Source: Campylobacteraceae bacterium
Lineage (GTDB): Bacteria; Campylobacterota; Campylobacteria; Campylobacterales; Sulfurovaceae
Assembly: GCA_027014605.1 (NCBI GenBank)
Contig: JALWDJ010000005.1
Location: 1 to 56,164, forward strand
Direction: 5' to 3'
Length of the DNA: 56,164 bases
Shown here piece after piece: positions 1 through 56,164 of this stretch. The notes below the pieces were generated by a model. The model was not told where the DNA came from, did no database searches, and was given only the letters and a program-made list of their open reading frames with translations. The position numbers and the translations under genes were made by a program. How positions within the stretch are numbered: the first letter of the stretch is position 1; every line of letters begins with the position of its first letter.

Positions 1-197
1 TCATATTGTCTCTCTAGGTCACTATGTTGGTGTTTAGCTGAAACTCGAATATATCCTAAATTAATTTTCTCTTTGGGTTTAACAATTTGAAGAACTTCAT
101 TTAACTGCTCTTCGCTATACATTCTATATCCACTTTTACCACGATAAGCAGCAATTAATTTTGCAAATTTCCCTATTGAATAGATGATAGTATTATA
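1..197 (-). pseudogene. IS607-type serine recombinase (TnpA), broken 5' fragment cut by the window edge
   Basis: Reading the minus strand from 197 down to 1 gives an open frame with SIGKFAKL, then GYRMYSEEQLNEVL, then LGYIRVSAKHQHSDLERQY. This matches the start of IS607-family serine recombinases: a MerR-like DNA-binding segment followed by the resolvase core, whose catalytic serine lies in the RVS motif. Two defects are visible. There is no ATG/GTG/TTG before SIGKFAKL, because the frame opens from a stop at 198-200. The 15 to 18 residues that normally separate KFAKL from the GYR segment, including the recognition helix, are missing in frame. The frame leaves the window, so the rest of the element cannot be judged. 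An internal ATG (the M of GYRMYSEE) could still start a shortened protein, but a relic is more likely. Confidence 0.65.
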
Positions 198-538
198 TCA
201 TAAATTATTAGAAAATACTAGATTTATTTTAGCAGTTAGTTAACCTTTTTGTTTTTTTATCAAAAAATCTTCAAGAAAACTCCATACTCAATACGGGGAT
301 GAATTGAAGAAAATTTAATATTTAATAAAGTTATTTTTTGTTTTATTTATAAATAGTTCTTTAACTAGAGGTAGTTCACAATTCTAAACCCCAAGAGGTG
401 ATAGAACTTATTTTGGTAAGTACTTTAATATTTATACCTATTTCGTGAATATTAGGAGAATTTTACTAACAACTTAGTAACACTAAAATATTAAAAGTAG
501 TTAAAAGTAAAATTTTATCTATCTTTTCAAACTAATTT
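198..538. other. gene-free AT-rich stretch between the recombinase relic and the A2M gene
   Basis: No plausible coding frame was found here. It holds one inverted repeat (268-310, listed separately) and AT-rich sequence before the large gene. No clear TATAAT with a matching -35 box was found before 539. If the minus-strand relic is part of an insertion sequence, this stretch may include one end of it, but I could not identify element termini. Confidence 0.5.
268..310. repeat. inverted repeat, possible stem-loop
   Basis: The arms tcttcaa (268-274) and ttgaaga (304-310) are perfectly complementary. Inside them ctcc and gggg can extend the pairing with one G-U pair. It lies upstream of the recombinase relic, so it could belong to an end of the former element or be a small structured transcript. 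The function is unknown and a short inverted repeat can arise by chance in AT-rich DNA. Confidence 0.3.
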
Positions 539-3500
539 ATGATAAAATTCAACCAAAAAGGTTTTATCGTGTTGAGGAGATATTTTCTTCTTTTAATAAC
601 TATTATAATATATGCAAACCCCTCTACTATTCAAACTGTGCCATTAGATGAGCCATTTGAAATAGAGAGTAAGAAATCTGCATTTGATATCAATATTTTA
701 TATACACATAAAAAACTTTTAAAATGTAATCCTAAATTAAATGCAGTATATAGAATTATAGATGCTCATAAAATAAAGATTATTCCAAAAGAGTCACTTC
801 AGAGTAGTACAATATATAGCTGTCGATATAAAAGAGATATTATTAAATTTAAGAGTGTTAAATTTAATATTATAGATGCACACTTTTTTAAAAGAGGAGA
901 GTTAATAAGAGTTGAATTTAATGATAAAATTGAACTCAATAATGTAAAAAAGTATATCTCTATTATAAAGAGAGATAGACTTAGTAAAACTAAATTATCA
1001 TATAGCATTAGTCAAAATAATAATACAACTCTAGTATTAAAGATAGATGAACCAATATCAAACCATCCAATAGAATTACTAATAGATAAAAATCTAACAA
1101 ATATTAATGGTAAGAGTTTAAATAGTGATTTTAGTAAGATTTTTAATATTAAAAATTCATTTAATGTTAAATTGGATGATAAAAAAGAGGCTATGGAGAT
1201 TATTGATTCTCCAAGATTTGTATCTTCAGATAGTGGGGAGTTAGCTATTAGATTATACTTTGATGATACTATAGATAATAAAATAGAAAATTTTATAGAG
1301 ATTGATGGTATTGATAATTTTAGAGTAGATTCAAATAACTATGTTGGATATAGAGAGCGAAAGAGATTTAAACTATCTGATAATGCCTACTACTATACAG
1401 ATATAATATCTTCAGAGTTTAAACCTAACCATACATACCATTTAACTTTAAAAAAAGGATTAAAGAATTATAGAGAGTTAAAGCATGATATAAGATATAC
1501 TTTAAAGAGTGGAGATTTAGAAAAAAATATTATATTTGATAAGGATAAAATATATATATCAAATATGGGGGAGTTTGGTTTTTCATCTGTAAACCTCAAT
1601 AGTGTTACTTTAGTGGTAGAGAGAGTCTTAGATGATAATTTAAGATATTTTGTAAATTTCACAGATGCAAATAGATATGATGTAGATAAATATTTAGAGG
1701 AGGTATTTACTAAAGAGATAAAACTTCATAATATAAAAAATAAAATTGTAAAACAGAAATTTAAACTTTCAAATTTAAGTAATCAACTCCCTTATGGTAT
1801 ATATAAAATAACAATGAGATATAAGAGTCATAAAGAGGAGATTGCTAAAAGTAAAATTTTATTTATATCAAATATTGGAATAAGTGCAAATTTATCAAAA
1901 AATCAAGCCTTTATTTTTGTAAATAGATTAGATAGTGCTAAACCTTTAGTCAGTGCTATGGTATATCTATATAGTGCAAATAATGAATTAATAAGCTCGG
2001 CTAAAACAGATAAGTATGGAGTAGTTGATATGGAGATTAATGGATTATTATATAAAAGTCCAAAATCAATTATTGTTGAGACAAAAAATGATAGAAACTT
2101 TTTAGCTCTTAATAAAACCATATCTTCACCATCTCCAGAGAATATTTTAGAAAAAGCTAAAAGGTTTAGTGCTAATATATATCTTCAAAGTAAAATTGTA
2201 AGACCTGCATCTAAAATTAATGCTTTAATTACTGTTAAAGATAGAGAGTTTATATCTGCAAAAAAGATACCTATTAAGATACTTTTTAAAAGAAAATATG
2301 GAAAAGTATTGAGTAGTAAAATTTATCATACTGATGATTATGGTCTGATTGATTATAGTTATCAGTTAGATAGTATAGATAGAACAGGAGATTATAAAAT
2401 AATAGCATATATTGATAAAAAAGAGATAGGTTCTATATCTTTAAAAGTAGAAGCTTTTAGACCTCCAAAGATTGAAAACTATATAAGAGTTACCAAAGAT
2501 AACTATTTAAATGGAGAGTTAATTGAGCTTAATATTAGCTCCAACTATCTATTTGGGACTCCATCATCAGGACTTAGTGGAAAAGTAACGTTGAATGCAA
2601 CTCCAATTGATTTTGTACTTACTCAATATAGTGGATACTCATTTACTAATGAAAACTTAGAGGAAGAGGATACTATTAACTATATAGATTATAGTGAAGA
2701 TATTAGATTAGATAGTAATGGAGAGTTAAATATGGTTATTCCAATTAATATTAAAAAAAGAGCTCCATCAATATTAAAAGGGATTATTGGAGTAACTATT
2801 ATGGATGGTAATCAACCAGTATCAGCATATAAAACAGTAAAAATATTTCCATATAAAGATATGGTTGGAGTTAGATTAGATAATAGTCATCTTAAAATAG
2901 GTGATAGATTAGATGGAAGTGTAATAGTCATTGACCCATTAACAGGAGAACCTATTAGTAATAGAGATTTATATATTACTATTAAGAAGATAGATTGGCA
3001 TTATAGTTATATTAATGGAAATAGTAATTGGGAAAAAGAGAGTCGAATAGTAGATAGTTTTAATATAAAATCAAATAGCTCTTTCTCAAGAGTGATAAAT
3101 CAGAGTGGAGATTATACTATTGAAGTTGATGACCCTTTAAGTGGACATAGTAGTAGTAGCTCATTTGATATTTGGTGGGATGATTATAATAATATATCCC
3201 CAAAAGATAATCTAAAATCTGTAGAGATAAAATTTGAGGATAAATTGTATAAAAATGGAGATGTAATTTTTACTAAAATTAAATCTCCAATTTTAAATGG
3301 TGAGTTACTTCTAAGTTTAGAAGATGATAGAGTAGAAGGGTATAAATTAATTCATATAGAAAAGGGAGTAGCTGAAGTTGAAATGCCAATACTATTTGAT
3401 ATTAAAAAGGGAGCATATCTACATGCAACTGTATATAGACCAAGCAATACCTCATCTAAACTTATCCCATTTAGGGCTATTGGATATAGATATATAAAAC

Positions 3501-6202
3501 CTGATAACTCATCTCATAAGATAGCTGTAAAAATTCAAGCTCCAAAAGAGACAAAATCAAAAAGAGTAGTAAAATTAAATATAGTAACCAATAAAAAGGC
3601 TAAAATATTAGTAAGTGTAGTAGATAGAGGAATACTTCAATTAGTAAATCAAAAAAAGCCTAAGATATTTGATTTTTTTAATAAACAGTTAGATAAAGAG
3701 ATAGCCTATTATGACCTATATGACCAACTTATGGCATATCTTGTAGAGGGAAAACTTATAGATTTTGGAGCTGGAGATATGCTTTTAAAAAATAGAAAAA
3801 AACATTTAGCACCAGATTTAGCAAAAAGAGTTAAACCTTTTATGATTTGGAGTGGAATTATTGAAGCTAATAGTAATACTACAACTATAGGTATTAAGAT
3901 ACCTGAGTTTAATGGAAGAGCCTCTATTGTTGCTATTGCTATAAATGAAGATAGTATTGGAGTAGCATCTAAAGATATGGTTATTAAAGATGATATAATG
4001 ATAAAACCATCATATCCACTATATCTTCTAAAGGGAGATAATATAAAAGTTCCTATAAGAGTGTTTAATACTACTAAACAAGATAAAAATATAACTCTAA
4101 ATTATATTACAACTAAAAATATAGAGTTTAATATTAAAGATAAAAATATAACCATTCCATCAAATAGCTCAACTCTAATAGAAGCTACCCTTAAAGCTAA
4201 AGAAGAAGGAAAAGCTAAGATAACTATTAAAGCATATAAGGTATCAAATAGTATTGAGTTACCAATATATAATCCTTATGCAATAAGCACTAAAACATTT
4301 AAAGGTATTACTAATAAGAAAATGACTTTTACTATTCCAAAAGAGTATATAGGTGCAGAGGCATATATATATCTATCTGATAATCTTATTGGAGTTTTAG
4401 CAAATGATTTAAAATATCTAATTAGATACCCTTATGGGTGTGCAGAGCAGATTTCATCTAAGATTTTAGCAATGCACTATGCTAGAGCCTTTTTACATAA
4501 TAATGCTCTTATATCAGATAGTAAAAACTTTATACGACAAGGTGTTAAAAGATTAAGAGATATGCAAAATAGTTATGGAGAGTTTAACTATTGGCAGGGA
4601 GAGAATAATGTTAATCCTTATGCATCACTATATGCCTCTGAGACTCTTTTAGACTTACATAGAGATGGTGTATGGGTTGATAGAGATACTTTAGATAAAG
4701 TTATTAAGGCACTAAAATCTATTGTTTTAAAGAATGATAACTATTTAGGAACTTATACTAGTTTTCATAGAGTCTATGCAGGATATATTTTAGCTAAAAA
4801 TGGAAAATTAAATGAGGGAATAGCAAATATGTTATATGAAAAGGGTTTATATGAAAATTATTTTATATCTAAATATTATATGTCTGCTATATTAAAAATG
4901 CAAGGAAGAGAGAAAGAGGCACAAAAATTGTATAATAGTGTTGGTTATAGTTTATCATCTCATCTAAAGAGTAGATACTCAAAATATAGTGGTAATTTTG
5001 AATCAAATATAAGAGATATGTTTATTCATTTTATTATTAAAACTAAATACTTTAAAAAAGAGATAAATGATTTAGCCATAATTAAAAAATCATTTGATGA
5101 GCTATACTCAACTCAAGAGAAGGCATTGGCTCTAAAAGCTATAAGTATCTATCTTGGAAAACCTAAGAGTGCTAAAATTAATGTTACTTTAAATATTAAT
5201 GGCAAAGATAGAAATTATACTAAACCTACAGTAGTAGATATTGATAATATCAAATCTAATAAGATAATTCTAATCCCAAACTCTAGTGCCTTAGCATATA
5301 CTATTGAACTAGTAAAACATCTACCTAAAAAGATAAAAAATAGTATAAAAAGGAATGAGAGATTAGGAATAAAAAGAGAGTTTATTAATGAAAATAATAG
5401 AACTATTAATCTAAAAAACATTCATTTAGGAGATAAAATATACTCAAAAGTTACTATCTCAAATTATGGAAAAATAAATAGTGTTGTGATAAATCATAGA
5501 GTTCCAGCCTGTTTAACTATTATAAATGATAAAGAGCCAAATAGAAAATTTAGAGATATAAATATTAATAGGGAGTATAGAGATATTAGAGATGATAGAG
5601 TCTTAGATTTTATAGACTTACCTAAAAAGCAGATATATAATAGAAAGAGTAAAAGATATATAGTAAAATCAAATCAAGGGGTAATCTTTACATCACTTTT
5701 AGCTACAACTAAGGGAGAGTGTAAACTCCCTGCCATAATAGCAGAGTCTATGTATGATAATAGAGTTAATAATTATGCAAAAGAGGCTAATAGTATTATT
5801 GTAAAAGATAAAAAAGTTAAAAAAGAGGAGAGTTTAGAAAAAAGAGCAAAAGCATTAGTTAAAAAACTATACTATAGAGAGATGCAGAGTAGTAATCCAG
5901 CAGATTTTATAGAGCTATTTTCATATCCTATTGATAGCTATTTTAATAAAAAGAGTTTTACAAGAGCTGATCTTTTAAAAGATAAGGCTAAATATCTACA
6001 CGATTGGAAAGTAAGAGAATACTCTAATATAAAATTAAAAACTATAAGTTTAGATAAAAAATCCAAAGAGATAAAAATTAAAATTACATTTAACTATAGA
6101 TTAAAAAATGGGAAAAAAAAGTTAAAGGGAGTTAGCAAACATCTACTTACTATAAAAAAGATAGATGGAGATGTTTTAATCACTAAAATAGAGGTGATTT
6201 AA
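539..6202 (+). CDS. alpha-2-macroglobulin family protein with thioester motif (YfhM-like)
   Basis: Bacterial alpha-2-macroglobulins are periplasmic protease traps: cleavage of a bait region exposes a thioester that links the attacker covalently. This 1887-residue protein starts with a hydrophobic signal segment (about residues 14-27), has a long beta-rich MG-domain region, an A2M domain near residues 1100-1190, and the thioester motif Gly-Cys1301-Ala-Glu-Gln1304 at the start of the helical thioester domain. Its length is a little above the usual 1500 to 1700, partly from a C-terminal extension of about 90 residues. I see no lipobox Cys, unlike E. coli YfhM. The start is uncertain: ATG 539 has no Shine-Dalgarno, whereas GTG 569 (residue 11) follows aaaaagg at a good distance and gives a tidier signal peptide. 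The usual partner gene pbpC is not adjacent; a defence cassette follows instead. Confidence 0.88.
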   Translation: MIKFNQKGFIVLRRYFLLLITIIIYANPSTIQTVPLDEPFEIESKKSAFDINILYTHKKLLKCNPKLNAVYRIIDAHKIKIIPKESLQSSTIYSCRYKRDIIKFKSVKFNIIDAHFFKRGELIRVEFNDKIELNNVKKYISIIKRDRLSKTKLSYSISQNNNTTLVLKIDEPISNHPIELLIDKNLTNINGKSLNSDFSKIFNIKNSFNVKLDDKKEAMEIIDSPRFVSSDSGELAIRLYFDDTIDNKIENFIEIDGIDNFRVDSNNYVGYRERKRFKLSDNAYYYTDIISSEFKPNHTYHLTLKKGLKNYRELKHDIRYTLKSGDLEKNIIFDKDKIYISNMGEFGFSSVNLNSVTLVVERVLDDNLRYFVNFTDANRYDVDKYLEEVFTKEIKLHNIKNKIVKQKFKLSNLSNQLPYGIYKITMRYKSHKEEIAKSKILFISNIGISANLSKNQAFIFVNRLDSAKPLVSAMVYLYSANNELISSAKTDKYGVVDMEINGLLYKSPKSIIVETKNDRNFLALNKTISSPSPENILEKAKRFSANIYLQSKIVRPASKINALITVKDREFISAKKIPIKILFKRKYGKVLSSKIYHTDDYGLIDYSYQLDSIDRTGDYKIIAYIDKKEIGSISLKVEAFRPPKIENYIRVTKDNYLNGELIELNISSNYLFGTPSSGLSGKVTLNATPIDFVLTQYSGYSFTNENLEEEDTINYIDYSEDIRLDSNGELNMVIPINIKKRAPSILKGIIGVTIMDGNQPVSAYKTVKIFPYKDMVGVRLDNSHLKIGDRLDGSVIVIDPLTGEPISNRDLYITIKKIDWHYSYINGNSNWEKESRIVDSFNIKSNSSFSRVINQSGDYTIEVDDPLSGHSSSSSFDIWWDDYNNISPKDNLKSVEIKFEDKLYKNGDVIFTKIKSPILNGELLLSLEDDRVEGYKLIHIEKGVAEVEMPILFDIKKGAYLHATVYRPSNTSSKLIPFRAIGYRYIKPDNSSHKIAVKIQAPKETKSKRVVKLNIVTNKKAKILVSVVDRGILQLVNQKKPKIFDFFNKQLDKEIAYYDLYDQLMAYLVEGKLIDFGAGDMLLKNRKKHLAPDLAKRVKPFMIWSGIIEANSNTTTIGIKIPEFNGRASIVAIAINEDSIGVASKDMVIKDDIMIKPSYPLYLLKGDNIKVPIRVFNTTKQDKNITLNYITTKNIEFNIKDKNITIPSNSSTLIEATLKAKEEGKAKITIKAYKVSNSIELPIYNPYAISTKTFKGITNKKMTFTIPKEYIGAEAYIYLSDNLIGVLANDLKYLIRYPYGCAEQISSKILAMHYARAFLHNNALISDSKNFIRQGVKRLRDMQNSYGEFNYWQGENNVNPYASLYASETLLDLHRDGVWVDRDTLDKVIKALKSIVLKNDNYLGTYTSFHRVYAGYILAKNGKLNEGIANMLYEKGLYENYFISKYYMSAILKMQGREKEAQKLYNSVGYSLSSHLKSRYSKYSGNFESNIRDMFIHFIIKTKYFKKEINDLAIIKKSFDELYSTQEKALALKAISIYLGKPKSAKINVTLNINGKDRNYTKPTVVDIDNIKSNKIILIPNSSALAYTIELVKHLPKKIKNSIKRNERLGIKREFINENNRTINLKNIHLGDKIYSKVTISNYGKINSVVINHRVPACLTIINDKEPNRKFRDININREYRDIRDDRVLDFIDLPKKQIYNRKSKRYIVKSNQGVIFTSLLATTKGECKLPAIIAESMYDNRVNNYAKEANSIIVKDKKVKKEESLEKRAKALVKKLYYREMQSSNPADFIELFSYPIDSYFNKKSFTRADLLKDKAKYLHDWKVREYSNIKLKTISLDKKSKEIKIKITFNYRLKNGKKKLKGVSKHLLTIKKIDGDVLITKIEVI

Positions 6203-6236
6203 TGATTAGCTATCTAACCTGTTATTAAAGTTTAGA

Positions 6237-6242
6237 TATAAT
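6237..6242 (+). promoter_or_regulatory. -10 box TATAAT before the restriction-modification cassette
   Basis: The segment tttagatataattttt sits 25 bases before the methyltransferase ATG. It has the same aGATATAAT form seen in front of several other genes in the window. No good -35 hexamer is visible 17 bases upstream, which is usual for Campylobacterota sigma-70 promoters. Confidence 0.45.
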
Positions 6243-6266
6243 TTTTTTAAATTCATAAGGATTAAA

Positions 6267-7835
6267 ATGGTCTATCAGATAAATATTCAAGAAGCTTCAA
6301 CTATTGCTACAAACTTATCAAATAAAAAGGTTACGCAATCGAATATATCATATTTAATCCAATATGGAGTTATAGATACAATAAATAGAAATAATACAGT
6401 TTATCTACACAAAGAGCAGTTTTATAACTATTTCAAAAGACAGAAATCAAAAGAAAAAGAGTATAAATTAAAATTTGGCAATGATATAAATTGGCAACTC
6501 TCATTTGAAAACTATAAAGAGAGTGAAACAACTAAGCATATTCATAGATTACACCCCTATAAAGGTAAATTTATTCCTCAATTAGTCGAGTATTTTTTAG
6601 ATAACCATATTGACAACTTTAAAAAAGAGATATATTTTAAAGAAAATGATATTGTTTTAGACCCATTTTGTGGAAGTGGAACAACACTTATTCAGGCAAA
6701 TGAGCTTGGTATCCACTCTATTGGTATAGATATATCACCATTTAACGCTTTTATTGCAAATACAAAACTATCAAAGGTAAATATTGAAATATTAGAAAAG
6801 AGATTAGATGAGATTAATAAAAAATTGGATAACTTTACAAAAAATAGAGATAATATTACGTTTGAAAATAGACTTCTATATGAGTTAAATAGATTTAATA
6901 GTAGATATTTCCCTACTCCTGAATTTAGAAAAAAGGTTAGAAAGAGAGAGATAGATGATAAAATTTATGGTAGAGAGAAAGAGAAGTTATTTTTACCTAT
7001 TTATCAAGAGCTATTAAGTAACTATAATATTCAAATATCTTCAAATAGTAATAGTAGTTTTTTAGATAAGTGGTATATTAAGCCCATCAGAGATGAAATA
7101 GATTTTGTTTTTAAAGAGATAAAGGCAATAGAGAATCAAGATATAAAAAATATTTTAGCCTTAATCTTAAGCAGAACAATTAGAAGTTGTAGAGCTACAA
7201 CCCATGCCGATTTGGCTACATTGAGAGAGCCTCAATTAACACCTTATTATTGTAGAAAACATGGCAAGATTTGTAAACCTCTATTTACAATTAAAAATTG
7301 GTTTAATAGATACTCAAAAGATACAGTTAAAAGATTAAAAGAGTTTGATAATTTAAGAAGAGATATATTTAGTAGGTGTCTAATTGGAGATAGTAGAGAC
7401 ATAGATATTTTAAAAAAAATTAAAGATGAGAATTTTAGAGAATTGCTACAAAAACAAAAAATTAAAGGTATTTTTAGCTCCCCTCCCTATGTTGGATTGA
7501 TAAATTATCATGAACAGCATGAGTATGCTTATGAGCTTTTTGGTTTTAAAAGAGATGATGAGAAGGAGATTGGACCACTATTTAAAGGAAGAGGTGCAAA
7601 AGCAAAAGAGGAGTATATAGAGGGAGTGAGTCAAGCTTTAATAAATGCAAAAAAGTATCTTATTAATGATTTCAATATATTTCTTGTTGCAAATGATAAA
7701 TTTAACCTCTATCCAATAATTGCAGAAAGAGCAGGTCTGAAAATAGTAGATGAGTTTAAAAGACCTGTATTAAATAGGGTTGAGAAGGATAGAAATCCAT
7801 ATAGTGAGACTATTTTTCATATGAAAGGAGTATAA
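6267..7835 (+). CDS. DNA methyltransferase of a type II restriction-modification system
   Basis: This should methylate the host's copies of the restriction site to protect them from the nuclease encoded two genes downstream. The S-adenosylmethionine motif is Asp132-Pro-Phe-Cys-Gly-Ser-Gly-Thr and the catalytic motif IV is Ser405-Pro-Pro-Tyr408. SPPY is most typical of N4-cytosine enzymes, though some N6-adenine enzymes have it. About 270 residues, presumably holding the target-recognition region, lie between motifs I and IV, an alpha-like order. The first 60 residues resemble a helix-turn-helix segment. At 522 residues it is longer than many type II methylases. An aagga Shine-Dalgarno at 6257 supports the ATG. 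Only 4 bases separate its stop from the next gene, whose Shine-Dalgarno (aaaggag) lies inside the last codons here, so the three genes appear co-transcribed. Confidence 0.85.
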   Translation: MVYQINIQEASTIATNLSNKKVTQSNISYLIQYGVIDTINRNNTVYLHKEQFYNYFKRQKSKEKEYKLKFGNDINWQLSFENYKESETTKHIHRLHPYKGKFIPQLVEYFLDNHIDNFKKEIYFKENDIVLDPFCGSGTTLIQANELGIHSIGIDISPFNAFIANTKLSKVNIEILEKRLDEINKKLDNFTKNRDNITFENRLLYELNRFNSRYFPTPEFRKKVRKREIDDKIYGREKEKLFLPIYQELLSNYNIQISSNSNSSFLDKWYIKPIRDEIDFVFKEIKAIENQDIKNILALILSRTIRSCRATTHADLATLREPQLTPYYCRKHGKICKPLFTIKNWFNRYSKDTVKRLKEFDNLRRDIFSRCLIGDSRDIDILKKIKDENFRELLQKQKIKGIFSSPPYVGLINYHEQHEYAYELFGFKRDDEKEIGPLFKGRGAKAKEEYIEGVSQALINAKKYLINDFNIFLVANDKFNLYPIIAERAGLKIVDEFKRPVLNRVEKDRNPYSETIFHMKGV

Positions 7836-7839
7836 AAGA

Positions 7840-9579
7840 ATGGATAGAGTTATTAAAGGTTATGTTAAAAATTTTAGTGAACAATTTGGATTGATATATA
7901 GTGAAAGTAATATGAGTAATTTATTTGAAGATTTTACAACTTTTTGTTTAGTATCAAATAAATTAATTAATGACACTTTGGATTATAATGAAATTGTATT
8001 AACTAATACAAAAAAATATAAAGGTATTGATAATATTGCTTTTATCGTAAGTGGTAAAATTATCAGTAATATTAAAGAATTAGAAGAAATTTTTGAAAAT
8101 AATGGTTATGTTGATATATTATTGATTGCAATCCAATCAAAGACATCAGAAAGTTTTAGTAATAGTGAAATAGCAAATTTATTAGATACATTTTTAGATT
8201 TTTTAAATGAAAAGCCACAATATCCATTAACTAAAGAAGCTAAAGATTTGCATGATATGTTAATGTATATTTTAGATAATATGGCAAAAATTAATAAATT
8301 TGATACTGAAATTTATTATGTAACAACAGGTCAATATAATAATGATAAAGTTATTGAAGTGACAATAAAAAATAAAAGAGATTTAATATCTCAAAAAGGT
8401 ATTTTTAAAGATGGTATTATTAATGTTGATATGATTGATAAAAATTATTTAATGAAATTATTTGATAAAATTAATAGACCATCTAAAGCAGAATTTATTT
8501 TTAAAGATAAAACAAGTATTTCATTTGATAATGGCGATATTAAAGAAGCTTATTTTGGATTATTATCTTTTGAAGAATATAGAAAAATTTTAATCGATAA
8601 AGAAAATGATAAAATTAGAAATCTTTTTTATGATAATGTTAGAGATAACTTAGGGAACAATGAAGTAAATAACGATATAGATAAAACTTTAAAAAACAAA
8701 GAGTTTGATTATTTTCCATTATTAAATAATGGAGTTACAATTGTTGCTGAAAAAAATTTAGGTAGTGGAAATAGATTTATATTAGAAAACTTTCAAATTG
8801 TTAATGGTTGTCAAACATCCAATAAGTTATACGAAAATAGAAATATTGAAGGATTAGAAAATTTATTAATTCCAATAAAACTAATTATTACTAATGATGA
8901 AATATTAAAAAATAAAATAACAATAGCAACAAACAATCAAACAGAAATAAAGGAAGAACAATTAGTAGCACTAACAGAATTTCAAAAAGGATTAGAAGAA
9001 TACTATAATTTAATGTCTAATGAAAAACCTATTAAATTATATTATGAAAGACGGGCTAATCAATATGCTGGAAACTCATCAATTATGAAAAAGAGTATAG
9101 TTGATTTAAGAGAACAAATAAAAACTTTTGTAGCAATATTTTATGAAGAACCCCATAATTCTTCTGGATATTTTGGTAAGATTTTTAAAGAATATAGTAA
9201 AAAACTATTTATTCAAAATCATAGTTACGAGCCTTATTATATGTGTGGATTAATGCAATATATATTTAAAGATTTTATTAATAGAAAACAAATCGATAGA
9301 AAATATAATAAAGCAAGATATCATCTATTTATGATATATAGAAAGATAGTTGAAGAGGAAACCTTTAAAGAGATATTGTTAGTTCAAGATAAAAAAATAA
9401 GAAAATATTCAGATGCTATTATAAAAACATTGATTGATACTAAAAATGCTTTAAGCAATTTTAAAAAATCAATTGAATTATTAGAAAAAACTTCTATTAA
9501 TTTAAATGACCAAAAAGAGTTTTATAAAAAAAATTCTACTAATATAATTTTAGATAAATATAAAGAAGAATATAAATAA
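7840..9579 (+). CDS. AIPR family (abortive infection phage resistance) protein with nuclease-like N-terminus
   Basis: The central region carries AIPR-family signatures: FPLLNNGVTIV (residues 292-302) and FQIVNGCQTS (318-327), followed by the conserved helical part with YYERRANQYAG. Upstream, Gly62-Ile-Asp64 and, after a beta strand, Gln99-Ser-Lys101 fit the D...(E/Q)xK spacing of PD-(D/E)XK nucleases, as in other AIPR proteins. So this may be a second nuclease rather than a passive partner. AIPR genes are associated with abortive infection and often sit beside restriction-modification genes, but their biochemistry is poorly known. Codon use differs from neighbours: GAA is used for nearly all Glu (about five GAG), while flanking genes use GAG freely, which suggests separate acquisition. 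The last base of its TAA is the first base of the next ATG. Confidence 0.8.
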   Translation: MDRVIKGYVKNFSEQFGLIYSESNMSNLFEDFTTFCLVSNKLINDTLDYNEIVLTNTKKYKGIDNIAFIVSGKIISNIKELEEIFENNGYVDILLIAIQSKTSESFSNSEIANLLDTFLDFLNEKPQYPLTKEAKDLHDMLMYILDNMAKINKFDTEIYYVTTGQYNNDKVIEVTIKNKRDLISQKGIFKDGIINVDMIDKNYLMKLFDKINRPSKAEFIFKDKTSISFDNGDIKEAYFGLLSFEEYRKILIDKENDKIRNLFYDNVRDNLGNNEVNNDIDKTLKNKEFDYFPLLNNGVTIVAEKNLGSGNRFILENFQIVNGCQTSNKLYENRNIEGLENLLIPIKLIITNDEILKNKITIATNNQTEIKEEQLVALTEFQKGLEEYYNLMSNEKPIKLYYERRANQYAGNSSIMKKSIVDLREQIKTFVAIFYEEPHNSSGYFGKIFKEYSKKLFIQNHSYEPYYMCGLMQYIFKDFINRKQIDRKYNKARYHLFMIYRKIVEEETFKEILLVQDKKIRKYSDAIIKTLIDTKNALSNFKKSIELLEKTSINLNDQKEFYKKNSTNIILDKYKEEYK

Positions 9580-10343
9580 TGAGCAGTATAAAAGAGCTAT
9601 TAAAAAGCGTAATAAGAGATAAATTTCATAATTATCAAAAGACAAAAGAACCAGCATATATGCCCTTTCATACAGCTCTACTTGGAAAAGATAGATTGGC
9701 ACTATACCAATTTATACACTCTTTAAATACAAATTTTGGAACAACAATTTTTGAGCCTGTTGGAGTGGAACTTGCAAAAAATTGTTTTGAAATAGTTAAA
9801 CGACAAGTTAATGTGAGTTGTGAAATAAGTGAAGAGGTTTTAAAAGAGATAGATATTATTATAGATAGTTTAATAGTAGCTGATAGACAACCAGATAAAA
9901 ATTATGAAATTGATAGAATAAAACAGAAATTAAATATAGGAAATTTTAGAAAAGTAAAATTAACAAAAGTAGATTTATATTGTCAAAATGCTAATAATTA
10001 TTATCTTTTTGACATTAAAACAGCAAAACCAAACAGAGGAAGTTTTTTAGAATTTAAAAGAACACTTTTAAAATGGACTGCAACAATTTTAACTCAAAAT
10101 CCAAATGCAAATATTCATACATTAATAGCAATACCATATAATCCATACTATCCAAAGCCATATAGTAGATGGACTATGGCTGGAATGCTTGATTTAAAAT
10201 ATGAACTATTAGTTGCAGAAGAATTTTGGGATTTTCTGGGTGGAGATGGCAGTTATCAATATCTTTTAAATATTTTTGAAGAGGTTGGAGTTGAGATGAG
10301 AGAAGAGATAGATAGTTTTTTTAAAAAATTTAAAAATAAATAG
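9579..10343 (+). CDS. TdeIII-like type II restriction endonuclease
   Basis: The 254-residue protein has the features I associate with the TdeIII/MjaII restriction family: MPFHTALLGKDRLALYQFIHS near the start, then SLNTNFGTTIFEPVGVELA, and later IAIPYNPYYPKPYSRWTM, LLVAEEFWDFLGG and a C-terminal FEEVGVEMREEID. The catalytic PD-(D/E)XK core is probably Asp132, Asp145 and Lys147 (FDIKTAK). Characterised relatives are, from memory, assigned to GGNCC; that specificity is not proven here, and GGNCC sites do occur in the window (for example 7572-7576). It overlaps the AIPR gene by one base, so expression is probably translationally coupled. Placing the nuclease last would let methylation begin first. 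Confidence 0.82.
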   Translation: MSSIKELLKSVIRDKFHNYQKTKEPAYMPFHTALLGKDRLALYQFIHSLNTNFGTTIFEPVGVELAKNCFEIVKRQVNVSCEISEEVLKEIDIIIDSLIVADRQPDKNYEIDRIKQKLNIGNFRKVKLTKVDLYCQNANNYYLFDIKTAKPNRGSFLEFKRTLLKWTATILTQNPNANIHTLIAIPYNPYYPKPYSRWTMAGMLDLKYELLVAEEFWDFLGGDGSYQYLLNIFEEVGVEMREEIDSFFKKFKNK

Positions 10344-10362
10344 TTATAACAAGGATAAATTT

Positions 10363-11628
10363 ATGAGAGAAGAGACATTAGCAGTTCATGCAGGTTATAT
10401 TAAAGATAAAAACTCAACAATGGCAGTTCCAATATATCAGACAACTGCTTATGAGTTTAGAGATACAACACATGCAGCCAATCTATTTGAGTTAAAAGAG
10501 CTTGGAAATATATATACTAGACTCATGAATCCTACCACAGATATATTTGAGAAGAGATTTTCTGCCTTAGAGGGTGGAGTTGCAGGTGTGGCAACTGCTT
10601 CAGGAATGTCTGCTATATTTTATGCTATTGCAAATGTGGCAGAGGCAGGGGATAATATTATTGTAGCAAAACAGGTCTATGGAGGAACAACTACTCTAAC
10701 AAGCCATACTATTAAGAGATTTGGAATTGAGAGTAGATATTTTGATATAAATAATCCATTAGAATTAGAAGATTTAGTTGATAATAGAACAAAGCTTATT
10801 CTATTTGAGAGTATATCCAATCCAAGTATTGATATAGCCGATTTTGATAAGATTACAGAGATTGCCAATAGATATAATATTTTAACTTGTGTGGATAATA
10901 CTGTAGCAACTCCTATACTATGTAAACCATTAGAGTTAAATTGTGATATTGTAGTACATAGTGCTAGTAAATATACAACAGGGCAGGGTTTAGCAATAGG
11001 TGGAATTATTGTAGAGAGAGACAATTTAAAAGATAAGATAATAGATAATCCTAGATATTATCACTTTAATGAGCCAGATGAGAGTTATCATGGATTGATA
11101 TATACAGATATTCCTCTTCCTCCATTTACTCTAAGAGTTAGATTAGCACTACTTAGGGATTTAGGTGCAACTCCTAGTCCATTTAACTCATGGCTATATA
11201 TTCAAGGGTTAGAGACTCTTCCTCTTAGAATGAGACAACACTCAGACTCTGCCCTTAAGATTGCAAAGTTTTTAGAACAACATCCAAAGGTAAAGAGTGT
11301 AAACTATGCAGGATTAAAATCAAATAGAAACTACTCTTTAGCTCAAAAATATTTTCCAAAAGGGCAGAGTGGACTACTCTCATTTGAAGTTAGCTCATTA
11401 GAGGAGGCAAAAAAGATTGCAGATAGCACAAAAATTTTTAAATTGGTTGTAAATATTGGAGATAGTAAATCTATTATTACCCACCCAGCAAGTACAACAC
11501 ATCAACAACTTTCAGCTCAAGAGTTAATTGATGCAGGAGTTCCAGAGGGGCTTATTCGACTTAGTGTTGGATTGGAAAATAGCGATGATTTGATAGAGGA
11601 CTTAAAAGAGGCATTAGATAAAATTTAA
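10363..11628 (+). CDS. metY: O-acetylhomoserine sulfhydrylase
   Basis: A PLP-dependent enzyme that makes homocysteine from O-acetylhomoserine and sulfide, the direct sulfhydrylation route to methionine. At 421 residues it has the expected length for MetY and is longer than MetB or MetZ. Visible family marks are the N-terminal ETLAVHAGY, VPIYQTTAYEF, YTRLMNPTTD, the ASGMSAI cofactor loop, and the PLP lysine Lys203 in HSASKYTTGQG. An aagga Shine-Dalgarno precedes the ATG. It follows the restriction gene by 19 bases on the same strand but is a housekeeping gene, so it probably marks the edge of the inserted cassette. Read-through from the cassette may contribute to its transcription. Confidence 0.93.
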   Translation: MREETLAVHAGYIKDKNSTMAVPIYQTTAYEFRDTTHAANLFELKELGNIYTRLMNPTTDIFEKRFSALEGGVAGVATASGMSAIFYAIANVAEAGDNIIVAKQVYGGTTTLTSHTIKRFGIESRYFDINNPLELEDLVDNRTKLILFESISNPSIDIADFDKITEIANRYNILTCVDNTVATPILCKPLELNCDIVVHSASKYTTGQGLAIGGIIVERDNLKDKIIDNPRYYHFNEPDESYHGLIYTDIPLPPFTLRVRLALLRDLGATPSPFNSWLYIQGLETLPLRMRQHSDSALKIAKFLEQHPKVKSVNYAGLKSNRNYSLAQKYFPKGQSGLLSFEVSSLEEAKKIADSTKIFKLVVNIGDSKSIITHPASTTHQQLSAQELIDAGVPEGLIRLSVGLENSDDLIEDLKEALDKI

Positions 11629-11671
11629 TTTTTTACAGAAAAAATAGTTACTTTAAAGTTAGTTTAAGTTT

Positions 11672-11695
11672 AAGTGGCTATAATTTCAGCCACTT
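11672..11695 (+). promoter_or_regulatory. perfect inverted repeat enclosing a TATAAT box before tRNA-Phe
   Basis: Arms aagtggct (11672-11679) and agccactt (11688-11695) pair perfectly over 8 bases around an 8-base centre. TATAAT at 11679-11684 starts on the last base of the left arm and is well placed to serve the tRNA at 11718. The same repeat lies 43 bases after metY and could also form a 3'-end hairpin in its mRNA. No U-tract follows, so it is not a standard intrinsic terminator. No strong -35 box is seen. Confidence 0.45.
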
Positions 11696-11801
11696 CAATT
11701 AAGAAGTACATTCTCTCGGCTCCATAGCTCAGTTGGTAGAGCAAAGGACTGAAAATCCTTGTGTCGGCGGTTCGATTCCGTCTGGCGCCACCACTTCAAT
11801 T
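11690..11801. repeat. 11-base direct repeats flanking tRNA-Phe
   Basis: The sequence ccacttcaatt occurs at 11690-11700, overlapping the hairpin upstream of the tRNA, and again at 11791-11801, where its first three bases are the tRNA's CCA end. The copies are 101 bases apart and bracket the tRNA. There is no integrase gene nearby, so the meaning is unclear; it could be chance or the trace of a past duplication. Confidence 0.4.
11718..11793 (+). tRNA. tRNA-Phe (anticodon GAA)
   Basis: A full cloverleaf of 76 bases with encoded CCA. D stem GCTC/GAGC, anticodon stem AAGGA/TCCTT around CTGAAAA, and T stem GGCGG/CCGTC with loop TTCGATT are all present. The anticodon GAA reads UUU and UUC. The acceptor stem GGCTCCA/TGGCGCC pairs except at position 4-69, where T faces C (11721 and 11786). 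This is either a real mismatch or a sequence error. Confidence 0.95.
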
Positions 11802-11903
11802 TTCATTCAAATATCTTATCTTATAGTCTAAAACTTAAATAAATATTAAAATAAAATTCTAATTTAAACTATATATAAATAATATTACAATAGTATATTA
11901 ATT

Positions 11904-12647
11904 ATGAAAAATAAGTTATATGAAAGATTTAAGAAGGGTATTGCTATGATAGAGTTAATATTTGCTCTAGTCATTATGGGAATTGTACTGCTATCTGCAC
12001 CTATGTTAATTCAACAGTCTGTTAAGAGTGGATATGTTACTTTACAACAAGAAGCAATTGCTGCAGCCTCATCTCATGCAGGTATACTTGTTGGAAAACA
12101 TTGGGATGAGGGGGATGCAAATAATACAACAGGAGTTGCACCTATTATCACATTAAACACTCAAGAGCCAAATTCACCTTTCACTTTTGGTGGAATTATA
12201 GATGTAAATACATCAAGTAGGACTTCTGCTATTGCAGATAATAATATATCAGCCTCTCCTATAGGAACAGATGGAAATGAGACAACTCCTGATTTATATG
12301 ATGATATTGATGATTATAATAATAAAGATTTAAATCTTACCATATTTAATGGTGAGGCTACTACTGCAGATGTTGGAGAGTATGTTGACCAAAATATTAC
12401 TATTAAAACTGTAATAACATTTGCAAATGATAGAAATAGAACAGATAGTGACTTTAATAACTCAGTAGTAGATGTTAATAATATATATCTAAATAGAGAT
12501 TTAGGTGGAGTAGAGAGTAATATAAAATTTATACACATAAATTTAACAACTCAAAATACAACTATTCCTGAGTTAGAGAAAAATATTACGCTAGATACTT
12601 TTTCATGTAATTTAGGTACATATACATTAGGTGAGGGACAGTTTTGA
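11904..12647 (+). CDS. type IV pilin-like pseudopilin
   Basis: The N-terminus carries a class III prepilin signal: a short basic leader ending at Gly12, then IAMIELIFALVIMGIVLLSAP, with Glu at position +5 of the mature protein. Such proteins are cut and N-methylated by a prepilin peptidase and assembled by type II secretion or type IV pilus machinery. The remaining 215 residues are polar and Asn/Thr-rich with no family I recognise. ATG 11904 has no clear Shine-Dalgarno, but the leader length fits. It opens a set of three overlapping pilin-like genes, and its stop overlaps the next start by 4 bases. No secretion ATPase, inner-membrane platform protein or peptidase gene is in the window. Confidence 0.75.
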   Translation: MKNKLYERFKKGIAMIELIFALVIMGIVLLSAPMLIQQSVKSGYVTLQQEAIAAASSHAGILVGKHWDEGDANNTTGVAPIITLNTQEPNSPFTFGGIIDVNTSSRTSAIADNNISASPIGTDGNETTPDLYDDIDDYNNKDLNLTIFNGEATTADVGEYVDQNITIKTVITFANDRNRTDSDFNNSVVDVNNIYLNRDLGGVESNIKFIHINLTTQNTTIPELEKNITLDTFSCNLGTYTLGEGQF

Positions 12648-13603
12648 TTAGAAGAGGATTTTCACTTATAGAGGTCGTTTTTGTATTAGTTATTTTAGGT
12701 ATTGTAGCTTCTATTGCATCACAAATTATTGTGCAAGTCTATGAGAATTATATTTTACAAAGAGCTATATATAATGTGAGTAGAAAGACTGAACTTATAG
12801 CAAATCAGATAGTAAATCGTTTAACATATAGAATGGAGGGGACAACCATATCTAAAGATCATCAAGCATTTTTAAATGGAGCTGTAACTTCTAATGATTG
12901 GTTACCAATTGAAGATGTACCTGTTGGAGGAGATAAATATACTACTATTGAATGGATAGGATATGATAATGATAGTTTCGCATCAGACACAAATCCAAAT
13001 TGGAGCGGAGTTGCTAATTATGAGTATGATGTAAATAGAAGTAGATTTGTAACTCCAGGTTCTACTTTAAATAAAACTGCCACTATTATGTCAAATCTAT
13101 CTAATGGAAAGGTAGATTTAACTATAAATAGACCAGCAGGTTTATTATTTATTGAAAATGATAACTATTATACAGATACTAAAGAGTATAGTCCACTATG
13201 TATGGGAATGATACCAGAATTAGCAACATCTACAAGAGATTGTATATTTCCTGTATATAGTGATACAAATAACTCTTTAACCTTTACTAGAAATAGAGAT
13301 ACAAATCATACGATTAGACCTAAAATTATTACAGAGAGATATAAATTAGCATGGAGTGCTTATGCCATTGCACCAGAGCCAAATGCAAATGGGCTATTTA
13401 ATTTAGTATTATATTCAAACTATCAACCATGGAATGGGGATAGTTATCTTGATATGAACACAACTAAACATACTCTAATGACTAACTTATCTGTATTTAA
13501 ATTTTCTGAAAATGGGGGAATAATTCATTTTAAACTTTGTGCTACAGAGGAGTTAGGAGATACTAATATTAGTACATGTAAAGAGAAGGTGATAATGAGA
13601 TGA
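12644..13603 (+). CDS. type IV pilin-like pseudopilin (GspJ-like position)
   Basis: The protein begins MIRRGFSLIEVVFVLVILG, a textbook prepilin cleavage site (Gly5, then FSLIE with Glu at +5) and hydrophobic helix. The 319-residue body is unusually long for a major pilin and fits a minor pseudopilin, with several Cys pairs in the C-terminal half. The start is TTG at 12644, overlapping the previous gene by 4 bases (TTGA). The gagg sequence at 12632-12640 is the probable Shine-Dalgarno, and no ATG lies close enough to give a prepilin leader. The third gene overlaps its end by ATGA, so the three are translationally coupled and probably form one pseudopilus-tip complex. Confidence 0.75.
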   Translation: MIRRGFSLIEVVFVLVILGIVASIASQIIVQVYENYILQRAIYNVSRKTELIANQIVNRLTYRMEGTTISKDHQAFLNGAVTSNDWLPIEDVPVGGDKYTTIEWIGYDNDSFASDTNPNWSGVANYEYDVNRSRFVTPGSTLNKTATIMSNLSNGKVDLTINRPAGLLFIENDNYYTDTKEYSPLCMGMIPELATSTRDCIFPVYSDTNNSLTFTRNRDTNHTIRPKIITERYKLAWSAYAIAPEPNANGLFNLVLYSNYQPWNGDSYLDMNTTKHTLMTNLSVFKFSENGGIIHFKLCATEELGDTNISTCKEKVIMR

Positions 13604-14085
13604 TTAGTAATATAAAATTTAAAAGAGCTTTTTCTATGGTTACAGCTATATTTGTTATATTTATTATGAGTTCTTTAACTGCATTTATTATGAATATTAC
13701 GGGTAAGAGTGTTAAATCAACAACTGTTCAATATCAAAAAGAAGAGGCTCTATTATTAGCTAGAGCATATACTGAACTTGCAATGTTATATGTAATACAT
13801 CATAATAGAGTTTTAAATAATAACTGTTTAGAGCAGATAAATGGAGAATTTGGAGACCCTAATAATCTATATAAAGTTAGAGTGGATATTAAATATATAG
13901 GTAATAGTCAACTTCTTCCAAATTGCCCTAAAAATATTACTCCTGCGTGGAGCGTAGCAAATCCTACAGGTTTTGATTCAGCTATATCATTAGTGATAGA
14001 TACATATATAAGTTATAGAAATTTTGATGATTTGACTTCAGATAGAAATATTACATTCTATAGAAGAACTATTCAAAAGTTATAG
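13600..14085 (+). CDS. pilin-like membrane protein lacking Glu5 (GspK-like)
   Basis: A 161-residue protein with basic start and a segment RAFSMVTAIFVIFIMSSLTAFIM resembling a prepilin helix after cleavage before Phe. Position +5 is Thr rather than the Glu found in nearly all pilins, a feature of tip pseudopilins of the GspK type. The soluble part has two Cys and no motif I know. It overlaps the preceding gene by ATGA, which is the main reason to group it with the pseudopilins. It could instead be a PilX-like accessory protein. A gap of 119 bases follows before hpf, with a TATAAT at 14115. Confidence 0.6.
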   Translation: MISNIKFKRAFSMVTAIFVIFIMSSLTAFIMNITGKSVKSTTVQYQKEEALLLARAYTELAMLYVIHHNRVLNNNCLEQINGEFGDPNNLYKVRVDIKYIGNSQLLPNCPKNITPAWSVANPTGFDSAISLVIDTYISYRNFDDLTSDRNITFYRRTIQKL

Positions 14086-14114
14086 CTATTTACTTTCTAT
14101 TTATATATCTTAGG

Positions 14115-14120
14115 TATAAT
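14115..14120 (+). promoter_or_regulatory. -10 box TATAAT before hpf
   Basis: The sequence cttaggtataatta lies 85 bases before the hpf start, after the end of the pseudopilin operon. It resembles the other -10 elements in the window. No consensus -35 is visible, so the call rests on the hexamer and position only. Confidence 0.35.
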
Positions 14121-14204
14121 TAAAAACTTAAAAAAATAGTGAAAAAGAGTTATTATTTAGTAGTAACTATTTGATTTAAGCAAAAATAACAAAAAGGATT
14201 TATC

Positions 14205-14741
14205 ATGAGTAAAAATATAGTGGGAAGACATTTTGACCTATCAGATTCTATTAAAAATCATATTTCAGAGAGTATTGATAGCTTAGATAAATACAATTTA
14301 ACAATTATTTCAACTAGCACTATTATTTCAGGTGATAATAAAAATAGAGAAGGTGTTTTAATTGAGCTTGTTATCAATTTAAAAGATAAAAATACAATAG
14401 TTATTACACAACGAGATAGAGATGTCTATAATGCTGTAGATACTGCAATTGATAGAGCTCAAAAAGCTCTAAGAAGATATGCAGATAAGATTAAAGATCA
14501 TAAAGTGATGTCATTTAAAGATATGGGTGTTGATGCAGAAGCAGTATTAGATTTAGACCCAGCAGAAGATGAGGTGGAGATAGTTCCTATGGATTTAGAA
14601 CTTCACAAACCACTTGATTTTGATGAAGCTATTGAAGCATTAAAAGCTGAGAAGAAACGACAATTTATTGTCTTTAATGATTATGATGGACTTATGAGAG
14701 TTATGTATAAAAGAGCAGATGGGAAATTTGGACTCTATTAA
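14205..14741 (+). CDS. hpf: ribosome hibernation promoting factor, long form
   Basis: Long HPF binds the decoding centre of idle ribosomes with its N-terminal domain and joins two 70S particles into inactive 100S dimers through its C-terminal domain. The 178 residues fit the long form. Residues 1-105 match the S30AE/RaiA fold (GRHFDLSDSIKNHI, then the basic helix AQKALRRYADKIKDHK). Residues 125-178 are the dimerisation tail, with DEAIEALKAEKKRQFIVFND and a C-terminal VMYKRADGKFGLY. A Shine-Dalgarno aagga at 14194 precedes the ATG. The gene stands alone between its own -10 element and a hairpin terminator, consistent with growth-phase or stress control. Confidence 0.92.
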   Translation: MSKNIVGRHFDLSDSIKNHISESIDSLDKYNLTIISTSTIISGDNKNREGVLIELVINLKDKNTIVITQRDRDVYNAVDTAIDRAQKALRRYADKIKDHKVMSFKDMGVDAEAVLDLDPAEDEVEIVPMDLELHKPLDFDEAIEALKAEKKRQFIVFNDYDGLMRVMYKRADGKFGLY

Positions 14742-14748
14742 TTAATAG

Positions 14749-14779
14749 GCAAAAAGGTTTAATATTAATACCTTTTTGC
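14749..14779 (+). terminator. hairpin after hpf
   Basis: Perfect 10-base arms gcaaaaaggt (14749-14758) and acctttttgc (14770-14779) around an 11-base AT loop, 8 bases after the hpf stop. The T-run lies inside the right arm rather than after it, so it is probably a weak or mRNA-stabilising terminator. Confidence 0.55.
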
Positions 14780-14904
14780 ACAAATATTCACCAATTAAAT
14801 ACTCTATTTAATATTAATTCCCCAAAAATCACGCTTATATCACATTTTTCTGACACTATATAGAGCTAAATTTATTATAGAGAATATCTATTGAGGGAGA
14901 ATAT

Positions 14905-15582
14905 TTGAAAATATTAGAAAAATTAATAATTTTATATGTAGAAAAGCAAAGGGATATAATAGAGAGATATTTACCAATTCTACAATCTAATTGTGATAGA
15001 GTATATATAGCACATAGTGGTGAAGAGGCACTTAATTTATATAAAACAATCAAACCACACATTATTATCATGGATTTATATGTTTGTCAGATTAGAGGTG
15101 AAACTATTGCAAAAAGAATTAGAGAACATGATGATAGTGTAGCTTTTATAGCATTAACAGATTATGCTACTAGAGATATTTTACTTGAGATAGTTAATCT
15201 AAATTTTTCTAGTTATCTTGTAAAACCTATCGATGAATTAAAACTTAAAAAAGCACTTTTAAAGGTATCCAAGAAAATTCATAATGGAAAAGTAATTTAT
15301 CTAAGATATAACTGTTCTTGGAATAGTTCGACTAAAACTTTTTTTTATAAAAATGAACCTATATTTTTAACAAAAAAAGAACAGAAACTCTTAAAACTTC
15401 TTATAGATAAAAATGGTTCACCCTGTAGTGATGATGAGATATATTTTGCAGTATGGGCAGATGATTTTGATAAAACGGTTACAAATGCTTCAATCAGGAC
15501 ACTTATAAAAAATTTGCGTAAAAAAATACCTAAAGAGTTAATTGAAAATCAATATGGTGTAGGATATAAGATTAAAATATAA
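14905..15582 (+). CDS. OmpR-type response regulator
   Basis: A two-component regulator of 225 residues: receiver domain about 1-122, winged-helix DNA-binding domain about 135-225. The phospho-acceptor is Asp57 (IIIMDLYV), with the switch Thr in IALTDYA and the Lys in VKPID. The acidic pair is weak, with Glu13-Lys14 where most receivers have two acids, so phosphorylation may be inefficient. The DNA-binding half ends with QYGVGYKIKI, normal for the OmpR/PhoB class. The start is TTG 14905, preceded by gagggagaa at a good distance. No histidine kinase gene is near, so it appears to be an orphan. A close paralogue follows, separated by a tandem repeat that may be a binding site. Confidence 0.82.
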   Translation: MKILEKLIILYVEKQRDIIERYLPILQSNCDRVYIAHSGEEALNLYKTIKPHIIIMDLYVCQIRGETIAKRIREHDDSVAFIALTDYATRDILLEIVNLNFSSYLVKPIDELKLKKALLKVSKKIHNGKVIYLRYNCSWNSSTKTFFYKNEPIFLTKKEQKLLKLLIDKNGSPCSDDEIYFAVWADDFDKTVTNASIRTLIKNLRKKIPKELIENQYGVGYKIKI

Positions 15583-15588
15583 TTATGC

Positions 15589-15632
15589 TTTCCACAATTA
15601 TTATACTTTTTCCACACATTTATTATACTTTT
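15589..15632. repeat. tandem direct repeat between the two response regulator genes, possible operator
   Basis: Two copies of an element of the form tttccaca-(ca)-ttattatactttt lie head to tail. The ttccaca units start at 15590 and 15610, exactly 20 bases apart, and the ttattatac units 22 apart. OmpR-class winged-helix proteins often bind direct repeats spaced by about one or two helical turns, so this could be an auto- or cross-regulatory site for the next gene. That role is inferred from position and spacing only. Confidence 0.45.
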
Positions 15633-15673
15633 TTTTGAGATTATTAACTTTGATGATTAAAGGGGAAAATAGA

Positions 15674-16339
15674 ATGAAAAATTTAGAAAATTTAACTTTG
15701 TTATATGTAGATTTTGATGATTTAGAGAGAAAAAAATATCTATCTCTATTTAAGAACTATTTTAATGATATTTTTGTTACAACAAAAGAGCCATTGGAGT
15801 TTTACTATGATTACAAACCAGATGTTGTTATAGTTGAACTTCTTGTTCCTACTGCTATTGAGTTTGTAAAAAAGATTAGAGAGATAGATGATAAATTGAT
15901 ATTAATAGCACTTACTAGAGACTCTACTGTTAAAACTCTTATGAGTGTTATTGAACTCTCCTTTTCAAGTTATATTATAAAACCAATAGATAAAAAAATA
16001 TTAGAGGATGAGTTAATGAAACTCTCTAAAAAGATACAAGATAGAGATAAAATCTATTTACCATATTTTTGCCAATGGGATATAAAGAGTAAAACTCTTT
16101 TTCATAAAGATGATGTTATTTTTTTAACTAAAAAAGAATCAAAACTTTTTGAACTGCTTATTGAAAAGAAGGGCAAATTCTGTAGTGATGATGATATTCT
16201 ATTTTTTGTGTGGGGAGATGATTTTAATAAATCAATAACAAAATCATCTGTAAGAACGCTTATAAAGAATTTACGCAAAAAATTACCTAATGGATTGATT
16301 GAAAATCAATATGGTGTAGGTTATAAAATTATAGCTTAA
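15674..16339 (+). CDS. OmpR-type response regulator with Glu at the phospho-acceptor position
   Basis: A paralogue of the preceding regulator with the same architecture: receiver (1-120) and winged helix (about 130-221), ending in a near-identical QYGVGYKI. The aligned phospho-acceptor is Glu55 (VVIVELLVP) instead of Asp, while the switch Thr (IALTRD) and Lys (IKPID) remain. Asp-to-Glu at this site often mimics the active state in studied receivers, so this protein may be constitutively active or controlled without phosphorylation. I chose ATG 15674 because aagggg stands just before it and the product then aligns with its neighbour; an upstream TTG at 15635 is less likely. Its end overlaps the convergent HAD gene by 11 bases. 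Confidence 0.8.
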   Translation: MKNLENLTLLYVDFDDLERKKYLSLFKNYFNDIFVTTKEPLEFYYDYKPDVVIVELLVPTAIEFVKKIREIDDKLILIALTRDSTVKTLMSVIELSFSSYIIKPIDKKILEDELMKLSKKIQDRDKIYLPYFCQWDIKSKTLFHKDDVIFLTKKESKLFELLIEKKGKFCSDDDILFFVWGDDFNKSITKSSVRTLIKNLRKKLPNGLIENQYGVGYKIIA

Positions 16340-17156
16340 ATAATAGATACTTTGCCACTCCATCTTCATCATTACTATGTTGTAGTATAATTTTAGCCTC
16401 TTTTTTAACCTCATCTAAAGCATTACTAACAGCTACTGAAGTACCTGCTATTTTAAACATCTCAATATCATTTAGACTATCTCCAAATACAGTTATATCT
16501 TTTAGAGGAATATTTAGATAATTACTTACTATTTTTAAGGCATTAGCTTTATCTCCTAATGGATGAAGTAGGGTCAAAAAAAAGCATCCCATATATTTTT
16601 CAGGAGAGAGTTTAACCTCGATCTTATCTTTTAATATCTCTTTTATCTTCAGTGATAGAGGTCTTAATATGCTCTCCTCTCCCATATATACTATCTTTAG
16701 TGTATCTCTTTTCCCCTCTATCTTTTTAGTATATACCAATCTTGTATCTTTTGAGTAATTACTCTTAATTAGTTTATCTTGATAGTAGTTCATATTAGGA
16801 GGTAGAAAAAATGACTCTTTTAACTTTTTATAGTCATCTATTGCTATTATAAATGGCTCTATATTAAACTCTATACCTATATCAATAACCATATCAACAA
16901 TCCTCTTATCTAAAGTTTTTATTTCAATTATCTCTTTTTTAGGAGTTACAACCATTGCCCCATCTAATAGGATTAGAGGTGCATTAAGTTCTAATCCTCT
17001 AAAAAAATATTCTGTTTTACTAAAACTTCTAGCAGTTGCTATTGAGAGTATAATCTCTTTAGCTTTTCTATTCCAAACTTCTCTACTAAAAGGTGTGACC
17101 GTTTGATTGCTATTTAAAAATGTATGGTCTAAGTCAGTTATAAATAATTTTCTCAT
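16329..17156 (-). CDS. HAD superfamily hydrolase, Cof-type (IIB) phosphatase
   Basis: A 275-residue member of the HAD subfamily IIB, whose enzymes dephosphorylate sugar phosphates, nucleotides or cofactors. The nucleophile motif is FITDLDHTFLN (Asp7 and Asp9), the Thr/Ser motif is in IATARSFSK, and motif IV is GDSLNDIEMF near residue 225. The cap domain lies between about residues 80 and 195. The true substrate cannot be told from the sequence. It is transcribed towards the response regulator, with which it overlaps by 11 bases, and divergently from rho across 140 bases. Confidence 0.82.
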   Translation of the reverse strand: MRKLFITDLDHTFLNSNQTVTPFSREVWNRKAKEIILSIATARSFSKTEYFFRGLELNAPLILLDGAMVVTPKKEIIEIKTLDKRIVDMVIDIGIEFNIEPFIIAIDDYKKLKESFFLPPNMNYYQDKLIKSNYSKDTRLVYTKKIEGKRDTLKIVYMGEESILRPLSLKIKEILKDKIEVKLSPEKYMGCFFLTLLHPLGDKANALKIVSNYLNIPLKDITVFGDSLNDIEMFKIAGTSVAVSNALDEVKKEAKIILQHSNDEDGVAKYLLFKL

Positions 17157-17296
17157 ATTTCTCTTTTTTAAATATAATTATAGTAAAATTTGGAATAAAT
17201 ATTGATGATAATGAGAAATTAACTAAAAAGTGATTATAATAACAAAACATCAAAATAAAACTACAAAAAAACTCCATATAGCTTTCAAGAGGATTT

Positions 17297-18625
17297 ATGA
17301 GCGAACAACAACAAAAACAACGACATCACAATAAGAAAAAGAGTAATAATCGGACACATATTCCTGTTGAGGGGTATAAGGTTGAAGATTTACAATCTAA
17401 AACATTAGAAGAACTAGTAGGTATAGCTTTAAAATTTAAGGTTGAGAATCCAAATGAGTTTAAGAGAAAGGATTTAATATTTGAGATTTTAAAATCCCAA
17501 GTCAAACAGGGTGGATTTATTCTGTTTACAGGTATTTTAGAGGTTATGAATGATGGTTATGGTTTCTTAAGAAGTGAAGATGGAAATTTCGCTAATTCTA
17601 GTAATGATACTTATGTAAGTAGTACACAGATTAAAAGATTTGCATTAAGAAATGGAGATGTAGTAACTGGTCAAGTAAGGCAACCAAAAGACCAAGAGAA
17701 GTATTATGCTCTTTTAAAGATAGAAGCGATAAACTATTTACCACCAGAAGAATCTAAAAAGAGACCACTATTTGATAATTTAACTCCACTATATGCAAAA
17801 GAGAGACTAAAATTAGAGTATAATCCATTAAAACTTACAGGTAGGGTTCTTGACCTATTTACTCCAATAGGAAAGGGGCAGAGAGCCTTAATTGTAGCCC
17901 CCCCTAGAACAGGTAAGACAGAACTTTTAAAAGAGTTAGCTCATGGAATATCATATAACTCTCCAGAGGTATCTCTTATGGTACTTTTAGTAGATGAGAG
18001 ACCCGAAGAGGTAACAGATATGCAACGCTCTGTAAAAGGAGAGGTATATAGCTCAACATTTGATTTACCTGCACAAAATCATGTAAGAACTGCTGAGATG
18101 GTCATAGAAAAGGCAAAAAGAAGAGTTGAGAGTGGAAAAGATGTTGTAATTCTATTAGACTCTATTACAAGATTAGCAAGAGCATATAATACAGTAACTC
18201 CAAGTTCTGGAAAAGTTCTATCTGGTGGGGTTGATGCAAATGCACTACATAAGCCAAAAAGATTTTTTGGTGCAGCTAGAAATATTGAAGAGGGTGGAAG
18301 TTTAACTATTATAGCTACTGCACTTATTGAGACAGGTAGTAGAATGGACGAGGTTATATTTGAAGAGTTTAAAGGTACAGGTAACTCTGAAGTTGTGCTA
18401 AATAGATATATTGCAGATAGAAGAATATATCCAGCTATTGATGTTACAAAATCAGGAACAAGAAAAGAGGAGCTTATGACAGACCCTGAGACTCTTCAAA
18501 AGGTGTGGGCAATTAGAAATGCTATGCAGAATATGGAAGATGTAGAGGCTCTTAAATTTCTCTTTTCAAAAATGACAAAGACTAAAAGTAATGAAGAGTT
18601 TTTAGCAATTATGAATAATAGTTAA
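17297..18625 (+). CDS. rho: transcription termination factor Rho
   Basis: Hexameric RNA-dependent ATPase that releases RNA polymerase from untranslated transcripts. The 442-residue protein has a basic, Gln/Asn-rich start, the helical N-terminal domain (residues 28-72), the RNA-binding cold-shock fold with [12 protein letters not shown] (about 92-103), the Walker A loop [11 protein letters not shown], the [10 protein letters not shown] segment, the [12 protein letters not shown] Walker B and Q-loop region, and the R-loop with [11 protein letters not shown]. All catalytic motifs are intact. An aagagga Shine-Dalgarno precedes the ATG, and TATAAT occurs at 17235-17240. murI follows 3 bases after the stop, so the two are co-transcribed. 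Rho termination is likely important here, since few intrinsic terminators with clear U-tracts are visible in the window. Confidence 0.97.
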
Positions 18626-18628
18626 AAG

Positions 18629-19372
18629 ATGAGAATAGGTGTTTTTGATTCAGGAGCAGGTGGACTTAGTGTTGTTAAATCCCTAATTAAATCTAAATAT
18701 TTTGATGAAATAATATATTATGGAGATACAGCACGAGTTCCCTATGGGATAAAAGATAAAAATACGATTATTAGATACTCTCTTGAAGCTTTAGAGTTTT
18801 TTAATAATTTTGATATAGATTTTCTAATTACAGCTTGTAATACAGTTAGTGCTTATGCTTTAGAAGATATGAACCAACAGAGTAAATATCCTGTAATTGG
18901 TGTTATAAAATCAGGTGTTATGGCAGTAGAGAGACATAATATTAAAAAAGATGACTCCATTTTAATTATTGCAACTCGTGCTACTATTGCATCAAATAAA
19001 TATCAAGATGCTCTAAAAGATTTAGGTTATAATAATATAATAGCAATTCAGACAGGTCTATTTGTTCCAATGGTAGAGGAGGGAATATTTAGTGGAGAGG
19101 TTTTAGAAGCTACAATGCGATACTACTTTAGAGGTATATCTACTCCATCAGCTCTTATTTTAGGTTGTACACATTTTCCATTAATTAGTAACTCTTTAAG
19201 TAACTATTTTAAAAATTTTCCGACTCTAATTCATTCAGGTGAAGCTATAGTTAACTATCTTGAGATAAACTACTCTTTAGAAGAGAAGCAAGATGAGACA
19301 AAACTAAAAATTTTTGCCTCTGATAATGTATTTGGACTTAGAAGGATTGCAAAAAAATGGTTATCATTCTAA
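18629..19372 (+). CDS. murI: glutamate racemase
   Basis: Converts L-glutamate to D-glutamate for peptidoglycan. The 247-residue protein starts with GVFDSGAGGLSVVKSL, carries YYGDTARVPYG, and has both catalytic cysteines in their usual settings: ITACNTVSAYAL (first Cys) and LGCTHFPL (second Cys). Length is normal for the family. It begins 3 bases after rho with no independent promoter visible, and an M15-type peptidase gene follows after 14 bases, so it sits in a small cell-wall cluster. Confidence 0.95.
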   Translation: MRIGVFDSGAGGLSVVKSLIKSKYFDEIIYYGDTARVPYGIKDKNTIIRYSLEALEFFNNFDIDFLITACNTVSAYALEDMNQQSKYPVIGVIKSGVMAVERHNIKKDDSILIIATRATIASNKYQDALKDLGYNNIIAIQTGLFVPMVEEGIFSGEVLEATMRYYFRGISTPSALILGCTHFPLISNSLSNYFKNFPTLIHSGEAIVNYLEINYSLEEKQDETKLKIFASDNVFGLRRIAKKWLSF

Positions 19373-19386
19373 GGAGATATTAAAAA

Positions 19387-20004
19387 ATGAGAAAGATTTT
19401 TCTATTAACTATATTAACAACAGCTCTATTTTCAGTATTTAATGCAAATATAACGCCTATTACACCAGCTATTAAAGAGAGAATGATAAAAGGTAACTCA
19501 TGGCATAAAGGTTGTCCTATATCTTTAAAAAATCTCCGTTATATAAATGTAATATATCATAGTTTTAGTGGAGAGGATAGAGTAGGGGAGTTAATTGTTA
19601 ATAAAGATATAGCAAATAGTATAGTATTAATTATGGAGGAGCTATATAATATTGGTTATCCTATACGACAGATGAGGTTAGTTAGTGATTTTAATGGAGA
19701 TGATTGGAAATCAATAGAGGCAGATAATACCTCTGCTTTTAACTGTAGAAGAGCTACAGGCTCTAATAAGTGGTCAAGACACTCTTTTGGAAAAGCAATA
19801 GATATAAATCCTATTGAAAATCCATATGTCTCAAGAACAGGTTATATATCACATAAAAAATCTTTAAAATATAGAAAAAGAGTACCTAACCATAGAGCAG
19901 TACTCTTAAAAAATAGTATGGCTACTCAAATATTTAAAAGATATGGCTTTAAATGGGGTGGAGATTGGAGATATACTAAAGATTATCAACACTTTTTTAA
20001 GTAA
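19387..20004 (+). CDS. exported M15-family peptidoglycan peptidase
   Basis: A 205-residue secreted protein with a signal peptide (residues 1-20) and an M15 (VanY/L-Ala-D-Glu peptidase type) zinc fold. Metal ligands are in HSFGKAIDIN (His and Asp six residues apart) and the final His in the closing WGGDWRYTKDYQHFF segment. Such enzymes trim peptide stems of peptidoglycan; in the periplasm it would act in wall turnover. Shine-Dalgarno aaggag stands 10 bases before the ATG. Its place after murI supports a wall role. Whether it is a carboxypeptidase or endopeptidase cannot be told. Confidence 0.83.
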   Translation: MRKIFLLTILTTALFSVFNANITPITPAIKERMIKGNSWHKGCPISLKNLRYINVIYHSFSGEDRVGELIVNKDIANSIVLIMEELYNIGYPIRQMRLVSDFNGDDWKSIEADNTSAFNCRRATGSNKWSRHSFGKAIDINPIENPYVSRTGYISHKKSLKYRKRVPNHRAVLLKNSMATQIFKRYGFKWGGDWRYTKDYQHFFK

Positions 20005-20029
20005 TATATTAAATTAAATCCATTTAAGA

Positions 20030-20035
20030 TATAAT
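20030..20035 (+). promoter_or_regulatory. -10 box TATAAT before the HlyD-like gene
   Basis: The sequence tttaagatataattttt precedes the adaptor gene by 23 bases. It is almost identical to the elements before the methyltransferase gene and mgtE, which strengthens the call. No -35 consensus is seen. Confidence 0.5.
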
Positions 20036-20057
20036 TTTTCTAAAAAAGGAAAATTAT

Positions 20058-20849
20058 ATGAGAAAGTTGCTTCTTATTTTAACTCCAATATTTATCTTTG
20101 CAAAGGTTCACTATGCTAAACTAGAGCCTTACGAGACAATTACACTTAAATCTGCTATATCTGCACAGGTTATTCAATCTAATATAGCCTTAGAGGGGAA
20201 GATTATAAAAGATAGAGTAGTAATTAGACTTGATAGCAAATTAGATAAGATAAAACTCTCTTCTAATAGAAAAGCTCTGGAACTTATTAAAAATATGTTA
20301 ACTATTAATAGAGATAATTTATTATCTACGCTAGAGTCTCTAAATAGACAAGAGAGCTATTATAATAGAATTAAAAATATGCAAACTATATCTTTAACTA
20401 AAAAAGATAATGCTTTTTACAGTTTTATAAATACTAAAAAACAGTATTTAGCTATTAAAGAGAAGATAGAGAGTTTAAAAAAGCAGAAGTTAGAACTTAT
20501 ATATGATATTGAGAGATTAAAAGATAATATATCTAAAAAGAGCATAAGGGTTAAGAGTAAATTTTTAGATAAACTTCTAGTACATGAGGGAGATTTTGTA
20601 AATATGGGTACTCCTTTAGCTAGAGTTAGAGATTTAACAAGAGGAAAATTAATTCTATTTTTAGAAGATGATGAATTAAAAGATATTAATTTAAAGAAGA
20701 TATATGTAAATGATAAATTAACTAAATATAAGATATCCAAAATATGGAGAGTAACAGATGATAAATTTATCTCATCATATAGAGCAGAGATAGTAATAGA
20801 TAGTCCAAAATGGGAATTTTCTAAACTTCTAAAGATTGATTTAAGATAA
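20058..20849 (+). CDS. HlyD-like periplasmic adaptor protein
   Basis: A 263-residue exported protein with a signal peptide (residues 1-18), a first half-lipoyl segment with SAISAQVIQSN, a long coiled coil (about residues 75-160) and a second lipoyl half with LLVHEGDFVNMGTPLARVRDL. This is the layout of membrane fusion proteins that link inner-membrane pumps to outer-membrane channels. It is shorter than typical adaptors (350 to 400), with a reduced beta-barrel region. No transporter or TolC gene is adjacent, so its partner lies elsewhere or it has another envelope role. It has its own -10 element and is followed by a hairpin. Confidence 0.7.
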   Translation: MRKLLLILTPIFIFAKVHYAKLEPYETITLKSAISAQVIQSNIALEGKIIKDRVVIRLDSKLDKIKLSSNRKALELIKNMLTINRDNLLSTLESLNRQESYYNRIKNMQTISLTKKDNAFYSFINTKKQYLAIKEKIESLKKQKLELIYDIERLKDNISKKSIRVKSKFLDKLLVHEGDFVNMGTPLARVRDLTRGKLILFLEDDELKDINLKKIYVNDKLTKYKISKIWRVTDDKFISSYRAEIVIDSPKWEFSKLLKIDLR

Positions 20850-20866
20850 CTATACAGTTATTTGTT

Positions 20867-20885
20867 TTTCCTTATAAAAAGGAAA
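20867..20885 (+). terminator. short hairpin after the HlyD-like gene
   Basis: Arms tttcctt (20867-20873) and aaggaaa (20879-20885) pair perfectly around ataaa, 18 bases after the stop. The following bases are A-rich, so on the plus strand it lacks a U-tract and is at best a weak terminator. It separates the adaptor gene from the ribosomal operon promoter region. Confidence 0.4.
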
Positions 20886-20936
20886 TAAAAATTTAAAAAA
20901 TAGAATAAATAGATAATTTATAAAAGTTAATCTCGA

Positions 20937-20942
20937 TACAAT
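20937..20942 (+). promoter_or_regulatory. candidate -10 box before the S10 operon
   Basis: TACAAT in tctcgatacaatacc stands 73 bases before rpsJ. If it is used, transcription would start near 20949, which would put the 20960-20992 hairpin in the untranslated leader. One base off the consensus and no -35 match, so this is tentative. Confidence 0.35.
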
Positions 20943-20959
20943 ACCATTCCAAATTTTTA

Positions 20960-20992
20960 GTTAATGTTTCTATGTGTTATAGAAAACTTAAC
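20960..20992 (+). promoter_or_regulatory. hairpin in the leader of the S10 ribosomal operon
   Basis: The 14-base arms 20960-20973 and 20979-20992 pair at 12 positions around a gtgtt loop, ending 23 bases before the rpsJ ATG. Ribosomal protein operons are commonly controlled by a ribosomal protein binding a leader structure; in E. coli, L4 binds the S10 leader. This hairpin is a candidate for such a site, although it shows no sequence match that I can name. Confidence 0.45.
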
Positions 20993-21015
20993 GAGTTCTT
21001 TATAAGGTAAAATAA

Positions 21016-21327
21016 ATGGAAAAAATTAGACTTAAGCTTAAGGCTTATGATCATCGTGTTTTAGACCGTTCAGTTGCTTCAATTGTTGAGGCTGTTAGAA
21101 GAACGGGTGCAGAACTTATTGGCCCAATTCCAATGCCAACTAAGATTAAAAAATATACTGTTATAAAATCTCCACATGTCAATAAAGACAGTAGAGAGCA
21201 GTTTGAAATTAGAATTCACGCAAGAATGATTGACATTATTTCAGCTACATCAGATACTATTGATTCTTTAATGAAGTTAGATTTAGCACCTGAAGTTGAT
21301 GTTGAAATTCGTTCAATGGACAGATAG
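21016..21327 (+). CDS. rpsJ: 30S ribosomal protein S10
   Basis: First gene of the S10 operon. The 103-residue product has [17 protein letters not shown] at the start, the conserved loop [19 protein letters not shown], and [22 protein letters not shown]. Besides its place in the 30S head, S10 pairs with NusB on boxA sequences, one of which lies in the rRNA leader at the end of this window. aagg stands 8 bases before the ATG. Confidence 0.98.
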
Positions 21328-21336
21328 GAGTAGATT

Positions 21337-21918
21337 ATGGAATTTATTATTGAAAAGATAGGTATGAGTAGAACTGTTAGTGTACCAGTCATTCCTGTAA
21401 CACTTCTAAAAGTTATTGATACTAAAGTGTGTGAGGTAAGAGAAGATGGTAAAGCACTTGTTGCATATAACTTTAGCAAAAAAATAAATAAAGCTATTGA
21501 GGGACAACAGGCTAAATTTAGTCTTGGTAAAGAGTTTAATAAGTTTATGACTATTAGAGTAGCAGAGGGTACAGAGGTAGGTGATTATTCTACCGAAGCT
21601 TTAAATAGTGCTAAAGTAGTAAAAACATCTTTAAAGACTAAAGGTCGTGGTTTTCAAGGTGGTATGAAACGACATGGATTTAGTGGTGGTCCTGCATCTC
21701 ATGGTCATAGATTTGGTAGAAGAATTGGTTCAATTGGTAATGCTGAGTGGCCAGGACGTGTTCAGAAGGGTAGAAAAATGCCTGGACAGTATGGAAATAC
21801 AAAAGTTACAGTTAAAAATGATGTAATTTCATTTGATGCCAAAAATGGAATATTAGTATTAAAAGGTTCAATTCCAGGTCACAATGGTGCTAGAGGATTG
21901 GTAAGGATTGTTAAATAA
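21337..21918 (+). CDS. rplC: 50S ribosomal protein L3
   Basis: L3 binds 23S rRNA early in assembly and reaches to the peptidyl transferase centre. The 193 residues include [29 protein letters not shown] and RKMPGQYGN; the Gln in the last motif is the one methylated by PrmB in other bacteria. Shine-Dalgarno aggag precedes the ATG. The gene lies 9 bases after rpsJ and overlaps rplD by one base (TAATG). Confidence 0.98.
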
Positions 21919-22508
21919 TGAGTACAACAGTAATTAAAAGAGATGAACTTCCAGAGTCATTTTTAGGAACTAATCCACATAATCTTTACTTATATTGTAA
22001 AGCTTATGCATCTGGGTTGAGAGCTAACACAGCAAAAACTAAAACTCGTTCAGAAGTTAGAGGTGGTGGTAAGAAGCCATGGGCTCAAAAAGGTGGTGGA
22101 CGAGCAAGAGCTGGTTCACTTCGTTCACCTGTTTTTGTAGGTGGTGGTGTTGCCTTTGGTCCAAAGAATAATAGAAACTATAAACAAAAAGTAAATAAAA
22201 AGCAGAAAAAACTAGCTCTTTATTATGCTTTAGAGCAACTTGTTAAAAATGAGAAACTGTTTGTAGTTGATAATGTTACTATTGAATCAGGTAAAACAAA
22301 AGATGCTAAAACATTTGTAGATAGTTTAGGGCAGAGAGATGTATTAATTGTAAAAGAGTTAATTGATGATAAAACATTTCTTGCCTTTAGAAACCTTCAG
22401 AATGCGTATTTGGTAGAATCAAATGAGCTAAATGCTTACCTTGCAGCTGCTTATCACTCGGTGGTAATTGAAAAAGCTGTTTGGGATAAATTGACAAAAG
22501 AGAGCTAA
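21918..22508 (+). CDS. rplD: 50S ribosomal protein L4
   Basis: L4 binds 23S rRNA and lines the exit tunnel with a long extended loop, seen here as [23 protein letters not shown] followed by [14 protein letters not shown]. The 196-residue length is normal. In E. coli L4 also represses the S10 operon through its leader; the hairpin before rpsJ makes a similar loop possible here but does not prove it. It shares one base with rplC, and rplW starts one base after its stop. Confidence 0.98.
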
Positions 22509-22509
22509 T

Positions 22510-22791
22510 ATGGCAGATATTACAGATATTAAAGCAATACTATATACCGAGAAGTCTCTTAATCTTCAAGAAGATGGTATTATCGTTGTTCAAACTAGCC
22601 CAAGAATGACTAAAAATGGTCTAAAAGCAGTTTTCCAAGAGTACTTTGGTATTAAACCTCTTAGAGTAAATTCTATGAGAGTTAATGGTAAAGTTAAAAG
22701 ATTTAAAGGTATTGAGGGGAAGAGACCTGATTTTAAAAAGTTCTATGTCTTTTTACCTGAAGATGCTAAAATTGATAGCTTAGCAGTATAG
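22510..22791 (+). CDS. rplW: 50S ribosomal protein L23
   Basis: L23 sits beside the tunnel exit and is the docking site for trigger factor and SRP. The 93-residue product begins [23 protein letters not shown] and has the conserved segment [21 protein letters not shown], with the usual length. It is packed tightly between rplD and rplB. Confidence 0.96.
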
Positions 22792-22800
22792 GAGAATTAG

Positions 22801-23628
22801 ATGGCAATTAAATCATATAAACCAACCTCTGCAGGTCGAAGATATATTACAAACCTTGATAGTGGTGATATTACTGCAAAGCCGAGCGTTAGAAGTCTTC
22901 TAAAAAAACTTCCAAGAAGTGCAGGTAGAAACTCTAATGGTAGAATTACATCTCGTCATAGACAAGGTGGAGCTAAAAAACTATATAGAATTATAGATTT
23001 TAAAAGAAACAAGTTTGGTGTAGAGGGTACTATTGCATCAGTTGAGTATGACCCATATAGAACTTGTAGAATTTGTCTAGTTAAATATAGTGATGGTGAT
23101 AGAAGATATATTCTTCAAGCTAAAGGAATGAGTGTTGGTGATAAAATTATGTCAGCTGAAGCTGGACTTGATATTAAAACAGGTAATGCAATGAAATTAA
23201 AATCAATTCCTGTTGGAACACTTATACACAATATTGAACTTAATATTGGTCAAGGTGGAACACTTGCGAGAAGTGCTGGAAGTTATGCTCAAATTATGGG
23301 TAGAGATGGCAAATATGTATCTTTAAGGTTACCATCGGGTGAGATGAGATATGTTCTTGGTGAGTGCATGGCAACTATTGGTACTGTTGGGTCTGAAGAT
23401 TGGTCAAATGTTGTTGGTGGTAAAGCAGGGCGACAGAGACATAGAGGTATTAGACCACAAACTAGAGGTTCTGCTATGAACCCAATAGATCACCCTCATG
23501 GTGGAGGTGAAGGTAAAACTAATTCTGGACGACACCCTGTATCTCCATGGGGTATGCCAACAAAAGGTTATAAGACTCGCAAGAAAAAAGCTAGTGATAA
23601 ATTAATTATCTCTAAGAGAAAGAAGTAA
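22801..23628 (+). CDS. rplB: 50S ribosomal protein L2
   Basis: L2 is required for subunit joining and supports the peptidyl transferase centre. The 275-residue product has [12 protein letters not shown] at the start, [19 protein letters not shown], and the conserved C-terminal loop [19 protein letters not shown] with the functional His. The basic tail [18 protein letters not shown] is typical. Shine-Dalgarno ggaga precedes the ATG. Confidence 0.98.
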
Positions 23629-23637
23629 GGGTAAGAG

Positions 23638-23913
23638 ATGGCAAGATCAACTAAAAAAGGTCCATTTATAGATGAACACCTAAAGAAAAAGGTTTTAAAA
23701 GCAAAAGCAGAGGGTTCTCATAAACCTATTAAAACATGGTCAAGACGCTCTGTTATTTTCCCTGAATTTATTGGTTTAACTATCAATGTTCATAATGGAA
23801 GACAGTTTATTCCTGTATTTATTACAGAGAACCATGTTGGTTATAAACTTGGTGAGTTTGCACCAACTAGAACATTTAAGGGTCATAAAGGCTCTGTTCA
23901 GAGAAAAGGGTAG
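23638..23913 (+). CDS. rpsS: 30S ribosomal protein S19
   Basis: S19 belongs to the 30S head and contacts A-site tRNA together with S13. The 91-residue product shows [19 protein letters not shown], the central [23 protein letters not shown], and [16 protein letters not shown]-type sequence near the end (here [16 protein letters not shown]). It lies 9 bases after rplB. Confidence 0.97.
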
Positions 23914-23921
23914 GGTTTAAT

Positions 23922-24248
23922 ATGAGTAGAGCATTATTAAAATTTACAAGAGTATCGCCAACTAAAGCTAGATTGATTGCAAGAGAAGTTCAGGGTATGA
24001 ATGCAGAGTTAGCTTTAGCATCATTGGAGTTTATGCCAAACAAAGCAGCTAGAATTATCTCAAGAGTTATAGCTTCAGCTGTAGCTAATGGAGATTTTGA
24101 ACCAGAAGAGGTGATAATTAAAAGTTGTAGAGTTGATAAAGCAGCTGTAATGAAGAGATGGAGACCAAGAGCTAGAGGAACTGCAACTAGAATTTTAAAA
24201 CCAACATCTCACATTTTAGTAGAAGTAGTAAAAGCAGAGGAAGCATAA
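23922..24248 (+). CDS. rplV: 50S ribosomal protein L22
   Basis: L22 binds all 23S domains, and its beta-hairpin narrows the exit tunnel. The 108-residue product has [40 protein letters not shown], and the hairpin [22 protein letters not shown]. Length is normal, and rpsC starts one base after its stop. Confidence 0.97.
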
Positions 24249-24249
24249 T

Positions 24250-24948
24250 ATGGGTCAAAAAGTAAATCCTATTGGTCTAAGACTTGGAATTAATAGAAAT
24301 TGGGAATCAAGATGGTTTCCAAAGAAAGAGAGAACTGCTAATTTTATTGCAGAAGATTATCAACTAAGAAAATATCTTAAAAAAGAGCTTTTTTATGCAG
24401 GTGTATCCAATCTTATTATTGAGAGAACTGCTAAAAAGATAAGAGTTACAATAGTTACAGCAAGACCTGGAATTATTATTGGTAAAAAAGGTGCTGATAT
24501 TACTAAACTAAAAGAGACTCTTACTAAAAAATTTGGTAAAGATATATCTTTAAATATTAAAGAGGAAAAGAGAGCTCAAGCGTCAGCACAACTTGCTGCT
24601 GAAAATGTAGCGACTCAACTTGAGAGAAGAGTTGCATTTAGAAGAGCTATGAAGACAGTTATTAAAGGTGCATTGAAGTCTGGTGCAAAAGGGATTAAAA
24701 TCTCTGTAGCAGGACGACTTGGTGGTGCTGAGATGGCAAGAACGGAATGGTATCTTGAAGGAAGAGTTCCTCTTCATACACTAAGAGCTAAAATTGATTA
24801 TGGTTTTGCAGAAGCACAGACTACTTATGGAATTATTGGTATTAAAGTGTGGATTTTTAAAGGTGAAGTTTTAGCAAAAGGTATTCAAGCAGAGCCAAAA
24901 GAAGAGAAAAGAGGTGGTAGAAGACCATCAAGAAGAAGAGGTGAATAG
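24250..24948 (+). CDS. rpsC: 30S ribosomal protein S3
   Basis: S3 forms part of the mRNA entry channel and its helicase activity. The 232-residue product starts [20 protein letters not shown], carries the KH motif [16 protein letters not shown], and ends in an Arg-rich tail ([11 protein letters not shown]). Length is normal. Confidence 0.97.
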
Positions 24949-24950
24949 TT

Positions 24951-25376
24951 ATGTTAATGCCTAAGAGAACAAAATTTAGAAAAGTTATGAAGGGTCGTAA
25001 CAGAGGTAAATCTTTTAGAGGAAATAAGATTGAGTTTGGTGAGTTTGCACTTAAAGCAGTTTCAGCAGGTCGTCTTAACTCTCGACAGATTGAAGCGGCT
25101 AGAATTACTATGACTAGAGAGATGAAGAGACAAGGAAAATCTTGGATTAGAGTATTTCCTGATAAACCTCTAACAAAGAAACCTCTTGAGACTAGAATGG
25201 GTAAAGGTAAAGGTAGTGTTGAGGAGTGGGTTATGAATATTAAACCAGGACGAGTTATATTTGAAGTAGCTGGTGTTCCTGAAAGTGTGGCTCGTTCCGC
25301 CCTTACTCTAGCTCTACATAAATTCCCATTAAAATGTAAAATTATTGCTGCAAAGGATAGTAATGAAATATACTGA
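24951..25376 (+). CDS. rplP: 50S ribosomal protein L16
   Basis: L16 helps organise the tRNA-binding sites of the large subunit. The 141-residue product has [19 protein letters not shown], the loop [19 protein letters not shown] (with [14 protein letters not shown]), and FEVAGVPE near the end. The start MLMPKRTK is common in this phylum, and the next ATG (24957) would remove only two residues. Its 3' end overlaps rpmC by 14 bases. Confidence 0.96.
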
Positions 25377-25554
25377 TATTAAAGAGAAGAGCGTTGAAGA
25401 GTTAATAAAAATGCTTAAAGAGAAGAAACTTGAACTGTTTACTCTTAAAGCAAAACAGAAAACAATGCAACTTACTAATACTAGTGAGTTAAAAGTAGCG
25501 AGAAGAGATATCGCTAGAATTAAAACAGCTATTACAGCTAATGCGTCCAAGTAA
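25363..25554 (+). CDS. rpmC: 50S ribosomal protein L29
   Basis: L29 is a two-helix protein near the tunnel exit beside L23. Starting at ATG 25363 gives 63 residues ([20 protein letters not shown]...), with the conserved [20 protein letters not shown] region. An upstream in-frame start at 25345 is less likely, because aaagga at 25352-25357 fits ATG 25363 and L29 proteins begin at this point. It overlaps the end of rplP by 14 bases, so coupling is expected. Confidence 0.92.
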
Positions 25555-25565
25555 GGGGTGAGAGT

Positions 25566-25814
25566 ATGCCAAAGAGACAAATAACTGGTACTGTGATTAA
25601 GATAGCAGGTGAAAAGACAGCTACTGTTTTAGTAGAGAGAAAAGTAATTCACCCTAGATATCACAAGACTGTAAAGAGATTTAAAAAATATCTTATTCAT
25701 GATGAAAAAGGTAGTGTTAAAATTGGAGATACTATAAGTGCTATTGAGTGCCGTCCAATTTCAAAAAGAAAGAGCTTTAGATTGCTTGAAATCCTAAAAG
25801 TAGGAGAAGAGTAA
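25566..25814 (+). CDS. rpsQ: 30S ribosomal protein S17
   Basis: S17 is a primary 16S rRNA binder with an OB fold. The 82-residue product has [44 protein letters not shown] and the ending [21 protein letters not shown], all typical. It shares one base with rplN. Confidence 0.96.
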
Positions 25815-26182
25815 TGATACAAAGTTTTACAAGATTAACTGTAGCAGACAATAGTGGTGCTAAAGAGATTATGTGTATTAAGGTACTTGGTGGTTCAAAA
25901 AGAAGATATGCATCAGTTGGTGATATTATTGTAGCTTCTGTTAAAAAAGCACTTCCAACAGGTAAAGTTAAAAGAGGAAAAGTAGTTAAAGCAGTAGTTG
26001 TTAGAACTCATAAAGAGATACAGAGAGATAATGGTTCTCTAATTAGATTTGATGATAATGCTGCTGTAATTATTGATGATAAAAAACAACCAATTGGTAC
26101 TCGTATTTTTGGTCCTGTAGCTAGAGAGACAAGATATGCAGGATTTATGAAAATTGTATCACTTGCTCCAGAGGTATGGTAA
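25814..26182 (+). CDS. rplN: 50S ribosomal protein L14
   Basis: L14 binds 23S rRNA and makes bridge B5/B8 contacts with the small subunit. The 122-residue product starts [22 protein letters not shown] and has [27 protein letters not shown] and the ending [23 protein letters not shown]; all match the family. The stop overlaps the rplX ATG by one base. Confidence 0.98.
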
Positions 26183-26415
26183 TGGCAAAAAAATTTAAGA
26201 TTAAAAAGGGCGATGAGGTTTTAATTATTGCTGGTGATGATAAAGGTAAAAAGGGTGAGGTTTTAAAAGTCCTTACGAAAAAAGATGCTGTAATTGTTGC
26301 AGGTTGTAAACTAGCTAAAAAAGCTGTAAAGCCAAGTGAAGAGAATAAAGATGGTGGATTTGTTGATAAAGAGATGCCAATTCATATATCTAATGTAAAA
26401 AAAGTAGAGGCGTAA
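26182..26415 (+). CDS. rplX: 50S ribosomal protein L24
   Basis: L24 starts 50S assembly through a KOW fold. The product [30 protein letters not shown]... has the KOW motif at residues 8-30. I chose ATG 26182, overlapping the rplN stop by one base (TAATG), giving 77 residues; an in-frame ATG at 26176 adding two residues is equally possible. The C-terminal [19 protein letters not shown] is conserved. Confidence 0.94.
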
Positions 26416-26418
26416 TCT

Positions 26419-26964
26419 ATGAGCAGAATGAAGCAAAAGTATAATGACATTACTCCAGCTCTTCGTGAAGAGTTAGGTATTAAAAATGTAATGCAAACAC
26501 CTAAGCTTGAGAAGATAGTCATATCAGTTGGTGCAGGGCAAGAGGGTAAAGATAGTAAACTTATTGCCAATATGACAGATACTATCTCATTAATTGCTGG
26601 GCAAAGGGCAGTTATTGTAAATGCTAAAAAATCAGTTGCTGGTTTTAAAGCAAGAGAGGGAAGTCCTAGTGGTATAAAAGTTACTCTTAGAGGGGAGAAT
26701 ATGTATAACTTTTTTGATAAGTTAATCTCAATTGCACTTCCAAGAGTAAAAGACTTTAGAGGAACACCTAGAAAAGGTTTTGATGGACGAGGTAATTACA
26801 ATTTCGGTCTTGATGAGCAACTTATGTTTCCAGAGGTTGAATTTGATAATATTATTAAAACTCATGGTATGAATATTACTATTGTTACAAGCACGGATAA
26901 TGATAAAGAGGCATTCACTCTTTTAGAGAAACTTGGTATGCCTTTTGCTAAAGGAAAGAACTAA
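26419..26964 (+). CDS. rplE: 50S ribosomal protein L5
   Basis: L5 carries 5S rRNA into the large subunit and touches P-site tRNA. The 181-residue product has [17 protein letters not shown], the [21 protein letters not shown] region, [16 protein letters not shown], and the closing INITI-type strand (here [19 protein letters not shown]). Length is normal; it shares one base with the S14 gene. Confidence 0.97.
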
Positions 26965-27149
26965 TGGCTAAAAAATCGATGATTGCTAAACAGAAGAGAC
27001 CTGCAAAATTTTCAACAAGAGCATATTCAAGATGTAGCATTTGTGGAAGACCACACTCTGTATATAGAGATTTTGGTATCTGTAGAATTTGTTTAAGAAA
27101 AATGGCAAATGAGGGTTTAATCCCTGGTATGAAAAAATCAAGCTGGTAA
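26964..27149 (+). CDS. rpsN: 30S ribosomal protein S14, zinc-binding type
   Basis: A 61-residue S14 of the short, zinc-binding form (also called rpsZ). Two CxxC pairs, [20 protein letters not shown], hold the zinc. The ending [14 protein letters not shown] is characteristic. The longer zinc-free form used under zinc limitation is not in the window. It overlaps rplE by one base and is followed by rpsH. Confidence 0.97.
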
Positions 27150-27162
27150 GGAGAAGTAAAAG

Positions 27163-27558
27163 ATGATGACAGACATAATTGCAGATTCTCTTACAAGGAT
27201 AAGAAATGCTGCACAGAGAAGATTGGATGTAACAACACTTCTTCACTCTAAGATGATTGAGGCTATAGTTTCTATTTTAGTAGATAAGGGTTATCTTGAG
27301 AGCTTTAAGGTAAAGACAGATGGGGCTAAAAAGACAATTAAAGTTGTATTAAAATATGATGAAAATGGTCACAGTGTAATCAATGAAATTAAAAAAATCT
27401 CAAAACCTGGAAGAAGAGTATATCAGAGTGCTAATGAGATTAGAAGTTTTAAAAATGGTTACGGAACACTAGTAGTATCTACCAATAAAGGCGTAATTGC
27501 AAATGATGAAGCATTTAAGCAAAAAGTTGGTGGTGAAGTAATCTGTAGTATTTGGTAA
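27163..27558 (+). CDS. rpsH: 30S ribosomal protein S8
   Basis: S8 is a primary binder of the central 16S domain; in E. coli it also represses the spc operon. The 131-residue product has [19 protein letters not shown] at the start and ends [25 protein letters not shown], with [16 protein letters not shown] between. Two adjacent ATGs (27163, 27166) are possible; ggag at 27150 fits the first better. Confidence 0.97.
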
Positions 27559-27567
27559 GGAAAATAT

Positions 27568-28104
27568 ATGTCAAGAATAGGAAAAAGACCAGTAACTATT
27601 GCAAGTGGTATTGAGGTATCACTCGATGGTACGACTCTTGTTGCTAAAAAAGGCAAGTTAGAGAAGAGATTAGAGACTTATGGACGAGTTGGAATTGATA
27701 TTAAGGGTTCAGAGGTTATCTTTTCAAGAGTAGGTGAGGATAGAGAGAGTTCAGCCTTTTGGGGAACTTATAGAGCTCTATTTAATAATATTATTATTGG
27801 ACTTGATAAGGGTTTTGAAAAGTCTTTAGAGATTAATGGTGTTGGTTATAGAGCTGCTATTCAAGGAAAAACTCTTAATCTTCAACTTGGATTTTCTCAT
27901 GATATCAATTTTAATATTCCAGATGGTATAGATATTACTATTACAAAAAATGTTATTACTATTAAAGGTTCTGATAAGCAGACAGTAGGACAAGTAGCTG
28001 CTGAGATTAGAAGCTTTAGACCACCAGAACCATATAAAGGTAAAGGTGTGAAGTATACTGATGAAGTTATCATTAGAAAAGCTGGTAAAGCAGCTGGTAA
28101 ATAG
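27568..28104 (+). CDS. rplF: 50S ribosomal protein L6
   Basis: L6 lies near the factor-binding centre and sarcin-ricin loop. The 178-residue product begins [21 protein letters not shown] and ends with the conserved [27 protein letters not shown] motif. Length is normal. Shine-Dalgarno aagga stands 9 bases before the ATG. Confidence 0.98.
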
Positions 28105-28113
28105 GAGTAGCAG

Positions 28114-28470
28114 ATGTTAAAAAGTATTCAAAGAAGAAAAAATAGAGTTAGAGCTAAAAGAAAAGCTAGAGTTAGAGGTAAAATTAGTGGAGTTGCTACT
28201 CTTCCTAGGGTATCTATTTTTAAGTCAAATAGACATATCTATGCACAAGCAATAGATGATATTGCAGGTGTAACTCTAGCTTCAATAGATGGTAGAGCAA
28301 TGGGTCTAAAAGCAAATAAGGAAGATGCAAAAAAAGTAGCATTTGAGTTTGCAAATAGACTCAAAGAGGCAAATATCCAAACAGTAGTATTTGATAGAAA
28401 CGGTTATCTTTATCATGGTGTTGTTGCAACTTTTGCAGACGCTTTGCGAGAAGCTGGAATTAAGTTATAA
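28114..28470 (+). CDS. rplR: 50S ribosomal protein L18
   Basis: L18 binds 5S rRNA with L5. The 118-residue product has the basic N-terminus [38 protein letters not shown], and the ending [29 protein letters not shown]. All are typical. It lies 9 bases after rplF. Confidence 0.97.
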
Positions 28471-28481
28471 GGAAAGAGTCT

Positions 28482-28925
28482 ATGCAGAATATTGATAGAG
28501 ATAAATTTGAAGAAAAAATTGTAAATATTGGAAGAGTTACCAAAGTTGTAAAGGGTGGTAGAAGATTTAGATTTACTGCTCTTGTAGTTATTGGTGATAA
28601 AAATGGTACAATTGGTTATGGTACAGGAAAAGCAAAAGAGGTTCCTGATGCTATTAAAAAAGCTGTTGATGATGCATTTAAAAGTCTTGTAAAAGTAAAT
28701 ATTAAAGGTTCTACTATTGCTCATGATATTGAACAGAAAAGTGGTGCTAGTAGAATTATCTTAAGACCAGCAAGTGAAGGTACAGGAACAATTGCAGGTG
28801 GTGCGATGAGACCAGTACTTGAACTTGCTGGTATTCAAGATGTTATTGCAAAATCATTAGGTTCAAATAATCCAAATAACCTTGTAAGAGCAACCATAAA
28901 AGCTCTATCAAGAGTTAAAGCTTAA
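28482..28925 (+). CDS. rpsE: 30S ribosomal protein S5
   Basis: S5 shapes the mRNA entry channel and influences decoding accuracy. The 147-residue product has [44 protein letters not shown], and [25 protein letters not shown]. It lies 11 bases after rplR with aaggaaag as Shine-Dalgarno. Confidence 0.98.
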
Positions 28926-28935
28926 GGGAGTAGAT

Positions 28936-29334
28936 ATGGGTTTACATAATTTACAACCAGCACCAGGCTCAACTCGAAATAGAAAAAGAGTTGGTCGTGG
29001 TCAAGGTTCTGGAACAGGAAAGACTGCAGGACGAGGAAATAAAGGTCAAAAATCAAGAACAGGCTACTCTAAAAAAAGAGGGTTTGAGGGTGGTCAAATG
29101 CCACTATATAAACGAGTTCCAAAGATTGGATTTACCTCACGAGTAGTTAAGCCTTATGCTATTAATGTTGATAAGATAAAAGCAGTAGCCAAACTTGAAG
29201 AGATTACTTTAGAGAGTATTAAGTCAGTTCATAAACTACAAAAAAGTGTAACAAAAGTAAAACTTATTGGTACAGGTGCAAAAGAGCTTGTATCTAAAAT
29301 AAAAGATGAAGCCGTTACAACTAGTGGTAAATAG
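28936..29334 (+). CDS. rplO: 50S ribosomal protein L15
   Basis: L15 is a late-assembly 50S protein with a long Gly/Arg-rich arm, seen here as [19 protein letters not shown] followed by [20 protein letters not shown]. The 132-residue length is normal for this phylum. secY follows after 2 bases. Confidence 0.97.
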
Positions 29335-29336
29335 CC

Positions 29337-30605
29337 ATGAGTAGTGCTTTAACTCAAAAAATACTTATTACTTTTGGATTTCTATTTGCATATAGAGTTT
29401 TAGCATATATTCCAGTTCCAGGCGTTGATACTGCTGTTATAGCATCATTTTTTGATGCTCATAATAATGGTGGAGGAATGCTTGGAATGGCAAATATGTT
29501 TTCTGGAAATGCCATTAGAAGAATGAGTATAATTTCACTTGGAATTATGCCATATATTACAGCATCTATTGTTATGGAACTTCTTGCAGCCACCTTTCCA
29601 ACTATTGGACAGATGAAAAAAGAGAGAGATGGAATGCAAAAATATATGCAGATTATTAGATATGCAACCATTTTTATTACTATTGTTCAGGCATTTGGTG
29701 TCTCTATGGGACTTCAGAGTATGACAGGAGTTAATGGTACTAGTGCTGTTATGATTGACCCTATAACATTTACATTCTTGACAACTATCTCAATGTTAAC
29801 AGGAACTATATTACTTATGTGGATTGGGGAGAGAATAACACAGAGTGGAATTGGAAATGGTATATCTTTGATTATTTTTGCAGGTATTGTATCGGGTATT
29901 CCAAGAGCTATATCAAATACAATTAATTCAGTAAATACAGGTGAACTTAATTTCTTATCAGTTCTTGCGATTTTTGCAATTATTTTAATTACTATTTTTG
30001 TAATTATATATGTTGAACTTGGAGAGAGAAGAGTCCCAATATCATACTCAAGAAAAACTATTATGCAAAATAGAGATAAAAGAGTTATGAACTATATACC
30101 AATTAAGGTAAACCTATCAGGTGTTATTCCTCCTATTTTTGCAAGTGCTGTTTTAATGTTTCCTCTAACTATGCTACAGAGTAGTACAAATGAGTATTTA
30201 GTAGCTATTGCTGATGCACTTCACCCAGGTGGGATTCTCTTTAATGTAATTACCTTTATACTAATTATCTTTTTTGCATTTTTTTATGCTTCTATTGTAT
30301 TTAATGCTAAAGATATTGCAGATAACTTAAAGAGACAGGGTGGATTTATACCAGGAGTTAGACCAGGAAATCATACTAAAGAGTTTATTAATGAGGTCGC
30401 AAGTAGATTAACCGGTGCAGGGGCTTTATATTTAGCTCTAATTTCAACTCTACCATTTCTATTTATTAATAATATGGGGGCTTCATTTTATTTTGGAGGA
30501 ACAGCTGTTTTGATTGTGGTTCAGGTTGCACTTGATACAATGAGAAAAATTGAGGCTCAAATTTATATGAGTAAATATGAAACTCTAGGTGCAGTAGGTC
30601 TTTAA
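29337..30605 (+). CDS. secY: preprotein translocase subunit SecY
   Basis: The channel subunit of the Sec translocon in the inner membrane. The 422-residue protein has ten hydrophobic segments, the plug-region sequence MLGMANMFSGNAIRRMSIISLGIMPYITASI, the cytosolic loops with GERRVPISYSRK and the late motif FIPGVRPGNHTKEFI. Start GCC-ATG lies 2 bases after rplO, and the stop shares a base with map. Export of many proteins in this window depends on it. Confidence 0.98.
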   Translation: MSSALTQKILITFGFLFAYRVLAYIPVPGVDTAVIASFFDAHNNGGGMLGMANMFSGNAIRRMSIISLGIMPYITASIVMELLAATFPTIGQMKKERDGMQKYMQIIRYATIFITIVQAFGVSMGLQSMTGVNGTSAVMIDPITFTFLTTISMLTGTILLMWIGERITQSGIGNGISLIIFAGIVSGIPRAISNTINSVNTGELNFLSVLAIFAIILITIFVIIYVELGERRVPISYSRKTIMQNRDKRVMNYIPIKVNLSGVIPPIFASAVLMFPLTMLQSSTNEYLVAIADALHPGGILFNVITFILIIFFAFFYASIVFNAKDIADNLKRQGGFIPGVRPGNHTKEFINEVASRLTGAGALYLALISTLPFLFINNMGASFYFGGTAVLIVVQVALDTMRKIEAQIYMSKYETLGAVGL

Positions 30606-31363
30606 TGGCAATTGCACTTCGTAAAAAAGATGAATTGACTAAGCTAAAATTGGCTGGGTCAATCGTCGCTAAAACTTTAAAATATCTCCAAGAAAATATT
30701 GTTGTTGGGATGACCTTAAAAGAGATTGATGCTATAGGTGAAGAGTTTATTCGAAGTCATGGAGCAGAACCATCTTTTAAAGGTCTATATGGATTTCCTG
30801 CATCTGTCTGTACCTCTCTAAATGAGGTATGTATCCATGGCGTTCCAGATAATACAAAAATTCAAGAGGGTGATATTCTTGGATTGGATTTAGGTACAAA
30901 AATAGATGGTTATTTTGGTGATGCTGCTATTACTATACCTATAGGTAAAATATCTAAAAGAGATGAAGAGTTAATTAAATGTTCTAAAGATGCTCTATAT
31001 TATGCTATAGATAATATTAGAGTTGGAATGAGATTTAAAGAGTTAACTCACCTTTTAGAGCAGTTTATCTTAGGTAGAGGTTTTGTGCCATTAAGAGATT
31101 TTTGTGGTCACGGTATTGGGAGGAGACCACATGAAGAGCCAAATATTCCAAACTATTTAGAGGGTAAACCAAAGCAGGGACCAAAGATAAAAAATGGTAT
31201 GGTTTTCTGTTTAGAGCCTATGATTTGTCAAGAGAGTGGTAAACCAATAGTTTGGGATGATAAGTGGTCAGTTGTTAGTGAAGATGGACTTAGAACATCA
31301 CACTATGAACATACAGTAGCAATTATAGATAATAGAGCAGTAATTTTAACGAAAGGAGAATAA
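30605..31363 (+). CDS. map: methionine aminopeptidase type I
   Basis: Removes the N-terminal methionine from new proteins. The 252-residue enzyme has the M24A fold with metal ligands in [18 protein letters not shown] (two Asp), [13 protein letters not shown] (His), FCLEPMI (Glu) and the last Glu in YEHTVAI. There is no N-terminal zinc-finger extension. Overlap with secY by one base and infA one base later make the three a tail set of the operon. Confidence 0.97.
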
Positions 31364-31364
31364 A

Positions 31365-31583
31365 ATGGCTAGAGATGATGTAATAGAGATTGATGGCAAA
31401 GTAGTTGAAGCATTACCAAATGCAACTTTTAGAGTAGAGCTAGACAATAGACATATAGTTTTATGTCATATAGCTGGAAAGATGAGAATGCATTATATAA
31501 AAATCTTACCAGGAGATAAGGTAAAGGTTGAACTTACACCATATAGCCTAGATAAGGGTAGGATTACTTTTAGATATAAATAG
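31365..31583 (+). CDS. infA: translation initiation factor IF-1
   Basis: A 72-residue OB-fold protein that blocks the A site during initiation. It matches the family across its length: [44 protein letters not shown], and the ending GRITFRYK. It ends the operon here: the usual following genes rpmJ, rpsM, rpsK, rpsD, rpoA and rplQ are not in the window, and a palindromic hairpin follows at once. Confidence 0.97.
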
Positions 31584-31585
31584 CT

Positions 31586-31609
31586 AACTCTCCTATATAT
31601 AGGAGAGTT
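31586..31609 (+). terminator. palindromic hairpin after infA
   Basis: A perfect 24-base palindrome (aactctcc, tatatata, ggagagtt) begins 2 bases after the infA stop. The GC part of the stem is short and the 3' side is followed by taaaat rather than a U-run, so it is a plausible but weak intrinsic terminator of the ribosomal operon. Confidence 0.55.
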
Positions 31610-32006
31610 TAAAATACAATTCATAGAATTTCAAAAAATCTTCAATTTTCTTAAAATAATATAAGTGGTAAAATCGTAACAGTATAGGGTTATAATTTAT
31701 TATTTAAATCATATATATTTTAAATATATAGGGTAAAAAGAGCCTTTTTTAAAGTAATTTTTATGAGTTATTAGCAGTGTTACAACTTGTTACTATAAAT
31801 ATATTTAATAAAAAAAAAATTAGTAAAAATATATAGTAATTCATTAGATAGTGTAGAATATATTAAAACTTATGATACTAAATATATTTAGATGGATAGT
31901 TTCTATACATCTAGTAAATATTATAGTTTTTTTATTAAGTATTCTCTACCATTTAAGATGGTGGAGAATACAATACCCCATACATAGAAAAAGAATAGGA
32001 GTAGTT
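31610..32006 (+). other. long non-coding leader region before porG
   Basis: About 400 bases of very AT-rich DNA lie between the infA hairpin and porG. An open frame from 31872 runs in frame into porG, but it has no Shine-Dalgarno and adds residues no PorG has, so I treat it as non-coding. The region contains gttataattt near 31690, which could be a -10 element, and the strong hairpin at 31939-31971. Nothing else is supported. Confidence 0.5.
31939..31971 (+). promoter_or_regulatory. strong hairpin in the porG leader
   Basis: Arms 31939-31952 and 31958-31971 pair at all 14 positions (13 Watson-Crick, one G-U) around a 5-base loop ttaag. It ends 35 bases before the porG ATG and is not followed by a U-tract. 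It may be an operator, an mRNA-protecting structure or part of a leader control element. The role is not known. Confidence 0.55.
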
Positions 32007-32570
32007 ATGACTGAAATAAGATGGCATAGCCGAGCTGGACAAGGTGCAGTGACAGGTGCAAAAGGTCTAGGTGATGTTGTTTCAACAACAGGTAAACAGG
32101 TTCAGGCCTATGCATTATATGGCTCTGCAAAAAGAGGTGCAGCAATGAATGCATATAATAGAATTGATGATGAGCCAATTATTAATCATGAGACAAAAAT
32201 GTTTCCAGATTATGTGTTGGTTATTGATCCAGCATTAGCATTTTCTGATGATATTACAAAAAATGATAAACCTACAACTCAATATATTATTACAACTCAT
32301 CTATCTAAAGATGAATTAATATCACAAATTCCAGAGCTTCAAGATAAAAAAGATAGGGTTTATGTTGTTGATTGTATAGAGATTTCACTTAGTACTATTG
32401 GTAGAGCAATACCAAATGCTCCCATGCTTGGTGCGTTAATTAAGGTCTCTAATATGTTTGAACTTGATTATTTTTTAGATAAAATGAAAAAAGTTCTCTC
32501 TAAGTTTCCACAAAAGATTATTGATGGTAATATGAAAGCAATTACAAGAGCTTATAACGAAGTAAAGTAG
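32007..32570 (+). CDS. porG: pyruvate:ferredoxin oxidoreductase, gamma subunit
   Basis: Part of the four-subunit enzyme that interconverts pyruvate and acetyl-CoA plus CO2 with ferredoxin or flavodoxin. The 187-residue product MTEIRWHSRAGQGAVTGAKGLGDV has the signature GRAGQG-type loop, then YGSAKRGAAMNAY and the Rossmann-like remainder. ATG 32007 is chosen because aggag lies 5 bases before it and homologues begin with this sequence; the in-frame extension from 31872 has no family match. Genes porD, porA and porB follow in order, the Campylobacterota arrangement. Confidence 0.92.
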   Translation: MTEIRWHSRAGQGAVTGAKGLGDVVSTTGKQVQAYALYGSAKRGAAMNAYNRIDDEPIINHETKMFPDYVLVIDPALAFSDDITKNDKPTTQYIITTHLSKDELISQIPELQDKKDRVYVVDCIEISLSTIGRAIPNAPMLGALIKVSNMFELDYFLDKMKKVLSKFPQKIIDGNMKAITRAYNEVK

Positions 32571-32582
32571 AAAGGAAATATA

Positions 32583-33035
32583 ATGAGTAGAGGTGTATTA
32601 GGAACAGAAAAGCGTGGTATCTTAGAGTTAGGTGCTGAAGAGAAAGTTGGTTGGGATGCAGTTCCTCAGGGTGTTGTTCTTCACTCGTTTGAGGGAGAAA
32701 TTGGAAATACTGCACATATTAGACCAGAAGAGAGAGAATATAGTCAATTTAACTCCTATATAGCAAGTGTTGCATCTTGGCGTGTAATTAAACCTGTCTA
32801 TAATAGAGATATATGTATTGATTGTCAAAACTGTTGGGTTTGGTGTCCAGATACATCTATTATCTCAAGAGATAAGCAGATGTTAGGAATTGATTATGAT
32901 CACTGTAAAGGTTGTGGTGTCTGTGTTGAGGTTTGTCCTACAAATCCAAAATCACTATTAATGTTTTCAGAGGCTACTGAAAATGATGAAGCTCTAGCGG
33001 GTTGGCCAGAGAAAAAGAAAAAAGCAAAGAAGTAA
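32583..33035 (+). CDS. porD: pyruvate:ferredoxin oxidoreductase, delta (ferredoxin) subunit
   Basis: Carries two [4Fe-4S] clusters that pass electrons from the TPP site. Cluster motifs are CIDCQNCWVWCP and CKGCGVCVEVCP near residues 79-120. The 150-residue length includes an N-terminal region of about 60 residues with GWDAVPQGVVLHSFEGEIGNT. A basic Lys-rich tail (KKKKAKK) closes the protein. Spacing to porG and porA is about 10 bases each, with aaagga before the ATG. Confidence 0.92.
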   Translation: MSRGVLGTEKRGILELGAEEKVGWDAVPQGVVLHSFEGEIGNTAHIRPEEREYSQFNSYIASVASWRVIKPVYNRDICIDCQNCWVWCPDTSIISRDKQMLGIDYDHCKGCGVCVEVCPTNPKSLLMFSEATENDEALAGWPEKKKKAKK

Positions 33036-33044
33036 GGGGCTATT

Positions 33045-34289
33045 ATGGCAAAAAAATTTGAATTAAATGAGATGGAAGTTTGGGATGGTAATTACGCAGC
33101 TTCTCAAGCATTAAGACAGGCACAGGTTGATGTAGTTGCTGCTTATCCAATTACTCCATCAACTCCTATTGTTGAGGGTTATGGTGCTTACCAAGCAAAT
33201 GGATATGTTGATGGTGAGTTCGTAATGGTAGAGAGTGAACATGCTGCTATGAGTGGATGTGTTGGTGCTGCAGCTGCTGGTGGAAGGGTAGCTACTGCGA
33301 CATCTTCACAAGGTTTTGCACTTATGACAGAGGTTTTATATCAAGCAAGTGGTATGAGACTTCCTATTATTTTAACAGTTGTAAATAGAGCTTTAGCCTC
33401 TCCATTAAATGTTAGAGGTGACCATTCTGATATGTATTTAGGAAGAGATAGTGGTTGGATACAACTTGATGCATTCAATCCACAAGAGGCTTATGATTTG
33501 ACACTATGTGCTTTTAGAATAGGTGAGGATTTAAGTGTTAGACTTCCTGTAATGGTTCATCAAGATGGGTTTACAACTTCACATAAAGCACAAAATGTTA
33601 GACCTCTTCAAGATGAGGTAGCATATAAATTTGTGGGTGATTATGTACCTGTTGATGATATGTTAGACTTTAGTAGACCTGTAACACATGGGGCTCAAAC
33701 TGAAGAGGATTGGCACTATGAGCATAAAGCAAAACAGCATAAAGCACTTATGGATTCAAGAGAAAAGATTGATGCTGTATTTGCAGAGTTTAAAGAGTTA
33801 ACAGGTAGAGAGTATAAGAGAATTGAGACATATATGATGGAAGATGCAGAGGTTGCTATGGTTGCACTTGGCTCAACTGTAGAGACTGCAAGACTTGCGG
33901 CAAAACAGTTAAGAGAGGAAGAGGGATTAAAAGTAGGTATTATATCTCCTCGTGTATTTAGACCATTCTCATTTGACCTTATTCGTGATGCTATTGATAT
34001 GAGTAGTGATTTAAAAGCAGTTGTATGTATGGATAGGTCATCACCAGGTGGTGCAATGGGTGCATTGTTTAATGAGGTATCAGCATCAGCTTATAGTACA
34101 AAAAATAGACCTATTATTACAAACTATATATATGGTTTAGGTGGAAGAGATTTTACTATTGATGAGGCAAAAAGAATTATGAGAGAGCAGAAAGCTCATG
34201 CAGAAGCTGGGTATATTACAACGGAAATTCAACAGTTTAGTGGCGTTAGAGGTCCAAAACTTGGATTTTTTAAGACAAGAAGGAATTAA
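33045..34289 (+). CDS. porA: pyruvate:ferredoxin oxidoreductase, alpha subunit
   Basis: Provides the pyrimidine-binding half of the thiamine diphosphate site. The 414-residue product has AAYPITPSTPIVEGYG near residue 35, MVESEHAAMSGCVGAAAAGGR (glutamate for TPP activation), and the TSSQGFALMTEVLYQASGMRLP segment. Length is normal. It lies between porD and porB with short gaps, so the complex is made from one mRNA. Confidence 0.95.
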   Translation: MAKKFELNEMEVWDGNYAASQALRQAQVDVVAAYPITPSTPIVEGYGAYQANGYVDGEFVMVESEHAAMSGCVGAAAAGGRVATATSSQGFALMTEVLYQASGMRLPIILTVVNRALASPLNVRGDHSDMYLGRDSGWIQLDAFNPQEAYDLTLCAFRIGEDLSVRLPVMVHQDGFTTSHKAQNVRPLQDEVAYKFVGDYVPVDDMLDFSRPVTHGAQTEEDWHYEHKAKQHKALMDSREKIDAVFAEFKELTGREYKRIETYMMEDAEVAMVALGSTVETARLAAKQLREEEGLKVGIISPRVFRPFSFDLIRDAIDMSSDLKAVVCMDRSSPGGAMGALFNEVSASAYSTKNRPIITNYIYGLGGRDFTIDEAKRIMREQKAHAEAGYITTEIQQFSGVRGPKLGFFKTRRN

Positions 34290-34291
34290 GA

Positions 34292-35245
34292 ATGGCAATT
34301 ACATCAGTTAAAAACTTAAAACAATTTTCAACTACAAATGATAGATTAGAAGGAGCTCACCTTCTTTGTCCAGGATGTGCTCACTCTATGATAGTTAGAG
34401 AGCTAATGAACTGTACAGATGATAATTTAGTTATTGCTTCAAATACAGGTTGTTTGGAGGTATCAACTGCAGTATATCCATATACATCATGGGATACATC
34501 TTGGATACATATTGGATTTGAAAATGCAGCAACGGCTGCTAGTTGTGCTGAGTCTATGTATAAAGCAAGAAAGAAAAAAGGTACTCTAAAAGATCCTGAT
34601 GCTCCTGTTAAATTTGTAGCATTTGGTGGAGATGGTTCTACTTATGATATTGGGTTTCAATGGCTAAGTGGAGCTATGGAGAGAGGACATGATTTTACAT
34701 ATATCTGTTTAGATAATGAAAATTATGCAAATACAGGTGGACAGAGAAGTTCAGCTACTCCAATTGGAGCTCATACATCAACAGCACAAGCTGGGAGTGC
34801 AAGTTATGGGAAAAAGCAGAAAAAGAAAGATTTAGTAGCTATTATGGCAGCTCATGGAGCACCTTATGTTGCTCAACTTGCTCCAAATAAGTGGAAGATT
34901 ATGGCTAAAGGTTTCCAAAAATCTTTAGAGACAGAGGGACCATGTTTTATTAATACGGTTTCAGCTTGTACTACTGAGTGGAAATTTGACCCTAAAGATA
35001 CAATCCATATTACAGACTTAGCTACAGATAGTCTAATGTTCCCTATATATGAGATTATTAATGGGCATGAGTTAAATATCCTATATAGACCAAGAAATGT
35101 ACTTAAGGTAGAGGATTACTTAGGAGCGCAAGGTAGATATAAACATCTATTTAAACCAGAAAATCGTCATATTATTGATAAAATTCAAAAAGATGTTGAT
35201 GATTATTGGGAGATGTTACAGAGAAGAGAAGAGGCTAGAGTTTAA
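34292..35245 (+). CDS. porB: pyruvate:ferredoxin oxidoreductase, beta subunit
   Basis: Binds the diphosphate of TPP and one [4Fe-4S] cluster. The 317-residue product has the cluster-ligand LLCPGCAHSM near the start, a further Cys in SNTGCLEVS, the TPP motif GGDGSTYDIGFQ, and ENYANTGGQRSSATP. In autotrophic Campylobacterota the enzyme can run in the CO2-fixing direction alongside the reductive TCA cycle, but direction cannot be read from sequence. A perfect hairpin follows. Confidence 0.95.
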   Translation: MAITSVKNLKQFSTTNDRLEGAHLLCPGCAHSMIVRELMNCTDDNLVIASNTGCLEVSTAVYPYTSWDTSWIHIGFENAATAASCAESMYKARKKKGTLKDPDAPVKFVAFGGDGSTYDIGFQWLSGAMERGHDFTYICLDNENYANTGGQRSSATPIGAHTSTAQAGSASYGKKQKKKDLVAIMAAHGAPYVAQLAPNKWKIMAKGFQKSLETEGPCFINTVSACTTEWKFDPKDTIHITDLATDSLMFPIYEIINGHELNILYRPRNVLKVEDYLGAQGRYKHLFKPENRHIIDKIQKDVDDYWEMLQRREEARV

Positions 35246-35281
35246 TACTTACCCTCTTATTTATAATTTCTTATATATTGT

Positions 35282-35305
35282 AGAAAGTACAATTTTGTAC
35301 TTTCT
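35282..35305 (+). terminator. hairpin after porB
   Basis: Arms agaaagtacaa (35282-35292) and ttgtactttct (35295-35305) are perfectly complementary over 11 bases, 37 bases after the porB stop. With a realistic loop the stem is about 10 pairs. The downstream side is AT-rich but lacks a U-run. Likely the end of the por transcript. Confidence 0.55.
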
Positions 35306-35377
35306 ATTAATCTATTTAAAACATATTTCTACTTAAAGAAACATAAAACAATTTAGCTTTAAATAAAATTTTTAAGA

Positions 35378-35383
35378 TATAAT
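35378..35383 (+). promoter_or_regulatory. -10 box TATAAT before mgtE
   Basis: The sequence tttttaagatataatcat lies 31 bases before the mgtE ATG, giving a leader of about 25 bases. It matches the aGATATAAT form seen elsewhere in the window. The leader is too short for a magnesium riboswitch. Confidence 0.5.
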
Positions 35384-35413
35384 CATAAAAATTTATATAT
35401 AAAGGGGGGTTTT

Positions 35414-36742
35414 ATGGACGAACTAAAATCTTATCTAAAATTACACAGTGGGAGTGAGCTTTACCCCTCGGATATAGCCAAGATATTAAGAGAGCTTGAT
35501 GAAAATGAATTTTCTGAGGCTATTAAATTAATTCCTAAAAATATTATTGGAGATGTTGCACTAGAGTTACCTGATCGTTATTTTGATGATATTGTTGAGT
35601 CACTAAAGGTTGAAGATTTAACTCAAGCAGTAAGAGAGTTAGAGAGTGACGACCAAGTTGAGTTTATGCAAGAACTTCAAGATGTCGATAAATATAAGGC
35701 ATCAAAAGTTTTTGAAAACTTAGATAAAGATGAACAGCAAGAGATAACTATGCTTCAAAGTTATAATGAAGATGAAGCTGGTGCATATATGCAAACAGAG
35801 TTATTTACAGCTAAAGTTGATGAGGTAGTTCAAGATGCGATTAAAAGATTTTCCAAATTAAAAAAAGCAAATGAGATAGAGAATGTTCATACTATTTTTA
35901 TTACAGATGATAGAAACAGACTTCTATATGCTATAGATTTAGATGATATTTTAACTTTTGATTTCTCTCTGACTTTTAATCAAAATATAAAAGATAATAG
36001 AGAGAATTTCGAGCCTATTAAAGCTTATGATACAGAAGATATTAAAGAGGTAGTTAACTACTTTAAAGAGTATGATTTATCTGTTATTCCTATTGTAAAT
36101 AGGGATAATATTCTTCTAGGTAGAATTACATCTGATGATATTTATGATATTATTAATGAACAAGCAACAGAGCAGATGTATAATTTAGCAGGAGTTGATG
36201 ATGAGGCCGAAGAGGATGAAGATGTATTTAAGGCTAGTAAAACTAGAGCTACATGGCTTGGCATAAATCTTTTGACTGCTATTTTAGCATCGATTGTTAT
36301 TGGATTTTTTCAAGATACTATTAATGGGATGGTAGCACTTGCTGTACTTATGCCAATAGTAGCATCTATGGGAGGAAATGCTGGAACACAGACTTTAACT
36401 GTTGTTGTGAGACAGTTAGCCTTAGGTGAGATTTCTCATAGCGAAGCTACAAGAATTATTAAGAAAGAGGTGACTATTTCATTATTAAATGGTATTTTGT
36501 TTGCTATAATCATGGGAATTATTGCCTCTATTTGGTTTAATAAAGGTATGTTAGGTGTAGTTATCGCATTATCTATGATAGTTAATCTTTTTATGGCAGG
36601 ACTATTTGGTTCAATAATACCACTCCTTTTAAAGAAGATGAGTATTGACCCTGCTATTGGCAGTACTGTTATATTAACAACTATTACAGATGTTGTAGGT
36701 TTTTTTAGTTTTTTAGGTCTTGCGACTATAATTTTATTATAA
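35414..36742 (+). CDS. mgtE: magnesium transporter MgtE
   Basis: A Mg2+-gated Mg2+ channel of the inner membrane. The 442 residues fit the family: an acidic alpha-helical N domain (about 1-125, with RELESDDQVEFMQEL), two CBS domains (about 130-255) that sense Mg2+, a plug helix, and five membrane helices (about 275-442) with the pore motif PIVASMGGNAGTQTL. The Shine-Dalgarno aaagggggg is unusually strong. A CNNM-like gene follows after 16 bases, which suggests a joint role in Mg2+ or related divalent metal balance. Confidence 0.95.
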   Translation: MDELKSYLKLHSGSELYPSDIAKILRELDENEFSEAIKLIPKNIIGDVALELPDRYFDDIVESLKVEDLTQAVRELESDDQVEFMQELQDVDKYKASKVFENLDKDEQQEITMLQSYNEDEAGAYMQTELFTAKVDEVVQDAIKRFSKLKKANEIENVHTIFITDDRNRLLYAIDLDDILTFDFSLTFNQNIKDNRENFEPIKAYDTEDIKEVVNYFKEYDLSVIPIVNRDNILLGRITSDDIYDIINEQATEQMYNLAGVDDEAEEDEDVFKASKTRATWLGINLLTAILASIVIGFFQDTINGMVALAVLMPIVASMGGNAGTQTLTVVVRQLALGEISHSEATRIIKKEVTISLLNGILFAIIMGIIASIWFNKGMLGVVIALSMIVNLFMAGLFGSIIPLLLKKMSIDPAIGSTVILTTITDVVGFFSFLGLATIILL

Positions 36743-36758
36743 AGGTTTATTTAAATAT

Positions 36759-37799
36759 ATGAGTTACCTGATACTGTTTTTTGTATTATCTGTAAGTATT
36801 TCATTTTTATGTTCTGTTTTGGAGTCTGTTTTATTATCGACGCAGATGTCATTCGTCTCTCTTTTAGAAAAGGAGTCTCCTAAAACGGGGAAACTTCTTC
36901 GTTCGCATAAGGAGAATATAAATGTCTCCATTGCATCTATTCTTATCTTAAATACTATTGCTAATACTTTAGGTGCTGCTGCTGTTGGAGCTCAAGCTTC
37001 AAAAATTTTTGGTGATGATGCTGTTATGTATGTATCTGTGGTTTTAACTTTTGCCATATTATATATATCTGAGATTATTCCAAAAACAATTGGAGCAATA
37101 TATTGGAAACCGTTAGCACCAATATCAGCTCATATTATTAAATTTTTTATATTCATAACGTATCCAATTATATTAACCACTCTATTTATTACTAATAAAA
37201 TATCTAGTGGAAATGAAGAGATAAAAATAACCAAAGATGAACTTTTAGAGAGTATGCTTATAAGTGAAGATGAGGGGGTTATTGATGAAAAAGAGTCAGA
37301 TTATATAGAAAATGTATTAAAGCTTGATGAGGTAAAAGTATCTGATATTTTAACTCCAAGGTCTGTTGTATTTGCACTAGAGGAGCATTTAACAATTAAA
37401 GAGGTTATTTCAACTCAAGATGATATATTTAATTTCTCTCGTATCCCAATATATAATAATACTATTGATAATGTAACAGGTATTATTTTAACAAAACAAC
37501 TATTTAGAGAATCTTTAAAAGATGACTCAGTTAATTTAGCTAAAATCAAAAAAGATATATTTGCTATTAATGAAAATATTCCTGTAGCAAAAGCTCTTGA
37601 TTTATTTATTAGAAAGAAAGAGCATATGTTCTTAGTAACTGATAGCTATGATCAGACAGAGGGGATTGTTACTCTTGAAGATTGTGTTGAGACTATTTTA
37701 GGTATAGAGATAGTTGATGAAAGTGATAAAACAGATGATATGAGAGAACTTGCTAAAAGATTAATGAAACAGAGGAGAAGAACAAATAATATCAACTAA
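36759..37799 (+). CDS. CNNM/CorC-family membrane protein, short form
   Basis: A 346-residue protein with a DUF21 transmembrane domain (about 1-150, with SVLESVLLS at the start and LYISEIIPKTIGAIYW) and a pair of CBS domains (about 190-310, with VSDILTPRSVVFAL and GIVTLEDCVETILG). Such proteins are linked to Mg2+ or Co2+ export. Family members are usually about 420 residues with a C-terminal CorC/HlyC transporter-associated domain; here the protein stops after the CBS pair in a short Arg-rich tail, with no sign of a frameshift in the following 50 bases. Adjacent mgtE supports a metal role. Confidence 0.8.
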   Translation: MSYLILFFVLSVSISFLCSVLESVLLSTQMSFVSLLEKESPKTGKLLRSHKENINVSIASILILNTIANTLGAAAVGAQASKIFGDDAVMYVSVVLTFAILYISEIIPKTIGAIYWKPLAPISAHIIKFFIFITYPIILTTLFITNKISSGNEEIKITKDELLESMLISEDEGVIDEKESDYIENVLKLDEVKVSDILTPRSVVFALEEHLTIKEVISTQDDIFNFSRIPIYNNTIDNVTGIILTKQLFRESLKDDSVNLAKIKKDIFAINENIPVAKALDLFIRKKEHMFLVTDSYDQTEGIVTLEDCVETILGIEIVDESDKTDDMRELAKRLMKQRRRTNNIN

Positions 37800-37854
37800 T
37801 TAATGTTTTTTTATATTTTAATGAGATAAAATTTCATAAAAAGGATATATAATT

Positions 37855-38385
37855 ATGAAGAAATATTATATATTAAAACTAACTCTATTATCTACAACTA
37901 TATTATTTGCTAAATCTCCATCATCAGAACTTACAGATTTAGATAGATTAAATCTAAAATATATGTATGAAGGTGCAAAAGAGATAGATATGTTAAATAG
38001 GTCTATGGAAGCTGGAATGAAGGAGCATAATCAAAAAATTCAACCCGTACTCACTACAAAGAGTGAAAATATTATTGATAATACTCCTATAGATAGTTTT
38101 CAAGATTTAGGAGATAAGTTTTATTTAGAAAAACATATAGAAAATAGTAAAGATACAAAGGTAGAAGTTTCTATAGTTAATGATACAGTAAAGATTATAA
38201 CAACTACTATAAAAAAAGAGAATAAGATTACAGATAATGGTATGATAGAGAGTAGTTATAGTAGTAGTACAACAGAGGAGATACCTATTCCTTTTAATGC
38301 TGATATTTCTAAAATAAAAAAAGAATATAAAGATGGGATTTTAATAATATCTATATCTAAAAAAAGAAAGGCAACAAACAGTTAA
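37855..38385 (+). CDS. exported Hsp20/alpha-crystallin-like protein
   Basis: The 176-residue product starts with a signal peptide (residues 1-20, FAKS at the end). The second half looks like an alpha-crystallin domain: FYLEKHIENSKDTKVEVSIVNDTVKI, then IPIPFNADISKIKKEYKDGILIISISKK, which matches the strand pattern and the final DGxLxIxIxK motif of small heat-shock proteins. Most Hsp20 proteins are cytosolic, so an exported one would act as a periplasmic holdase. The match is from pattern only. It has aagga before the ATG and is followed by a hairpin with a T-tract. Confidence 0.6.
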   Translation: MKKYYILKLTLLSTTILFAKSPSSELTDLDRLNLKYMYEGAKEIDMLNRSMEAGMKEHNQKIQPVLTTKSENIIDNTPIDSFQDLGDKFYLEKHIENSKDTKVEVSIVNDTVKIITTTIKKENKITDNGMIESSYSSSTTEEIPIPFNADISKIKKEYKDGILIISISKKRKATNS

Positions 38386-38691
38386 CATAAAAGCTATCTA
38401 TATTTTTATATAGTTTTTTCTTGCCGGATTAATTAATTCTTTTTTCTATTAATAGATAAAATAAATCTTTTTTAATATCTATATTAAATTTCTGAATTAC
38501 TTTTTGTAAAAAAAAAGTGAGAATAATTGTGATATTTTTTATATAAAACAGATTAATAAAACTATTTTTAATTATCTTTTGCTATAAAAAGTGCTACTAT
38601 AGTCTCCATTAGTAGAAATTATTTTACTATATAAAATCATTTTAATTTGTAGTAATAATAATTATAAATTAAAAAAATAATAGGAGGAAAC
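38386..38691. other. gene-free stretch before the molybdenum oxidoreductase operon
   Basis: About 300 bases of AT-rich DNA. It begins with the terminator at 38398-38419 and ends with the strong taggagg ribosome-binding site of the FeS subunit. I see no coding frame. A CRP/FNR-like half-site ttgtgat occurs near 38528, but a matching second half is not evident, so regulation by such a factor is not claimed. Confidence 0.4.
38398..38419 (+). terminator. intrinsic terminator after the Hsp20-like gene
   Basis: A 6-base stem ctatat/atatag (38398-38403 and 38408-38413) with a tttt loop, followed directly by ttttttc. The U-tract makes it the most standard terminator in the window, although the stem is AT-rich. 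Confidence 0.5.
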
Positions 38692-39441
38692 ATGAAATTA
38701 GGTTTTTTAGTTGACTTAAATCTTTGCATGGGTTGTAAAGGTTGTGAAGTTGCCTGTAAAGTTGAAAATGAAGTGCCATTAAGTTCATGGCGTTTGCGTG
38801 TAAAATATATTGATATAGGGACATTCCCTGATACGAGCCGTTCTTTTACACCTCTTAGATGTAATCATTGTGAAAATGCACCATGTGAGAGAATATGTCC
38901 TGTATCTGCACTACACTATCTTGAGAATGGAATTGTTAATATTGATAGTAGCAGATGTATCGGTTGTGCTGGTTGTATGATGGCATGTCCTTATGGAGCA
39001 ATCTATATGGATCCAGAAAGCAATACAGCAGATAAGTGTACATATTGTGCTCATAGAGTAGAGAGTGGAATGATGCCTGCTTGTGTTGTTGCTTGTCCTG
39101 TCGAGGCTAATATTTTTGGTGATATTGAAGATGAGACTTCTCATATCTCAAGATATATTATGGAACATCAAGGTGATGTTCAAGTAAGAAAGCCTGAAAA
39201 AAATACTAATCCTAAGCATTTTTATGTGGGTGGAGGAAATCAGACTTTAAATCCTTTAGCTCATGAGAGAATAGAGGGGTATGGACTATTTAATAATGTT
39301 ACACATCTAAAACATATAGGTGACCCAAATCACTCAATTTTAGATAGATTTACAGCATCAATTTTTGGACATGAACATCTTGATAATAAAAGTTTTGCAG
39401 ATATGCCAAATAGCAATAGTCATAAGGAAGGAGAAGACTAA
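38692..39441 (+). CDS. four-cluster ferredoxin subunit of a molybdenum oxidoreductase
   Basis: A 249-residue NrfC/PsrB/TtrB-type electron-transfer subunit. Four [4Fe-4S] motifs are visible: CMGCKGCEVAC, CNHCENAPCERICP, CIGCAGCMMACP and CTYCAHRVESGMMPACVVACP. It would pass electrons between the membrane anchor and the catalytic subunit. It has no signal peptide of its own, so if it acts outside it is probably carried by the Tat signal of the catalytic subunit. The ribosome-binding site taggagg is strong, and the stop shares a base with the next gene. The C-terminal 70 residues, with HLKHIGDPNHSILDRFTAS, are an extension without known motif. Confidence 0.85.
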   Translation: MKLGFLVDLNLCMGCKGCEVACKVENEVPLSSWRLRVKYIDIGTFPDTSRSFTPLRCNHCENAPCERICPVSALHYLENGIVNIDSSRCIGCAGCMMACPYGAIYMDPESNTADKCTYCAHRVESGMMPACVVACPVEANIFGDIEDETSHISRYIMEHQGDVQVRKPEKNTNPKHFYVGGGNQTLNPLAHERIEGYGLFNNVTHLKHIGDPNHSILDRFTASIFGHEHLDNKSFADMPNSNSHKEGED

Positions 39442-40391
39442 TGGAACATACTACAGTTATAGAAGCAACTAAAGCTGTTGTAACACTTGATGTTGCACTT
39501 CCTGGAATTATCTGGGGTTGGATGATTACTCTTAATATGTGGGCAAAAAGTATCGGTACAGGTGTTATTCTTGTTGGTGCTTTTTTACTATATAGACATA
39601 AGAGAGAAGAGTTAAGTGGAATTAGATGGAAAATGCCTCTTATCTCATTTATATTTTTAAATATTTTCCTACTATTTACACTTCTTGATTTACATCAGCC
39701 ATTAAGAATGGTAAATATATTTCTACACCCTCACTGGACAAGTGCCATTACAGTTGGTGCATGGATGGCATCTCTATTTACACTATTAATCTCTATCATG
39801 ATGTTAATTGGATTTTTTGATGCACATCCAGATGTTAGAAAACACTGCCCATTAGCAAATACATGTAGAAAAATGAGTGGATTTTATGAAGCAGTTTTTC
39901 CATTCGTAGTATTTTTAGCAATCCCTGTTACACTATATACAGCTGTAATTATGGCTGAAGCTAGTGCTAGAGAGTTATGGCAAGCACCAACAGAGTTAGT
40001 TCAGATGTTACTTGCTGCATTTATGGTAGGTAGTGCTACTCTTATATTGATATCTAATAATTGGAGTAAAGATGCAAAAAGAGATTTAGCTTTAATTTTA
40101 GCTATCTCTGTATTTCTATCATTTACAATGTATATGGGTGAATACTTCTTCTCATTTAAATCAGCAGAGGCTGAAGCTACATTAGAGTTTGTACATAAGG
40201 GTGGAGCTTATAATGTTGAGTTCTGGACAGCTATGGTATTAGGATATATTATTCCATTCTTTATCGCTATTGGTAACTTAAAAGAGGAGAATAGAACTCT
40301 AATTAAATTTGCAGCTCTTACAGCTCTTATTGGTCTATATCTTGCAAAAGATGTATGGCTTAAAATTCCACAAATGTTATCATTAAGTTAA
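39441..40391 (+). CDS. NrfD/PsrC-type membrane anchor subunit
   Basis: A 316-residue, strongly hydrophobic protein with about eight transmembrane helices, the quinone-binding subunit of complex iron-sulfur molybdoenzymes. It starts EHTTVIEATKAVVTLDVALPGIIWGWMI, a start common to PsrC-like anchors, and has the polar segments LLDLHQPLRMVNIFLHPHW and WTAMVLGYIIPF. It would link the complex to the menaquinone pool. It overlaps the FeS gene by one base and precedes the catalytic gene by 10 bases. Confidence 0.83.
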   Translation: MEHTTVIEATKAVVTLDVALPGIIWGWMITLNMWAKSIGTGVILVGAFLLYRHKREELSGIRWKMPLISFIFLNIFLLFTLLDLHQPLRMVNIFLHPHWTSAITVGAWMASLFTLLISIMMLIGFFDAHPDVRKHCPLANTCRKMSGFYEAVFPFVVFLAIPVTLYTAVIMAEASARELWQAPTELVQMLLAAFMVGSATLILISNNWSKDAKRDLALILAISVFLSFTMYMGEYFFSFKSAEAEATLEFVHKGGAYNVEFWTAMVLGYIIPFFIAIGNLKEENRTLIKFAALTALIGLYLAKDVWLKIPQMLSLS

Positions 40392-40401
40392 GGAGATAAA
40401 T

Positions 40402-43400
40402 ATGGTTAAGAAAATGAATAAGAAATCTTCTTTCTTTGAGAGTAGAAGAACATTCCTAAAGGGAACAGCATATACAGTTGCAGGTGCAACTGTAGCTAAG
40501 GGCGTATTTACAACTATTGTTGATACTCCTGCAATGGCAGAAGAGACAAAGTTTACAGCAACACCTGAATCTCTATCTTTCTATCCACCACTAGAAGAGT
40601 GGAATGATTTTCAAGAGTTAGATGGTTCTGATTGGAAAAGAGGTGGAGTTAGTAGAAATGGAATAAGAAGTAAAGATAATCCAGATGGGATTAAAGTAAC
40701 TGATTATATGTTAGTTCCTACCGCTTGTTCAAACTGTGAAGCTGCTTGTGGTCTTACTGCATGGGTTGATATTACAGAGTATAAAAAATCTAAAAATCCA
40801 AAAGATTTAATGGTTAGAAAATATATGGGTAACCCTTTACATGCAGGAAGTCGTGGTAGAAACTGTGCTAAAGGGTATGCAGTTGAGTCACAAATGTATG
40901 ACCCAGATAGAATTCCATTTCCATTAAAAAGAGCTCCGGGTAGTAAAAGAGGTGAAGGTAAGTGGATAAGAAGTAGTTGGGACGATGCTATGAAAGAGAT
41001 TGGTTCAAAAATAGCATCTCTTCTTAAAAATGGTGATGAGATATCAAAAAAGATGTTTATCTATCATGTAGGACGACCAAATGAGAACGGTTTTGGTCCA
41101 AGAGTACCTGCTTCACTCGGTTTTGATGGTTGGGATTCTCATACTAATATCTGCTCTGCTGGTGCTAGAGAAGGTACAATTCAGTGGACAAATGATGATA
41201 GAAACTCTCCAGATTGGGCTGGTGCTAAACTAATTTTCCTACAATCATCACATGCTGCAGATGCAGGTCACTACTTCCAACAAGCAGCAGGTAGAATTGC
41301 AGATGCCAGAAAAAAGGGTGCTAAAGTTGTTGTAATGGATCCTAGACTCTCTAACTCTGCTGGTATGGCTGATTTATGGGTACCATGTTGGCCAGGTACT
41401 GAAGCTGCTCTATATCTATATCTTGCAAATAGAATTCTTAATGAAAAAGATATTAATGGAAATGATTTAGTTAATCACGATTTTGTAAAAAATTGGGTTA
41501 ACTGGGATAGATTAATGAAAAATAGAGATTATTTATCACTATTAGTTGAAAAAGGCTATATTAAATCTATTCCAGAGGGTGATACCTATGAAGATTTTAT
41601 TAAGATGATTTCAGAGATGTACTCTCCATATACACTTGATTTTGTAGTAAAAGAGTGTAGAATTGAAGCTAGAATAGTTGAAAAGCTATATGATATGTTT
41701 ATCGATGCTGGTGATAGAGTAGTTACATATCTCTGGAGAGCAGGAACAATTGCTCATCGTGGTGGTTGGATGAATACAAGAACGGGGTTCTTACCTTTTG
41801 TACTTCGTGGAGCAATGGCAGGAGATAAGGGACAGATTGGACTACACCATTGGCATGAAATCTCTGTTAATGGTAAGGGGCAAGCATCTACAGTCTCTGG
41901 AGAGAAACCTGATAAAGTAGATGTTTGGAACGAGTTGGCATGGCCACCTGAATATCCACTTAGTGCTTATGAGATGAGTTTCCTACTTCCTCACCTTCTA
42001 CTTGATGATGAGTGGAGAGATAAATGGAAGAGTAAAGGGTTACAAGTTCCTGAAAAGATAGCTGTTTATGTTCCTAGAATGTATAATCCTGTTTGGATTA
42101 ATCCAGATGGATTTAGATGGATAGAGGCACTAAAGAGAGAAGATAAGGTTGAGTTATCATTTAATCTATCTCCCACATGGAGTGAGACAAACTGGTATTG
42201 TGATTATATTTTACCTGTTGGACTTGCAGGTGAGAGACATGACCAACACTCATCACCAACACAACCATCAAGATGGTTAGCATTTAGACAACCAGCACTT
42301 AGAGTTGCATTAGAGAAAATGGGTTGGAAACCAAAACACCCATCAAGAGGAACACTTGAAGCTCATATGGCATCAGGGCTTGGTGAAGTTTGGGAAGAGG
42401 TAGAGTTCTGGGCAAATCTAATGGTTGATTATGTTGACCCAACAGGTAAGCTTGGAGTTAAAAAATATTGGGCATCAAAAGCAGACCCAAAAAGAGCTGT
42501 AACTATTGCAGAGTGGTATCAAGCAGCATTTGATAATTTACCAAATCTAAAAAAAACAGCAAAAGCTAAATATCCTAACTCTAAATATCCTAACTATGAG
42601 TTGATGAGAGATATGGGTACATGGTTAGAAGAGGATAATATCTATAGACCTCAAGAAAGACCTCTAAAGAGAGAGGGTAATAAATTTATTGCTCACGGAC
42701 ATGAGTATGATATTGATGAGTTAGTAAAAGATGAGTTTGGTACAATATTAGCTGACCATAATGGTGAGAAAAAGGCTATTGGAGTTGAGGTTAATGGAAA
42801 AATTGTAGGTGGTTTCCATACTCTAAGTAAAAAATTAGAGTTCTTCTCCGAGTGGTTTGCAGAGTGGAAGTGGCCAGAGTATGCTATACCAATCTATCCT
42901 AAAAATAAGGCTGAGAGAGAGAAGATGATACATCTTGTAACTCAAGTTCATCATGACTATATGAAAAAAGAGAATGAATTTGCTCTAAATACAGTCTATA
43001 GATTACCATATAATATCCATACTCGTTCAGTTAACTCTAAACACCTTATGGAGATTTCACAAAACCATAATCCAGTTTGGATTAATACACAAGATGCTAA
43101 AAAGCTAAATATTAAACAGGGTGATGCAATTAAGGTTACTATTATAGATACAGTATCAGGATTAGAGAGTGGATACTTTATTGCAATGGCAGTACCAACA
43201 GAGGCACAGATGCCAGGAGTTATGGCAAACTCTCATCATGCAGGTAGATGGAAACTTAAAAATGCAGTTGATATTCCTGGATTTAGTCATCAATTAGGTG
43301 TTATGGGACTTGGTACTCCACTTTATGATATGACAATGGATGGGAAAATTGGTACTCTTAAACCAAAACAAGGTATTGATGCTGGAATGATGGCAAGAAA

Positions 43401-43740
43401 AGATACTTGGCAGTTTAAAAAATATAATAAAGACCTTGATAATATCTGGTGGGATGGTTTAAGTGGTTCATGGCAAAATGCTGTAGCAGCACCACACCCA
43501 GACCCAATTGCAGGAAATCACGCTTGGCATCAAAAGATAAGAGTTGAACTTGCCGGAAAAGATGATACTATTGGTGATATATATGTAAATTATGAGAATA
43601 ATATGAAGATATATCAGATATGGAGAGATAAATTTACAAGACCTCTTCAAGCAGGTGACAAGCTAAGAAGACCAACTCATATGAAAAGAACAGGACCAGC
43701 ACTATCTGCTAAAGCATATTCAGTTGAGATAAAAGCTTAA
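40402..43740 (+). CDS. Tat-exported molybdopterin oxidoreductase catalytic subunit (Psr/Soe/Ttr-like)
   Basis: A 1112-residue bis-MGD enzyme of the DMSO reductase superfamily. The Tat motif Ser14-Arg-Arg-Thr-Phe-Leu-Lys precedes a hydrophobic stretch ending near AMAEE. The proximal [4Fe-4S] ligands are Cys109, Cys112, Cys116 and Cys155. Cys251, in TNICSAGAREG, is the likely molybdenum ligand. The family likeness is to polysulfide, tetrathionate and quinone-linked sulfite enzymes; the substrate is not decided by sequence. The gene order FeS-anchor-catalytic (BCA) is like ttrBCA rather than psrABC or soeABC. It is longer than typical PsrA (about 760) and nearer to TtrA or SoeA size. MoaD, MoaE and MoeA for its cofactor are encoded near 53.5-55.4 kb. 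Confidence 0.8.
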   Translation: MVKKMNKKSSFFESRRTFLKGTAYTVAGATVAKGVFTTIVDTPAMAEETKFTATPESLSFYPPLEEWNDFQELDGSDWKRGGVSRNGIRSKDNPDGIKVTDYMLVPTACSNCEAACGLTAWVDITEYKKSKNPKDLMVRKYMGNPLHAGSRGRNCAKGYAVESQMYDPDRIPFPLKRAPGSKRGEGKWIRSSWDDAMKEIGSKIASLLKNGDEISKKMFIYHVGRPNENGFGPRVPASLGFDGWDSHTNICSAGAREGTIQWTNDDRNSPDWAGAKLIFLQSSHAADAGHYFQQAAGRIADARKKGAKVVVMDPRLSNSAGMADLWVPCWPGTEAALYLYLANRILNEKDINGNDLVNHDFVKNWVNWDRLMKNRDYLSLLVEKGYIKSIPEGDTYEDFIKMISEMYSPYTLDFVVKECRIEARIVEKLYDMFIDAGDRVVTYLWRAGTIAHRGGWMNTRTGFLPFVLRGAMAGDKGQIGLHHWHEISVNGKGQASTVSGEKPDKVDVWNELAWPPEYPLSAYEMSFLLPHLLLDDEWRDKWKSKGLQVPEKIAVYVPRMYNPVWINPDGFRWIEALKREDKVELSFNLSPTWSETNWYCDYILPVGLAGERHDQHSSPTQPSRWLAFRQPALRVALEKMGWKPKHPSRGTLEAHMASGLGEVWEEVEFWANLMVDYVDPTGKLGVKKYWASKADPKRAVTIAEWYQAAFDNLPNLKKTAKAKYPNSKYPNYELMRDMGTWLEEDNIYRPQERPLKREGNKFIAHGHEYDIDELVKDEFGTILADHNGEKKAIGVEVNGKIVGGFHTLSKKLEFFSEWFAEWKWPEYAIPIYPKNKAEREKMIHLVTQVHHDYMKKENEFALNTVYRLPYNIHTRSVNSKHLMEISQNHNPVWINTQDAKKLNIKQGDAIKVTIIDTVSGLESGYFIAMAVPTEAQMPGVMANSHHAGRWKLKNAVDIPGFSHQLGVMGLGTPLYDMTMDGKIGTLKPKQGIDAGMMARKDTWQFKKYNKDLDNIWWDGLSGSWQNAVAAPHPDPIAGNHAWHQKIRVELAGKDDTIGDIYVNYENNMKIYQIWRDKFTRPLQAGDKLRRPTHMKRTGPALSAKAYSVEIKA

Positions 43741-43752
43741 CTACTCTTCTTT

Positions 43753-43775
43753 TTTGTGGGCATTCTGCCCACAAA
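43753..43775. other. GC-rich hairpin after the molybdenum oxidoreductase operon
   Basis: Arms tttgtgggc (43753-43761) and gcccacaaa (43767-43775) pair perfectly around attct, 12 bases after the stop. The T-run lies before, not after, the stem on the plus strand, so it is not a standard intrinsic terminator but is the strongest stem in the region and probably marks the mRNA 3' end. Confidence 0.5.
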
Positions 43776-43859
43776 CCTACTATCCATCTAACTACTTTAA
43801 CTATCACATTTAAAGCTATTTGATGTTAAAATCTTTTTAATTAGTTTTAAGGAGAATAT

Positions 43860-45107
43860 GTGAAAACATCTATAAAAAGCATATTTATATCAACCAATAT
43901 TATATTATTTGTAGGTTGTGGAGATATAGATAGACCAGCAGATACAAGAGTAAAAGGTGGAGAGATAGTCGTAGATTTTTCATCTAAAATGATGAAAGAT
44001 AATCTACTTCAAAAGGGATTAATAGATAAAAATCAAGTTGTATTTGGATATAAAGCATATAAGATACCATATACAACAACTGATGAGCATGGGGAAGAGG
44101 TTGCAGTATCAGGACTTTTTGTTATCCCTACAGGAGTTCCAAGTGCTATATCTAAATTGGGGTTCTCTATGGTTAGTGATGACCATGGTACAATATTTGC
44201 TAATGCCGATGCCCCATCTGTAATAGCCTCTAATAGTGGTGTACCTGATGGAGCATCAATTCTATTAACATCACTTGGAGGATTTGCAACCTTGCAACCT
44301 GACTATATTGGATTTGGTGACTCATATAAAAAACACTATCACCCTTTTGTGCTAAAAAAATCATTAGCCTATACAACTATTGATTTTATTAAAGCTGTTA
44401 AAAACTTTGCTTATAATAATAATATTCTATTAAATAATCAACTATTTCTTACAGGTTATAGTGAAGGTGGGTATGCTTCAATGGCAACTCTTCAAAAGAT
44501 AGAAGAAGATGGAGAGTTAAGTGTTGACATGGCAATTCCAATGGCTGGACCTTATGATGTCAATAAGACTGCTTTTGGAGTTTTATCCTCTTCTAAACTC
44601 TCTGTCCCATCTTTTATGGCAAATTTTGGTTATGCTTATGCTAAAGCGTATGATAAAGAGGTATCAACAGTTATAAATGAACCTTATGCCTCTAAGCTAC
44701 CGGCATTAATTGATGGCTCTAAAACAAGAGAGTTTATAGACCCAGAGCTTAGTTATGATACTACAGGCTCTACAGGACTTTTTAATCCAACTTTTGTAAA
44801 TAACTTTTTTAAAGATAGTAATTTTTGGTTTAGAGATGCTGTTGTAGGAAACACAGTATCAAATTGGGCTCCAGATACACCTGTTAGACTATTACATTGT
44901 CAAGGTGATGATGTAATTCCTTATGCTATTTCTCAAATTACAGAGGCATCAATGCAAAAAATGGGTGCTAGAGATGTAAAACTTATACCTATTGAAAAAG
45001 AGTTAAGGTTAGACCACAATATGACTCATGGAGAGTGTGGAGAGTATGCTTATAAGTTAGCAGTTCGTATCTTCTCTAAAATAAGAGAAGAGAAGTTTGG
45101 ATATTAG
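43860..45107 (+). CDS. lipoprotein alpha/beta hydrolase (lipase/esterase-like)
   Basis: A 415-residue protein with a lipoprotein signal ending in LFVGC (Cys about 20). The catalytic Ser lies in GYSEGG (G-x-S-x-G), with a probable acid in CQGDDVIPY and a His in the final LDHNMTHGE region. The LQPDYIGFGDS segment is the oxyanion-side strand typical of secreted lipases. It starts at GTG 43860, as ATG is followed directly by a stop in frame; aaggag at 43849 fits. The outer-membrane FadL-like gene starts 9 bases later, so the pair may release and take up fatty acids or similar hydrophobic compounds. Substrate is unknown. Confidence 0.75.
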   Translation: MKTSIKSIFISTNIILFVGCGDIDRPADTRVKGGEIVVDFSSKMMKDNLLQKGLIDKNQVVFGYKAYKIPYTTTDEHGEEVAVSGLFVIPTGVPSAISKLGFSMVSDDHGTIFANADAPSVIASNSGVPDGASILLTSLGGFATLQPDYIGFGDSYKKHYHPFVLKKSLAYTTIDFIKAVKNFAYNNNILLNNQLFLTGYSEGGYASMATLQKIEEDGELSVDMAIPMAGPYDVNKTAFGVLSSSKLSVPSFMANFGYAYAKAYDKEVSTVINEPYASKLPALIDGSKTREFIDPELSYDTTGSTGLFNPTFVNNFFKDSNFWFRDAVVGNTVSNWAPDTPVRLLHCQGDDVIPYAISQITEASMQKMGARDVKLIPIEKELRLDHNMTHGECGEYAYKLAVRIFSKIREEKFGY

Positions 45108-45116
45108 GAGAAAATT

Positions 45117-46403
45117 ATGAGAAAAGTAGTAATAGTAAGCATATTTACAAGCTCTTTAATAGTAGCAGGAGGATATAAGATACCAGAGCAGTCATTAAAC
45201 TCAATGGCACTAGGTGGAGCTTATGTGGCACATACTACAGGTGCAGATAGTGCCTATTTTAATCCTGCTAATATGGTATTTTTAAATTTAGATAAAAATA
45301 TAATGGAAGCAGGTTTAACTCTAGTTCATCTAAATGAAAATAGATTTAGAGGAAAACAGGCATTATCTCCTACTAATATATATGATGCAAATGGGACTTC
45401 TGAAGTTGAAAATAAGAGTATTCCATATTTTCACTATATATCAAATCCAATAGGTAACTTTAGATGGGGTATGAGTTTAATAGTTCCTGCTGGACTTAAA
45501 AAAAGATGGCTTGTTCATCCAAATAGATATACTATAAATACAAATGAGTTTGAAAATGCCTATCAAGAGTTATTTGCTAAAGAGTTTACATTAAGAGTAA
45601 CAGAGTTTAATCCTGCTTTATCATATAAAATATTTGATAATCTTTCCATTGGTGGGGGAGTTAGATTAATATACTCTGAGGGTGAAGTATATAATAATGG
45701 AAACTATGTAAATCTTCCTATTAGAAGAGAGATGCAGGGAAATACGATTGAGTATGGATATAACTTAGCAACAACATACAGACCACTATCAGATATAAAT
45801 TTAGCCATGACATATCGCTCTAATGTTAATCTAAATGAAAAGGCAGATAGCAAAGATACAAATCTATATATTGGAAATATTGGTAAGCAGTATAGTGCAA
45901 ATGTAAATATTCCCCTTCCTGCATCTTTTAATTTTGCTATTAGTAAAACTTGGTTAGATAGATTTACTTTAGAGTTTGATTATGAGAGAACATATTGGTC
46001 AAAATATAAGAGTTTAGATTTTAATTATGGATCAAAGATACCATCTGCATTAGTTGGACCATTTGATAATCCAAAAATTAAAAATTGGAAAGATACAGAT
46101 ACATTTAGATTAGGAGCAACCATTAAAATGGATAATATTACCTATATGTTAGCCTATGCTAAAGATGAGACTCCTATTCCAAAAGAGTATATTAGTTATG
46201 AGTTACCGGATAGTGATGCTAATATCTACTCTATGGGTGTTCGCATAGATATAAATGATGCTCTATCTTGGGGAGTTGCATATCTTCATGATGAAAAGGA
46301 TACTACAACTCTAAAAGCAGGGGAAAACAAAAATGGGATTATTGGTAAATTCTCTAAAGGTGGGGCTGACTTAATTACTACAAGTTTTAGTTATAAGTTT
46401 TAA
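45117..46403 (+). CDS. FadL/TodX-family outer-membrane transporter
   Basis: A 428-residue outer-membrane barrel with a signal peptide (residues 1-18). The start of the mature protein, GGYKIPEQSLNSMALGGAYVAHTTGADSAYFNPANM, is the conserved FadL N-terminal segment that forms the substrate hatch. It ends in Phe, as expected for insertion by BamA. Such proteins carry hydrophobic compounds (fatty acids, aromatics) across the outer membrane. It is coupled to the lipoprotein hydrolase gene with aggag before the ATG. Confidence 0.85.
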   Translation: MRKVVIVSIFTSSLIVAGGYKIPEQSLNSMALGGAYVAHTTGADSAYFNPANMVFLNLDKNIMEAGLTLVHLNENRFRGKQALSPTNIYDANGTSEVENKSIPYFHYISNPIGNFRWGMSLIVPAGLKKRWLVHPNRYTINTNEFENAYQELFAKEFTLRVTEFNPALSYKIFDNLSIGGGVRLIYSEGEVYNNGNYVNLPIRREMQGNTIEYGYNLATTYRPLSDINLAMTYRSNVNLNEKADSKDTNLYIGNIGKQYSANVNIPLPASFNFAISKTWLDRFTLEFDYERTYWSKYKSLDFNYGSKIPSALVGPFDNPKIKNWKDTDTFRLGATIKMDNITYMLAYAKDETPIPKEYISYELPDSDANIYSMGVRIDINDALSWGVAYLHDEKDTTTLKAGENKNGIIGKFSKGGADLITTSFSYKF

Positions 46404-46448
46404 CTACTATAATTCTATTTTTTATTGGATAGAATAGATAGGATAGAT

Positions 46449-47282
46449 ATGAAAAGAGTAAGAGTTTTAATAGATTGTAATGATGAGAAGGGTTTAGTAT
46501 ATAAAATCTCAAAAGTATTTTATGATAGAGATTTAAATATCGAAAATAACCGTGAGTTTGTAGATAGAGAGCAAAGAAGATTTTTTATGCGAACTGTTGT
46601 AACAGGAGATTTTAATAAAAATAGATTAAGAGATGCTCTAAAAGAGGTTATTCCTAAATCTGCCAATCTAAGAGTTATTGAGCCTAAAAGAAAGAGTATT
46701 ATAATACTTGCAACAAAAGAGTCTCATGCCTTAGGAGATATATTAATCCGTCATGAAGCAGGAGAGTTAGATGCTGATATAAAAGCAATTATAGCAAACC
46801 ATAATACTCTACAAGGTTTAGTAGAACGATTTAATATACCCTTTTTTCATATAACTGCTAATGGTAAGAGTAGAGAAGAGCATGAAGATGAGGTTAAAAA
46901 AGTAATAAATAGATATAGATTTGACTATATAGTCTTAGCAAAATATATGCGTATTTTAACTTCTAATTTTGTATCGGACTATGCCAATAAAATAATCAAT
47001 ATCCACCACTCTTTTCTTCCTGCATTTATTGGAGCAAATCCATATAAACAAGCATATAAAAGGGGAGTTAAGATTATTGGAGCAACAGCCCACTTTGTAA
47101 CAGATGATTTAGATGAAGGTCCAATTATAGCTCAAGATGTAATCCCTATTAACCATAGATTTGAGTGGCAAGATATGCAAAAAGCAGGTAGAGATGTTGA
47201 GAAGATTGTCTTATCTCGTGCTTTAAATCTAGTGCTTAATGATAGAGTCTTTTTAAATGGTAATAGAACTATAATATTTTAG
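46449..47282 (+). CDS. purU: formyltetrahydrofolate deformylase
   Basis: Hydrolyses 10-formyl-THF to THF and formate, balancing one-carbon units and feeding formate to purine synthesis. The 277-residue product has an N-terminal ACT domain (1-80, with DCNDEKGLVYKIS) and a formyltransferase-type domain with IIANHNTL, NIHHSFLPAFIGANPY and ATAHFVTDDLDEGPI (Asn, His, Asp catalytic set). ATG 46449 is preferred because agga stands just before it; a TTG start at 46425 adds 8 residues without family match. The end overlaps the convergent miaA by 14 bases. Confidence 0.92.
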   Translation: MKRVRVLIDCNDEKGLVYKISKVFYDRDLNIENNREFVDREQRRFFMRTVVTGDFNKNRLRDALKEVIPKSANLRVIEPKRKSIIILATKESHALGDILIRHEAGELDADIKAIIANHNTLQGLVERFNIPFFHITANGKSREEHEDEVKKVINRYRFDYIVLAKYMRILTSNFVSDYANKIINIHHSFLPAFIGANPYKQAYKRGVKIIGATAHFVTDDLDEGPIIAQDVIPINHRFEWQDMQKAGRDVEKIVLSRALNLVLNDRVFLNGNRTIIF

Positions 47283-48162
47283 CTTTTAACTCCTCTAAGC
47301 TCATATCTATACTATTTTTAAATTTAGACCTATTAAAAGTTCTTTGTCTTTTAGCAAGTCTTGCTGTATTAATAATAATTTTTTCTTTTAGTTCATCTAT
47401 ATTATAAAATCCATTTAAATAATCTATTACTTCTTTAATTCCTATAGCTCTCATACAGTTTGGAAAGTTTGTATATTTATCTATAAGATATTTTACCTCA
47501 TCAATTAATCCCATATCTAACATATTTTTAGTTCTTATTGATATTCTTTTTCTTAATATCTCTCTAGGAGTTGTTATTTGATATATATCAATCGGCTCTT
47601 TTATTATTGGTTGTGGTGGATTTTTACTAAAATATTCTGTTGGAGTTAAATTTGTCTCAAAATAGAGATTTAACATCTTCTCTACTCTGTATCTATCTGT
47701 AGGTTTAATTTTTCTCATATATTTACTATCTATATTATATAAAAAATTATAAGCTTTTTTAGTATCTTTTAATAGATTAAGTGTTTTTTCTATTGTCTCA
47801 TTAGATATTTTAGGAATTGGACTAATTCCATCTATAAGACTTTTTAGATAAAATCCTGTTCCACCAACTATTATAAGTTTTTTATTATCTTTTATACTCT
47901 CCTCTCTTGCTTTTTGATATAGTTTTATAAATGTAGTTACACTAAAATTTTCATTTGGATATATTATATCAATTCCAAAATGTTTAACTCCTTCTCTCTC
48001 TTTTTTAGTTGGTTTAGCTGATGCAATATCTATTTCTTTATATATTGAAAGAGAGTCTAAAGATAGAATATTTGCATTATATCTTTTAGCAAGTTCTATT
48101 GATAGTGCTGTTTTTCCTGATGCTGTCGGTGCAATTAGTGCAATTTGTCTAGATAAATCCAT
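47269..48162 (-). CDS. miaA: tRNA dimethylallyltransferase
   Basis: Adds the isopentenyl group to A37 of tRNAs reading codons that start with U. The 297-residue enzyme has the P-loop APTASGKTALSIELA near the start, the substrate segment DSLSIYKEIDIASAKPT, the GGTGFYLKSLIDG motif and the tRNA-binding QRTFNRSKF near the end. No zinc-finger extension is present, as in other bacterial forms. It runs towards purU and overlaps it by 14 bases. No Shine-Dalgarno stands out before the ATG. tRNA-Phe in this window has the A36-A37 pattern expected of a substrate. Confidence 0.95.
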   Translation of the reverse strand: MDLSRQIALIAPTASGKTALSIELAKRYNANILSLDSLSIYKEIDIASAKPTKKEREGVKHFGIDIIYPNENFSVTTFIKLYQKAREESIKDNKKLIIVGGTGFYLKSLIDGISPIPKISNETIEKTLNLLKDTKKAYNFLYNIDSKYMRKIKPTDRYRVEKMLNLYFETNLTPTEYFSKNPPQPIIKEPIDIYQITTPREILRKRISIRTKNMLDMGLIDEVKYLIDKYTNFPNCMRAIGIKEVIDYLNGFYNIDELKEKIIINTARLAKRQRTFNRSKFKNSIDMSLEELKAKIL

Positions 48163-48227
48163 ATCAAAATATTAGCATAATAATTAATAGGGTAGAATAA
48201 GTTTTTTTTTAAAGGAAGGGTAATTTG

Positions 48228-48779
48228 ATGTTATTTGATAAAAACAACCGTTTTAATCTTGCAAATTTAATCACTTTTAGCAATATCTCGTGTGGAATTA
48301 TTGCTATTCATTTTATTGTTCATAGTGAGTTTTTTATAGCCATTATATTAGCATGGATAGCAGGTGCTTTAGATATTGCAGATGGTAAAGTTGCTAGAAA
48401 ATATAATCTCTCAACAGAGTTTGGAATACAGGTTGATAGTTATGCAGATTTTATATCTTTTGTAATAATGCCATCTTTTTTACTATATTATTCAATTACA
48501 ACCCATAGCTCTAATATAGAACAGTTAATTTTAGGAGTTATCTTTATTGGCTATATTATAGCAGGACTTAGACGACTTATTGAGTTTAATTTAAAGGTTG
48601 AGGTTGGTGAGGCTGAGAAGTATTTTATAGGAGTTCCAACACCTCTTGGTGCAATTTTATTATGGGTTTTATATTTAATATATAGTTATAATATAGTCTC
48701 TAATCCTTTTATAATAGCTCTGTTTGTAGTAATTATTGCATGGTCATTAAATAGTAATATAAAGATAAGACACCCATAA
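48228..48779 (+). CDS. pssA: CDP-diacylglycerol--serine O-phosphatidyltransferase
   Basis: A membrane enzyme that makes phosphatidylserine, the precursor of phosphatidylethanolamine. The 183-residue product carries the CDP-alcohol phosphotransferase signature DIADGKVAR, then eight residues, G, three residues, D, three residues, D (VDSYAD). Several membrane helices follow, as usual for type II PssA. I chose ATG 48228 over TTG 48225 because aaggaagg fits either and ATG is the normal codon. The gene shares one base with mqnP. Confidence 0.88.
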   Translation: MLFDKNNRFNLANLITFSNISCGIIAIHFIVHSEFFIAIILAWIAGALDIADGKVARKYNLSTEFGIQVDSYADFISFVIMPSFLLYYSITTHSSNIEQLILGVIFIGYIIAGLRRLIEFNLKVEVGEAEKYFIGVPTPLGAILLWVLYLIYSYNIVSNPFIIALFVVIIAWSLNSNIKIRHP

Positions 48780-49633
48780 TGAGTAATATAAAAATAAAAT
48801 TACAAAATATATCTGAACTTATTATGTTTAAACATAGTATATTTTCTCTATCGTTTATATTTATTGCTATGATTGTAGCATCTAATGGTTGGTTTGGATG
48901 GAGACTATTTTTTTTAGGATTATTAGCCTCTATTAGTGCTAGAAATTTTGCTATGGGGGTTAATCGTTATCTTGATAGAGATATAGATGCTCTAAATCCA
49001 AGAACTAAAGATAGACCATCGGTTGATGGAAGAGTATCTACTTCTATTATGGTTCTATTTATTATTTTAAATGCAGTTATCTTTATATTAGTTGCATATT
49101 TTATTAATAATTTAGCTCTAAAGTTATCTATCCCTATACTTCTTATTTTAGGTGCATATACACTTTTTAAGAGATTTTCATCTTTAGCTCATATTATTTT
49201 AGGACTATCATTAGGTTTAGCACCAATTGCAGGTGTAGTAGCTGTAGAGGGAGATATACCATTATGGTCTATATATCTAGCCGTAGGGGTTCTATTTTGG
49301 GTAGCTGGATTTGATTTACTCTATTCATTACAGGATATAGAGTTTGATAAGGCTCACAATTTATATTCTATCCCTTCTAAATTTGGTGTAGAAAATAGTA
49401 TGCTTATAGCTAAAGTGTTTCATATATTGACTATTATTTTTTGGATACTCTTTGTTAAGAGTGCAGGGTTAGGATTTTTTTCACAATTAGCTATAATTCT
49501 TAGTGCTATTGCATTAGCTTATGAACACTATTTAGTAGATAAAGATTTTACAAAGATAGATAGAGCCTTTTTTACAGTAAATGGCTATTTAGGCATAATG
49601 TTTTTAATATTAATTATTTTGGAGGTGATTTAA
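48779..49633 (+). CDS. mqnP: UbiA-family prenyltransferase, probably MqnP (futalosine menaquinone pathway)
   Basis: A 284-residue integral membrane protein with about eight helices. The first Asp-rich motif is NRYLDRDID (N-x3-D-x3-D) and the second is SLQDIEFDKAHN, both needed for Mg-polyprenyl diphosphate. In Campylobacterota a UbiA homologue of this type attaches the side chain in the futalosine pathway to menaquinone, and mqnA is nearby at 52.8 kb, so MqnP is more likely than ubiquinone UbiA. The substrate assignment is by context. It overlaps pssA by one base. Confidence 0.8.
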   Translation: MSNIKIKLQNISELIMFKHSIFSLSFIFIAMIVASNGWFGWRLFFLGLLASISARNFAMGVNRYLDRDIDALNPRTKDRPSVDGRVSTSIMVLFIILNAVIFILVAYFINNLALKLSIPILLILGAYTLFKRFSSLAHIILGLSLGLAPIAGVVAVEGDIPLWSIYLAVGVLFWVAGFDLLYSLQDIEFDKAHNLYSIPSKFGVENSMLIAKVFHILTIIFWILFVKSAGLGFFSQLAIILSAIALAYEHYLVDKDFTKIDRAFFTVNGYLGIMFLILIILEVI

Positions 49634-49634
49634 A

Positions 49635-49949
49635 TTGGAGATATTATATATAATAAGTATATTTTCTCTTTTAGGATTTATGAGTGTAATTATATATCTA
49701 TTTTTAGAGAAGAGTAGAGAGGCTCAAAAGAGCGAATATTGTGAGATTTTAGAGGAGAGATTAACTAGATTGGAGAGTTATGTATATGATTTAGAGTTGA
49801 AAGTTTTAACTCCTGATAGTAAATTGAAAGAGAAGATAATACAGATGTATAATGATGGAAAAGATATTCCTCTAATAGAAAATATTTTAGATATTCCTCG
49901 TTTAAAAATAGAGATGATATTAAAGCAGTATAAGATAGAAAACTCTTAA
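49635..49949 (+). CDS. small single-span membrane protein of unknown function
   Basis: A 104-residue protein with one N-terminal membrane helix (residues 2-24), a coiled coil (about 30-58, with EILEERLTRLESYVYDLELKV) and a C-terminal segment KIIQMYNDGKDIPLIENILDIPRLKIEMILKQY that resembles a short helix-turn-helix. I do not recognise the family. The start is TTG 49635 with a strong ggaggtgat at 49620; no ATG fits. It lies one base after mqnP, so is probably co-expressed. It could be a membrane-tethered DNA-binding or septum protein, but that is speculative. Confidence 0.6.
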   Translation: MEILYIISIFSLLGFMSVIIYLFLEKSREAQKSEYCEILEERLTRLESYVYDLELKVLTPDSKLKEKIIQMYNDGKDIPLIENILDIPRLKIEMILKQYKIENS

Positions 49950-49956
49950 AAATCTC

Positions 49957-49985
49957 TTGAAATTAGAGAAAAAATCAGATATAAT
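49957..49985 (+). promoter_or_regulatory. sigma-70 promoter of tRNA-Arg
   Basis: TTGAAA (49957-49962) and TATAAT (49980-49985) separated by 17 bases, with tRNA-Arg starting 24 bases after the -10 box. This is one of two promoters in the window with both boxes near consensus. Confidence 0.75.
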
Positions 49986-50009
49986 TTCTCCCTCATAATA
50001 AATAAAAAT

Positions 50010-50086
50010 GCACCCATAGCTCAGCTGGATAGAGCAACAGTTTGCGGTACTGTAGGTCAGGGGTTCGAATCCCTTTGGGTGTGCCA
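50010..50086 (+). tRNA. tRNA-Arg (anticodon GCG)
   Basis: A 77-base cloverleaf with encoded CCA: acceptor GCACCCA/TGGGTGT (first pair G-U), D stem GCTC/GAGC, anticodon stem ACAGT/ACTGT around TTGCGGT, and T stem AGGGG/CCCTT. Anticodon GCG reads CGC and CGU. The arginine identity marks A20 and discriminator G73 are present. Most bacteria use ACG here, converted to inosine by TadA, so GCG is notable. Confidence 0.92.
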
Positions 50087-50294
50087 TGCTACAAAAAACT
50101 TCATAAATCTTAATATTATATTTAATTAATTTCTTATAAAATATATTATTGATTATATCATTTAAGATAATTTTAATATTTCTAATTTATTCTAATAAAA
50201 ATAAATATTTTTTAATTATGTTTTAGGAAAGGTATGTTATCATTTGTTAGATAGTATATGATATGACCATATATATTATAATTAGGAGGATAGC

Positions 50295-52010
50295 ATGAGC
50301 TATTTTAAAAATTTATTTATTATAGGTGTTGTTTTAATATCGGCTACAATTAATAGTTTTGCACTGAAAGCAGAGTATAGGTTTGAGGATTGTAAAGGAA
50401 ATCCAACTACTAAAAATAATCAACCATTAAAACTAGATGGGAAATTAGGTGGTGATGCAAAGATAGTTAAGAGTGGAAAGATTAAAAATGGACTTAGTTT
50501 TTCTAGTAATGGAGTAATGAGTGTTAAACATGATTGTAATCATGATCTTATAGATAGTTTAACTATATCATTTTGGATATACCCAAAAGAGCATAAAAGA
50601 GAAGCACTTATTGTAAAAGGTAATGGTGGAGGAGATGAAGCTGGAGCTAATGCAGAATACTCGTTAGTTCTATGGGAAAATGGAAAATTTAAATATAAAC
50701 ATAATGGTACAGCAGATACATTTTCTAAATCAACTATACCTTTAGAAAAGTGGACACATATTGTTTTAGTTAGAGATAATATAACAAAAATGATAAAGAT
50801 ATATATAAATGGCAAACTTGATAGAACTAATAATTATACAATAGATCCATCATCTTCAAATAGTGAAAAATTATTAATTGGAACAGGAAAATATTATTCT
50901 AAAACTATGGGTAATTTTAATGGTATATTAGACGAGATAAAAATATATAATTTAGCTCTGAAAAAAGATGATGTAGAAAAGATGTATAGTAGTGAAAATA
51001 GTGGAAAATATTATACAGGAGAGTGTAAATCTCATACTCCACCAAAAGCTATTGATGATACTAAAGATTTACCGACTACAGGAACTATTACTATAGATGT
51101 ATTATCTAATGATATAGTATATGATAGTCCAAAATGTAAATTAGATAAATCAACTCTAAAGATAGTTTCACGACCAGATGGAGGAGTATTGAAAGATAAT
51201 AATAAAACTCTGATTGTTGCAAATCAAGGAGTTTGGAGTGTAACAAGTAGTGGTAAGATTAAATTTATATCATATAGTGATTTCTATAATAATCCAACAG
51301 ATATATCTTATACTATAACAGATAGTTGTGGTGGAGTAAGTAATCATGCTAATATCTCTTTAACAAGAGTAGTTATTTCTACACCAACTCCAGTTGTAGT
51401 TACTCCAATTCCTACATCACGACCAACAACGGTTGTAGTTACCCCAACGCCTACATCTACTATAACTCCTACTCCAACATCAACAGGAGATAGTAAGAAA
51501 TTTACTATTGGAGATAGAGTTTGGTATGATAGTAATAAAAATGGTATTCAAGATGAGGATGAAAATGGAGTTGAGGGTGTAACTGTTGTTTTATACAACA
51601 GTAGTGGAGAGGTTACTAATAGAACAAAAACAAATGCTAGTGGAATATATGAATTTACTATTATTAGAGGTAGATATTCAATAGGATTTAGTAATCTCCC
51701 ATCAGGATATATTTTTACAAAACAGAATATTGGAGCTAATGATATTATAGATTCTGATGTCAATAGTGCTGGGAGAGTTAATATTAATGTAACAAAAGAT
51801 AATTTAACTTATGATGCAGGAATTATCTCTACAGGAGTTAGTAGTGATGTAGATATTAGTGATGATACTATTGATAGTAATTGTGATTGTAAGGATTATA
51901 AATCAACACCATCACTAAGTATCTTCGGAACTATTATACTATTCTTATTATTTACTCTATTAGGGACTATATTTATTAAAGAGGAAGATTTTAAATTAAA
52001 TATTAAATAA
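50295..52010 (+). CDS. multidomain surface protein: LamG, CshA-like, SdrD_B-like, C-terminal sorting segment
   Basis: A 571-residue exported protein. After the signal peptide (1-24), residues 25-235 look like a LamG/concanavalin domain (SLTISFWIYP, WTHIVLVRD, IKIYINGKL, LDEIKIYN). Residues 250-360 resemble a CshA-type fibril repeat (GVWSVTSSGKIKF, ISYTITDSCGG). A Thr/Pro-rich linker follows (about 362-395), then an SdrD_B-like domain (398-515, IGDRVWYDSNKNGIQDEDENG). The end has a Pro-Ser-Leu-Ser-x-Phe-Gly turn, a hydrophobic span and charged tail, like IPTL-CTERM signals cut by an exosortase-type system. Probably an adhesin or matrix protein. An outer-membrane barrel gene follows 10 bases later. 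Confidence 0.72.
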   Translation: MSYFKNLFIIGVVLISATINSFALKAEYRFEDCKGNPTTKNNQPLKLDGKLGGDAKIVKSGKIKNGLSFSSNGVMSVKHDCNHDLIDSLTISFWIYPKEHKREALIVKGNGGGDEAGANAEYSLVLWENGKFKYKHNGTADTFSKSTIPLEKWTHIVLVRDNITKMIKIYINGKLDRTNNYTIDPSSSNSEKLLIGTGKYYSKTMGNFNGILDEIKIYNLALKKDDVEKMYSSENSGKYYTGECKSHTPPKAIDDTKDLPTTGTITIDVLSNDIVYDSPKCKLDKSTLKIVSRPDGGVLKDNNKTLIVANQGVWSVTSSGKIKFISYSDFYNNPTDISYTITDSCGGVSNHANISLTRVVISTPTPVVVTPIPTSRPTTVVVTPTPTSTITPTPTSTGDSKKFTIGDRVWYDSNKNGIQDEDENGVEGVTVVLYNSSGEVTNRTKTNASGIYEFTIIRGRYSIGFSNLPSGYIFTKQNIGANDIIDSDVNSAGRVNINVTKDNLTYDAGIISTGVSSDVDISDDTIDSNCDCKDYKSTPSLSIFGTIILFLLFTLLGTIFIKEEDFKLNIK

Positions 52011-52020
52011 AGGATAAAAA

Positions 52021-52827
52021 ATGAGAGCTTTAAAACTATCTATAATTGCATTAATTGCAATAGGAAATTTTAGTTATGCAGGAGGAGATATTTCTCCTGT
52101 TACTGATTATGAGATAGATGATGCAGTAATAGCAGATGAACAGGCTTCACCTATTGAAGATGAATATATTGAGCCAACAGTAGAAGAGGAGAGTGTAGTA
52201 GATGAACCTACTATAGAACCAGAATCAACTCCTGTTTATGTAGCACCACCAGAACCAACTACTAAACCAACACCAATACCTATTGTTATTAAACCTAAAA
52301 AGAAAATATCTACAAATGGTTTTTATGTAGGTTTAGGTATTAATGGTGTAAGATATAAAGATAGTTGTCATTGTAAAAACGGTGTAAAAATTACAAATAA
52401 AGATATAACTTATGGTATCATAGGAAGAGTAGGATATGATTTAAACCAATATATTGGGGTTGAAGCTAGAGGTTCTAAAACTAATTGGAAGTCAGATGGA
52501 ACTAAAGTGGAACATATTGGAGTATATGCTAAACCTATGCTACCTATAACTAATAGTACAAATCTTTATGGATTAATAGGTGTAGCAAAAACAAAAGTGA
52601 GAGGGAGCATGCCACATTTAGATAGTGATGGGTTAGCTGTAGGTGGAGGAGTTGAAGTTGATTTATCTAAGGATATATCTAAAAATGGGATTTATTCAAG
52701 AAATTTTGATGGCGAGGGTGATCAAGAGAAAGGTTTAGGACTCTTTGTTGATTATGAGAGAATGGTTGCTAAAACTCATGCACCGAGATTACATGCTGTT
52801 AGTGCTGGTGTTACTTATGATTTTTAG
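52021..52827 (+). CDS. outer-membrane beta-barrel protein with proline/acid-rich N-terminal region
   Basis: A 268-residue exported protein. After the signal peptide (1-20, SYAGG) comes an acidic, Pro-rich stretch (about 22-98) with many Glu, Asp and PTP repeats, then an eight-strand-type barrel (about 100-268) starting GFYVGLGINGVRYKD and ending YDF, with the C-terminal Phe used by the Bam machinery. It resembles opacity-type outer-membrane proteins common in this phylum. The Pro-rich part may span the periplasm or bind the wall. It follows the surface-protein gene closely, so the two may work together. The end overlaps mqnA by 17 bases on the other strand. Confidence 0.68.
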   Translation: MRALKLSIIALIAIGNFSYAGGDISPVTDYEIDDAVIADEQASPIEDEYIEPTVEEESVVDEPTIEPESTPVYVAPPEPTTKPTPIPIVIKPKKKISTNGFYVGLGINGVRYKDSCHCKNGVKITNKDITYGIIGRVGYDLNQYIGVEARGSKTNWKSDGTKVEHIGVYAKPMLPITNSTNLYGLIGVAKTKVRGSMPHLDSDGLAVGGGVEVDLSKDISKNGIYSRNFDGEGDQEKGLGLFVDYERMVAKTHAPRLHAVSAGVTYDF

Positions 52828-53461
52828 CTTTTTTTAAGAAAAGTTTGAGTGATTTAGTTGATTTGTAATCTATTTTATATTTTATAAATTTAAGATACCA
52901 CAGTAACTCTTTTGGGGTAATTCCCCTTTTTTTTGCCTCTTTTTTTAGTATATATTGGGGTATTTTTATTGGTTGTTTTAAAAAAATTCTCTCTATATTT
53001 TTTATATTTTTACTATGACAGTTATAACATAGTCTTGCAAATACAAAAGGTAAAGATGTTTTTTTATACCACTCTGTTGCTAAATCAATCCCTTTTCCAC
53101 CATCTAAATAGTACTTTAACGCTTTATCTCCAATAATAACTTCACCTTCTAGATTGAGTATTGATGCTAATAGATTTGATGAAGCAGACTCTTTATCTAT
53201 TTTATTATTTCCATTAATTACAAATACACTATAGACAGCACGATTGGCAATAATTCCTAAGTTACTACATCTATATTTAGGAGATTCAATACTAGATATA
53301 AATCCAGCATTTATTTTTCTTCTCTTTAATGCAAAATTTATCTTACTAGGAACATCTCTTCTATAGTTAAATGCCATTTTTATAGAGGAGTATTTAATAT
53401 ATCGTTTTAAAAAAATCTGAAAAGGTAGAAGGTTAAGGTAGCTTATAGAGCCAAATATCAC
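52811..53461 (-). CDS. mqnA: chorismate dehydratase of the futalosine menaquinone pathway
   Basis: MqnA converts chorismate to 3-(1-carboxyvinyloxy)benzoate, the first step of the futalosine route. The 216-residue product begins IFGSISYLNLLPFQIFLKRY, has the substrate-pocket segments INAGFISSIES and GDKALKY, and WYKKTSLPFVFARLCYN, as in Campylobacterota MqnA. The start is GTG at 53461, preceded by aggtga; no ATG gives a family-like N-terminus. It converges with the outer-membrane protein gene and is divergent from moaD. Linked mqnP is 4 kb upstream. Confidence 0.85.
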   Translation of the reverse strand: MIFGSISYLNLLPFQIFLKRYIKYSSIKMAFNYRRDVPSKINFALKRRKINAGFISSIESPKYRCSNLGIIANRAVYSVFVINGNNKIDKESASSNLLASILNLEGEVIIGDKALKYYLDGGKGIDLATEWYKKTSLPFVFARLCYNCHSKNIKNIERIFLKQPIKIPQYILKKEAKKRGITPKELLWYLKFIKYKIDYKSTKSLKLFLKKAKNHK

Positions 53462-53546
53462 AATAGTTCACCTATATATTAGAATTAAGCGTAATTATAT
53501 CAAACAACTTTTATAATCAAATAATTTTAAAAAAGTGAGTAAACTA

Positions 53547-53768
53547 ATGGTAAAAATTGAGTTTCTAGGACCAATTGAACAAGATTCTTTAGAGATAGAG
53601 GCAAAGAGCTTAGAAGATGTAGCTAATTTTTTACAAAATATAGAGAATGTTAGTAGTTGGTTAGATAGATGTGCAGTCGCAGTTAATAATCAAATGTGTA
53701 ATGATTTATCAAAAAAATTAAATAGTGGTGATGTAGTATCTATCCTTCCACCTGTTTGTGGAGGTTAA
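53547..53768 (+). CDS. moaD: molybdopterin synthase small subunit
   Basis: The ubiquitin-like sulfur carrier of molybdopterin synthase; its C-terminal Gly-Gly (VCGG at the end here) is thiocarboxylated and inserts into MoaE. From ATG 53547 the product is 73 residues and begins MVKIEFLGPI, like homologues. A GTG at 53535 would add four residues. It is followed by moaE after one base, and these two plus moeA form an operon for the cofactor used by the oxidoreductase at 40.4 kb. Confidence 0.9.
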   Translation: MVKIEFLGPIEQDSLEIEAKSLEDVANFLQNIENVSSWLDRCAVAVNNQMCNDLSKKLNSGDVVSILPPVCGG

Positions 53769-53769
53769 A

Positions 53770-54219
53770 ATGGAATTATATCAAGGCTCATTGGATATAA
53801 AATCTATTTTTAATAGATGGTTAGATGAAGAGAGAGAGTCTAATTATGGAGCGTTTATACCATTTATTGGAACAATTAGGGCAGAAGATAATATTGAGGC
53901 TTTAAGTTTTGATATATATGAACCTATATTAGAGAGTTGGTTTAATAGTTGGGTAGATAGAGCAGAAAAAAGAGGTGCTAAGGTAAAAATGGCACACTCT
54001 ATTGGAGATGTCCCAGTTCATACCTCCTCATATATATCAGCAGTATTTTCTCCAAAAAGAAGGGTAGCATTAGAGCTTATAGATGAGTTTGTAGAAGATT
54101 TTAAAGCAAATGCTCCTATTTGGAAATATGATGTAGTAGATGGGAAACGGATTTATGCAGAAAATAGAAGTACACCTATGAGTGGTAGTGGAATATTAGC
54201 AAGTAAGGAAGATAAGTAA
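53770..54219 (+). CDS. moaE: molybdopterin synthase large subunit
   Basis: Catalytic subunit that converts precursor Z (cPMP) to molybdopterin. The 149-residue product has GAFIPFIGTIRAED, LSFDIYEPILESW, MAHSIGDVPV and the catalytic-Lys regions FKANAPIWKYDVVDGKRI. ATG 53770 is chosen since ggagg lies 7 bases upstream, within the end of moaD. A GTG start 12 bases earlier is less likely. It shares one base with moeA. Confidence 0.92.
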   Translation: MELYQGSLDIKSIFNRWLDEERESNYGAFIPFIGTIRAEDNIEALSFDIYEPILESWFNSWVDRAEKRGAKVKMAHSIGDVPVHTSSYISAVFSPKRRVALELIDEFVEDFKANAPIWKYDVVDGKRIYAENRSTPMSGSGILASKEDK

Positions 54220-55427
54220 TGGCATTTTTACATTTTAATGACTCTATGGAAATTATTAAAAATATAGAGATAGATGAGTATAAAAAGAGTAAAAGATATT
54301 TAACTCACTGTTTAGGATATGTTTTAGCAGAGGATATTATAGCAGACCATAACTCACCAGAGGCTAAAACATCAGCAATGGATGGATATGCAATTAGATA
54401 TGAGGATTTAAAACTTAAAAGATTAAAAATATCAAGTATAAATCCAGCAGGAAGTGAACTTAGAGATAGTGTTAAGAGAGGTTTTTGTATTAAGACTTTT
54501 ACAGGCTCCTTAATGCCATATGGTTCAGATACACTTATTCCTATTGAAAATATTACTGTTGATGGAGATGAGATAGTTATTGATGAGGTTGTTCCATTAG
54601 GTTTTTCTGTAAGGGAGATAGGAGAGAATTATGCTAGAGGAGAAAAACTTATTAAAAAGGGTACAAAGATAAATTTTGCCCATATTGGAGTTATGGCAAG
54701 TCTAAATATTGTATCCTCTTTAGTATATGAGAAACCTATAGTATCTATAATCTCAACAGGAAGTGAGCTTTTAGAATTGGGTGAAGTTCAAAAAAATATA
54801 TCTCAAATTCGTAGTAGTAATAACTATATTTTAGAAGCTATTATTAAAAAATATGGTGGAGAGCCACTACAGTTAGGTTGTATTCGTGATGATAAAGATA
54901 CTATATTAAAGAATGTTAAAGATGCTTTATGGCAGAGTGATATTGTTGTTACTACAGGTGGAGTTAGTGTAGGTGATTTTGATTTTGTAAAAGATGTAAT
55001 AGTTGAATTGGGTTGTAAAGTTCTATTTAAAGGTGTAAGAGTAAAACCAGGGCAACATATTATGGTTGCTAAAAAAGGTGATAAATTTATTATAGCACTA
55101 CCAGGATTTGCATACTCTTCTACAGTAACAGCACTTTTATATCTTGTCCCATTAATAGAAAAACTACAAAATAATAATACTCCTTCTTTAAAAATAGTTC
55201 AAGCAACTCTTAGAGAACCATTTAAAAAGAGACAAAAAAAAGCAGAGTTTACAGCTTGTAGAGTTAGTTTAGAAGATGGTAACTATTTTATTGATTTTAA
55301 GGGTAAAAAGAGTGGAACAAGTGCAATACTTACAAATATGTTAGATGAAACTGCTTTAATGGTAACTTCAGAAGAAGATAGCTCAAAAGAAATTGGCGAT
55401 AGAGTTAAGGTTATACTATTAGATTAA
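54219..55427 (+). CDS. moeA: molybdopterin molybdenumtransferase MoeA
   Basis: Inserts molybdate into adenylated molybdopterin. The 402-residue protein shows the MoeA layout: SPEAKTSAMDGYAIR near residue 45 (with Asp of the active site), GTKINFAHIGVMASL, the MPT-binding TTGGVSVGDFDFVKD, VRVKPGQHIMVAK and ALPGFAYSSTVTALLYLV. Length is normal. It overlaps moaE by one base. Confidence 0.94.
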   Translation: MAFLHFNDSMEIIKNIEIDEYKKSKRYLTHCLGYVLAEDIIADHNSPEAKTSAMDGYAIRYEDLKLKRLKISSINPAGSELRDSVKRGFCIKTFTGSLMPYGSDTLIPIENITVDGDEIVIDEVVPLGFSVREIGENYARGEKLIKKGTKINFAHIGVMASLNIVSSLVYEKPIVSIISTGSELLELGEVQKNISQIRSSNNYILEAIIKKYGGEPLQLGCIRDDKDTILKNVKDALWQSDIVVTTGGVSVGDFDFVKDVIVELGCKVLFKGVRVKPGQHIMVAKKGDKFIIALPGFAYSSTVTALLYLVPLIEKLQNNNTPSLKIVQATLREPFKKRQKKAEFTACRVSLEDGNYFIDFKGKKSGTSAILTNMLDETALMVTSEEDSSKEIGDRVKVILLD

Positions 55428-55440
55428 AAAGGGGGAGTAG

Positions 55441-55950
55441 ATGAGTAAAAATAATATTATTCTTATTGGATTTATGGGAGTTGGGAAAGGTACAACAGCT
55501 AGAGCATACTCAAAAGAGTATGGTTCTTTTATTATTGATACAGATGATTTAATAGAATCAAAAGAGAATATGCGTATCAAAGAGATTTTTAAAAAATATG
55601 GAGAGAGTAGATTTAGATTATTAGAACAAGAGTGTGCAGATTGGATTGAAAATTCAGTAGATAACTCTTTTATATCTTGTGGAGGAGGATTTTATAAAGT
55701 TAATAATTTAAAGAAATTAGGAAAGATAGTTTTATTACATGCTTCATTTGATTGGATATATAATAGATTATTAACTGCAAAAAATTCTAAATCTAAATTA
55801 AAAAAGAGACCACTTTTTCTAGAACCTAAAAGAGCAGAAGAGTTATATAATGATAGAGAAAAAGCATATTTAAATGTTTCCGATATAGCAATTAATGTGG
55901 AAAATAAGAATTTAATAGAAATTATTAGAGAAATTAACAAAAAAGTCTAA
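55441..55950 (+). CDS. aroK: shikimate kinase
   Basis: Phosphorylates shikimate at the 3-hydroxyl on the route to chorismate, the precursor of aromatic amino acids and of menaquinone through MqnA. The 169-residue product has the P-loop GFMGVGKGTTARAYS (Gly-Lys-Gly-Thr rather than the usual Gly-Lys-Ser/Thr), DTDDLIES for shikimate binding, FRLLEQE and the GGGFYK loop, and the lid Arg in KKRPLFLEP. All needed residues seem present. aggggg stands before the ATG, 13 bases after moeA. The rRNA promoter follows at once. Confidence 0.9.
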   Translation: MSKNNIILIGFMGVGKGTTARAYSKEYGSFIIDTDDLIESKENMRIKEIFKKYGESRFRLLEQECADWIENSVDNSFISCGGGFYKVNNLKKLGKIVLLHASFDWIYNRLLTAKNSKSKLKKRPLFLEPKRAEELYNDREKAYLNVSDIAINVENKNLIEIIREINKKV

Positions 55951-55957
55951 AAAATCC

Positions 55958-55986
55958 TTGACATAAAAGAAAAATTTGTCTATAAT
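55958..55986 (+). promoter_or_regulatory. rRNA operon promoter, near-perfect sigma-70 consensus
   Basis: TTGACA (55958-55963) and TATAAT (55981-55986) with a 17-base spacer. Both hexamers match consensus exactly. Expected transcription start near 55993, giving a leader of about 140 bases before 16S rRNA. It begins within 8 bases of the aroK stop. Confidence 0.92.
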
Positions 55987-55994
55987 ACGCCTCC

Positions 55995-56014
55995 ACAAAC
56001 CAATTAGAGTTTGT
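55995..56014 (+). promoter_or_regulatory. boxB-like hairpin in the rRNA leader
   Basis: Arms acaaac (55995-56000) and gtttgt (56009-56014) pair perfectly around an 8-base loop, near the predicted transcript start and 13 bases before boxA. Position resembles boxB of other rRNA leaders, but the role is inferred from position. Confidence 0.4.
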
Positions 56015-56026
56015 AGAGATAAAAAA

Positions 56027-56040
56027 TGGTCTTTAATAAC
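56027..56040 (+). promoter_or_regulatory. boxA antitermination element in the rRNA leader
   Basis: tggtctttaataac matches the bacterial boxA consensus tgctctttaacaa at most positions. NusB and S10 bind it so that polymerase resists Rho while making rRNA. rpsJ (S10) and rho are both encoded in this window. Confidence 0.7.
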
Positions 56041-56088
56041 TAAATATAAGTAAATAGAAAATCAAGTCTATCTGAGATTTAATTTTTG

Positions 56089-56107
56089 CACTTTTTTTAA
56101 AAAAGTG
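56089..56107 (+). other. hairpin upstream of 16S rRNA
   Basis: Arms cactttttt (56089-56097) and aaaaaagtg (56099-56107) pair over 9 bases around one unpaired T. The true loop will be a few bases larger. It could be a processing or pairing element of the precursor leader; the other half of a 16S processing stem would lie beyond the window. Confidence 0.35.
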
Positions 56108-56134
56108 ATATATAAATATGGTTCAAGCCATTCA

Positions 56135-56164
56135 TTTTAATGGAGAGTTTGATCCTGGCTCAGA
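56135..56164 (+). rRNA. 16S ribosomal RNA, 5' end (continues beyond the window)
   Basis: The last 30 bases contain tggagagtttgatcctggct, the conserved start of bacterial 16S rRNA and the site of the common forward primer. The leading ttttaatgg form is like Campylobacterota 16S ends. The exact 5' base is estimated. The rest lies outside the window. Confidence 0.96.

Follow-up and report, generated by a model that had tools for sequence, protein, structure and literature searches.

The window, by which we mean the whole stretch of 56,164 nucleotides analysed here, contains on its forward strand a bacterial three-gene operon (6267-10343) that is a phage defence. Its first gene (6267..7835) codes for the type II N6/N4 DNA methyltransferase of a TdeIII system (PADLOC MTase_II, E 3.2e-218; PF01555, E 1.3e-14), its middle gene (7840..9579) for P0001, a 579-residue protein of the AIPR/AbiU type (PF10592, PADLOC AbiU), and its last gene (9579..10343) for a TdeIII-type restriction endonuclease (PF09520, E 5.5e-82), all on the + strand. 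TdeIII systems are type II restriction-modification (RM) systems whose methylase and RE_TdeIII genes share an operon, and the pair is present in many genomes. According to the junction sequences, the AIPR gene starts four bases past the methylase stop codon, with a GAAAGGAG-like ribosome-binding site rated good ahead of it, and its own stop codon overlaps the TdeIII start codon in TAATG.

AIPR proteins form a large and widely annotated phage-defence family, to which we found no activity assigned. P0001 matches the AIPR model over residues 263-527 (E 4.2e-39; 135.5 bits for a cut-off of 25), the PADLOC AbiU model over residues 2-550 (E 3.7e-102, 341 bits) and PHROG 1841 'Abi-alpha' (E 4.5e-69). 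It resembles the AIPR, AbiU1 and 'Abi-alpha' proteins over its full length and shares their association with RM operons, where the frequent occurrence of AIPR genes was noted earlier (PMC2292703, PMC3506569). Searches with P0001 returned no NCBIfam family and, in a sequence search of the PDB, nothing at E <= 1. Homologues were collected from genomes, plasmids, phages and viral contigs, and 39 of them, 24-47% identical to P0001, were aligned. P0001 as a single sequence retrieved none from the viral contigs; queries built from alignments did. Some AIPR genes stand alone on mobile elements, such as the phages Fels-2 and Miryou and conjugative plasmids.

The history of the locus is recorded in a close relative (G015, locus L368) that has neither the methylase nor the AIPR or TdeIII gene, and in which the flanks are joined with only 7 bases between them. 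In the DNA alignment, window positions 476-6206 correspond to 878-6637 of that locus (87%) and positions 10332-12686 to 6645-9000 (90%), which delimits an inserted block at 6207..10331 (no strand assigned). Given this empty site, gain or loss affected the three genes together here, as one 4.1-kb block. The block has a gene for an alpha-2-macroglobulin-like protein on one side and one for an O-acetylhomoserine sulfhydrylase on the other, and no integrase or transposase gene is found inside it. The same gene order occurs in the Nitrospirae GWF2_44_13 and Brocadia WS118 metagenome-assembled genomes (MAGs).

A preliminary description of the locus had proposed, from codon usage, that the middle gene has an origin separate from that of its neighbours. 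The count behind it was accurate, as the AIPR gene uses GAA 44 times and GAG 5 times; its 10% GAG is the lowest share of the 46 open reading frames of the window, which together have 57%. The flanking genes had been portrayed as using GAG often, which is clearly so for the methylase (13 GAA, 27 GAG) and only moderately so for TdeIII (12 and 7); the bias of the AIPR gene yields p = 2.5e-8 against the former and 0.028 against the latter (Fisher). Its GC content is 20.5%, below the 27% of both flanking genes, and its GC3 is 9.5%, where the methylase gene has 19% and the TdeIII gene 12%. We then compared 37 other AIPR loci, 20 from this phylum, 8 from named plasmids or phages and 9 from IMG/VR, with their four nearest genes. 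GC content is below that of the neighbours in 37/37 loci and GC3 in 36/37, and the GAG share is low in 20/20 loci of the phylum and in 5/9 from IMG/VR. AIPR GC nevertheless follows that of the host, with 0.25 beside 0.36 and 0.52 beside 0.66. AT-richness is thus a trait of the AIPR family that does not prove a separate donor, and after this comparison we rejected codon usage as proof of a foreign origin. The claim of a separate origin fails on this argument and also because the three genes moved together here; what stands of it, as shown by gene content, is independent exchange of the middle gene over longer times. In the AIPR loci numbered L051-L070 and L203-L222, the AIPR gene is always AT-richer than its neighbours and still tracks host GC.

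The same description had suspected a nuclease in front of the AIPR domain, on the basis of Gly62-Ile-Asp64 and Gln99-Ser-Lys101, both of which are present in the translation, and this idea held up when structure and conservation were analysed. AlphaFold2, supplied with the 39-row alignment, modelled full-length P0001 with a pLDDT of 90.7 and a pTM of 0.82, and residues 1-217 alone (7840..8490, + strand) with values of 94.6 and 0.90. The top structural match is FokI, both for the whole model (Z 9.5, rmsd 3.8, 146 residues aligned) and for the domain (Z 9.4, rmsd 4.0, 150 aligned). It is followed by MspJI (Z 8.7 and 8.4, respectively), while Avs4 reaches 7.9. Most other ranked matches also have the PD-(D/E)XK fold (BspD6I subunits, EcoT38I, CdiA-CT, HamA, Card1, Can2, LmuA, McrC, Shedu, Cap4, Bse634I, Rpb5). 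The fold is called from VIA-align Z values, of which only some exceed 8, and unrelated proteins such as acetyl-CoA carboxylase score Z 5-6; with Foldseek by itself, neither the whole model nor the domain had a match at E <= 0.001. The domain model has the alpha-beta-beta-beta-alpha-beta core of the superfamily. In an hhalign comparison with a profile of Mrr proteins from this phylum, the FE, GID and QxK motifs come out in register at E 1.3e-4 and a probability of 53%, and a longer Mrr alignment places the Mrr 'ITT' strand on the 'VTT' of AIPR. The Pfam Mrr_cat model does not match P0001, and hhalign found nothing against ParB, DndB and TdeIII profiles. Taken together, computation establishes a PD-(D/E)XK restriction-nuclease fold, probably of the Mrr-like PD-QxK kind, as the predicted structure of residues 1-217.

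In this model, the putative active-site residues are where they are expected in PD-(D/E)XK nucleases, the second strand carrying an acidic residue and the third a (D/E/Q)xK motif. Asp64 (8029..8031, + strand), the predicted metal-binding catalytic residue, lies in the strand formed by residues 63-70 according to DSSP, and Gln99-Ser-Lys101 (8134..8142, + strand) ends the strand 91-101. Glu30 (7927..7929, + strand), on helix A of the nuclease core, aligns with the FE of Mrr. Asp64 and Gln99 are conserved in 39/39 homologues and Lys101 in 35/39, and Phe29-Glu30 is found in all 38 homologues that reach this position. A G[ILVM]D...[QE]xK pattern arises in 2.2% of shuffles of residues 1-140, so the motif exceeds chance; conservation is the stronger proof. 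A second clade of AIPR proteins, encoded in the slot between methylase and TdeIII genes (G204, G318, G226, G086), has the textbook form, GID...ExK. Among distant AIPR proteins of the phylum, some retain D...QxK, and a group of long, 680-residue proteins lacks QxK, which limits the nuclease proposal to the AbiU-like branch rather than all AIPR proteins. The four homologues that deviate at position 101, with Glu or Asp, are encoded on phage contigs (L123, L131, L170, L184); their Asp64 and Gln99 are intact, and they are perhaps inactive or altered nucleases.

The N-terminal third of P0001 is, very probably, a domain that cuts DNA and has the fold of restriction enzymes. It shares with the Mrr, MspJI and FokI domains the fold and the E-D-(Q/E)xK motif order, and with MspJI, an Mrr-like enzyme with a PD-QxK site (PMC12707154), the PD-QxK variant. 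It also resembles the Mrr-like effector domain of the Avs type. In contrast to these proteins, AIPR has its nuclease-like domain fused to a ParB/sulfiredoxin (Srx)-like region and a helical C-terminus, not to a methylation-binding or STAND module, and it is missed by Mrr_cat.

The region that follows is harder to read. In the comparison of the whole model, residues 225-375 (8512..8964, + strand) match PadC (Z 6.5), ParB (6.2-6.4) and Srx (5.6), as well as Noc and KorB. Nearly all matches listed for this region are ParB/Srx proteins, although the best one (Z 6.5, rmsd 3.6, 99 residues aligned) is below 8. When the middle region was compared with ParB, DndB and GmrS by hhalign, no similarity was detected; the DndB profile, built from few sequences, scored a probability of 0.8%, although DndB was reported to share the AIPR domain (PMC3506569). 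With Z values below 8 and blank sequence profiles, the resemblance to a ParB/Srx fold is suggestive only, and we consider it a lead. The conserved turn Asn322-Gly-Cys-Gln-Thr326 (8803..8817, + strand), between the end of a strand and the start of a helix, is found in all 38 homologues from Asn322 to Gln325 and in 37 at Thr326. It sits where ParB has GERR, DndB DGQHR and GmrS DGQQR, with no profile similarity to nucleotide motifs of the GERR, DGQ(H/Q)R or GCHR type, and the T364-N-x-Q367 sequence is reminiscent of the ENxQR of ParB. An NTP site and the ParB/Srx fold have been assigned to GmrS (PMC4619093), and the analogy suggests an NTP switch in AIPR. The C-terminal region, residues 420-579 (9097..9576, + strand), is helical in the model according to DSSP.

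Gene content shows that the cargo between methylase and restriction gene does swap independently of the two over longer times. Many loci of the phylum have their methylase and TdeIII genes side by side. An AIPR gene separates them in the window and in four other loci of the phylum, as well as in two loci of other phyla (L001, L002), and it is found downstream of TdeIII in two more. Elsewhere, the slot is filled by other genes: G194 has a GmrSD gene there (L337; PF03235 and PF07510), three loci have a BsaWI-type RM pair, and G164 has a gene for an AriA-like ATPase. Pairs of related systems are telling in this respect. G320, which has no cargo, and G311, with a BsaWI pair, are 99.3% identical in the DNA of the methylase and 98.3% in that of TdeIII, yet differ by 2 kb of cargo. 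Likewise, G285 (BsaWI pair) and G318 (AIPR) share 95% and 94% identity over the two genes, respectively, and G194 (GmrSD) and G226 (AIPR) 89% and 91%. In a TdeIII tree, the AIPR label has to change four times or more along branches that are well supported; as the tree places L334 and the pair of L206 and L332 on very long branches, we rely on the near-identical pairs only. The slot is not confined to TdeIII systems either. In G024, which belongs to the window's own genus, the endonuclease and methylase genes of an NgoPII system have an AIPR gene between them, and so do the Dam and DpnII genes of both G429 and G332; the intervals concerned in the DpnII and NgoPII systems are L214 3135-6591, L215 4093-7583 and L222 3041-6669. 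We found no description of cargo exchange between the methylase and restriction genes of type II systems in a literature search that was not exhaustive. The type I hsd loci of Campylobacter jejuni carry variable accessory genes, rlo and mlo, between their RM genes (PMC5183652); the AIPR slot differs from them by its location between the two genes of type II systems. The loci with other cargo are L326, L328, L337, L338 and L339, and the AriA-like ATPase has no evident AriB with it in the slot. L206 and L332 encode a diverged TdeIII-like protein of 355-366 residues and have their AIPR gene downstream rather than between methylase and restriction gene.

Several other explanations of the middle gene need to be considered. 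An N-terminal HEPN RNase domain was predicted for AIPR proteins (PMC3506569), and P0001 might accordingly be a toxin that aborts infection by cutting RNA. We regard this as very improbable, because the N-terminal model is alpha/beta with PD-(D/E)XK topology and not a helical bundle, and no R-x(4-6)-H motif occurs anywhere in the protein. HEPN was rejected for P0001 on these grounds, and the published assignment appears wrong for its branch of the family, for which a probable Mrr-like nuclease domain is predicted in that place. The domain might also have kept its fold and lost catalysis, serving in DNA binding or sensing only, as the AIPR proteins without Lys101 or QxK could indicate. All catalytic positions are retained in P0001 and in 35/39 homologues, however, and the invariance of Asp64 and Gln99 would be hard to explain without catalysis, so that a dead domain is quite unlikely and catalysis likely.

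The neighbourhood of the gene raises two more possibilities. AIPR could be an accessory or regulatory subunit of TdeIII that, for instance, changes the specificity of the enzyme or keeps it from acting, with a nuclease-like domain that works only in complex. The tight operon with its overlapping stop and start codons would agree with this, and so would the recurrence of AIPR in the middle of TdeIII, NgoPII and DpnII systems. Nevertheless, most TdeIII pairs of the phylum do without AIPR, including some that are 98-99% identical in DNA to pairs with other cargo, unrelated nuclease families occupy the same position, and on phages and plasmids AIPR is found by itself. It follows from the stand-alone genes that AIPR need not be a TdeIII subunit and, together with the AIPR-less pairs, that neither needs the other; a subunit role thus seems unlikely. 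Somewhat less so, but still improbable, is a recent and separate arrival of the gene from an AT-rich donor, with a function unrelated to its neighbours. Its GC, GC3 and GAG share relative to the flanks point that way, as does the absence of AIPR beside the nearest TdeIII relative (G104, 75-76% identity). The same depression of GC in 37/37 loci of very different hosts, tracking host GC, speaks against it, as do the identical three-gene order in the Nitrospirae and Brocadia MAGs and the single empty site that spans all three genes.

We thus favour the view that the middle gene probably codes for an anti-phage nuclease of the AIPR/AbiU type, gated by NTP and carried as second-line cargo by the TdeIII operon. 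Its N-terminal Mrr-like PD-(D/E)XK domain (Glu30, Asp64, Gln99-x-Lys101) would cut nucleic acid, most likely DNA and possibly RNA; we infer both the reaction and the substrate from fold and active site. The probable ParB/Srx-like domain, which would bind NTP, might gate the nuclease, with the helical C-terminal part following it. Made from the same operon as the methylase and TdeIII, AIPR would act as a second-line defence enzyme. As for its trigger, we can only guess. It might be phage DNA that escapes TdeIII through modification, as for type IV enzymes, or failure of the RM system, in which case AIPR would be a guardian, a term applied to PrrC and PARIS (PMC12707154). Both would fit the company found in the slot, since GmrSD is a type IV enzyme and the AriA of PARIS resembles the product of the G164 gene. 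It is also conceivable that the methylase spares the host from AIPR. In Lactococcus, the LlaKR2I methylase was reported to be necessary to protect the host from AbiR (PMC2661086), a parallel that lies in the coupling of a defence protein to an RM methylase.

An analogy for the proposed architecture is provided by GmrSD, BrxU and SspE (DUF262 and DUF1524), which combine a ParB/Srx domain with a nuclease domain in one chain, as AIPR probably does, GmrSD being the combination of ParB/Srx and HNH that fills the same slot in G194. AIPR differs from them in having PD-(D/E)XK instead of HNH and NGCQT instead of DGQQR, and no sequence similarity was detected. By extension, many AIPR proteins may be NTP-gated PD-(D/E)XK nucleases with Mrr-like and ParB/Srx domains, acting from within type II RM operons as guardians or in the manner of type IV enzymes, and the space that separates methylase from restriction gene may serve RM systems in general as an exchange slot for second-line defences; we offer this generalization tentatively, as something that could well turn out otherwise. 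With Asp64 and Lys101 as a candidate active site, the family becomes open to direct tests. The slot also offers a route to discovery, whereby near-identical RM flanks are compared and the cargo between them is read for new defence genes.

Two of the related loci deserve mention for their state of preservation. The AIPR gene of the Brocadia MAG (L002 1145-2859) has a frameshift close to codon 284 that divides it in two, through either gene decay or an assembly error. A Campylobacterales MAG (L003 1-1000) contains a decayed cassette with a methylase gene 82% identical to that of the window, the last 60 codons of the AIPR gene and no TdeIII gene.
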